From Bdellovibrionales bacterium (lineage in GTDB: Bacteria > Bdellovibrionota > Bdellovibrionia > Bdellovibrionales > UBA1609), in contig JAHDFM010000002.1 in the NCBI GenBank assembly GCA_020628165.1, forward strand, positions 118,818-155,170: a DNA stretch of 36,353 nt, written 5' to 3'. The position numbers were made by a program, and so were the translations under genes. Positions 1 through 36,353 of this stretch are shown here, one piece after another. Numbering within the stretch: position 1 is the first letter of the stretch; each line of letters begins with the position of its first letter. The notes under the pieces were generated by a model that saw only the letters and a list, made by a program, of their open reading frames with translations, did no database searches and was not told where the DNA came from.

Positions 1-1038
1 TACATCACTTCACCAGATATACACAGCGCTTTCTTAAATCAACAGGCCATGAATCAAATAAAAAATATCAATGAGATTTTTACTGAATTCAGAGACTACA
101 TCACCTTTGATAACAATAATCCCACAGGTGAGTTCAAAGATTTAGCTAAAGACGCCATTGATAAACACTTACCAAAGTACACAGATGAACAGGTGAAGCA
201 ACACTTACTCAAAGCACAAGACATTGTTTTGAAGGCAGGTGTGACTCACATCAGGGACCTGACTTGTAGTGAACAACAATTTGAACAAGCTCTCAATTTG
301 CAAGCTACAGGTGAATTAAAAATTGTCGCGGATTTATTTTTTAAATTAACAAACTTTACACAGTTAAATAACCACATCAAAATGATCACTAAATTAAAAG
401 AAAAGCAGACGCCTTGGTTAAAAATTAAAGGAGTCAAAGTGTTCATTGATGGGGCGCTGGGTTCTGAAGGAGCCTTATTAAGTGAGCCTTATTTGAGTGG
501 TAAAAACGGGTTCAAACTTTTTAGTGACGCTGAGATCAAAACTATTTTTGAAAAGTGCAAAGAGAACTCATTAGAAGTCGCATTTCACACTATCGGAGAT
601 CAGTCGGCCTTAGATGTCTTAAGGGTGCTTGGCTCCATTGATGGAAATGTGACTTGTCACATTGAACACGCACAACTGTTATGTGATGAAGCCATTGCAC
701 TGATTCAGAAAAACAAAGTCATTTGTCATATGCAACCACAGCACTGGTTCAGTGATAAAGAGTGGTTACATCAAAAGATTTCACAAAAATTATTAAACCG
801 TCAATTTCGCTGGGCAGACTTAGAAGCTTTGGGAACACAGATCTATTTTGGCAGTGATGCCCCTGTTGAGCACATGAATGTTGGTGATGTCGTGAAGTGC
901 TTAAACAACTCTGAAGAGTCAGGAATCAAGCCCATCATTAAAGATGTAAAAAAATACCTAACTTATCCAGACACAAGCCCCATCCAAACTAAGACCTTTT
1001 TAAGTAAAGACTTAAAAGTTACCAAAATAGAATATTAA
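1..1038 (+). CDS. Amidohydrolase, YtcJ/Amidohydrolase_3-like, 5'-truncated by the window edge
   Basis: The reading frame is open from base 1, so this is the C-terminal 345 residues of a longer protein; the ATG at 49 is internal. The first residues (SPDIHSAFLNQQAM) match the 'H..W.N..AL' segment of YtcJ-type metal-dependent amidohydrolases. Further family motifs follow in order: GVKVFIDGALGS, FHTIGDQSALDVL, CHIEHAQLL, MQPQHWFSD and YFGSDAPVEHMN. These carry the downstream metal-binding histidines and the aspartate of the TIM-barrel site. The N-terminal HxH motif lies outside the window. Family members hydrolyse C-N bonds of small compounds, and the substrate here cannot be told. No signal peptide can be judged. 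The gene faces the minus-strand pilus operon tail to tail, with 42 bp between stops. Family is certain, substrate unknown. Confidence 0.88.
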   Translation, partial: YITSPDIHSAFLNQQAMNQIKNINEIFTEFRDYITFDNNNPTGEFKDLAKDAIDKHLPKYTDEQVKQHLLKAQDIVLKAGVTHIRDLTCSEQQFEQALNLQATGELKIVADLFFKLTNFTQLNNHIKMITKLKEKQTPWLKIKGVKVFIDGALGSEGALLSEPYLSGKNGFKLFSDAEIKTIFEKCKENSLEVAFHTIGDQSALDVLRVLGSIDGNVTCHIEHAQLLCDEAIALIQKNKVICHMQPQHWFSDKEWLHQKISQKLLNRQFRWADLEALGTQIYFGSDAPVEHMNVGDVVKCLNNSEESGIKPIIKDVKKYLTYPDTSPIQTKTFLSKDLKVTKIEY

Positions 1039-1080
1039 CTTCTATGAGCATTACATTAAGAGGCCATCTTATTATAAATA

Positions 1081-2031
1081 TCAAAACCCTTGTTTCACTG
1101 TTGGGGAGTTATTCACGGGTTTCTTTTTATCATCTCGTGAAGCGATGATCACTGCTGTAGTGACTAACCCAGCACCCAGCCATAACCATTTATTTTTATA
1201 CCACTTGGGTTTATTGATTTGAGCACTTAAGTTAATGCTAGGGGTCGGCTTGGGTTTGTGTGAGATCATTAAATCTTTAACAGGAGTGATTGTTTTTAGG
1301 TGTTGATCTTGGTTCGGCAAAACACAGTTGCTACTAAAAAAGATGACTCGCGACAGTTTTTTGTTTTCAGAAACATCGCAGGTAGAAGTGTCAAACCAAG
1401 TTAAATTGGGATCCCATTTTTTTAATGAAGCATATGTGTGTTGCTCAGAAATGGGCTCCATTTTATTACTCACTACAGTGATTAAGAAGGTATTAATAGG
1501 GAGTTGTACTTTGAGACCTGGGTACATGTCATATATTTGCCCATTGATAATTAATTTATCAAAGACTTGTAATCTTTCCGGAACGATCCAAGTTTTGAGT
1601 TTTTTATTATCTAAATTTGCAAAAGCTCCACCTTTTAAAAGCCTTTTGTATTTTTGAATGTGCTCCTTGTTATGAGACAGCTCGATGAGTTTTTCTAAAG
1701 ACTTTAATACAAGTTGTTGGCCATGCTCGTTAAGATGAACTTCATTGTAATAACTGACAACTCTTAGGTACAGAAGCTTTGCTCTGTAAAACTCTTTGTT
1801 GGTGTAATGGCTCTGAGCTTTTAAAAATACTTTTCTGATTTGTTTTTGCTCGGGAAGTTGTTCTAGGCTTTCAACAAATTGTTTAGAAAAAGTTTGGTAG
1901 AGATTTTTGTTTTTTGACACAAAAGAATAGTATTCGATATCGCTGGCGTTCATGTTCTGGACAATGGCAGTTTTAGCGTGTAGCCAGCAACCAGATATTA
2001 ATACTAAAAATAAGCTCATTAATTTTTTCAT
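1081..2031 (-). CDS. Envelope protein with PEGA-like segment, last gene of the Flp/Tad operon
   Basis: 316 residues, not recognised as a named family. It begins with a signal sequence whose end (LVLISGC) is an acceptable lipobox, so it may be a lipoprotein; cleavage after LHA by signal peptidase I is the alternative. Residues about 60-135 are helical and TPR-like. Residues about 150-190 (INGQIYDMYPGLKVQLP) resemble a PEGA-type beta domain. Residues about 275-296 form a hydrophobic segment (WLWLGAGLVTTAVIIAS) followed by a basic, polar tail. The ATG overlaps the previous stop as ATGA, and a GGAGG site lies 7 nt upstream inside that gene, so translation is probably coupled. Its position suggests an accessory part of the pilus assembly apparatus; this is inference from context. 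Confidence 0.7.
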   Translation of the reverse strand: MKKLMSLFLVLISGCWLHAKTAIVQNMNASDIEYYSFVSKNKNLYQTFSKQFVESLEQLPEQKQIRKVFLKAQSHYTNKEFYRAKLLYLRVVSYYNEVHLNEHGQQLVLKSLEKLIELSHNKEHIQKYKRLLKGGAFANLDNKKLKTWIVPERLQVFDKLIINGQIYDMYPGLKVQLPINTFLITVVSNKMEPISEQHTYASLKKWDPNLTWFDTSTCDVSENKKLSRVIFFSSNCVLPNQDQHLKTITPVKDLMISHKPKPTPSINLSAQINKPKWYKNKWLWLGAGLVTTAVIIASRDDKKKPVNNSPTVKQGF

Positions 2032-2507
2032 AAACTGTCCTCCGTTATGATCTTTCGTTTAGGTATGAATTTTCGTTTTTTAATGGTTTCATTGGGGGCG
2101 GTTGGGTTTTGTAAAGCCACCTTAAAAGGGCCAGGATAGGAGGTGATGACTTCAAGCTGTTCATTGGTGGCTAAGATTGCAAAGTGCTCTGAGTTTTTTA
2201 GACTTCGAATGAGTTTGATTTTTTGTAAAATCAGTTGAGCCTTCTTTTTGGCGTTGACCTGAAAAATATTTACAAGAGCATAGTTTTCAACTAAGGAATC
2301 AATAGATTCAATGTTTTCAATATCTAAGGCATAAAGGTTGTAGCCTTTAGGAATTAGAGTTTGAATGTCTGGACGATCAAATTGCTTTGCTTTGGGTTTT
2401 TCTTCACTCTGTATCTGCCAAATTAATATAGCTATCAAAAAAGTGACAGCGATGATGATGATGTTTTGTTGTGTTTCTGAAATATTTTTGCCAATTTTAA
2501 TTTTCAT
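2028..2507 (-). CDS. CpaB/RcpC-like Flp pilus assembly protein (short)
   Basis: About 159 residues from the ATG at 2507. A longer frame starting at a TTG (2537) exists but lacks a ribosome site and would overlap the 56-residue gene more deeply. Residues about 15-33 form one membrane helix (NIIIIAVTFLIAILIWQI). The periplasmic part has the layout of the CpaB/RcpC C-terminal region: IPKGYNLYALDI corresponds to the 'P.GmrAvtvpvd' strand, followed by a segment ending AILATNEQLEVI and FKVALQNP, like 'vtLavtpeqAekla ... lrLaLRnp'. CpaB proteins sit in the periplasm next to the Tad secretin. This one is shorter than usual (family about 250-300 residues). It overlaps its upstream neighbour by 11 bp and its downstream neighbour by 4 bp. 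Assignment is from motif memory and operon context. Confidence 0.6.
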   Translation of the reverse strand: MKIKIGKNISETQQNIIIIAVTFLIAILIWQIQSEEKPKAKQFDRPDIQTLIPKGYNLYALDIENIESIDSLVENYALVNIFQVNAKKKAQLILQKIKLIRSLKNSEHFAILATNEQLEVITSYPGPFKVALQNPTAPNETIKKRKFIPKRKIITEDSL

Positions 2508-2667
2508 AGTTCTTGTCCCAAAATTTTTTATTCTCAATTTGATTGATGTGAATATTCGTTTTTTGAAAAACGCTAAAAAAGCTCAAAATCACAAAGCTCA
2601 ATAAAAAGGTTAAAACTAAACAAAGGCTCACTAAAGTTTGTCCTTTTTCACAAGAATGGCTTGCCAT
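2497..2667 (-). CDS. 56-residue prepilin-like protein (TadE/TadG-type N-terminus)
   Basis: A small gene of 56 codons plus stop. It starts at ATG 2667 inside the 3' end of the upstream prepilin-like gene. The short leader MASHSCEKG is followed by QTLVSLCLVLTFLLSFVIL, the arrangement of class III prepilins, with cleavage expected after the glycine. The Flp pilin of the same operon has EKG before its own cleavage site. A good ribosome site (AAAGGA) sits 5 nt before the ATG. The mature part is one hydrophobic helix plus about 25 polar residues. It overlaps the preceding gene by 37 bp and the following CpaB-like gene by 11 bp. The glutamate usual at +5 is replaced by serine. Probably a minor pseudopilin. 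Confidence 0.72.
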   Translation of the reverse strand: MASHSCEKGQTLVSLCLVLTFLLSFVILSFFSVFQKTNIHINQIENKKFWDKNYEN

Positions 2668-3380
2668 TTGGGTCCTTTATTTATGTCAATGGTGGTTGAA
2701 CAGACCCCTTGAATAGACGGTTGCGCGACTTTACGGATGAGGGGAGCTATTAACTTGGTGTTGAAATCTTGCATGGTCCAACTTGCTGTGGTGATCTGCG
2801 CACTTTCAAAGCTGGAATCAAAATCGTAATCGGGGGTGAGAGTTGCACTTTGCTGAGGTTTCATTTCAAAGGGAAAGTCTGAGATGTGTATTTGGCTTTT
2901 TTTATTAAGCTCAAAGAGTTTCTTGCGCAGCAGGTTTTTTTGCGTTTTCCCATGCATCTTTGCGATGGCAATGTGTTTTTTTTGTCTAGCTGCAAAGAGG
3001 GTTTGCTCTGTAAGAACAGCGGTGTAACGAAGAGTGTTAGCTATGAGTTCTACATAAGTTTTACTTTGTTGTAACCTTTTGAGGGCCCGGTCGTGTTTGT
3101 CGCGCAAGCGCTCAGCTTTGGGGTTGAGTTTTTTTAGTTTGTACATTTGATAGCGAATCTTATCTTGGCCAATGAGCAAGTGCTTTCGACATAGGTTAAG
3201 GGCAGAGACATGCACATAGGAGTAGTTAGTGAAAGCCACGATCAAAAAACAAAGAGACAACAGTAAAGGCAGTAGGGTTAGTGTGGTGATCAAAACAAAG
3301 CCCTCCTGGTGGGCTTGATAAGAGTGTTGCGCAGTTGATAGCTGTGCTTTATTTTGAGTTTTGAATTTTTGAGTTTCCAT
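2631..3380 (-). CDS. Prepilin-like envelope protein, probable minor pseudopilin (TadG/TadE-like)
   Basis: 249 residues. After a polar 29-residue leader comes HQEG followed by FVLITTLTLLPLLLSL and a long hydrophobic stretch, which fits a prepilin peptidase site (cleavage after Gly) with an N-terminal helix. The +5 residue is Thr rather than Glu. The rest is basic and helical, rich in Lys, Gln and Leu, with two Cys in the mature region (CRKHLL near the helix and GVCSTT near the end). No start codon other than the ATG at 3380 lies before the hydrophobic segment, so the gene must overlap the preceding TadE-like gene by about 91 bp. This overlap is unusually long. No enzymatic motif was seen. Likely part of the Flp pilus tip or initiation complex; the role is inferred from context. 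Confidence 0.72.
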   Translation of the reverse strand: METQKFKTQNKAQLSTAQHSYQAHQEGFVLITTLTLLPLLLSLCFLIVAFTNYSYVHVSALNLCRKHLLIGQDKIRYQMYKLKKLNPKAERLRDKHDRALKRLQQSKTYVELIANTLRYTAVLTEQTLFAARQKKHIAIAKMHGKTQKNLLRKKLFELNKKSQIHISDFPFEMKPQQSATLTPDYDFDSSFESAQITTASWTMQDFNTKLIAPLIRKVAQPSIQGVCSTTIDINKGPKWQAILVKKDKL

Positions 3381-3667
3381 TCTATCCGTCCACGAGTTTG
3401 ATTAGCGTAACTCCTTAATTTGATACTTTTAATTTGCCCAAAAAAAATGACTTTGCTTAAACGATTTTTGAGCCACTTTTTGCAGAGGTAGCTGTTGTTT
3501 TCACGGATGGTGCAAACAACAGCTTCGTGCAATCCCACTTGTAATGAGACTTTGACATAAACAAAGTAGCTCAAAGACAAAATCATAAAAAAAACGACAA
3601 ACAGAACTTGCAGTGCAAATACACTTTCTATGAGACTGTTGCCAGATTCACCCCATAACTGATTCAT
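3290..3667 (-). CDS. TadE-like minor pseudopilin
   Basis: 125 residues. The N-terminus MNQLWGESG followed by NSLIESVFALQVLFVVFFMIL is a class III prepilin signature: Gly at the cleavage site, Glu at +5, then a long hydrophobic helix. TadE-family proteins have this layout and a length of 120-200 residues. They are processed by the TadV/FppA prepilin peptidase and help Flp pilus assembly. Two Cys (VVCTIRE and YLCKKW) may form a disulfide in the periplasm. The ATG shares one base with the stop of the upstream Flp pilin (TAATG), so the two are probably translationally coupled. Confidence 0.78.
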   Translation of the reverse strand: MNQLWGESGNSLIESVFALQVLFVVFFMILSLSYFVYVKVSLQVGLHEAVVCTIRENNSYLCKKWLKNRLSKVIFFGQIKSIKLRSYANQTRGRIEWKLKNSKLKIKHSYQLRNTLIKPTRRALF

Positions 3668-3933
3668 TATTTTTTAGGGCGCTTGTTGGCTCGGTTCATA
3701 AAGTCATTGAGTCCGCGCTTACGATACTCAGCTTCACTCACTTTAGGAGTTTCCACTTTTGCTTTAGAACTTTGCCCGCCAATAGCATTGGTGACATTGG
3801 TGAACTGTGAGTTCACTGTTTTTTGCAAAGCTTGCACTATGCCAATGGCTGACACAGCAATGAGTGCTACAATGATCAAGTACTCTATGAGCCCTTGCCC
3901 TTTTTCATTTTTAAATAACCTTTTGTGATTCAT
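3667..3933 (-). CDS. Flp/Fap-type pilin (class III type IVb)
   Basis: 88 residues. MNHKRLFKNEKG followed by QGLIEYLIIVALIAVSAIG is the classic Flp pilin processing site: cleavage after Gly, Glu at +5 and Tyr at +6, then a hydrophobic alpha-helix used for subunit packing. The mature C-terminus is polar and strongly basic (ends NRANKRPKK). At about 76 mature residues it is somewhat longer than many Flp pilins. A strong ribosome site (AGGAGG, 4 nt from ATG) fits a highly made structural subunit. It is the first gene of the minus-strand operon running to 1081. The operon here has no TadA ATPase, TadB/C platform, secretin or prepilin peptidase, which must lie elsewhere. Confidence 0.9.
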   Translation of the reverse strand: MNHKRLFKNEKGQGLIEYLIIVALIAVSAIGIVQALQKTVNSQFTNVTNAIGGQSSKAKVETPKVSEAEYRKRGLNDFMNRANKRPKK

Positions 3934-4328
3934 AGGCCCTCCTATTATTTAGGGCTATAAATACAAATATATAGGTCACGCATGTTCAGCTGAGTTTACG
4001 TTTAGGCAATAAATGTTCGTAAGCTGAATAATATGTACGGAGATCTTATTATATAATTTGGAGGCATCTCAATAGACTCAAATTCTTTGTTGTTTTGTGA
4101 CCGAAGTTCGCTTAGCAAAACTTTCTTCTATTGTCTTGAATGCAGATCAATAAGTTATCTTCTAATGGAATAGAATCGTTATAAACATACTAATTTGATA
4201 GCCCTATTAAAAGCTTTGAAAAAAAAATATAGAGCAAGAGATGTAAACAAGATAAATAAAAAGGTCTATGTCAGTTCAATGACGTTAAAACTATATGTCT
4301 TTAAATTATCTGAGGATGATAGGTTTTT
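3934..4328. other. Intergenic region upstream of the Flp pilin operon
   Basis: About 395 bp without a convincing gene. It should carry the promoter of the minus-strand pilin operon (AT-rich tracts at 3955-3985 read toward the gene) and the 3' end of the Lys-rich gene. No clear -35/-10 pair, terminator or repeat was found. An open plus-strand frame that starts here and runs into 4449 is the antisense of the Lys/Ala-rich gene and is not credible. Confidence 0.5.
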
Positions 4329-4616
4329 TTATTTTTTAGCTTTTTTCTTTTTAGCTGCAAGAGCTTCTTTTTCTTTTTTCTTGGCGGCACGCTTTTCAGC
4401 TCGGAGTGCTTTTTTCTTTTCGGCCTCTTCTTTTTTGCGGCGAAGATAAAGACTGTTTAAAATTTCAAAAGCTTCACGTTGAAGTAAGTTCTCGTAAACA
4501 AAACGATAGAAACCTTCAATCTCAGGGCTGCGTCTGAATTTTTTAACAGAACTTGGGATGTTTTCTGTTTTTGCAAAATCAATATTACCGTCTTTTGAAA
4601 GCTTAACTTTTGCCAT
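4329..4616 (-). CDS. Small basic protein with Lys/Ala/Glu-rich tail
   Basis: 95 residues, not assigned to a named family. The first about 60 residues look like a small globular region (KFRRSPEIEGFYRFVYENLLQREAFEILNSLY). The last 36 residues are almost only Lys, Ala, Glu and Arg and end KKKKAKK, like the low-complexity tails of histone-H1-like or ribosome-associated proteins. No signal peptide, so it should be cytoplasmic. A purine-rich site (AAAGGGG) precedes the ATG. It is transcribed divergently from folD across about 216 bp. Nucleic-acid binding is a guess from charge only. Confidence 0.7.
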   Translation of the reverse strand: MAKVKLSKDGNIDFAKTENIPSSVKKFRRSPEIEGFYRFVYENLLQREAFEILNSLYLRRKKEEAEKKKALRAEKRAAKKKEKEALAAKKKKAKK

Positions 4617-4832
4617 GAGGCCCCTTTAAATGGAGTGCAGGTTTAAATGCTAAAGTATTGAAATAGCTGTGATAAGTCAATTTTTTTATGAGGCTCTGTA
4701 AATCCTCTTTATCAATGAGCTTTTTTAAGGGGTTGCTGCTCTTTGGGCCGCGAAATAAATACCCACCTGAAGAGGTCTATGGTAATTCAAAAATCAAATA
4801 AATAAAATCTCAAACATCAGAGGTGTTGATCG

Positions 4833-5687
4833 GTGCTTAAATTAGACGGGTTGATGGTATCCAATAAATTACGTGAATCTTTGAGTGAAAACATTGAAAA
4901 ATGGAGTCAAGCCAGTGGCCGGAGGCCGGGGCTAACGGTGATTCTCGTTGGCAATGACCCGGCCAGTGAAGTGTACGTCAGCCATAAACACAAGGCTTGT
5001 CAAAAAGTGGGGATTCAGTCGGAAGTGATTAAGCTCGCTCACGACACTCAAATGGAACAGCTCAAACAAACCATTGAAACGTTGAATCTAGATAAACAGG
5101 TCGATGGAATCTTGGTGCAATTGCCTTTGCCTTCACACCTCAATGAACGAGAAGCCCTAGAGACTATAAACCCCAAAAAAGATCCCGATGCATTGACCAT
5201 CGAAAACATAGGGTTGTTCTTTGGGGGAGAGGGCCGAGTGAAATCGTGCACACCTAACGGAGTTATGGAAATTTTAAAATACTACGACATCCCCCTTTCT
5301 GGGAAAAAAGCAGTGGTCATTGGTCGCAGTAAAATTGTGGGCTTGCCAATGTTTAACTTATTACAACAAGCCAATTGCACAGTGACGTTGTGTCACTCAC
5401 GCACGGCCGACTTGAAAGAGCACACTCTTGAGGCCGATATCGTTGTTGTCGCAGCTGGCAAGCCGGAGTTCTTAGGTAAGGATGATTTTAAAAAAGGGGC
5501 CGTCATCATAGATGTTGGCATTCATCGCAAGCAGGTGGACGGAAAAAATAAACTTGTTGGCGATGTTCGTTATGACGAGCTAGAGGGTTGGGCCAGTGCG
5601 GCCACTCCTGTCCCAAAAGGAGTGGGGCCGATGACTATTACTATGCTTTTAAAGAACACCTTTGATCTTGCTAGGGACCAGGGTTAA
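4833..5687 (+). CDS. folD: Bifunctional methylenetetrahydrofolate dehydrogenase/cyclohydrolase FolD
   Basis: 284 residues, the normal length. FolD interconverts 5,10-methylene-, methenyl- and 10-formyl-tetrahydrofolate in the cytoplasm, linked to the glycine cleavage genes downstream through the shared one-carbon pool. Visible motifs: LVGNDPASEVYVSHKHKAC with the family's catalytic lysine (about K52), GILVQLPLP, the NADP-binding VVIGRSKIVGLPM and TPVPKGVGPMTITMLL. The usual KDVDG(F/L)HP segment reads KDPDALTIENIG, with Ala where Gly is typical, and the usual GRSNIVG and TPVPGGVG carry Lys substitutions. The start is GTG at 4833 with AGAGG about 9 nt upstream; no better in-frame ATG exists. 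Identity is secure; the substitutions are noted from memory of the family. Confidence 0.95.
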   Translation: MLKLDGLMVSNKLRESLSENIEKWSQASGRRPGLTVILVGNDPASEVYVSHKHKACQKVGIQSEVIKLAHDTQMEQLKQTIETLNLDKQVDGILVQLPLPSHLNEREALETINPKKDPDALTIENIGLFFGGEGRVKSCTPNGVMEILKYYDIPLSGKKAVVIGRSKIVGLPMFNLLQQANCTVTLCHSRTADLKEHTLEADIVVVAAGKPEFLGKDDFKKGAVIIDVGIHRKQVDGKNKLVGDVRYDELEGWASAATPVPKGVGPMTITMLLKNTFDLARDQG

Positions 5688-6061
5688 AAGCGGGAAACCG
5701 CATTAAATCTCCATCTCCACACTGCTTTACTCGTACTCAAACAGCCATAGACAGCGCCGCTCACCCTTGGTGAGCATCGCACCCATTGAACTCTGTGCGA
5801 GGAAAGCAGTGTGGAGATGGGGATTTAAACATCTATTCACTTTTAACTGCGTTGGTTTCAGTTTTCGTTGATGCACGAGTAGAATTTAATTTTTAACTGT
5901 TGAACTTTTTTACAGTTCTGAGCTTCTTTAACTTCTTTTCAACTTGTATTTCAGTTTTTCTTTTTAGTGATAAATTAGTGTTTTAAACAAATATTAATTT
6001 AGAGTCAGTATAAACAGATTAATATTTTTTGTTTTATTGATCTGCCAAGGAGAGAATTTTT
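5688..6061. other. Intergenic region between folD and a secreted-protein gene
   Basis: About 374 bp. It begins right after the folD stop with a small GCGG-GAAA-CCGC hairpin (5690-5701). This is followed by the long inverted repeat at 5704-5827 (separate entry). The stretch 5830-6050 is AT-rich and probably holds the promoter of the gene at 6062; no clear consensus promoter was found. Confidence 0.6.
5704..5827. repeat. 33-bp near-perfect inverted repeat with inner hairpin (MITE-like or structured RNA)
   Basis: The arm at 5704-5736 and the arm at 5795-5827 are reverse complements at 30 of 33 positions. Two of the three differences would be G-U pairs in RNA. Between them, GCTCACC (5759-5765) and GGTGAGC (5769-5775) form a perfect 7-bp hairpin with a 3-nt loop. 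The whole 124-bp unit could fold into one long stem with a branched top. It contains no gene. It may act as the folD terminator or processing site, or be a miniature inverted-repeat element. There is no T-run directly after it, which argues against a simple intrinsic terminator. Confidence 0.8.
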
Positions 6062-6646
6062 ATGAGCAAAATATTTTTAGTGATCTCATTACTATTCATG
6101 TCTAGTTATGCTTTTTCTTTTGATGAAGAACAACAAGAACAACAGCAAGAAATTGATAAGAAAGCGCTATATATTGCTGTTAATAATGCAATAAGTACGA
6201 CCATTGCTAATTCTTATGCTGGTGACGGTGAGTTTGCATTAGGTGATGTTACCGTTGGATTGGGGCTACGCTTTAGTAATGATGTTGAAGCTGAGATTTA
6301 TGCTGGAATCAGGGAACGTGAAACAGAAAACACGCATCAAATCACAGGGGCAAGCATACAGGTCCCTATATCAGTCTTTGTTGGTGACGATGCAACCCCA
6401 TGGTACACAGAAGTATCAGTTGAAAATGTTGATGCCAATGGCAATAAATTTGGCCTTGTCGATAGAACCACTCCTCGATTTGCAATCGGTCGCAAAATTA
6501 TTCAAAAAGAAAAATTTGATATTGAAGCCGACTGTGGCTGGAGTAAGGTTGAACGTCAACCATGGAGATCAGCTGACGATCAAGAACAAGTCAGAAAAAG
6601 TGGAAACTTAGATTGTTTTATATCTGTTAAAGCAAAGTTTAAGTAA
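6062..6646 (+). CDS. Secreted protein, possibly outer-membrane barrel-like, unknown function
   Basis: 194 residues with a clear signal peptide (MSKIFLVISLLFMSSYAFS, cleavage near FS-FD). A short Glu/Gln-rich stretch (DEEQQEQQQEID) follows. The mature part has alternating polar and hydrophobic strands (VTVGLGLRFSND, VEAEIYAGI, PISVFVG, WYTEVSVENV) and ends in FISVKAKFK, resembling a small beta-barrel or periplasmic beta protein. The ending is not a clean terminal-Phe outer-membrane signal. One Cys pair (ADCGW, LDCFI) could form a disulfide. A good site (AAGGAG) precedes the ATG. It stands alone, convergent with the transglycosylase gene. No family was recognised. Confidence 0.78.
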   Translation: MSKIFLVISLLFMSSYAFSFDEEQQEQQQEIDKKALYIAVNNAISTTIANSYAGDGEFALGDVTVGLGLRFSNDVEAEIYAGIRERETENTHQITGASIQVPISVFVGDDATPWYTEVSVENVDANGNKFGLVDRTTPRFAIGRKIIQKEKFDIEADCGWSKVERQPWRSADDQEQVRKSGNLDCFISVKAKFK

Positions 6647-6671
6647 ATTTATAATTTAGCTTAATTTTTTT
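6639..6671 (+). terminator. Probable intrinsic terminator of the secreted-protein gene
   Basis: TTAAGTAAAT (6639-6648) pairs with ATTTAGCTTAA (6654-6664) with one bulged G, followed by seven T at 6665-6671. The stem overlaps the stop codon of the gene. It is AT-rich, so weak. It lies between two convergent genes. Confidence 0.5.
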
Positions 6672-6692
6672 AACAAAGTGGAAATTTCAATA

Positions 6693-8831
6693 CTACTTTT
6701 TGTGCTCAGGCATTAATGGACCGTCTGGGCTGAAGAGTTTTGTTTCTTTTTGGAAAGCTGGGGCTTTGATGTCTTCATCAGCTTGTGCATATATTTCCAT
6801 TATTTTGTTTTGATCTAAATCGTAGTCACCGCAATAGTTCTCTGGTTGAGTTAGAATCGTACGAATGGCGATGCTATCGAATGAGTATTTCAGGCCAGAC
6901 TTGTATACACTTTGTTTTTTCTTATCGATATTATAGCGGTCCATATTGAAGGTGTCTATTTCGACAAGGCTGAGTCCTTTGAAGCGGTCTTGGTTGTGAA
7001 ATCGTGACGGCCCTAAGTTAAATGAACCATAACTGATTGGGGCTTTGTTGTACTTATTGTAAATAAATCTAAATTGAGCTCCTATCAATATAGATGAAGA
7101 CTCCACAAACATACGATGGTCGGCTTTAAACACTTCTGGGTTATTGACATTACAACCGGCACCTGTTCGACCTTGTGTCCAACGCATTTTTCTATTACTT
7201 CCTTCAAAATACTCTTCTGTGTTGAGTTTAGAGCGCGTATGAATCCACTCGTGTCCACTTTCGGTGAGTTTTTCTACGTAACTACCTCTTGAATGAGTTC
7301 CGTTGATGAGGTCTTCATAGGTAGCAAAGTTGATTTGATAAATACCAGCTGCAGATTCGCAGTAAGTATTATCTTTATCTCTATTGTCATTAACGATCAT
7401 CTTATAGCCATCAACGCGACCGTAAGGTGACTCCTTAAACATGATCGTTGCAAAGTTGGGGCTCACTTCACTTTTTAAGAGCGCTCGTGCAATGTGCTTT
7501 CTGACGGGGGCTACATTTTTAATAAATTTGTTACAAACTGTGCGCAAGGTATTGAGCCCTCTGCTTTCGTCAACAAAGTTAATGGCGGCCACCACTTTGG
7601 GGTGGTTGCGAAGTTTTTCAAGTTGTGCTTCTTGTTTTAAAACGCGTGCGAGCAACTGCTCGTCTTTAATGTCATGATAAAATAAACTGGTGTCTGTATT
7701 CACACCGACTTGCTCCCATTGTTGTTTGGTTTTTCCACTAGCGATGCTGTCTTCAATTTGATCTTCGATGTCAGAGTCATCCATTTGGCTATCGACGAGT
7801 TGTTTGTCTTCTTTGTTTACAAACATAAGACGGTCAACACTTTCTTTAGTTTCTCCGTCAGTCTGAGAGTGAACATCTACAATAACACTGCCTGTGCCAG
7901 ATTCGCCTGTATCCGGAGAAACCCCTTGGTAAATCACTTTATTGACTTTAGCTCCTTTTACTTTCACATTTTCATTAGGAACGAGAGCGTCTGTTTTTCT
8001 TGAGTCGGTCACAGGTACAAGCAACTCGATTTCGTCACCTATACGGAGACGAGTGTTGGTTACACCGTCTGCAACGGCTATGTCCACTTTTGTGGCCTTG
8101 GGGTTATTGTTCACAATGCTTTCAATATGGGTTGGCTTTGTCTGGTTGTTTTGCTTACGAACAATGACATCGACGGTTTTTTTAGTGACTGCAAAAGTGA
8201 TGGTGTATTTTTCATTGCTCTTAGCTGTGAGCGTGACAAAGATCAATTCACAAACGCCTTCGTCGATGCACTCAATGTCGGCTAAAAAATTTGATGAGGC
8301 TTTGTTATCAAGGCTTATAAAATCGTTGGGTTGATCAGTGACATAGCCTTTCACTTGCTTGAGCTGTGAACTTGTTGTGTTAAAAACTTGATACTTAGAG
8401 CCGGTTTGAGTTGCTATTTCAACTTGTAAGACGATTTGTGATCCTAAAAAATCGTTACTTGGCTGGCCGTTTTTATATAGAAACAAAGAGGCACTTTTAA
8501 CACTTTCGCGCAGGTTAAGAATGACTTTTTTAGTTGCAGAATCAAGACTCTCTTCTGGGCGTTCACCTTCGGGAGCATCAGATACAGGCGTTTCTTTAAC
8601 AGATGTTGATTGAAGTTTTTCAAAAAGCTTTTTATTTCCAGAGTTAACGTAAGGAACCTCTTTGAGTGGGCGGTCTGGTTGAGAAGGAGTGACGATCACC
8701 GTTTGACCAGTTCCTAAATTGTCTAAGTTATTACCTATTGGAATGGGGGTTCCATTGGACTGCATTGGTGAACAAGAGATCAGGCTCGCAAAAGCAAAAT
8801 TGATCATAACAAATAGAAAAAATATTCTCAT
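6693..8831 (-). CDS. Large lipoprotein with C-terminal lytic-transglycosylase (lysozyme-like) domain
   Basis: 712 residues. The signal sequence ends in SLISC, a lipobox with Cys20 as the acylated residue. Residues about 30-340 are a Ser/Thr/Asp-rich region with beta-type segments, unassigned. Residues about 440-640 look like a divergent SLT/lysozyme fold: FKESPYG with Glu467 as the likely catalytic acid, SAAGIYQINFATY (493-505) matching the 'aaGlmQi.p.T' block, and YGSFNLGPSR (601-610) matching 'AYNaGpgr'. Such enzymes cut the MurNAc-GlcNAc bond of peptidoglycan. A long insertion separates the second and third blocks. As a lipoprotein it would sit in the periplasm facing the wall. In a predator it could act on its own or on prey wall; that is speculation. 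The fold call rests on motif order. Confidence 0.72.
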   Translation of the reverse strand: MRIFFLFVMINFAFASLISCSPMQSNGTPIPIGNNLDNLGTGQTVIVTPSQPDRPLKEVPYVNSGNKKLFEKLQSTSVKETPVSDAPEGERPEESLDSATKKVILNLRESVKSASLFLYKNGQPSNDFLGSQIVLQVEIATQTGSKYQVFNTTSSQLKQVKGYVTDQPNDFISLDNKASSNFLADIECIDEGVCELIFVTLTAKSNEKYTITFAVTKKTVDVIVRKQNNQTKPTHIESIVNNNPKATKVDIAVADGVTNTRLRIGDEIELLVPVTDSRKTDALVPNENVKVKGAKVNKVIYQGVSPDTGESGTGSVIVDVHSQTDGETKESVDRLMFVNKEDKQLVDSQMDDSDIEDQIEDSIASGKTKQQWEQVGVNTDTSLFYHDIKDEQLLARVLKQEAQLEKLRNHPKVVAAINFVDESRGLNTLRTVCNKFIKNVAPVRKHIARALLKSEVSPNFATIMFKESPYGRVDGYKMIVNDNRDKDNTYCESAAGIYQINFATYEDLINGTHSRGSYVEKLTESGHEWIHTRSKLNTEEYFEGSNRKMRWTQGRTGAGCNVNNPEVFKADHRMFVESSSILIGAQFRFIYNKYNKAPISYGSFNLGPSRFHNQDRFKGLSLVEIDTFNMDRYNIDKKKQSVYKSGLKYSFDSIAIRTILTQPENYCGDYDLDQNKIMEIYAQADEDIKAPAFQKETKLFSPDGPLMPEHKK

Positions 8832-9097
8832 AAGGGGCCGGCCTCCATTAATATGTAAAGCAATTTGGGTGCCAGGAGAATTCTACAAAGGTCGCCTAAG
8901 TATTTAATATTATATATATTTTTTGCAGTTGGTGTGACGAGAAATGTCATCTTTTAGTGGTTGTCAGTCGTTTTACCCACAATCCGCAAAAAATGTTACA
9001 CACTCTCAACGATATAAACACTTGAGCTAAACTCACACATCTGAGATTATGCCGCTCTTATTGAGAGTCTTTAACCTAGTTTCAAATGAGGTGAGTG
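8832..9097. other. Leader and divergent intergenic region of gcvT
   Basis: Carries the promoters for the transglycosylase lipoprotein (minus) and gcvTH (plus). ACTCTCAA (9002-9009) and TTGAGAGT (9061-9068) are perfect complements 51 nt apart and could close an RNA structure in the gcvT leader. The conserved core of the glycine riboswitch was not recognised. Confidence 0.4.
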
Positions 9098-10192
9098 ATG
9101 CCCCAAAAAACACCTTTATACCAAGCCCATATCGAACTTGGCGGTAAAATGGTCGACTTTGCTGGTTGGATGATGCCAGTGAACTACCAACAAACATTAA
9201 AAGAAGAGCACGTTAATGTGCGTTCCAACGTCGGTTTATTTGATGTGTCTCACATGGGTGAAATCAGAATTAAAGGAAGCGAAGCTCTGCGCACCGTTGA
9301 AAATCTAACAACTAATTACGTGGGCGGGTTGTTTGATGGTGAAGCCCAGTACTCATTGATGTGTAACGAACAAGGCGGTGTCGTCGATGACCTCATCGTT
9401 TATTGTGTTAAAAAAAATGAAGACTATTTGTTGTGCGTGAATGCCTCTAACACAGAAAAAGACTTTGAATGGATTTACGATCACAACTTGGGCGCTGAAA
9501 TCATCAATGAAAGTGATTCTTGGGCACAGATTGCCGTGCAAGGCCCGAAGGCTTATGAGCTTGTAGAAAAGGTCATTCCAGGGTTTCGTTCGGACAAGTT
9601 GGCTTCGTTTTGTTTTTTGGAAACGCAGTATGCTGGTGAGCAATGCATGATTGCTAAAACGGGTTATACGGGTGAAAAGGGTTTTGAAATATTTGTTGAT
9701 AAAAAAGTGGGTCAGGATTTGTGGTATGATTTGCTGGCTAAAGGCAAAAATCTAGGCGTGCTACCCATCGGTTTAGGGGCAAGAGACACCCTAAGAACTG
9801 AAATGAAGTACAGTCTGTACGGGCACGAGATCACTGATGAGACCTTCCCCCACGAGGCCGGTTTAAATTGGGTGGTGAAGGCTGATAAAAAAGACTTTAT
9901 TGGTAAGAATGCTATATTGCTAGCAAAAGAGCAGGGATACAGGCACAAGCTTGTGGGCTTTAAGCTCAAAGGACGCGGGATTCCGAGGCAGTCTTATTTG
10001 CTTTTCTCAGGCGATGATCAAGAAATAGGCTGGGTGACTAGTGGAACTTTGTCTCCAAGCTTGAATGAATCTATTGGCATAGGGTATATAAAGCCAGAAT
10101 TTGCTAAAATTGGATCCATTTTTAATGTACAAATTAGAGGAAAATTTATACCAGCAGAAGTCGTTAAGACTCCTTTTGTTAAACCAAATTAA
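9098..10192 (+). CDS. gcvT: Glycine cleavage system T protein (aminomethyltransferase)
   Basis: 364 residues from ATG 9098. A GTG lies 3 bp earlier, but GAGG at 9088-9091 is better spaced for the ATG. GcvT takes the aminomethyl group from lipoylated GcvH and makes methylene-tetrahydrofolate and ammonia. Motifs seen: DFAGWMMPVNY, VGLFDVSHMGEI, the GGVVDDLIVY block with the family's conserved aspartate, QGPKA, TGYTGEKGFEIF, GLGARDTLRTEMKYSLYGHE and the C-terminal barrel ending near VKTPF. It is followed by gcvH after 9 bp. No gcvP is nearby, so the P subunit must be encoded elsewhere. Confidence 0.96.
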   Translation: MPQKTPLYQAHIELGGKMVDFAGWMMPVNYQQTLKEEHVNVRSNVGLFDVSHMGEIRIKGSEALRTVENLTTNYVGGLFDGEAQYSLMCNEQGGVVDDLIVYCVKKNEDYLLCVNASNTEKDFEWIYDHNLGAEIINESDSWAQIAVQGPKAYELVEKVIPGFRSDKLASFCFLETQYAGEQCMIAKTGYTGEKGFEIFVDKKVGQDLWYDLLAKGKNLGVLPIGLGARDTLRTEMKYSLYGHEITDETFPHEAGLNWVVKADKKDFIGKNAILLAKEQGYRHKLVGFKLKGRGIPRQSYLLFSGDDQEIGWVTSGTLSPSLNESIGIGYIKPEFAKIGSIFNVQIRGKFIPAEVVKTPFVKPN

Positions 10193-10201
10193 GAGGTTTT
10201 T

Positions 10202-10606
10202 ATGTCAAAAAAGTTTATTGTACCGGAAGAGAATTACTACACAAAAGATCACGAGTGGGCTTACATTGATGAGAACATCGTGACTGTTGGAATCACAACT
10301 TACGCTCAAGATAAGTTAGGCGAGATTGTTTATGTCGACCTTCCTGAAGAGGGCAACAAAGTCACTCAAAGTGAAGACTTCGGAGTTGTGGAAAGTGTGA
10401 AAGCTGCTAGTGACTTGTTATCGCCTGTGTCTGGAACTGTGATTGAGGTGAATGACAGTGTTATGGATAACCCAGGAATCATTAACGATGATCCATTAAA
10501 TGATGGTTGGTTGATTAAAATTGAAATGGACACTGAAAAGGAATTGGCCAATTTGATTAGAGCTGGTGAGTATTCTAAACTCATCGAAAAGGAGATGAAC
10601 TCATAA
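10202..10606 (+). CDS. gcvH: Glycine cleavage system H protein
   Basis: 134 residues, normal for GcvH, the small lipoyl carrier that shuttles the aminomethyl intermediate between P, T and L proteins. The lipoylation site is in GVVESVKAASDL, with Lys67 as the expected attachment point. Flanking family motifs are KDHEWAYI, VGITTYAQDKLGEIVYVDLP and INDDPLNDGWLIKIE. AAGAGG precedes the ATG at good distance. It sits 9 bp after gcvT, so the two are co-transcribed. A weak terminator-like hairpin follows, then tRNA-Leu. Confidence 0.97.
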   Translation: MSKKFIVPEENYYTKDHEWAYIDENIVTVGITTYAQDKLGEIVYVDLPEEGNKVTQSEDFGVVESVKAASDLLSPVSGTVIEVNDSVMDNPGIINDDPLNDGWLIKIEMDTEKELANLIRAGEYSKLIEKEMNS

Positions 10607-10634
10607 AAAGGTGAGTTCTCTCAATGTGTTAACG

Positions 10635-10659
10635 CACTCAATAAGAGAGAGTGTTTTTT
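10635..10659 (+). terminator. Weak terminator-like hairpin after gcvH
   Basis: CACTC (10635-10639) pairs with GAGTG (10649-10653), followed directly by six T (10654-10659). The stem is short, so read-through into the tRNA is possible. Confidence 0.4.
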
Positions 10660-10712
10660 CATATAATGGTTGCCGCAAAAAAGTGAGCGACATATAAAAG
10701 AGAATCTCAAAA

Positions 10713-10797
10713 GCCCATGTGGTGGAATTGGCAGACACGCTAGACTTAGGATCTAGTGCCGAAAGGCGTGGGGGTTCGACTCCCTCCATGGGCACCA
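10713..10797 (+). tRNA. tRNA-Leu (anticodon UAG)
   Basis: 85 nt including an encoded CCA end. The acceptor arm GCCCATG pairs with CATGGGC over 7 bp. The D arm contains the usual TGGC. The anticodon stem CTAGA/TCTAG encloses a 7-nt loop with TAG at its centre, reading CUA (and by wobble CUN) codons. A long variable arm (TGCCGAAAGGCG), as expected for tRNA-Leu, precedes a T arm with GGTTCGA. All four arms are intact. Confidence 0.97.
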
Positions 10798-10850
10798 ACG
10801 GTGCATCAAAAATGTCCAGTGGACAATTTTGATGCACCGTTTGTTTTTTT
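10797..10850 (+). terminator. Strong intrinsic terminator of tRNA-Leu
   Basis: Starting at the last base of the tRNA, a stem of about 21 bp forms. The left arm is AACGGTGCATC continuing to GTCC, and the right arm is GGAC continuing to GATGCACCGTT, with one mismatch and the 3-nt loop AGT. It is followed by TTGTTTTTTT. Its tip (CC-AGT-GG) is the same as the tip of hairpins in the repeats that follow. Confidence 0.85.
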
Positions 10851-10876
10851 AAGAACCCATAGTAAAGCGAAGCTTT

Positions 10877-11027
10877 ACGTTAGGGTTCTAAAAAAAATCA
10901 GAGCACGAAAGTGCGATCAACCAACCAAGCAAATCAAAAAACTGCCAGTGGCAGTTTTTAAGCCCAAAATCAAAGCCAAAAACTAAGAAAACTCCCAGGA
11001 ACAGCACGAAGGAAAAATTTTGAATCC
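10877..11027. repeat. Direct repeat, copy 1 (151 bp)
   Basis: Aligns without gaps to 11112-11262 with about a dozen substitutions (about 92% identity by eye). It contains a GCAC-GAAA-GTGC tetraloop hairpin (10903-10914). It also has a perfect hairpin AAAAACTGCC/GGCAGTTTTT with loop AGT (10937-10959), which looks like a two-way terminator because the stem has A-run and T-run ends. Confidence 0.88.
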
Positions 11028-11111
11028 ACACTGTCCAATGGGGACAGCACGTCTTAAAAATTTATTAAAAAATTATCGCCTAACATAAACCCTATGGGTT
11101 TATTACGGCTA

Positions 11112-11262
11112 ACGTTAGGGTTCTAAAAAAAATCAGAGCACGAAAGTGCGATCAAGCAACTAAGCAAATCAAAAAACTGCCAGTGGCAGTTTTTAAGGCT
11201 TAAATCAAAGCCAGAAACCAAGAAAAATCTCAAGAACACCAAGAAGGAAAAATTTTGAATCC
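11112..11262. repeat. Direct repeat, copy 2 (151 bp)
   Basis: Second copy, exactly 235 bp downstream of copy 1. The first 44 bp and the hairpin block are identical to copy 1; the changes fall mostly in the A-rich linkers. Hairpins lie at 11138-11149 (GCAC/GTGC) and 11172-11194 (CTGCC/GGCAG). The sequence before the copy also forms a hairpin, but of different sequence, so the fold is kept while the bases differ. Confidence 0.88.
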
Positions 11263-11373
11263 GTACAGTCTGAAGTTGTGATCAAACAAGAATACTAAAT
11301 TTTTTAGAAATTCTTCCAATAGAAGATAAAAAATAAATTTAAGTTTCTTAAATTTTTCAGGAGGAGAGAAAAG

Positions 11374-11808
11374 ATGAAAAAAGTATTTTTGAGTGTGTTT
11401 ATTTTTTTGGGGTTTACTCATATGGCCTTTGGTTACAACTGCAAAGTCGATTTAGTGGTTAACCATGGTTACGGTCAGCCTTATGCTAAAGAGTTGTGTT
11501 CTTTGAGTGACTGTGCCTTTGACCTTGTGTTGAACCAGGGCTATGGCCAAGCCTATGCCAATGAAATTTGTGAAGTTCCACCTGGCATAAGTCAAAGTTG
11601 CACAGTCGACTTGGTGGTGAATCATGGTTACGGAGATGCTTACGCACAAGAGCTCTGTGCTTTGGACGACTGTGCTTTTAATTTGGTCGTTAACAACAAT
11701 TATGAGGACGACTACGCCAAAGAGCTTTGTGCACTCAGCAGTTGCGCTTATGACTTAGTGATCAATCATGGCTATGGCCAAAGTTACGCCAAGGAGCTTT
11801 GTGATTAG
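11374..11808 (+). CDS. Secreted five-repeat cysteine protein
   Basis: 144 residues with a signal peptide (MKKVFLSVFIFLGFTHMAFG). The mature protein is five copies of a unit of about 24 residues with consensus C-x-[VF]DLVVNHGYGQxYAKELC. The two Cys of each unit are exactly 19 residues apart in all five copies (23/42, 47/66, 76/95, 100/119, 124/143), which suggests one disulfide per unit. Unit 4 is the most diverged (NNNYEDDYAKELC), and units 2 and 3 are separated by an extra Pro-containing linker. A strong site (AGGAGGAG, 11359-11366) precedes the ATG, with a 9-bp hairpin just upstream. Function is unknown; an extracellular or periplasmic binding or structural role is possible. Confidence 0.85.
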   Translation: MKKVFLSVFIFLGFTHMAFGYNCKVDLVVNHGYGQPYAKELCSLSDCAFDLVLNQGYGQAYANEICEVPPGISQSCTVDLVVNHGYGDAYAQELCALDDCAFNLVVNNNYEDDYAKELCALSSCAYDLVINHGYGQSYAKELCD

Positions 11809-11998
11809 ATCTTTTTAGCATTTGCAATATTCTTTCAACAGACATTACAAATGCTGTTAGTTAAATCACTTTTTCACAAACTAGAGGGCCAATGAGTTTT
11901 TGGTGAAGTTCTGTTTCTAGTGAAGTGTCCCACTAATCAGCGATCTGAACTAACTTGCCAAAGTTATTATATTTGTGGCCCTTATTATTAAGCTAAAG

Positions 11999-14110
11999 TC
12001 ACTGACAGAGATCATTAAGGTTATATGCAAATTGTGCGTATTTTGAGAACTGAGAGCTTAGATCTTGGCTAAGATCAAGGTTAAACTCACTTGATATTTG
12101 TCGTTCGCTGTTTGCATACACACATGTTTTGTCTTTTAAAAATTTAAAATGTCGGCCATCAAATTGATAGTTTTGTCCATTTATAAAAAGTTCTCGATTG
12201 CTAACATTTGCTGTAACTTGTTTGTCTATTGAGTAGTTATTTTCACCGCAAATTTTATTTTGTTGGTAAATAGTTTGTACTAATTGCTGAATTGCAATTC
12301 TTTTAGGGTCGTTGGAAGACAAAGAGTCTATTCGGTGAGAAGCAAGTATTTCGCGCTCACTGTCTTTGTAAAGACAACTGTTTTCACCATTGATATAAAA
12401 GTGACGACCGTCATAGAGGTAGTCTTGTCCTGCTTGAATTATATTAAAATTTTCTTGAGTTCTTGTTGGTGTATTGTCGCTGATAGGTTCATTGACAGAA
12501 AGTTGTGGCTGTTTGTTTCTGCGTGAAATCTCTTGGCGATCATTAGTGCTACTTGATGTGCAGTTGTTCTGATCATTATAAGCTGCCTGAGCAAGTTTTC
12601 TTACATCCACTAAACGTGGGTCAGAGCTGTTCTGGTTGTCAAAGTTATTATTAGATAATACGTTGTTATCATTTCTTTCATACAAACAAAAACGATTTGA
12701 TGAGAATAAAAACTGTCGTCCATCATATTGATAAACAGTGTTGTTTATGAGATCTGTTGTGTTTTGTTGCTGAAATTGACGTGATTGGATAATAAATTCA
12801 TTTATATGAACTTCGCCCCAAGGCCTTACTGTTGAGCTATTAGTATAAAAACTGTCTAAGAGATCTTGGCAAGAGCTTATTCTTTGAGACACAAATTTTT
12901 TATTTAATAATTCTTGTAAAGTTGAATGAGAACTGTGAGTGCGAGTCAGCCCCATATTTTTTAAAGATTCACCAGCATTGTTTAAGTCTGCCGTCGAGTT
13001 AACTCCAAATTTGCAATAATTTAAACTTGTTTGAAAAAAGAGTTGTCCATTTCCTAAAAATATAAATGGTTTCTCTATAGGTGCTCCTTGTAATTCTTTT
13101 TTATGGTATTGCCTGTTTAATGGTCCGTATCTGTAAACAAGACTATTCACTAATCTGAAGTCTAAAGATTCACTGGTTTCTCCGTAGACTATTTTTAATT
13201 TTTTAATATCATTTGATGTCAATATAACTCGTTGAGTGTTTCTTAAATCTCTAAGGGAACTCCCGTCGATGAGCCTCATTGTTGCTCCAGAGTCGGGGGA
13301 TCTTCTGAAAAGTTGATCACCGTAGTGCATAGTTGAATGATAATCATAAGGAGTGTGATTGATTGTATCTGCTAGCAAGTATTGTGACCTTGAGCTGGGG
13401 TGTATGTTATTATCTAAAACTTGAATGTATTGGTTGCGGTCACTGCGTTGATGTTCATGAGCAAATCCTAGAGCATGCATGATTTCGTGAACAATTATAT
13501 TTGTAGTGAAGTCACCAATAAAGCCTTGTTGTTCTTCTTCAACTGTTCGAGGGGCACGAATATATATTGGGCGTGATACACCATTTCTAGGAGCGCCTAG
13601 ATAATCGACATAAGAATAATCACGTGATGATTTGCCAAAGGAAATGTATTTTCTATCGCCAGTTCTAAAGGGGCGAAGTTGTATGTTCACTTTATGAACT
13701 TTTAACAAAGTGTTAAAGTAGGCAATGGCATTTCTAACCGCTTGTCTTTGTTGTTCTGAATAATTATGACTAGGTATGAAAGTGTAAGGAACTTCTTTTT
13801 CCCACAGTAAAGATCTTTTAAATAACGATTGTTGTGCTTTAGAGTTTGATCTATTGTTATAATGAAGTGATGGTAAATATGTTTCAAATTGTCCGCTCTC
13901 ATCCAATTGAGATTTATGGCCAAGCACTAGATCGTCACCTATCATTATTTCACCGGTGTCTTGATTGATATAAGCAGATTTTAAAGAGACACGTTCACCA
14001 GCCGGAGATACCGAGCTGATATCAATAAGCTGATTGGCATCAAACTTTTGGCAGTTTTGAAAGCTTAAAACTGTCAATAGAGATACAAATAATATTTTTT
14101 TTAGACTCAT
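11999..14110 (-). CDS. Astacin-like zinc metalloprotease (M12A), exported, with three C-terminal modules
   Basis: 703 residues from the ATG at 14110, chosen because AAGGA is well placed for it; an ATG at 14119 is too close to that site. The N-terminus is a signal sequence with a Cys at its end (LSFQNC) that is not a perfect lipobox. The protease domain (about 100-310) has the astacin zinc motif HEIMHALGFAHEHQRSDR (about 208-225) and the Met-turn STMHYG. The C-terminus carries three units of about 60 residues, each with Y-x-[YF]-DGR-[HQ]-F near the start and a Cys pair about 40 residues apart; a fourth degenerate unit may precede them. These may be binding modules. It probably digests protein in the periplasm or outside the cell. 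Confidence 0.87.
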   Translation of the reverse strand: MSLKKILFVSLLTVLSFQNCQKFDANQLIDISSVSPAGERVSLKSAYINQDTGEIMIGDDLVLGHKSQLDESGQFETYLPSLHYNNRSNSKAQQSLFKRSLLWEKEVPYTFIPSHNYSEQQRQAVRNAIAYFNTLLKVHKVNIQLRPFRTGDRKYISFGKSSRDYSYVDYLGAPRNGVSRPIYIRAPRTVEEEQQGFIGDFTTNIIVHEIMHALGFAHEHQRSDRNQYIQVLDNNIHPSSRSQYLLADTINHTPYDYHSTMHYGDQLFRRSPDSGATMRLIDGSSLRDLRNTQRVILTSNDIKKLKIVYGETSESLDFRLVNSLVYRYGPLNRQYHKKELQGAPIEKPFIFLGNGQLFFQTSLNYCKFGVNSTADLNNAGESLKNMGLTRTHSSHSTLQELLNKKFVSQRISSCQDLLDSFYTNSSTVRPWGEVHINEFIIQSRQFQQQNTTDLINNTVYQYDGRQFLFSSNRFCLYERNDNNVLSNNNFDNQNSSDPRLVDVRKLAQAAYNDQNNCTSSSTNDRQEISRRNKQPQLSVNEPISDNTPTRTQENFNIIQAGQDYLYDGRHFYINGENSCLYKDSEREILASHRIDSLSSNDPKRIAIQQLVQTIYQQNKICGENNYSIDKQVTANVSNRELFINGQNYQFDGRHFKFLKDKTCVYANSERQISSEFNLDLSQDLSSQFSKYAQFAYNLNDLCQ

Positions 14111-14242
14111 AAATATCATCCTTAAACCAATATGAAATGCATATAGAGTACCAGCTGAACTGATTCTATTGTGAGCTGTAGGGAGTTACATGTTTACAAA
14201 TTATAGAGGTGTGTAAAAAATAGTTGTCTTATAATGAGATTT

Positions 14243-15292
14243 TTAATTTTCGGTTTGGTTTTGAGACGATTCCAATTGTGATCGAGATGACTCAGATATG
14301 GTTGTGAACTGGCAGTTGAGCGCTTTCAACATTCGTGTTAGCTGTAACGAAGTGGTTTTAAAAGTTTGCTTTGCTTGGTATTTGTAATACTTTTCATGGA
14401 TGGGATCAGATGTTTTTGCTTCAATGACTGGAAAGTATAACTGAGAATTGGTGACAGTTCGAGTGTATGTTCTAGGCACTTTCTTGTTGCCTTTAAGAAA
14501 GTTAAATAGTCGAGTGCTAGTCGATATTATATGACGATAGTTGGGGTTTTCTTCAGTGATTTTTGTAGTGAACAAAAAGATACTACGAACATTTAGTTCT
14601 TCAATGAATTTTTTTTTTTGCTCAGAGGTCATTGAGCGGTAATAATAGTGACGTTTTCCATTAGATACAAATGTAGCAATGTTTGAGTCCTCTGCCATTC
14701 TTTCAGAGAGACGTTCTTTGCCCTCATAACCTTCACTTATTGATCTAGGTGAAAGTTCTTCAGCTATGTAGAAGTCAACAGTTTGTGGTTGACCAAGACA
14801 GGTCACATTTTCTTTATCAGGGTTGCAAAGGCAGCTAAATCGATCTTTCATGCCAGGGTTGCTTACTTGAGCCAGCAAGTTGGGGGTTCTTTGAGTATTG
14901 CAGGCTATTTTGTAATCAAACACTGGCTTTACATATCTGCTTCTAGGCCCCAATTTTACGGATGGGTTGAGCTCCATTGGTAATGTGTTTTTTAGTTGTC
15001 CGATCTCATTAATGATAAGCACACCTCCTTGAAGGTTGCTCTGATGGCAACTTCCTTGTGAAGAACGAGAACAAAAGAGGGTTTGCATACAAAAGTTTTG
15101 ACCAGCGTCAGTTTTTTCTCCGAGGTCGTTGCATTTGTAAATAACTGGTGGAAAAAAATCATGACTTTCACCTTTGAGAGTTACTGTATCTTTTTTGAGC
15201 TCACATTTTTGTGTATCAGGGTATACCAGAGCACTGAAAGAGGTCAGCAGCATTAATATTAAAAAATAATAAAAGTGTTTACAGTTGAACAT
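14243..15292 (-). CDS. Secreted Cys-rich protein, unknown function
   Basis: 349 residues from the ATG at 15292 (a TTG lies one codon earlier). A signal peptide (FLILMLLTSFSALVYP) is followed by a Cys-rich first half (KCELKK, YKCNDLG, NFCMQTLFCSRSS, GSCHQS, IACNTQ, FSCLCNPD, VTCLGQ), suggesting several disulfides and an extracytoplasmic location. The second half (about 200-320) is basic and helical. The tail is Ser/Gln-rich (SSRSQLESSQNQTEN). It overlaps the end of the upstream ApbE-like gene by 14 bp, so the two form an operon. No family was recognised. Confidence 0.7.
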   Translation of the reverse strand: MFNCKHFYYFLILMLLTSFSALVYPDTQKCELKKDTVTLKGESHDFFPPVIYKCNDLGEKTDAGQNFCMQTLFCSRSSQGSCHQSNLQGGVLIINEIGQLKNTLPMELNPSVKLGPRSRYVKPVFDYKIACNTQRTPNLLAQVSNPGMKDRFSCLCNPDKENVTCLGQPQTVDFYIAEELSPRSISEGYEGKERLSERMAEDSNIATFVSNGKRHYYYRSMTSEQKKKFIEELNVRSIFLFTTKITEENPNYRHIISTSTRLFNFLKGNKKVPRTYTRTVTNSQLYFPVIEAKTSDPIHEKYYKYQAKQTFKTTSLQLTRMLKALNCQFTTISESSRSQLESSQNQTEN

Positions 15293-16100
15293 CAATCACT
15301 CGTTTTAAAGGGTTTGAAAATTGACATTTGATATTTGCTGAACAGTGAGCTTTACCAAAGGTATCAAAATACAAATACCCCCAGTGTTTTTTATACTTTT
15401 TAAGTGCGCGCAAGCTCCGCAGTCGATCAGTGCCTCCAGCAATAATCGCCGTCGCCCAAGCGTCGAGTCGAGCTCCCTGCATTTTGTGATTAGCAAATAA
15501 AGTGAGTTTATTTATTGATTGTTTACGGGAGATATTTTGAGGTCTTCTGGTTTTTAATGTTAAACCTGATGTGATCATCCAGCCTCCATTTTTCATATTA
15601 ACCACAGCAAAAGGCATTGGCTCTGACATTGGGTGAGTGGTGTAGAGCGTAGGTTTTTTCTTAACTTGAGGTGCTATATAAACATCACCGGCAAAATCTA
15701 CGATGTAGTCAGTTTTATTTTTTTTGCGGATCATATCGATGACATAGCCTTGAGCTAGGCCTGAAAAATCCCTCTTTTTTTTGTGGATATAATTAAAATC
15801 GGATTGAGTTTCTTTCTTCATTTTTTTTGAGAAGTTTTCAATATTTTTTAATAATTGAGGTTGTATGTTTTTAGCACAAAGAATATTGCCTTGTTTTTTG
15901 TAAAGGCAGTCTGGGTCTAGAGTTCCTTGCAATATTTTTTTTGATTTTAAAAATTTTTGAATGCTTTGGTGAGCTTTTGTACTTCCTTGCCACGAAAAAT
16001 CAACACCAAAGATCTTATCTTGATGAGTTAAACCTGGGGAGTTATGAGGCCAACTAAGCAGGATCAGTAAAGATTGCATTAAGAAAAATTTTGAGATCAT
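15279..16100 (-). CDS. Divergent ApbE-like (FAD:protein FMN transferase family) exported protein
   Basis: 273 residues with an N-terminal signal sequence. Several ApbE blocks are seen in order: DFSGLAQGYVID (111-122, like 'D.ggiAkGyavD'), YIVDFAGDVYI (132-142, like 'lvd.GGDi'), MITSGL (175-180, like 'aTSG') and LDAWATAIIAGG (212-223, like 'aDalaTal.vlG', the metal-binding end). The HIIDP(R)TG motif of true ApbE is not recognisable, and the protein is shorter than the usual 320-350 residues. It may be a divergent flavin transferase or a relative with another role. The downstream Cys-rich gene overlaps it and may encode its partner. The family is likely, activity uncertain. Confidence 0.6.
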   Translation of the reverse strand: MISKFFLMQSLLILLSWPHNSPGLTHQDKIFGVDFSWQGSTKAHQSIQKFLKSKKILQGTLDPDCLYKKQGNILCAKNIQPQLLKNIENFSKKMKKETQSDFNYIHKKKRDFSGLAQGYVIDMIRKKNKTDYIVDFAGDVYIAPQVKKKPTLYTTHPMSEPMPFAVVNMKNGGWMITSGLTLKTRRPQNISRKQSINKLTLFANHKMQGARLDAWATAIIAGGTDRLRSLRALKKYKKHWGYLYFDTFGKAHCSANIKCQFSNPLKRVIDVQL

Positions 16101-16355
16101 ATATATATGTTAAGACATTGAAAAACTGAACTCAATGATGTTCATTTTTTAAAGATAACAAGTTAACGTTTTTCTACTTTCATCTAGCTAAATAACTGAG
16201 AGTCCTTTTTTAGAAGAACGAACGACTTAAAAGAGTTCGCTGTGGTTTTGGATTAAAGTTTGTATGTAAAAGCTACATCTCAAAGAAAGTAATTACAAAA
16301 TTTAAATACGAGGCAAAAAATAAGGTCAATGATTTTAACAATTTAAACATAATAT
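16101..16355. other. Divergent promoter region
   Basis: About 255 bp between the minus-strand ApbE-like gene and the plus-strand unknown gene. AT-rich, with a small CGAAC/GTTCG inverted repeat near 16220-16240. No clear promoter consensus or RNA gene was seen. Confidence 0.35.
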
Positions 16356-17828
16356 ATGGTAATTTTAAGGCATGTAATTTGCTACTGTACGTTTCTTATG
16401 AACTTCATACTTACTATAACTTTAAAGATAGCTTTTGTATTGAGTGTTTTTGCGAATCAAGACGAATTGAACTCGGCATTCGAGCTAGTTTTGCAAACAC
16501 AGGTTGAGACATCAACAGAACTAAAATTAGCAGAACAAATAGTATTAGAATATTTACTTCGTTTGGAAGTAGATGGGTTTCCACCTAATGACATAAATGC
16601 TCTTCTTTCACACACTATGATTGATGAAAAAAGTAAAGTGATCCCTGATTTGGGAGCTAAGAAAATAACAAATCTTTTAAAATATGGTTCTATTGGTTTT
16701 CGTATGTTGCGATTAGATACGGGGGCAACAAATATTGGGATAAACTCACTCAGACAGGCACAAAACAATGCCACCATGGCAGCAACTGGAGTGTTAAACC
16801 CAACATCTATTTTTGAAAGTGTTCGTACTCTTGGCGTAGCTACAAGAGATGGCTTTCGTTTGTTTGAAATATTACGTGATTTAAAGGCAATAAACGCAGA
16901 CTCTATGCCAGGGACAAGCATTTCCATAATGGACGCTGATTATCAGCCACTTGTTAATTACATTCGTGCAGTTGAGATTTTAAATGTATTACATCAGTTT
17001 CGTTCTGATGTTATTTCCACATCCAGTTTTAGAAATTTCTACTCTTTGATTCTGGCAGAGGTTTTTGCTGAGTTTGTCAATATCAGTCGCCAAGTGAGTG
17101 GGATACAAATGATCTCGGGTGGTGAACCTTTGTCGTTTCAATTTATATCTATTGTGGCCTACGCTCTTCAAGACTTACCAATTGAGCTAACAAATGAGGT
17201 TATAACATATGTGGAAGACAACTACGTTGATTTTTCTCAAGGTGAGTCAAGAAACAGTAGGGCTGCCAGGCAGCATGAAGTGAGCGAAGCTTTAGATAAG
17301 TTAAAGATGAGCTTGGAGAATATAGATCAACTAAAAAAGCAGCCCATGTACTCAGGGAAGCTCGTCGCCGTTTCTTACATTGCGCTTGGACTTTTACAAT
17401 CAGAACTCGAAACAGTCGACACTGTTCTAGAATACCTAGAACGCTCAAATGAACTTATGAATAAACTGGGTGTTAATGAGGGTGCAAATATTCGCTTAGT
17501 AACAAATGCAATTTCAAAAAGCGCCACTGCCTTAAGAGAGACAGGGCATGTGTCCGGAAACGCTTTGATCGGGTTAATGAGAATCCCACAATATGGAGCT
17601 AACCTCGCCTCTGATGGAATTGAGTACACTTTATCTGGCATTTCTAAGGTAGCTTCTTCCATGGCGTCAGCTGCAATGGTATCAGCAAGTACTGTTGGTA
17701 GTGCCTTTCAGGCAACTGGTGATTCTATTTCTGGAGCAGCAAGCTCGGCATTGAACACTGTCAAAGGAGTTATGAATCGATGTGAGCAGGTCGTGCCTGA
17801 ACAAGACATTTCAGATAAAAATAATTAA
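16356..17828 (+). CDS. Exported protein of unknown function with Ala/Ser/Gly-rich tail
   Basis: 490 residues if the ATG at 16356 is used; the in-frame ATG at 16398 gives a cleaner signal peptide (MNFILTITLKIAFVLSVFA). Neither start has a clear ribosome site. The mature protein is almost entirely helical. The last about 90 residues (from ISKSATALRETG) are a run of small residues with repeating GxxxS/A spacing (LASDGIEYTLSG, ASSMASAAMVSAS), suggesting long amphipathic helices that could insert in a membrane or coil together. It ends with a single Cys and a polar tail. No family was recognised. Confidence 0.7.
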   Translation: MVILRHVICYCTFLMNFILTITLKIAFVLSVFANQDELNSAFELVLQTQVETSTELKLAEQIVLEYLLRLEVDGFPPNDINALLSHTMIDEKSKVIPDLGAKKITNLLKYGSIGFRMLRLDTGATNIGINSLRQAQNNATMAATGVLNPTSIFESVRTLGVATRDGFRLFEILRDLKAINADSMPGTSISIMDADYQPLVNYIRAVEILNVLHQFRSDVISTSSFRNFYSLILAEVFAEFVNISRQVSGIQMISGGEPLSFQFISIVAYALQDLPIELTNEVITYVEDNYVDFSQGESRNSRAARQHEVSEALDKLKMSLENIDQLKKQPMYSGKLVAVSYIALGLLQSELETVDTVLEYLERSNELMNKLGVNEGANIRLVTNAISKSATALRETGHVSGNALIGLMRIPQYGANLASDGIEYTLSGISKVASSMASAAMVSASTVGSAFQATGDSISGAASSALNTVKGVMNRCEQVVPEQDISDKNN

Positions 17829-17894
17829 AATATAAACTTGGTTGCTCAGATAATACTAGTATTACAATACATATTAAAATTAGACTAATAAAAG

Positions 17895-18725
17895 TTAATT
17901 AACACTTTCATCAAAAAAGCGAAGAATCTGTTCACGGTGAAAATAATAGGTTCGAATGATGGAGTTGGCATGACTGGAGTGGTGTTTAATCGAAAATTCA
18001 GGTTCAGCAGACCAATGAGTGATTAAGTTTTTTTGAAAGTCGCCGGGCACGGTGGTGTCCTCTGTCGACATCACTGCAGCAAAGTGAATGTGACTTGGTT
18101 TTTCTTTAGGTATTTTCCAAACAATAGCTTCACACAACGCGGTTTCATATTGTTGATGAGTTTTAAAATCAAACCTTTTCATTCTGATTTTTCGTACACG
18201 TTTTAAGAGTCTTTCGTTAGCACTGGCGATAGAACTGCACAGAGGAGTGCCTGATACGACGCTGTAATAAGCCTTTATGTTCTTACCAAGCTCTGGGTTG
18301 CCCATGGCGACGTTGGCAATAAAGCCGCCAGCACTGGTTGCAAAAATGCCTATGTTATAATTCTGTAATTTATCTAAGGTGAGAAATAAGGCTTTTTGGG
18401 CTCGTCGCATGTAGCGATTGTGAATGTCTAAATCAATGCTGTACTCATCATCGTCTGTCCAATTTTCGAGGATAAAGCTTGTGTAGCCATTTTTGCAAAA
18501 GTACTCGGCATATTTTTTATCGATATAGTTTTTTCCACCAGTTGGCGGTAGAATTAATATAGCTTTGGTGTCGCTTCGATCAGTTCTAGCGTACATAGAC
18601 AGTTTTATATTAAAGTCATTTTCGCTGTAAGTGAGTTTTTTAATGTTGCAGTTGTCTTTTATAAATCCCATATTTTTTTGAGTACATGATGTGAGGACTA
18701 AGGTTAATAAAAGGAGAAGTTTCAT
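17895..18725 (-). CDS. Lipoprotein alpha/beta hydrolase
   Basis: 276 residues. The signal sequence ends LTSC with Cys14 as the lipid site. The oxyanion-side segment ILILPPTGG and a nucleophile elbow IFATSAGGF (Ser131) are visible. The first Gly of the usual GxSxG is Ala. Asp223 (STEDTTVP) and His252 (SSHANS) are well placed to complete a Ser-Asp-His triad. The closest general type is the dienelactone-hydrolase/peptidase-like alpha/beta hydrolases. It would act in the periplasm or at the outer membrane on an ester or peptide substrate. It is convergent with the unknown gene at 16356 and divergent from the SplB-like gene. Confidence 0.75.
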   Translation of the reverse strand: MKLLLLLTLVLTSCTQKNMGFIKDNCNIKKLTYSENDFNIKLSMYARTDRSDTKAILILPPTGGKNYIDKKYAEYFCKNGYTSFILENWTDDDEYSIDLDIHNRYMRRAQKALFLTLDKLQNYNIGIFATSAGGFIANVAMGNPELGKNIKAYYSVVSGTPLCSSIASANERLLKRVRKIRMKRFDFKTHQQYETALCEAIVWKIPKEKPSHIHFAAVMSTEDTTVPGDFQKNLITHWSAEPEFSIKHHSSHANSIIRTYYFHREQILRFFDESVN

Positions 18726-18949
18726 GACTTCTATTTATACTTATTTGTGATGAATTTGCTAGTGGAGAGTTTTGGTTGATTTCCTTTTAACGATAACTGG
18801 GGTTGAGCTTCAAACTCTAAAGCTTGTAGGTGTTTGTATTTCGGCTTAAGTATCTGTAATCACTTGCAAAGACTCTGTTTTACAATGTCAGTAATGGATA
18901 CTTAATTCTATTGCTTTTTTATAAATTAGTGCATATTACCAAATGTATT

Positions 18950-20227
18950 ATGAGTCTTGAGCCAGTTACTAAATTTGATCAACATGTCAAAACGACTTTG
19001 TTTGAAAGTCTCTTAGAGTCTGAAAAGATCTCTGTTAAAAATTTGGCTGTTCAACACCAGTTTTCATATCAAGAGTTAAAACTATTTATAGAAAAGACAA
19101 TAGATCTGCGCATGTGGGGAGAATCTTCAGCGAAACAATTGTGGCAAAAATTTTCTCTGCAAAAACAAAATGTAAAAGGGCGAGATCATAAAAAACAGGT
19201 CTTTCAACTTTTCAACACTCATTACGAAAGCCTCAAAGACAACTCCTTTTCATTTCGGCAAAAGCCTGAGTTGAGTTCTGAGTACAAGATCACCAAGCAA
19301 GAACTACGCAAAGAGGGCAACCAACAAGAAGTTTTTGGCATGTGTGCCGTACAATCAGAAAAAACCAGTTGCTGTAACTTACGCACCATCGATGCTGTTA
19401 AAAATTGTGGCTTTGGCTGTAGTTATTGTAGCATTCAAACCATGTACGGCGACGAAACAGTTGTCTTTGACGAAAATTTACAAGTAAAACTTGATGGCAT
19501 TCAGTTAGATAAAAATAAACTTTACCATATCGGTACAGGGCAGGCCTCGGACTCTTTGATGTGGGGCAATCAGCACGGGGTTTTAGACTCTATGCTAGGC
19601 TTTGCTAAAAAATGGCCTAACGCTTTATTAGAGTTTAAAACTAAGTCAAAAAACATCAAGTATTTACTTAAAGAGCAGAGACCTAAAAACATAGTTTGTT
19701 CTTGGTCTGTGAACCCCCAAGATATCATCGAAAATGAAGAGCACCTCACAGCAAGTTTTGCTGACCGTGTGAAGGCAGCAAGGGCCTGTGCCGATCATGG
19801 CATCAAAGTTGGGTTTCATCTTCATCCCATGATTTATTATCGGGACTGGCAAGAGGGTTATCAGCATGTCATTCAAACGTTGGTCGATCAGTTCAAACCA
19901 GAAGAGGTCCTATTTGTTTCTTTTGGTTCTTTAACATTCTCTAAGCCGGTTATTAAAAAGATCAGACAATACAACATTCAAAGTAAAATGCTTCAAATGC
20001 CTATGGTGTCTAATCCTGAAGGTAAGCAAACCTACCCCTTTGAAGTGAAAAAGCAAATGTTCAAATTTGCCTATGACCAGTTTCAATGCTGGCATGACAA
20101 AGTGTACTTCTTTTTGTGCATGGAAGAAAAGCGCTTGTGGCAAACCACCTTTGGTTGGGAGTACGCCAACAATGAAATGTTTGAACAAGACCTTGTCACA
20201 AAAGCCTTTGCTAAAATAAATCAATAA
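18950..20227 (+). CDS. Radical SAM protein of the spore photoproduct lyase (SplB) family
   Basis: About 425 residues from ATG 18950 (MSLEPVTK). In-frame TTG 18911 and GTG 18929 are less likely. The 4Fe-4S radical SAM motif is CGFGCSYC (Cys153, 157, 160), followed by SIQTMYG. The C-terminal half follows SplB closely: CSWSVNPQDIIENEE, ADRVKAARACADHGIKVGFHLHPMIYY, WQEGYQHVIQTL, LFVSFGSLTFSKPVIKKI and VYFFLCMEEKRLWQ. SplB repairs the thymine spore photoproduct in spore-formers, but homologues occur in non-sporulating bacteria with unknown substrates. The segment where SplB has its hydrogen-donor Cys appears as GQASDSL with no Cys. An extra N-terminal region of about 130 residues (with Cys132, 141, 142 at its end) is present. 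Confidence 0.85.
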   Translation: MSLEPVTKFDQHVKTTLFESLLESEKISVKNLAVQHQFSYQELKLFIEKTIDLRMWGESSAKQLWQKFSLQKQNVKGRDHKKQVFQLFNTHYESLKDNSFSFRQKPELSSEYKITKQELRKEGNQQEVFGMCAVQSEKTSCCNLRTIDAVKNCGFGCSYCSIQTMYGDETVVFDENLQVKLDGIQLDKNKLYHIGTGQASDSLMWGNQHGVLDSMLGFAKKWPNALLEFKTKSKNIKYLLKEQRPKNIVCSWSVNPQDIIENEEHLTASFADRVKAARACADHGIKVGFHLHPMIYYRDWQEGYQHVIQTLVDQFKPEEVLFVSFGSLTFSKPVIKKIRQYNIQSKMLQMPMVSNPEGKQTYPFEVKKQMFKFAYDQFQCWHDKVYFFLCMEEKRLWQTTFGWEYANNEMFEQDLVTKAFAKINQ

Positions 20228-20275
20228 CGAGTTATTGTCCTGCAATGGTTGAAGTGAGTTGGTAATAGATGTTAA

Positions 20276-22177
20276 TTACAATACTTTAAGAACTTTAAAA
20301 CGTCGATTATCAAAAACAGTTTCAAAGTAACTAGAGTTTTTAAACTGACGATCACAAAACTGTTGATCCGTTTGGTAAGATCCTTCGTTGATCAGTTGTT
20401 GCATCACGCAGCCAGTTGAGCTTTTATAATAACAATAAGTACCTTCGCTAATGACATATTTGATTTTGAACTTGCTAAAGTATGTGTGCAGTGAGTCTTC
20501 AGAAAAGTTACCGTAGATCTTGTAGCTTTGTTTCACTCTATTTCTGAGCTCTTGGTTTTCATATTGAGGATGAAGGTGAATAGGCCTTCCAGTTAAAAGT
20601 CGTACGCTGGATGACAAAGGCATAGATGCCACGATGATGTCATTTTTTTGTGTGTTCTCTGAAATAAACTGAGTGAGCTCAGCAAGAGTGTTGCCAGGGA
20701 GGGGACGTTGTCGTTCCCAGAGGTCATTGTATGTATTTTTACTAAGGGCTAAGATAGCTACAGATAAGAGAACTGAAATGATCGGTACGACCATCTTGTT
20801 ATTAAATTTTTGACTTAAAAATTGTGCGATATGAAATACAGAGAAACCGATAAAAATAATAGCAACTGGGAGACCAATAATTAAAAATCTCTGACTCATA
20901 TAGGCGATAATAGCAAAACCAATAGTTATAAGACATGTAAAATAATATGAATTGGCTTTTGATTCTCCTTTTAAGAAGGAAAGAAGGTGCTTAATTAAAA
21001 AGTACCCCATAGAAAGTAACAGCAAGTACAAAAAGCCATTTGAGAACATTTGACCCAGCTGCCAAGATCCGATGGAGTTAAACGCGTCATCGCACATATA
21101 AAGAAGAGCATGAAAATCATTGTTTTGCTTTAGACGTTGACTGATAAATTTAAAAACGTGATTGTCGCTTGTTAAATTAAAAAGATTTCCAAAAGCAGTA
21201 TGAGACAAAATACTGGCTGTAAAAACACCTAGCACGCATAATAACCGCCTCAACCAAGTATTTAATTGAAAAGAAGATTTTTTGTAACCTATAAGTAGAA
21301 GGGTGACTATAAAAAACACACTGATAAAATTAAACAAAGCTCCTACAACTAAAGCGCTTCCTAATAAGTAAACACAAGTGATCAGCCAAGAGGCAGTTAT
21401 CAATAAAAAATAATCAAGTAACTTATTTAAAGAAACTTGAGAAAAAACAAATAAGCCCAGCAAAGCAATGATATTCACGATCAAAGCAAATTGAGTGAAT
21501 TGCCAAAAAGAAATCTGCACAACTAAACTCACTACAAAGGAGATATCAATAAATCTTAAGTTTTTAATAAAATCCATTTTTTTGCTAATTTTGTCAGAGA
21601 GGCTAGGTGCCTTGATCAGTAAAAGAGTGCACAGCACATGAAATAAAAAAAGTGTGATGCCGGCATTTTCTCGCAAAGGTGTGTTGGTGGTCATACGAGT
21701 CAATGACTCAAAATTAGTGAGATAAAGGGCTAATGGCAGTGCCCCTGCCCATATGTTTTGTGTCATGTAAATAACAATGAAAAGTACTAAGAACAAGCTC
21801 AGACCATTTATGGTGTAAGCGATGTAATTATATAACTTAATGGGTGACACTTTTATACCAAGAGCGTGACCAAGTCTATAAATGGCTCCTGTGAAAAGTT
21901 CAAAGCTAATATTGAAGCGGCGATGTGGGTTAATATTATTAGGAGCTTCATAAGTAGAACTACTGAAGTAATTTTTAATGGCTGAGCTAAAAGAGTCTGC
22001 AGAAATAAAGTCTTTATAAAACGAGTAATAAAAAGCTCCTTCAGAAAACAACACCCCCTCTTGTTGTGTCTCCGTTAATTGATGGGCTTGATGTAAGTTT
22101 TGATGATATAAAAAATGGACATGTGAATACGTAAAAGCAATGATAATTAAAACAGGGATTAAAATTTTGTAACGCAT
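20276..22177 (-). CDS. DPY19-like membrane protein (putative tryptophan C-mannosyltransferase family)
   Basis: 633 residues with about 10-12 membrane helices by eye and a soluble C-terminal domain of about 100 residues. Several blocks match the DPY19 family in order: FSEGAFYYSFYKDF (44-57, like 'EMGLYYSYFK', containing the first-loop Glu), RRFNISFELFTGAIYR (86-101), TRMTTNTPLREN (160-171, like 'TRVMWTPPLRES'), WQFTQFALIVNIIALL (225-240, like 'WQFAQFVLLTQIASL'), NDFHALLYMCDDAF (353-366), and a C-terminal domain with VASMPLSSSVRLLTGRPI, HPQYENQELRNRVKQSYKIY and ISEGTYCYYKSSTGC. DPY19 enzymes attach mannose from a polyprenyl phosphate to Trp of exported proteins. Family members are about 650-750 residues. 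Family call is strong; activity and lipid donor are inferred. Confidence 0.82.
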   Translation of the reverse strand: MRYKILIPVLIIIAFTYSHVHFLYHQNLHQAHQLTETQQEGVLFSEGAFYYSFYKDFISADSFSSAIKNYFSSSTYEAPNNINPHRRFNISFELFTGAIYRLGHALGIKVSPIKLYNYIAYTINGLSLFLVLFIVIYMTQNIWAGALPLALYLTNFESLTRMTTNTPLRENAGITLFLFHVLCTLLLIKAPSLSDKISKKMDFIKNLRFIDISFVVSLVVQISFWQFTQFALIVNIIALLGLFVFSQVSLNKLLDYFLLITASWLITCVYLLGSALVVGALFNFISVFFIVTLLLIGYKKSSFQLNTWLRRLLCVLGVFTASILSHTAFGNLFNLTSDNHVFKFISQRLKQNNDFHALLYMCDDAFNSIGSWQLGQMFSNGFLYLLLLSMGYFLIKHLLSFLKGESKANSYYFTCLITIGFAIIAYMSQRFLIIGLPVAIIFIGFSVFHIAQFLSQKFNNKMVVPIISVLLSVAILALSKNTYNDLWERQRPLPGNTLAELTQFISENTQKNDIIVASMPLSSSVRLLTGRPIHLHPQYENQELRNRVKQSYKIYGNFSEDSLHTYFSKFKIKYVISEGTYCYYKSSTGCVMQQLINEGSYQTDQQFCDRQFKNSSYFETVFDNRRFKVLKVL

Positions 22178-22242
22178 TTAAAAATTCTATTGAATTAATC
22201 AAGAACATACAACCAGTTGCAAACAAATCTTAGGTATATTTA

Positions 22243-22277
22243 AAATAAAAAAACCTGTCACAAAGCTGTAACAGGTT
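22243..22277 (-). terminator. Intrinsic terminator of ftsK
   Basis: Read on the minus strand, AACCTGTTAC (22277-22268) pairs with GTGACAGGTT (22261-22252) with one G-T pair and a 6-nt loop. A T-rich run (TTTTTATTTT) follows. It lies about 40 bp after the ftsK stop. Confidence 0.85.
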
Positions 22278-22313
22278 ATTAATAATATCTTTATATTTTA
22301 AGGTGAGCTGTGC

Positions 22314-24464
22314 TTACGAGCTCTTTTTGGACTGCTTCACAAGCTTTTTCACTTCGTCTTCAGAAATGAAGGCGGATTGTAAGCGTTGAATAGTTTTGCC
22401 ATTTGGCAAGAAGAGCATATCTCCATGTCCAAATAATTTCTCAGCACCAGAGGAGTCTAAAATCGTTCTTGAATCTATGCTCGAAGACACTTTACAGGCG
22501 ACACGAGTTGGGAAGTTTGTTTTTATAAGGCCAGTGATGATGTCTGATGAAGGTCTCTGAGTTGCAATCACCATGTGAATCCCACAAGCTCTCGCTTTTT
22601 GAGCGATGCGTGTAATTGGCGTTTCCACCTCTTTCCCTTGTGTCATCATTAGATCAGCAAGCTCATCTATAATAATCACTAAATAGGGGAGTGGAGCCCA
22701 CTCAAAATCCATACTTGGTTTTTTCTTTTTCACAAAACTAGATTTCTTTTCTGAGCTGATGAACTTATTGAATGAAGTGATGTCTTTAGAGCCCACTTCT
22801 GCAAGAAGTTGATAACGTCGATCCATTTCCTTTTCTGCCCATTGCAAGACATTTTTAGCTTCGTTTACATCTGTCACAACAGGTTTTAACAAATGAGGAA
22901 TGCCGTTATAAGGGCTCAATTCAATCATCTTAGGGTCGATCATTAAAAAGCGCAGTTCTTTAGGTGATTTTGTAAAAATTAGAGATGAAATGAGAGTGTT
23001 GATGTAAACACTTTTTCCAGATCCCGTTGTTCCTGAAACAAGCATGTGAGGCATTTTAGTTAAATCGTGAATGATGGTTTCGTTGTTCACATTCATGCCC
23101 ATTGGAATAGGGAGGTTTTCATCTTTATTGGCACTCACTTTTTTCATGAGTTCAGATAAGTTCACAACTCGTTTCTTTTGGTTTGGTATTTCGATACCAA
23201 TGGTTGTTTTGCCAGGAATGGGTGCTAAAATACGGATGGAAGGAGCTCCTAAAGCCATCGCTAAATCGTCGGTGAGTGAAGCGATCTTACTTAGTTTCAC
23301 ACCGGCTTTGAGTTGCATTTCATACATAGCAAGTGTCGGACCCTCGTGAACTTCAATGATATCTCCAGAAATGCCGAAGCTTTCAAGGTGCTCTAAAAGC
23401 TGTGTTTTACTTTGCTCTAGTTGAGTTTTACTCATAGAAGTCATTTTTGTTGGTTTATTGAGTAATTGGAGTTCAGGCTTGGTGTATTTTTTAGTCCAAG
23501 CTTTAATATCAATAGAGTAGCCTTTATTTTCAGTTTCTTTGGCCGCTTGCTCTTTTGTGGCTTCTTCTGCTGGCTTTGCTTTGCGACCTTTCTTACTTGC
23601 CGTCTTAGTCGTTTTTTTAGCAGCTTCTGTAGCTAGTTCAATGGACTCTGCCGGGTAGTATGAGATCAACCCCTTTGGGGAGTCTAAACTTGTAATAGTA
23701 TGATTGCCATGACCATCGAGTTCAATTTCTTCACTGAGGTCATTGAGTTCAACAGGAGTTTCTTGTTCTTTATTGAGTTCAGGCACAAACTTATTAAATT
23801 TATACAGTAGTTTTTGAACAAACATATTATTTTCAAAAGTTGTGTGAAGCACTCTAAGAATGAAAACAGCAAAGCCTTTAATACAACTAGCAAATGTTTT
23901 AGCTACATACTTTATACTGTCATCAATGAATAAGAAAATATCTGTTAAGCTAAATAAACCAGTTAAAATAGACAAAACCATTGCTGATGCAGCCAGCACA
24001 GATACTGACCCAAAGGCACCAAATAAATTGAAGAGACCACCGCCGACTTTTAGTCCAAAAAGTCCACCAGCACCAAAAAGCATAGACTTATGAGAGATGA
24101 ATTGAAAGACAGCCTGGTAAATGGATAAGAAACTCGCAATCAGAGTGATCACAAAAACTTGGGCAATCACAAAATAAATAAATTTACGATAATACTTTTG
24201 AATGTCTTGGGGTTGAAAAATTTTGCTGATAGTGAATTGTCCTAACCAAAGTGATGATAAACCAATATAAAAAGAGCTATATCCAAACCAATTAAAGATC
24301 TTTTCAAGAGTAAGACTGCCGACAACACCAGTTAGAGCTTGAATCTTAGCTGGAGTCATTTTTAAGTAAATATAGCAGGCTGCAAACAGTAATAATGCCA
24401 TTAAAGTGCAAACTAGAAAAACTAGTTCTTGTGTTTTAGTTTCGAGTTTAAAATACTTGCTCAT
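22314..24464 (-). CDS. ftsK: DNA translocase FtsK/SpoIIIE without a gamma domain
   Basis: 716 residues. FtsK pumps DNA at the division septum to finish chromosome segregation. The N-terminus has about four membrane helices (15-36, about 60-80, 94-118, 150-180). A Glu/Lys/Ala-rich linker follows (about 225-320). The motor has the alpha domain (about 350-440), Walker A GTTGSGKS (478-485), Walker B LVIIIDE (595-601), the ATQRPS motif (634-639) and TRVACKVSSSIDSRTILD. The protein ends shortly after FLPNGKTIQRLQSAFISEDEV, where most FtsK proteins continue into a winged-helix gamma domain of about 60 residues that reads KOPS and activates XerCD. That domain is absent, and an intrinsic terminator follows directly, so this is not a frameshift visible here. 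Confidence 0.93.
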   Translation of the reverse strand: MSKYFKLETKTQELVFLVCTLMALLLFAACYIYLKMTPAKIQALTGVVGSLTLEKIFNWFGYSSFYIGLSSLWLGQFTISKIFQPQDIQKYYRKFIYFVIAQVFVITLIASFLSIYQAVFQFISHKSMLFGAGGLFGLKVGGGLFNLFGAFGSVSVLAASAMVLSILTGLFSLTDIFLFIDDSIKYVAKTFASCIKGFAVFILRVLHTTFENNMFVQKLLYKFNKFVPELNKEQETPVELNDLSEEIELDGHGNHTITSLDSPKGLISYYPAESIELATEAAKKTTKTASKKGRKAKPAEEATKEQAAKETENKGYSIDIKAWTKKYTKPELQLLNKPTKMTSMSKTQLEQSKTQLLEHLESFGISGDIIEVHEGPTLAMYEMQLKAGVKLSKIASLTDDLAMALGAPSIRILAPIPGKTTIGIEIPNQKKRVVNLSELMKKVSANKDENLPIPMGMNVNNETIIHDLTKMPHMLVSGTTGSGKSVYINTLISSLIFTKSPKELRFLMIDPKMIELSPYNGIPHLLKPVVTDVNEAKNVLQWAEKEMDRRYQLLAEVGSKDITSFNKFISSEKKSSFVKKKKPSMDFEWAPLPYLVIIIDELADLMMTQGKEVETPITRIAQKARACGIHMVIATQRPSSDIITGLIKTNFPTRVACKVSSSIDSRTILDSSGAEKLFGHGDMLFLPNGKTIQRLQSAFISEDEVKKLVKQSKKSS

Positions 24465-24635
24465 ACAGATCCCTGCCTTCTTTTATACTTAAAAAAAGCA
24501 AGGAATATGCCAGAGAGGTGGGCCCTAAGTTACTGAAATTACATAGGATAAGTTATCAATTTGAGAAAGGTTGTTAAGCTGCTAACAAAACTGATTGGCA
24601 GCTGACAAACTTATGGACGCTTTGTTATCAAGCCC

Positions 24636-26387
24636 TCAATAAAGCGAGTTGAGCACGTCTTTGAACTTTTCATCACAAAATTTACGCTTCACCTTCATGC
24701 TTGGGGTGAGCTCTCCGGTTTCAATTGTGAAATCCTTGTGGAGTATTTTAAACTTTTTAACGGTTTCATATTTGGCAAGTTGTGAGTTCATTTCTTTAAT
24801 GACTCCAGCGACATGCTCATTCACAACATTATTGTCGGCCAAACTATCCACACTTGAGTAAGACAAACCATGTTTCTTAGCAAATTGAGTGATGCTGGCT
24901 TCATCAAGAGTGATCAGAGCAACGATGTATTTTTTCTTGTCACCATGTATGAGAACATTAGCAATGGTCGGTTCTATCTTGAGTAAGTTTTCAAGTTTTT
25001 GTGGGGCTACATATTTGCCACCAGCTGTTTTGATAAGGTCTTTTTTGCGATCAGTGATTTTTAAAAAGCCATCCTCGGTGATATGCCCAATATCGCCAGT
25101 GCGAAAATAACCATCTTCAAAAACATTTTCAGTGGCCTCTGGCATGTTGTAATACTCTTTCATTACTTTGTCAGACTTAACTAAGATTTCATTGTCTTCA
25201 GCAAGCTTTAGTTTTACGTCCTTGAGTGGTTTGCCAACAGTGCCAAATTTGTAATTGTAGGGTGTGTTCGCAGTTATGCCAGCGGTGGTTTCTGTAAGGC
25301 CATAGGCTTCTAAAATTAGAATGTTGGCAGAATGGAAAAATTCGCTGATCTTTTTTTCTAGTGGGGCACCACCAGAAAGAGCGTAGCGAATATTGCCACC
25401 CATAGCGCTTTGAATCTTTGAGTAAATCAACTTATCAGCAAGTTTAAACTGCAAAGCTAAGTGCAGTGGTATATTCTTTTTATTCATTTTAAGGGCACTG
25501 ACTTTTTTACCGACAGAACTCGCCCATTTGAACAACTGCATGGTTGATTTTTTAGAGTTAATTTGAGTGATCACACCATTATAGATTTTTTCAAAAATTC
25601 GCGGCACAGCGATAAGGAATGTAGGTTTAATTGTTAAAATGTTTTTCTTGATGGCTTCAACACTCTCTGCGTAAGCAATAGTGTAAGGTTTGTATATGTT
25701 ACCGAGTGACTCTATGCGCCCCATAACGTGCGCTAAAGGTAAAAAGCACAAGCTGGTATCAGTGTGATCAAAGTCAAAACAATCAAAGATATCTGTGACT
25801 TCAGAAAAAAGCTGTTTGTGGGTTAAGACAACTCCTTTGGGCACGCCAGTTGTCCCAGAAGTGTAAATAATGGTTGCCGTTTGTGTTGCAGGAGTTTGTT
25901 TTAAAGCACTTTCAAAATCATCATTGGGAGTACTATCGTCGCTAATAATGTCATCAAAGGTTATAAAAGATGATTCTTTTTTAGTATCAAAAACAATTAT
26001 TTTTTCTAAGGAAGGACATTTTAAAGATTTTATTTTAGATGCCAAAGCATCGTCTTCACAAAAAATGGCTTTGGCTTCACAATTATTGATGATGTATTCA
26101 ATGTCACTGTCTAAAGAGTTTTTATAGATGGGTACAGTGATGGATTGGTTGCTCATGATTCCAATGTCAGAGATCGTCCATTTATAACTGGGTTTGGCAA
26201 TAATACAAACACAGTCATCTTGACCTACCTGTATAGATTTTAAAAAAGCATTGATATGAAAAACGGCTCGGTAATAGTCATTCCAGTTGAGCTTTTTCCA
26301 AACTTTGTCTTTTTTATATTTAAAGGCAATGTGGTTTTTATTACGGTCTTTTATTTTAGAGAATAAATTTAATATGGTGTTGTTCAT
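24636..26387 (-). CDS. Long-chain acyl-CoA synthetase (AMP-forming)
   Basis: 583 residues of the ANL superfamily, FadD/FAA type. It activates fatty acids to acyl-CoA through an acyl-AMP intermediate. Motifs: the P-loop YTSGTTGVPKG (175-185), LEAYGLTETTAG (359-370), YFRTGDIGHITEDGFLKITDRKKDLIKTAGGKYV (in segments, 427-460), and the C-terminal ELTPSMKVKRK with the adenylation lysine. The ATG follows the stop of the upstream kinase gene with no gap (TGA then ATG), and the ribosome site AGGTGA overlaps that stop, so the pair is translationally coupled. Which fatty acid it uses cannot be told. Confidence 0.93.
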   Translation of the reverse strand: MNNTILNLFSKIKDRNKNHIAFKYKKDKVWKKLNWNDYYRAVFHINAFLKSIQVGQDDCVCIIAKPSYKWTISDIGIMSNQSITVPIYKNSLDSDIEYIINNCEAKAIFCEDDALASKIKSLKCPSLEKIIVFDTKKESSFITFDDIISDDSTPNDDFESALKQTPATQTATIIYTSGTTGVPKGVVLTHKQLFSEVTDIFDCFDFDHTDTSLCFLPLAHVMGRIESLGNIYKPYTIAYAESVEAIKKNILTIKPTFLIAVPRIFEKIYNGVITQINSKKSTMQLFKWASSVGKKVSALKMNKKNIPLHLALQFKLADKLIYSKIQSAMGGNIRYALSGGAPLEKKISEFFHSANILILEAYGLTETTAGITANTPYNYKFGTVGKPLKDVKLKLAEDNEILVKSDKVMKEYYNMPEATENVFEDGYFRTGDIGHITEDGFLKITDRKKDLIKTAGGKYVAPQKLENLLKIEPTIANVLIHGDKKKYIVALITLDEASITQFAKKHGLSYSSVDSLADNNVVNEHVAGVIKEMNSQLAKYETVKKFKILHKDFTIETGELTPSMKVKRKFCDEKFKDVLNSLY

Positions 26388-28349
26388 TCACCTATTGTTT
26401 GTTGGCCTACGGCGTGTAGTCAAGTCAAAGTGTAAAGATTTCTTTTGCCCGTTATCGAGAGTCAACGTCTTGTATTTAACCATTTTGTTGTACGGATTTA
26501 TGGCTTTGATTTTTAGCTTTTTCCCTGAAGGCACAGCGTAATTTTCAAGAGGAAAATCAGTCTCAGTGAGCTTTTGGTTGTTTATATAAATGTTGGCTTT
26601 TTTAAGAGGCCTTACGTCTATGTCGATATAGGCGATGTTGGCCACTTGTAAGGTGTTATTTAAACTACGTGTTGCTTTGGTCTTAACAATAAAGTTCTTT
26701 TTTTCGAGGTTTAAAAATTTCTTTTTAGTGAGTTTTAGATCAAATGGCTTATTGAAGGGAATATCAATTTGTGCAGGTGTTATTCGTTGTAGATCTTTTC
26801 CATTCAAAAATATTTTAGCTCCTGAAGGTTTACTGTTGATCACCACTTTAATGGTTTCTTCAGCAACTTTTTCAGCCTCTTTTTCGCTGGCAAGGGTTTC
26901 TTCGCCTGAGTCTTCAAACTCATTGTTTTCATCATTTTGATTTTGTGAAATGACGTCTTCATTAACACCACTGTCAAAGCCACCCATGAAATAATATCCG
27001 CCGCCGAGCAGTAGCAGAATAAGAATTATTGGAGCTAGGAAAGATTTGTCTTTGCGTTGATGTGTATGTTTGACTGATGTGCGTGTATTGTTGTTTGGTT
27101 TTTGAATTACGCTGACACTTCTCACAGAACTGCGGTTTGTACCGCGAACGTTAGTTCTGGTCATATCTTTTTTATGATAAGAGGAGCGATAAAAAGGGTT
27201 GTCTGATTTTAAACGTGCTTTGGAGAAATCAAGTCGACTTTGTACAGACTCTGTACTAAATCCACGATTTTGTGCATCAGTTGCGTTTGTTTTGTCGAGC
27301 TCTACGGGACTTGTGTTTGTCATCAGCTCTAAGAACTCACTGCGCTCTTTGTCGTTTTCAGCACTTTTAAAAGGTATTTTAGAGTACTCAACAATACGAT
27401 TTCGGATCTCAACGATGTCATTGGCATAAATATTAGATATAAATAATGCAAAGTCATGATTTGAGAAATCAGGATAAGTGGTATTTAAAAAGCGGTTCAA
27501 ATCTTTGTAAAGCTCAGAACAGGTTTGGTATCTGAGGTTTCGATCTTTCGTTAAGCTCTTATTTACAATTCTTTCAAGTTCATCTGGCACTGCCGGATTT
27601 ATTTTTTTTATACTGGGAACATTACAGTCACGAATTTTTCTGAGGGTGTTGATTTCATTGTTGGCAATAAAAAGCCTTTCACCAGCAAGTAATTCCCATA
27701 ATACAATCCCAAGTGAGAAAATATCTGTACGGATATCAACCTCTAATCCTTGTGCTTGTTCTGGGCTCATGTATCCGAATTTACCCTTAAGAGTTCCAGC
27801 TTTTGTTTTTTCAATTTGGCTTTCTGCTTTTGCAATTCCGAAATCTACAACTTTAATCTCACCATTATAACTGGTCATAATGTTTTGCGGACTCATGTCT
27901 CTGTGAATGATATTGAGTGGTTTGCCAGTGCTGCCATCTATGCACTTGTGTGCATGCTCAAGGCCAGCTGCCACCTGCTTTATAATGTATACAACCTGTT
28001 CTACAGTTAATTTTTTTTCTTGTTTTTTTAAATGGTTGAGAAGTTGTCTTAGGTTTTTTCCTTCTACATATTCCATGGTCAAGTAGAGCTGTTGGTTTTC
28101 AATACCAAACTCATAAATGGAAACAACACTGCTATGGGAAAGATTGATAGCAATTTTAGCTTCAGATTTGAACATATCAATGAACTCTTGGTTATCAGAG
28201 AATTGGGGTAAGATTCTTTTCATGGCAATGATTTTGCCGATACCACTGGCTCCAGGAGCTCTTGCTAAAAACACTTCGGCCATACCACCAGCGGCAAGCT
28301 TTTCAAGCAATAAGTACTTTCCAAAAAATTCCGGTTTAAACTTCTTCAA
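26388..28349 (-). CDS. Membrane-bound Ser/Thr protein kinase with C-terminal PEGA domain
   Basis: 653 residues starting at TTG 28349, with AAAAGG 5 nt upstream; no ATG is near. The Hanks-type kinase domain (about 10-290) has GGMAEVF, Lys44 (IIAMKRI), Glu63, the HRDMSPQNI catalytic loop (Asp151), VDFGIAK (Asp169) and MSPEQ in the activation segment, so it is probably active. A Ser/Thr/Arg-rich linker leads to one membrane helix (APIILILLLLGGGYYFMGG). An acidic stretch follows, then a PEGA domain (IKVVINSKPSGAKIFLNGKDL and on) in the periplasm and a basic tail. The layout resembles sensor kinases of myxobacteria and relatives. Its coupling to an acyl-CoA synthetase suggests related regulation; that is inference. 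Confidence 0.93.
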   Translation of the reverse strand: MKKFKPEFFGKYLLLEKLAAGGMAEVFLARAPGASGIGKIIAMKRILPQFSDNQEFIDMFKSEAKIAINLSHSSVVSIYEFGIENQQLYLTMEYVEGKNLRQLLNHLKKQEKKLTVEQVVYIIKQVAAGLEHAHKCIDGSTGKPLNIIHRDMSPQNIMTSYNGEIKVVDFGIAKAESQIEKTKAGTLKGKFGYMSPEQAQGLEVDIRTDIFSLGIVLWELLAGERLFIANNEINTLRKIRDCNVPSIKKINPAVPDELERIVNKSLTKDRNLRYQTCSELYKDLNRFLNTTYPDFSNHDFALFISNIYANDIVEIRNRIVEYSKIPFKSAENDKERSEFLELMTNTSPVELDKTNATDAQNRGFSTESVQSRLDFSKARLKSDNPFYRSSYHKKDMTRTNVRGTNRSSVRSVSVIQKPNNNTRTSVKHTHQRKDKSFLAPIILILLLLGGGYYFMGGFDSGVNEDVISQNQNDENNEFEDSGEETLASEKEAEKVAEETIKVVINSKPSGAKIFLNGKDLQRITPAQIDIPFNKPFDLKLTKKKFLNLEKKNFIVKTKATRSLNNTLQVANIAYIDIDVRPLKKANIYINNQKLTETDFPLENYAVPSGKKLKIKAINPYNKMVKYKTLTLDNGQKKSLHFDLTTRRRPTNNR

Positions 28350-28441
28350 AATAACCTTTTGTTTTTATTTGCAATTGTATAAACTTAATATCGGGATAAA
28401 TATATTTGGGTTTAACAAAAAAGGTATGAGTTGAAAGAGTT

Positions 28442-29050
28442 ATGGTCGAAGGTCGAGACGTCAAATACATTGGGTTAACTGGAGGGATTGCAACGGGCAA
28501 GACCACAGTCTCGAAGTATCTAAAATCTAAGGGGATCCCCGTAATAGATGCCGACCAAATCGTGCATCAGCTTTTATTAGCCGATGGTCTAGCCGCTGAT
28601 CCCATTTTGAAGCACTTTGGATCCAGTGTTTTTGATCTGCAGGGAAATATCATCAGAAAAAAGCTAGGCAGTGTAGTTTTTAATGATAAAGACAAGCTCA
28701 AGGTCCTTAATGGAATCATTCATCCACTGGTGAGGCAAGAAACAGATAAACAATTGCAAAAAGAAATTAACAAGGGTGAAGAAATCATTTTTAACGATGT
28801 GCCTCTTTTATTTGAAAACAACTTACAAAAAAATTATTACAAAACAGTGTTAGTCTACTGTTCTCAAGAAACACAGCTTAAAAGATTGACCACAAGAGAC
28901 AATATGACTGAAGAACAAGCTAAAAATAGAATCTCGTTACAAATGTCAATCGATGAAAAAAAATCTTTAGCAGATGAAGTGATTGTGAACGAAGAAACTC
29001 TTGATGAACTTTATTCACAAATTGATGAGTTTATTAAAAAAGTAAGATAA
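28442..29050 (+). CDS. coaE: Dephospho-CoA kinase
   Basis: 202 residues, the usual size. CoaE phosphorylates the 3'-hydroxyl of dephospho-CoA, the last step of CoA synthesis. The P-loop is GLTGGIATGKTT (near residues 11-22), followed by IPVIDADQIVHQLL with the substrate-binding Asp, HPLVRQE, FNDVPLLFENNL and the lid RLTTRDNMTEEQAKNRISLQM. The start ATG 28442 is preceded by a purine-rich stretch (GAAAGAG). It is divergent from the kinase gene over 92 bp. Confidence 0.95.
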   Translation: MVEGRDVKYIGLTGGIATGKTTVSKYLKSKGIPVIDADQIVHQLLLADGLAADPILKHFGSSVFDLQGNIIRKKLGSVVFNDKDKLKVLNGIIHPLVRQETDKQLQKEINKGEEIIFNDVPLLFENNLQKNYYKTVLVYCSQETQLKRLTTRDNMTEEQAKNRISLQMSIDEKKSLADEVIVNEETLDELYSQIDEFIKKVR

Positions 29051-29051
29051 A

Positions 29052-29110
29052 AATATAGTTTCTTAGTACAAACCTGAACTTAAAAATTGCAGATCAAATT
29101 AAACTATATT
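29052..29110. repeat. 10-bp inverted repeat after coaE
   Basis: AATATAGTTT (29052-29061) and AAACTATATT (29101-29110) are perfect complements with a 39-nt spacer. It starts 1 bp after the coaE stop. No T-run follows, so it is not a standard terminator. Confidence 0.5.
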
Positions 29111-29198
29111 GTTGATAAGTTGAAAGTCTCTTACTGGCAAGAACTTTAGCAAGCCGTTATGTAATAATTTTTTTTGTAACTAAAAAGTTGATATAAAG

Positions 29199-29699
29199 TT
29201 ACTGAATTGACATTTCACAATCTGAGTAAATAAACTCAAAATTTCCTTCAGACAAAGAAATAGGCTCATCTTTTTCTAGATCTTCTCCATCGGGTATTGA
29301 AATTTTACTTTTATTTAAAGAAGTTGAGTCTTCATTAAATGATAATCTGCTGTACTTGCCTTTAATAGTGCCTACAACAGGGAGGCCATTGAGTATGACT
29401 TTTTGTGAGAAGTACATCTTGTTTGAGCCACATTTCCAAGCAGATATTTGAAGAGAAGTCCCTCCAGAGCTTGTTATTTTCTTTGATTTTTTACCGTACG
29501 GTGTACATGCCCCATTTTCATTATAAGGTTCAAACTGAATCTCATCGTCAGTTATCTCTAATGAATTTTTAACGATAGTTTTATAGTCCCACTCTCCACC
29601 AGTTAGTAATCCATAAATGCTGCATTTAATTTTAGTAGTTTCTGCATTTCCTAAAAATGGAAGAACGAAAATAAAAACCAAAACTATAATTTTTCTCAT
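29199..29699 (-). CDS. Secreted protein, unknown function
   Basis: 166 residues with a signal peptide (MRKIIVLVFIFVLPFLGNAE). The mature protein is predicted mostly beta, with four Cys (KIKCSIYG, GACTPYG, WKCGSNK, SDCEMS), suggesting two disulfides. No family was recognised. It stands alone between two non-coding stretches, and no good ribosome site is seen at the ATG. Confidence 0.7.
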   Translation of the reverse strand: MRKIIVLVFIFVLPFLGNAETTKIKCSIYGLLTGGEWDYKTIVKNSLEITDDEIQFEPYNENGACTPYGKKSKKITSSGGTSLQISAWKCGSNKMYFSQKVILNGLPVVGTIKGKYSRLSFNEDSTSLNKSKISIPDGEDLEKDEPISLSEGNFEFIYSDCEMSIQ

Positions 29700-30101
29700 A
29701 TTGACAACTTAACTTGTTAACATACTTTTTTATGCGATTACTCAATTTGTAATGAATAAAAATAGAACTTATATAAAAGATATTTGGCATTTTAACATAA
29801 AGATTTGAATTAAAAACCTAAAGTGAAAATAAGTAAAAACTAACGACAAATCGACTAAAATATATACGATAAGTAAGTCTATTAAAGCAATTAGACTAGA
29901 AAGATGATGAAGAGCTGGTCAATAAGTACAAACTTTTTTTAATAAAAGCTGGGTTGGTTTTTGTTGCATTAATAACGATTTACTATACTTACGCCTTAGA
30001 TCACTTTTTAGATACTACCAAAGCCTAGGAAAAGTTGTCCAAACTGTAAAAAAACTAGTGAATTGTTTCAGACTGAAACAGTATTTGACGATATATATAA
30101 T
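29700..30101. other. Intergenic region upstream of the outer-membrane trio
   Basis: About 400 bp, AT-rich. It holds a perfect 17-bp palindrome at 30064-30080 (separate entry). A 42-codon frame at 29903-30028 encodes a hydrophobic stretch (LFLIKAGLVFVALITIYY) but has no good start codon or ribosome site. It may be a small membrane-gene remnant or chance. Confidence 0.5.
30064..30080. promoter_or_regulatory. Perfect 17-bp palindrome, possible operator
   Basis: TGTTTCAG-A-CTGAAACA, two 8-bp arms around a single A, centred 30 bp before the probable ATG (30102) of the outer-membrane gene. The form fits a dimeric repressor site. An RNA hairpin is unlikely with a one-base loop. Confidence 0.5.
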
Positions 30102-31178
30102 ATGAAAACGAATTTCATTATACTGGTTTTTATTTTTATGTTTTGTCTATCAGTGCATGCACAAAAAGAAGTGTTTTATGAGAGCTCACGCGGGTTAGGT
30201 ATGGGTGGAGCTCAAATCACAGCCGTTAACGACGAAACGACTGTTCTTATAAACCCAGCAGGCCTTGGGAAATTAAGAGGAAACACTTTTAGCTTTTTAG
30301 ACATTGAAGTTGAATCCAATTCAGAAACTTATAGCCTTCTTGAGGGCGATTATATGAGAGCCTTGGATCCTCAAAAAGTATTAGACGATTTAAATACAGA
30401 CCCCGACGTGGTTTATCACGCAAAAGTGCAAGCCTTCGTTGCCTACGCACGTAGAAATTTTAGCTTTGGTTTTTATGGCAATTACAGAACCAACGCTCAA
30501 ATGGATTCAAACCCTGTGAACCCATTGCCATTTTCCCTCGATTACAAAAATGATTTGGCTTTTGTATTAGGGTTTAACAAACGCTTTTCTGAAGGGCGAA
30601 TTAAAATTGGTGCCAGTGCTAGAGCGATCAACCGTATGGAAATTAAAGATGAATTTCAATCCTTTCGCACGGGCTTATCAGTGGGGAGTGATGGCAAAGA
30701 AGGCATTGGCATAGCCGGCGATATTGGCATTCAAATGGCGCTGCCTTGGAAATGGCTGCCCACCATAGCAGCTGTCTTGCGGGATATTGGCAACACTAAG
30801 TTTAACCTCGAAGAGGGGCTTTTTAATAATAGCGCCGACATTCCAGACACTGTCGATCAGTCTTTGGATGTGGGCTTTGCTCTGTACCCGATATATTGGA
30901 ACTATTCGCGATTTACCATAACAGGTGAGTACCGAGATGTGCTGAATGATTATGAGCTCGATAATGAAATGGCTCAGTATCATGTCGGGTTTGAATGGAA
31001 CAGTCATGATGCCTTTTTTCTTCGCGGTGGTTTGAATCAGGGTTACTGGACGGCAGGACTTGAATTTGCTTTTTCAAAATTTCAATTGCAACTCGCTTCT
31101 TTTGGCAAGGAGGTTGGTGATGCCATCGAAAAGAAAGAAAGTCGAAACTTTATTTTAAAATTCACAACGAGGTTTTAA
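30102..31178 (+). CDS. PorV/TraF-like outer-membrane beta-barrel protein, paralogue 1
   Basis: 358 residues from ATG 30102, chosen because it gives a proper signal peptide (MKTNFIILVFIFMFCLSVHA). The mature start has SSRGLGMGGAQITAVNDETTVLINPAGLGKL, the N-terminal motif of FadL/PorV/TraF_2-type barrels ('R.lgmGgA..a..dd..a...NPAgl'). The rest is amphipathic strands ending in FILKFTTRF, a C-terminal Phe typical of outer-membrane proteins. RGGLNQGYW near the end is shared with the third gene of the set. It is the first of three overlapping or nearly adjacent genes. Transport or scaffold role is unknown. Confidence 0.82.
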   Translation: MKTNFIILVFIFMFCLSVHAQKEVFYESSRGLGMGGAQITAVNDETTVLINPAGLGKLRGNTFSFLDIEVESNSETYSLLEGDYMRALDPQKVLDDLNTDPDVVYHAKVQAFVAYARRNFSFGFYGNYRTNAQMDSNPVNPLPFSLDYKNDLAFVLGFNKRFSEGRIKIGASARAINRMEIKDEFQSFRTGLSVGSDGKEGIGIAGDIGIQMALPWKWLPTIAAVLRDIGNTKFNLEEGLFNNSADIPDTVDQSLDVGFALYPIYWNYSRFTITGEYRDVLNDYELDNEMAQYHVGFEWNSHDAFFLRGGLNQGYWTAGLEFAFSKFQLQLASFGKEVGDAIEKKESRNFILKFTTRF

Positions 31179-31181
31179 TTT

Positions 31182-32012
31182 TTGAAAAGACTATTTAAAC
31201 TTTTTTTTATCTTAGTATTTTGCTTGGTCAGTTGTAAGGAGAACCAATTTAAATCTTTTGATGATGAAGTGACAGCAGAGTCGTTATGGTTTGACTTTAT
31301 ACAGCACCTAAATAAAAAAGAGTTCACCGAGGCAATAGCTCTCCTTCCTGAGATTCCTGATTCCATAAAGCTGAGGCGAGAAAATTTAATCAGGCACTCT
31401 TCTGCTTATGCAGGAGTCTGTGGTTTAGACTTACTTGAGCTCATAAACGATTCTGGCAACCTAGGCACAGCCACTCCCATAGGTTTTTTGATGAGCACGT
31501 TCACTGACCCAACCTTAGAAAAAATCACAGCTTGCAATACGGCAATAGCATTGATTGAAAATAATGTCTCTGATCAGGCCGATCAGCGAAACTCTGATGA
31601 AAACATCGCTATGATGGCTTATTTAATGATTAATATTGGTTTGTTTTTAAATTCAAGATTTGACTTAGATAACAATGGAGCTGTTGATCCTGCCGCTGAC
31701 AGTTGCAATGTGACTCAAATCAGCGATATTGAAACGGCGCAAGTAGGTGCGTCACTAACTAAGATGTTTCTAGCTGCGCAATTTATTTCTGGAATTGATT
31801 TACTCACTGAAATTCAAGATGAGATTCAGTCTGGTTGTGATCTTTTGACAGGCGCCTTAGCGCCGCTGAATTTTTGCAGTCAGATAAACCCAGCCAGTTA
31901 TTCGGCAGATCAGATTAGAGGAGTTCGGAGTATTATTCAAGAAGGAGTCGATTTTGGTATGGGCAGCTGCACGAGCTCGCCCAATAACCTTGTTAATTGC
32001 GTATGTCCATAA
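31182..32012 (+). CDS. Lipoprotein between two outer-membrane paralogues
   Basis: 276 residues starting at TTG 31182, with GAGG about 10 nt upstream. The signal sequence ends CLVSCKE, a lipobox. The mature protein is helical with several Cys (CGLDLL, ITACNTA, DSCNVT, SGCDLL, NFCSQI, GSCTSS, NCVCP). A short segment DLDNNGAVDPAADSC looks like a calcium-binding EF-hand/dockerin-type loop. It begins 3 bp after the barrel gene and overlaps the next barrel gene by 10 bp, so the three are one operon. It is probably the periplasmic partner of the barrels. Confidence 0.75.
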   Translation: MKRLFKLFFILVFCLVSCKENQFKSFDDEVTAESLWFDFIQHLNKKEFTEAIALLPEIPDSIKLRRENLIRHSSAYAGVCGLDLLELINDSGNLGTATPIGFLMSTFTDPTLEKITACNTAIALIENNVSDQADQRNSDENIAMMAYLMINIGLFLNSRFDLDNNGAVDPAADSCNVTQISDIETAQVGASLTKMFLAAQFISGIDLLTEIQDEIQSGCDLLTGALAPLNFCSQINPASYSADQIRGVRSIIQEGVDFGMGSCTSSPNNLVNCVCP

Positions 32013-33214
32013 AGCCAGTTTTTATTTTTCTGGTTCTCTTTAATGTGTCCATATCATATGCAGACGAGCTTTTTGATACTTATCGTTCAGTGCGGGCAAT
32101 GGGTATGGGTGGAGCATACACTGGCATTGTCAGTGGCATTGATTCTTTGTTTTATAACCCAGCCTCTCTTGTTGATGTGAAGGGGTTGAATATCAATTTG
32201 TTAAATGTCAATGTGGCAGGAACAGAATTTGATGATCAAATTTTAGAAAGCCTTGATGGACTCACCAATAGTTCCACAATTGGACAGAGTCTCAATGATT
32301 TATACGGTAAGCCACTTTCAGCATCTGCTGGGGCAAGAGCTGGCTTAACTTTACCAGGGTTTGGCTTAGCTGGTTTTGGTCACGCTAATATGAGTTTGAC
32401 GGTCAATAACCCCGTTATACCAGACTTGGAAGTGAACTCTATTTTAGACACTGGAGTTGTTATAGGTTTTGCAAAAAGGGTCAATAGAATTATGAATTTT
32501 GGATTAGCCATTAAGCAAGTCAGTCGTTACGGAGACCGGGCAACTTTTACGGCCTCTTCGGTCAGTTCATTAGATCCACAAGTGATCACTGATGCACTAG
32601 ATAAAAAAGGCACCGGCTACGGAGTGGATGCAGCTATTGAGTTTATTTATCGTGGAGACTCATTCATTCCAAAAATATCGGCTGTTGCAAAAAATATTGG
32701 TGGAATTAAATTCACTAATGACAATAATCAGTTCGGGCCACCTCCAGAGCTAGAGCAAGAGGTGGTGTTGGCAGCATCTATGATTTACGACACCAGCGTG
32801 GCTTCTTTGTTGATGGGAGCTGATTATCGTTATGCACTCAATGAAGACATCACAGACGGACGCAAGTTACATTTAGGTATGGAGTTGAGTTTACCATTGA
32901 TTGATTTGAGAGGTGGTTTGAATCAAGGGTATCTTTCTTATGGAGCAGGAATTAATCTAGGGATTTTTAGATTAGATGCGGCCAGTTACGGTGTTGAGAT
33001 TGGCGAACGAACAGGTCAGTTAGAGGATCGCAGAAATTCAGTCTTGATCAGTTTTGATTTTGGTTTTGAATTCAATGCCAACAAAGGCAGCGGCGGTAGT
33101 GGCTTTAAATTTAAAGGAGCCGGCCGTGGGGGAGAAGTCACTTTGGGCTCTGGTGGTGGCCGACGATCTTACAAGCGCAAGTACTATAAAAACTATAACA
33201 AACAACGACGTTAA
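32003..33214 (+). CDS. PorV/TraF-like outer-membrane beta-barrel protein, paralogue 2
   Basis: 403 residues from ATG 32003 (a TTG two codons earlier is less likely). A signal peptide (SIKPVFIFLVLFNVSISYA) precedes RSVRAMGMGGAYTGIVSGIDSLFYNPASLVDV, the same N-terminal family motif as paralogue 1. It also shares LRGGLNQGYLSYGAG and the following ASYGVEIGE...RRNSVLISF pattern. Unlike paralogue 1, it carries a Gly-rich, very basic tail after the last strand (GSGGSGFKFKGAGRGG, ending KYYKNYNKQRR), which is odd for an outer-membrane protein and might be exposed. Confidence 0.82.
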   Translation: MSIKPVFIFLVLFNVSISYADELFDTYRSVRAMGMGGAYTGIVSGIDSLFYNPASLVDVKGLNINLLNVNVAGTEFDDQILESLDGLTNSSTIGQSLNDLYGKPLSASAGARAGLTLPGFGLAGFGHANMSLTVNNPVIPDLEVNSILDTGVVIGFAKRVNRIMNFGLAIKQVSRYGDRATFTASSVSSLDPQVITDALDKKGTGYGVDAAIEFIYRGDSFIPKISAVAKNIGGIKFTNDNNQFGPPPELEQEVVLAASMIYDTSVASLLMGADYRYALNEDITDGRKLHLGMELSLPLIDLRGGLNQGYLSYGAGINLGIFRLDAASYGVEIGERTGQLEDRRNSVLISFDFGFEFNANKGSGGSGFKFKGAGRGGEVTLGSGGGRRSYKRKYYKNYNKQRR

Positions 33215-33302
33215 ATAGCCTTTTTTTATAAAAGATTTTGACGACTCTAGTTATTTTTTTCCAGAAGTATCACTCCAAATCAAAAAAAGCTATAAATAAC
33301 AA

Positions 33303-35993
33303 ATGATCAAAGCTTTCATATACGATTCTCAGGAAGAAAAGAAATCAGCATTTTCCAAATACAATCGGTTTGAAACCTGTTTTGTCGTTCCCGACTTAAA
33401 CGCAAAACAATCCATTCAAAAACTTTTTTTCAAGCAAACTCATGTCTTAGAAGAAGAGCTTATTCTTCGTGCCAATGAATTTTGGCTTTTATTATTCCAA
33501 GCAAATTTTAATGATATTCATTTGGTCAACACCAACATCATAAGTTCATTGATTGAGGAGTGGGTCGAAGAAGAGCAGTTTGAGTTATCTCTAAATTCGA
33601 TCAAACAATTTTTGAAAGTGTTTGAGCAGCTCTTGCCACTGAAGCTCATGTTGCAATCAGATGAGCTGCTATCGAGTTGGTTTCAAGAAAATGTCAGTAG
33701 CTACATTAAGTGGGGAAAGTGGTACGAGTTAACTAGTCAGCTCTATGAAAAAATATACTCATTAAAAATTCTTCCACACAATTTAATCACCACGCATTTA
33801 TTGCTAAATTTTCCTGACATTCAATTTGATTTTAAGACCCAATATGTGTTTGATCTGGGTGTTGAGCTCAGCCATCAAGAGGCCGAGTTGATGGTACAGC
33901 TGGCGCAAGTCGCAGATGTGCATGTTTATATGCCAGACAATATTTACAACACCATTGAAAGTCACTTTTCTAATAAATACTTAATACAAAATATTGGAAA
34001 AGATGATCTCCACAAAATCACCTCAGAAAATAAAGTGTCTGAAAGCCAAAAGATTTATAAAAGGTTTTCAACACAACTGTCCGAAATTAAAGACCTGACA
34101 TTTCAGGTGAGGCAGTGGCTTGAGCAAGGGGTTAAGCCTGAAGACATTGCTATTGTTCTGCCTAATCTTGAGGAGTACTACCCCATTCTGCAAGAGTACT
34201 TTAAGAGTGATGGTATAAAAATAAACAAAGATAGCTTAATCACGGCCAACTCGCAGAGAGAAATCATACGTTGGCTGAACCACTTAACCGCCAAGACCAA
34301 GAGGTTGCAAAAATCAACAGTTGAATTTTTAGAGTTTGAAGGTCAGGACACAGAGCTGTCTTACAACGAGTTCAAAGAAAAGCTCAGTTTATTTTTTAGC
34401 ACAGACGATATGAAGCGCATTTCAGCTTTAGATAAAAAATATCTTGATCAAAAAATAATTTCACAAAAATTAAGTTGTTTTGAGTTCATTCAGTGGTCTT
34501 TTTCTTGTTGGAGAAGCTGTGAGCAAGATGAGCTGGTTTTATCGGTACTTAATAAGCTTTATGTTGAAACTCCTTCTTCTTTAAGTTTAGCTATAGAAAA
34601 ATGGTTGCTCATTCTAGAAAGCGCATTGATAAAAAAAGAAGTGGTCGTTCAAGAGTCAACAGGGGGAGTGGGTTTATACAATTTGTATCAAAGCATGTGG
34701 GTTGATGTTTCACATATGTACGTTGGTGGCTTGAATCAAAAGTGTTTATTGTCAAACAACTCTCAGATAATTTCTCAGTCAGAGGTGATTTCGATCATGA
34801 ATCATTTAGGTGTTGTTATTAATCATGAGACTGCTTCCAATTACGCCTTTTATGTGAACTACATTTTGGCAAAAACAAATCGACAAACTATATTAAGTTA
34901 CCCAGAAACGACCTTTTTAGGTGAGATTGGAGCGCCAGAGATCACTTGGCTTGCTGGGAGTTTTGAGGCTGAAATAACGGCAAAATCATCAGCACCAAGA
35001 GCCGCTAATTTTGACATTCAACAGCGGCGAATCTCATCAGCTGAAAATGTTCGAGTTGAAAATGATTTAAATTTGTCATCACAAGACAGTGTTACAAGTG
35101 ATTTTATTCAGCAAATTAAACTATCAAACTCATCTATGGACAGATACAACTCTTGCCCTTTTGTTTACTTTATGGAGTCCGTTTTAAAAATGCGATCTTT
35201 AAATCCTCTTGATTTGGATGAAAGTCCACTGGCAAAAGGGAGTATGTATCACGCCATTGTTGAAAAGATCACAGAATCATCAACATTGAGTTTTGTTGAA
35301 AATGACTTAGATAAAATCATCGAAGACAGTAAAACGAAATTAAAACACAATTACTTGAATGATACTCACTGGCTGATCAACAAAGAAAAGTATTTGAATT
35401 TTGCTAAACGATTTTTAGAAGAAGAACTCAAATACAACAACTCTTACCCGGAACGCAAAGTTGAACACACGGAGCTATATTTAAAATATTTTTGGGATCA
35501 AAAAAACAAAGAACTGAGCACAGACAGAGGCTACCCAATAGTGAGTGTCATCGACCGGGTTGACGTCAGTAGTGACGGGAAGTACGTATTAACAGACTAC
35601 AAAACATCAAAATCATCTGTGCGCTCTCATAAATCTTGGGTGGAGCATAAATCTTATCAGTTGGTTCTTTACTTCTTAATGTACAGTTTTCATCTTAAAA
35701 ATGATAATAAAGATCACAAACTGGCAGGTCTTTTTTATTATATATTGCGTGATTACAAACGAGATTTTGGTTTAAAGATTGAAGGAGCTGGTGACAGCTT
35801 TTTTGAAGTGAAGCGAAAGTCTGAACAAATGGCTGAAAATCACTTCAAAGACTTGGTTGAACAAATCAGTGACTTGATTTATGAAACGGTAGACTCTATT
35901 GAACGCGGGGCTTTCCAGCCAGTGCCTAAAAAAATTGAAACTTGTAAAAATTGTTATTGGAGAAAAACATGTCGAGCCCCACACCTCATATAA
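33303..35993 (+). CDS. AddB-like Fe-S PD-(D/E)XK nuclease/inactive helicase subunit
   Basis: 896 residues. AddB works with AddA to resect double-strand DNA ends for recombination. The N-terminal half has the helicase-like layout (ISEIKDLTFQVRQWLEQG-type segment, IAIVLPNLEEYYPIL) but no Walker A was seen. The C-terminus holds a PD-(D/E)XK nuclease: GSMYHAIVE, VIDRVDVS and VLTDYKTSKS, then QLVLYFLMY. Four Cys at 618 and 881, 884, 890 have the C-x(n)-C-x2-C-x5-C pattern that binds the 4Fe-4S cluster in AddB. It is shorter than Bacillus AddB (about 1,160). The next gene overlaps its end by 25 bp and encodes an AddA/UvrD-like helicase. Confidence 0.85.
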   Translation: MIKAFIYDSQEEKKSAFSKYNRFETCFVVPDLNAKQSIQKLFFKQTHVLEEELILRANEFWLLLFQANFNDIHLVNTNIISSLIEEWVEEEQFELSLNSIKQFLKVFEQLLPLKLMLQSDELLSSWFQENVSSYIKWGKWYELTSQLYEKIYSLKILPHNLITTHLLLNFPDIQFDFKTQYVFDLGVELSHQEAELMVQLAQVADVHVYMPDNIYNTIESHFSNKYLIQNIGKDDLHKITSENKVSESQKIYKRFSTQLSEIKDLTFQVRQWLEQGVKPEDIAIVLPNLEEYYPILQEYFKSDGIKINKDSLITANSQREIIRWLNHLTAKTKRLQKSTVEFLEFEGQDTELSYNEFKEKLSLFFSTDDMKRISALDKKYLDQKIISQKLSCFEFIQWSFSCWRSCEQDELVLSVLNKLYVETPSSLSLAIEKWLLILESALIKKEVVVQESTGGVGLYNLYQSMWVDVSHMYVGGLNQKCLLSNNSQIISQSEVISIMNHLGVVINHETASNYAFYVNYILAKTNRQTILSYPETTFLGEIGAPEITWLAGSFEAEITAKSSAPRAANFDIQQRRISSAENVRVENDLNLSSQDSVTSDFIQQIKLSNSSMDRYNSCPFVYFMESVLKMRSLNPLDLDESPLAKGSMYHAIVEKITESSTLSFVENDLDKIIEDSKTKLKHNYLNDTHWLINKEKYLNFAKRFLEEELKYNNSYPERKVEHTELYLKYFWDQKNKELSTDRGYPIVSVIDRVDVSSDGKYVLTDYKTSKSSVRSHKSWVEHKSYQLVLYFLMYSFHLKNDNKDHKLAGLFYYILRDYKRDFGLKIEGAGDSFFEVKRKSEQMAENHFKDLVEQISDLIYETVDSIERGAFQPVPKKIETCKNCYWRKTCRAPHLI

Positions 35994-36353
35994 ACAAAGA
36001 GTTGATAAGAGCTGGTGCCGGAGCTGGTAAAACCACACGACTCACTCAAACCATTTACAATTATCTCATTGAATTCAAAGCTCACAATGGCAATTATCCA
36101 AGTATCGTGGCAACCACCTTTACTAAAAAAGCTACACAAGAGCTCAAAGAAAGATTGATTCTAGTTTGTTTGAAACAAAAAGATTACAACACCATCAACT
36201 ATATTAATACTAGTGGTAATGTTCAGATCACGACGATTCATGGCTTGCTGTACAGTTTTTTGCAAAGTTACGGTCATCTCGTTGGAGTAGAGAGTGGTTT
36301 TGAAATTATGGCAAAGCCTCAATCAGATTTGCTCTATAAAAAAATTATTTTAG
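35969..36353 (+). CDS. AddA/UvrD-type helicase, 3'-truncated by the window edge
   Basis: The first 128 codons of a superfamily 1 helicase. It starts at ATG 35969 inside the end of the AddB-like gene (25-bp overlap, different frame). Walker A is AGAGAGKTTRL, followed by motif Ia TTFTKKATQELKERL and the TIHGLLYSFL motif, the standard order in UvrD/RecB/AddA proteins. Position after an AddB-like gene makes AddA (helicase-nuclease subunit) the likeliest identity. The rest of the protein, including any C-terminal nuclease domain, lies beyond the window. Confidence 0.85.
   Translation, partial: MSSPTPHINKELIRAGAGAGKTTRLTQTIYNYLIEFKAHNGNYPSIVATTFTKKATQELKERLILVCLKQKDYNTINYINTSGNVQITTIHGLLYSFLQSYGHLVGVESGFEIMAKPQSDLLYKKIIL

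Follow-up and report, generated by a model that had tools for sequence, protein, structure and literature searches.

Two hairpin-rich repeats lie downstream of a tRNA-Leu gene in a Bdellovibrionales bacterium, and a preliminary description of the sequence left the choice between a pair of sibling small RNAs and a repeat family seeded next to a tRNA. What are these repeats, and how did they come to this place? We analyzed them within a window of 36,353 nucleotides (contig JAHDFM010000002.1, positions 118,818 to 155,170; positions below are those of the window unless a locus is named), and we searched the 3.19 Mb genome from which the window comes (G000) by BLASTN and with covariance models, R1 for a single hairpin (A) and R2 for a two-hairpin unit.

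The locus downstream of tRNA-Leu

We found that the repeats begin 3' of the terminator-like palindrome and T run of tRNA-Leu (Table 1). The two copies are gap-free, 159 nt long each, identical at 144/159 positions (91%) and 235 bp apart from start to start, as first described apart from a small correction to the length, which had been given as 151 bp. The GAAA-tetraloop hairpin (C) and the A-run/T-run hairpin (D, bidirectional) that had been reported are indeed present in both copies. The hairpins that precede the two copies were said to be alike in form and unlike in sequence (GTAAAGC/GCTTTAC versus ATAAACCC/GGGTTTAT), which we also see, and to this we add that they are one type of hairpin on opposite strands, the first on the plus strand and the second on the minus strand. 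On the minus strand, hairpin A is followed by a hairpin of ~50 nt, B. The R1 match of the plus-strand hairpin A (G000:C4:129671-129704) and the R2 match that covers the minus-strand A-B unit (11011-11113, 81.6 bits) are both members of the training sets of their models. A tandem duplication of the full 235 bp was considered and rejected, as past position ~11270 the tail scores 24 against a shuffle mean of 23.5. After the tRNA-Leu terminator, the locus combines an A-B unit on the minus strand with A-C-D units on the plus strand into a mosaic, of which one stretch of 159 nt occurs twice.

Table 1. Positions of the tRNA gene, the repeat copies and their hairpins in the window (., no strand assigned)
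Feature	Position	Strand	Evidence or remark
tRNA-Leu, upstream of the repeats	10713-10797	+	ARAGORN; Rfam RF00005, 57.4 bits
Terminator-like palindrome of tRNA-Leu, then T run	10794-10851	+	Inverted repeat I1, 25 nt arms
Hairpin A, CCC ATA GTAAAGC GAA GCTTTAC GTTA GGG	10854-10887	+	R1 match, 50.1 bits
First repeat copy (right half of A, hairpins C and D, flank of B)	10877-11035	+	
Hairpin C, first copy, GCAC GAAA GTGC	10903-10914	+	Read in sequence; folds
Hairpin D, first copy, AAAAACTGCC AGT GGCAGTTTTT	10937-10959	.	Terminator-like on minus strand
Hairpin B of minus-strand element, core GTCC CCATT GGAC	11015-11063	-	R2 match; DNA fold
Hairpin A of minus-strand element, GCC GTA ATAAACCC ATA GGGTTTAT GTTA GGC	11078-11109	-	R1 and R2 matches; fold
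Second repeat copy	11112-11270	+	
Hairpin C, second copy	11138-11149	+	Read in sequence; folds
Hairpin D, second copy	11172-11194	.	Inverted repeat; fold; terminator-like scan

The two copies fold better than dinucleotide shuffles (z of –3.5 and –4.7), each holds a terminator-like hairpin D, and no credible ORF was found within the repeat, in agreement with the first reading of the locus. The folding and the terminator-like hairpins would suit two sibling small RNAs with genes 3' of tRNA-Leu; however, a sigma-70 type scan returned 0 promoter-like sites where 2.6 were expected, there was no Rfam match, the repeat is missing at the orthologous tRNA-Leu in two congeners, and its parts are common to elements at unrelated loci. 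These results make sibling small RNAs very improbable. At 11374-11808, a 144-aa ORF begins with a signal-like stretch and carries five repeats of a motif like NHGYGQ.YAKELC with paired cysteines; we found no Pfam or NCBIfam match for it.

Distribution and fold of the repeat family

A genome-wide BLASTN search for copy number, which had been suggested as a check, found related stretches on contigs 39, 20 and 27 of the window's genome. On contig 39 the copy follows a tRNA-Met with the layout A-C-D-A, on contig 20 there are several A-B copies in both orientations, and on contig 27 an A-B copy lies directly 3' of a flagellin gene (downstream of this element, at L011 6998-7708, is a gene for a lysine/alanine-rich histone H1-like protein). 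This gives 8 copies at 4 places, and R1 recovers these eight hairpins, all of which belonged to its training set, and no others in this genome.

To place the family among relatives, we searched 141 genomes of the order, among them three congeners: G021 (MAG CALLBC01, uncultured Bdellovibrionales), a third species (G020, 64% complete) and a fourth (G019). R1 found nine further copies in G021, and R2 gave at least 111 matches in G021 (a lower bound, with 150 candidates scored), 11 in G020 and 8 in the window's genome. In G019, R2 gave 0 matches at E ≤ 0.05, and in the order-wide search, which used stricter filters, the 137 genomes outside the four congeners gave no match, leaving only three species with the repeat. 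The 138 genomes without a match are also a negative control for the model. Within these 141 genomes the repeat family, first posited from two copies, is confined to one genus. A GTDB pattern scan returned CALLBC01 as the only related match, the rest being unrelated. A phage origin was considered and set aside, since a pattern scan of viral contigs returned unrelated matches only. In another genus (G034), L025 holds at ~1501-1535 a weak match made of ~55-bp tandem repeats with a similar hairpin, AAACCCAAAGGGTTT, within a long reading frame.

An Rfam search of the repeats and loci matched no family for the repeats and returned only tRNAs and one 6S RNA elsewhere in a locus (L126 692-855, minus strand, in G020; RF00013, 60.6 bits; ~400 bp from an element). 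We found no description of the repeat family in Rfam or in the papers searched, which is weak evidence as to novelty, and none of a repeat family of this sort in Bdellovibrionales in those papers. What we describe is a previously unlisted family of short folded repeats that occupies more than 100 places in one related bacterium.

Across the family, copies lie in intergenic DNA in both orientations, and the usual unit is hairpin A followed by the ~50-nt hairpin B, often with a second, locus-identical A and sometimes in tandem (A-B)n arrays with a period of ~100 nt. Hairpin A has an outer stem GCCC/GGGC, a conserved asymmetric inner loop (e.g. GTA/GTTA), an inner stem and often a GNA triloop, and hairpin B is a stem of ~22 bp, in which the mismatches are fixed, capped by a 5-nt loop. 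The hairpin A of a copy's own locus appears again after B in 43/97 copies (0 in a shuffled control), and this second A is mostly identical over 25 nt within a locus while A varies among loci. For several copies in G021 (L087, L088, L092, L093, L095, L099), the element lies within the loop of a larger palindrome. The outer arms are complementary over ~35-45 bp and specific to each locus, as though the flank had been duplicated in inverted form; in most of these palindromes a common part, CCATGAGnTCACGAAGTGACTCATGGtggctggcgcat, lies 5' of the element.

The earlier suggestion that the repeats conserve their fold rather than their sequence was borne out by covariation. In a MAFFT alignment of 12 units, made from sequence only, 89% of cells pair, 19/33 pairs are double-changed, and there are 62 doubly changed cells against 19.6 ± 3.5 in shuffles, a number that drops to 10-17 when the partner is slid by 1-3 columns. 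Among 97 distinct copies, 33/33 pairs are double-changed with 579 doubly changed cells against 156 ± 14 in shuffles, in an alignment that was fitted to the model and so leans toward structure. Taken together, these very strong signals of covariation strongly support a fold that is kept while its sequence changes. In the paired columns, G.T exceeds A.C (20 vs 8 in the MAFFT alignment and 173 vs 42 in the model alignment), which is suggestive of the A-to-B strand as the folding strand, with the reservation that the searches themselves favor G.U. When hairpin A loops were scored, we found GNA triloops in 33/69 and ANA in 15/69. GNA triloops with a C-G closing pair form unusually stable DNA mini-hairpins, and the GNA frequency fits single-stranded DNA, although RNA is compatible as well.

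Sites of the copies and gene ends

We read the gene context from the stretches around the matches. At letters 2-5, the unit reads TTAG in 65/98 copies and TTAA in 11/98. Because the fifth base pairs in the outer stem, we assign TTA to the flank and count the unit from the G or A that comes next. In 16/77 lead copies, this TTAG provides the stop codon for an ORF of ≥100 aa, as compared to 9/749 intergenic TTAG sites in the same loci, an excess at stop codons of ~17-fold. If the elements simply avoided coding sequence, a smaller excess would be expected; either target choice or retention at 3' ends must contribute as well.

The ends of individual genes illustrate this. The aquaporin gene ends in DPKG* with an element at the stop codon in both the window's genome and G021, in G020 it ends in DPEG* with a bare TAA, and in G019 it has no element; the C-terminus DPxG* is unchanged in three species, and the elements at the stop in two species have differing hairpin sequences. 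An endonuclease-like gene ends in HKTQK-TAA without an element in the window's genome and in SKKKD-TAG with an element in G021, with equal C-terminal length. It follows that the native end of the protein is kept. In two species, elements also occupy corresponding neighborhoods, with a 149-aa gene on one side and a HutI-like gene on the other (L010 7955-8057 and L143 1262-1361), and these may be old shared insertions or hot spots.

The compensatory changes in the stems, the one-strand G.T excess (which fits RNA), the stop-codon excess and the aquaporin stop position shared by two species whose hairpins differ would all accord with cis-acting mRNA 3'-end elements, that is, 3' UTR hairpins that protect or process transcripts and are held by selection at gene ends. 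In contrast to this expectation, 19/74 clusters are antisense to both neighbors (by a simple ORF caller), several G020 copies adjoin, from upstream, the ribosome-binding sites of divergent genes on the other strand (CTAAGGAG, with the TTA flank within it on the other strand), the whole congener G019 is without elements at the threshold given above, and no T run follows hairpin A or B on the A-to-B strand. We therefore regard a role at mRNA 3' ends as possible but unlikely.

At the window locus, gcvH-tRNA-Leu synteny is kept in G019 and G021 (L147, L148), and in neither is there a repeat after the tRNA-Leu. As the repeat is missing in both comparable relatives, the window repeat is most simply a species-specific addition. 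The idea that the repeats were seeded next to a tRNA holds for 2/4 loci in the window's genome and fails in the relatives, where 60 loci contain 2 tRNAs, neither of them adjacent, and targeting of tRNAs was rejected on this ground.

No general target duplication was seen in the flanks, where empty sites are too diverged to compare at the nucleotide level, and one locus (L123) has a duplicated flank. These flanks bear on a reverse-transcribed mobile element, whose transcript would fold as A-B-A. Sites that are frequently just 3' of stops would place its copies in read-through transcripts, and the G.T excess and compensatory change fit an RNA intermediate; however, the flanks show neither a poly-A tail nor a general target duplication, and such an element is improbable.

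A candidate mobile element and its relation to known systems

The reading that we favor, with a probability of about 0.6, is that the window contains a mosaic built from a mobile repeat of REP/MITE-like kind, non-autonomous and restricted to one genus. One strand of the unit would fold when single-stranded, a trans-acting enzyme would recognize its hairpins, and the unit would be joined 3' of a TTA. The most plausible enzyme would be an HUH/Y1 transposase of the IS200/IS605-TnpAREP superfamily; movement, a single-stranded DNA intermediate and a Y1 enzyme as its agent are inferred. As G or A is the first base of the unit, a stop codon would remain after it lands on T-TAA or T-TAG, and insertion would be harmless. 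Hairpins near the ends of the element, on one strand, are bound by IS200/IS605 enzymes, which use a fixed left-end flank, and the substrates of TnpAREP are REP hairpins that are single-stranded and contain mismatches (PMC6006769, PMC8266576); the repeats resemble such substrates in form. In favor of this reading we count the dispersed copies, their restriction to one genus, the kept fold, the strand asymmetry, the second A after B, the TTAG sites at stop codons, the presence and absence among species at the tRNA-Leu, aquaporin and endonuclease-like sites, and the G020 copies beside ribosome-binding sites. Against it stand the aquaporin stop and the 149-aa gene/HutI-like neighborhood, each occupied in two species, and neither a transposition event nor a polymorphism among strains was seen. 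The shared occupied sites could reflect long retention for a function.

To look for an enzyme, we took Y1 genes first from PF01797 matches in four genomes (G000, G019, G020 and G021). These matches gave a RAYT-like Y1 gene for G000, G020 and G021 and none for G019, an apparent co-occurrence with the element; this link was dropped because NF047646, the better model, finds RAYT-like genes in 29/47 genomes of the family, one of them G019, which lacks the element. In the three genomes with elements, the Y1 genes carry other inverted repeats and have no R2 element within 1.5 kb. No autonomous IS with the same ends was found among the PF01797-matching genes of the four genomes, and no recurrent protein family was found beside the copies. 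L014 carries at 1453-2100 a Y1 transposase gene of RAYT-like type, which scores 58 bits with NF047646 (under the cut-off of 80) and is flanked by its own inverted repeat, AAGGTGGTCCG..TGCGAAAC, and similar genes with GGTACC-type repeats occur in G020 and G021.

Like REP sequences and their TnpAREP-RAYT systems, the repeats have many intergenic copies in tandem or doublet layouts, and they are imperfect palindromes with a conserved mismatch and complementary stem changes among copies (PMC3733652, PMC8266576, PMC6006769). The combination of high copy number, intergenic position and palindromic form that marks REP sequences is found here, with the G021 matches. Unlike REP sequences of 20-40 nt, the units are ~100-140 nt long, with two hairpin types and a second, direct A after B. 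The foot of the hairpin lacks the conserved unpaired GTAG or CGTC of tagged REP sequences (GTAG in the GTAAGC subtype sits inside the outer stem, and others have GTAT, GTAA, GAGA or GAAG), and no RAYT gene was found beside the copies. On account of the foot and the missing adjacent enzyme we do not file the family as REP.

IS200/IS605-derived MITEs, such as the haloarchaeal PATEs, may share with the repeats one-strand hairpins (to which the G.T over A.C asymmetry would point), direct-repeat hairpins toward both ends (A on both sides of B in 43/97 copies), a short fixed left flank (here TTA, in most copies) and no general target duplication seen. They differ in that no autonomous parent with the same ends was found for our family, its right boundary is not fixed, and the middle hairpin B is no known part of such MITE ends.

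BOX elements of Streptococcus pneumoniae are built from modules, one of which is repeated in tandem; they form stable stem-loops and number more than 100 copies. Our repeats share these general traits; however, modules and sequence differ, and here hairpin A stands on both sides of B.

In integron attC/VCR arrays, each site is an imperfect palindrome of ~100 nt, whose stems vary and whose boxes are conserved. Integron-like recombination sites, with attC-like hairpins in arrays, would account for the similar size (~100 bp), variable stems, tandem arrays, GTTAGGC boxes and single-strand folding seen here. However, the 5' box GTTAGCC(C) differs from the RYYYAAC inverse core required for pairing with GTTRRRY, so that it lacks the complementarity to the 3' box, GTTAGG(G)C, that attC cores have, and on direct reading the arrays contain no ORF cassettes. 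We give this explanation almost no credence.

More tentatively than for the mobile repeat as such, and with an enzyme linked to no known repeat family, this may be a new mobile A-B-A hairpin element, both of whose hairpins are maintained by compensatory change, that lands after TTA and occurs preferentially right at stop codons, where a functional stop remains; we consider this reading possible but unlikely. Small palindromic repeats are common in bacteria, and their spread and selection are poorly known. The repeat family has more than 100 copies in one genome; two congeners carry smaller sets, and a further one has none. Its structural covariation and sharp tie to stop codons make target choice, strand and retention directly testable in Bdellovibrionales.
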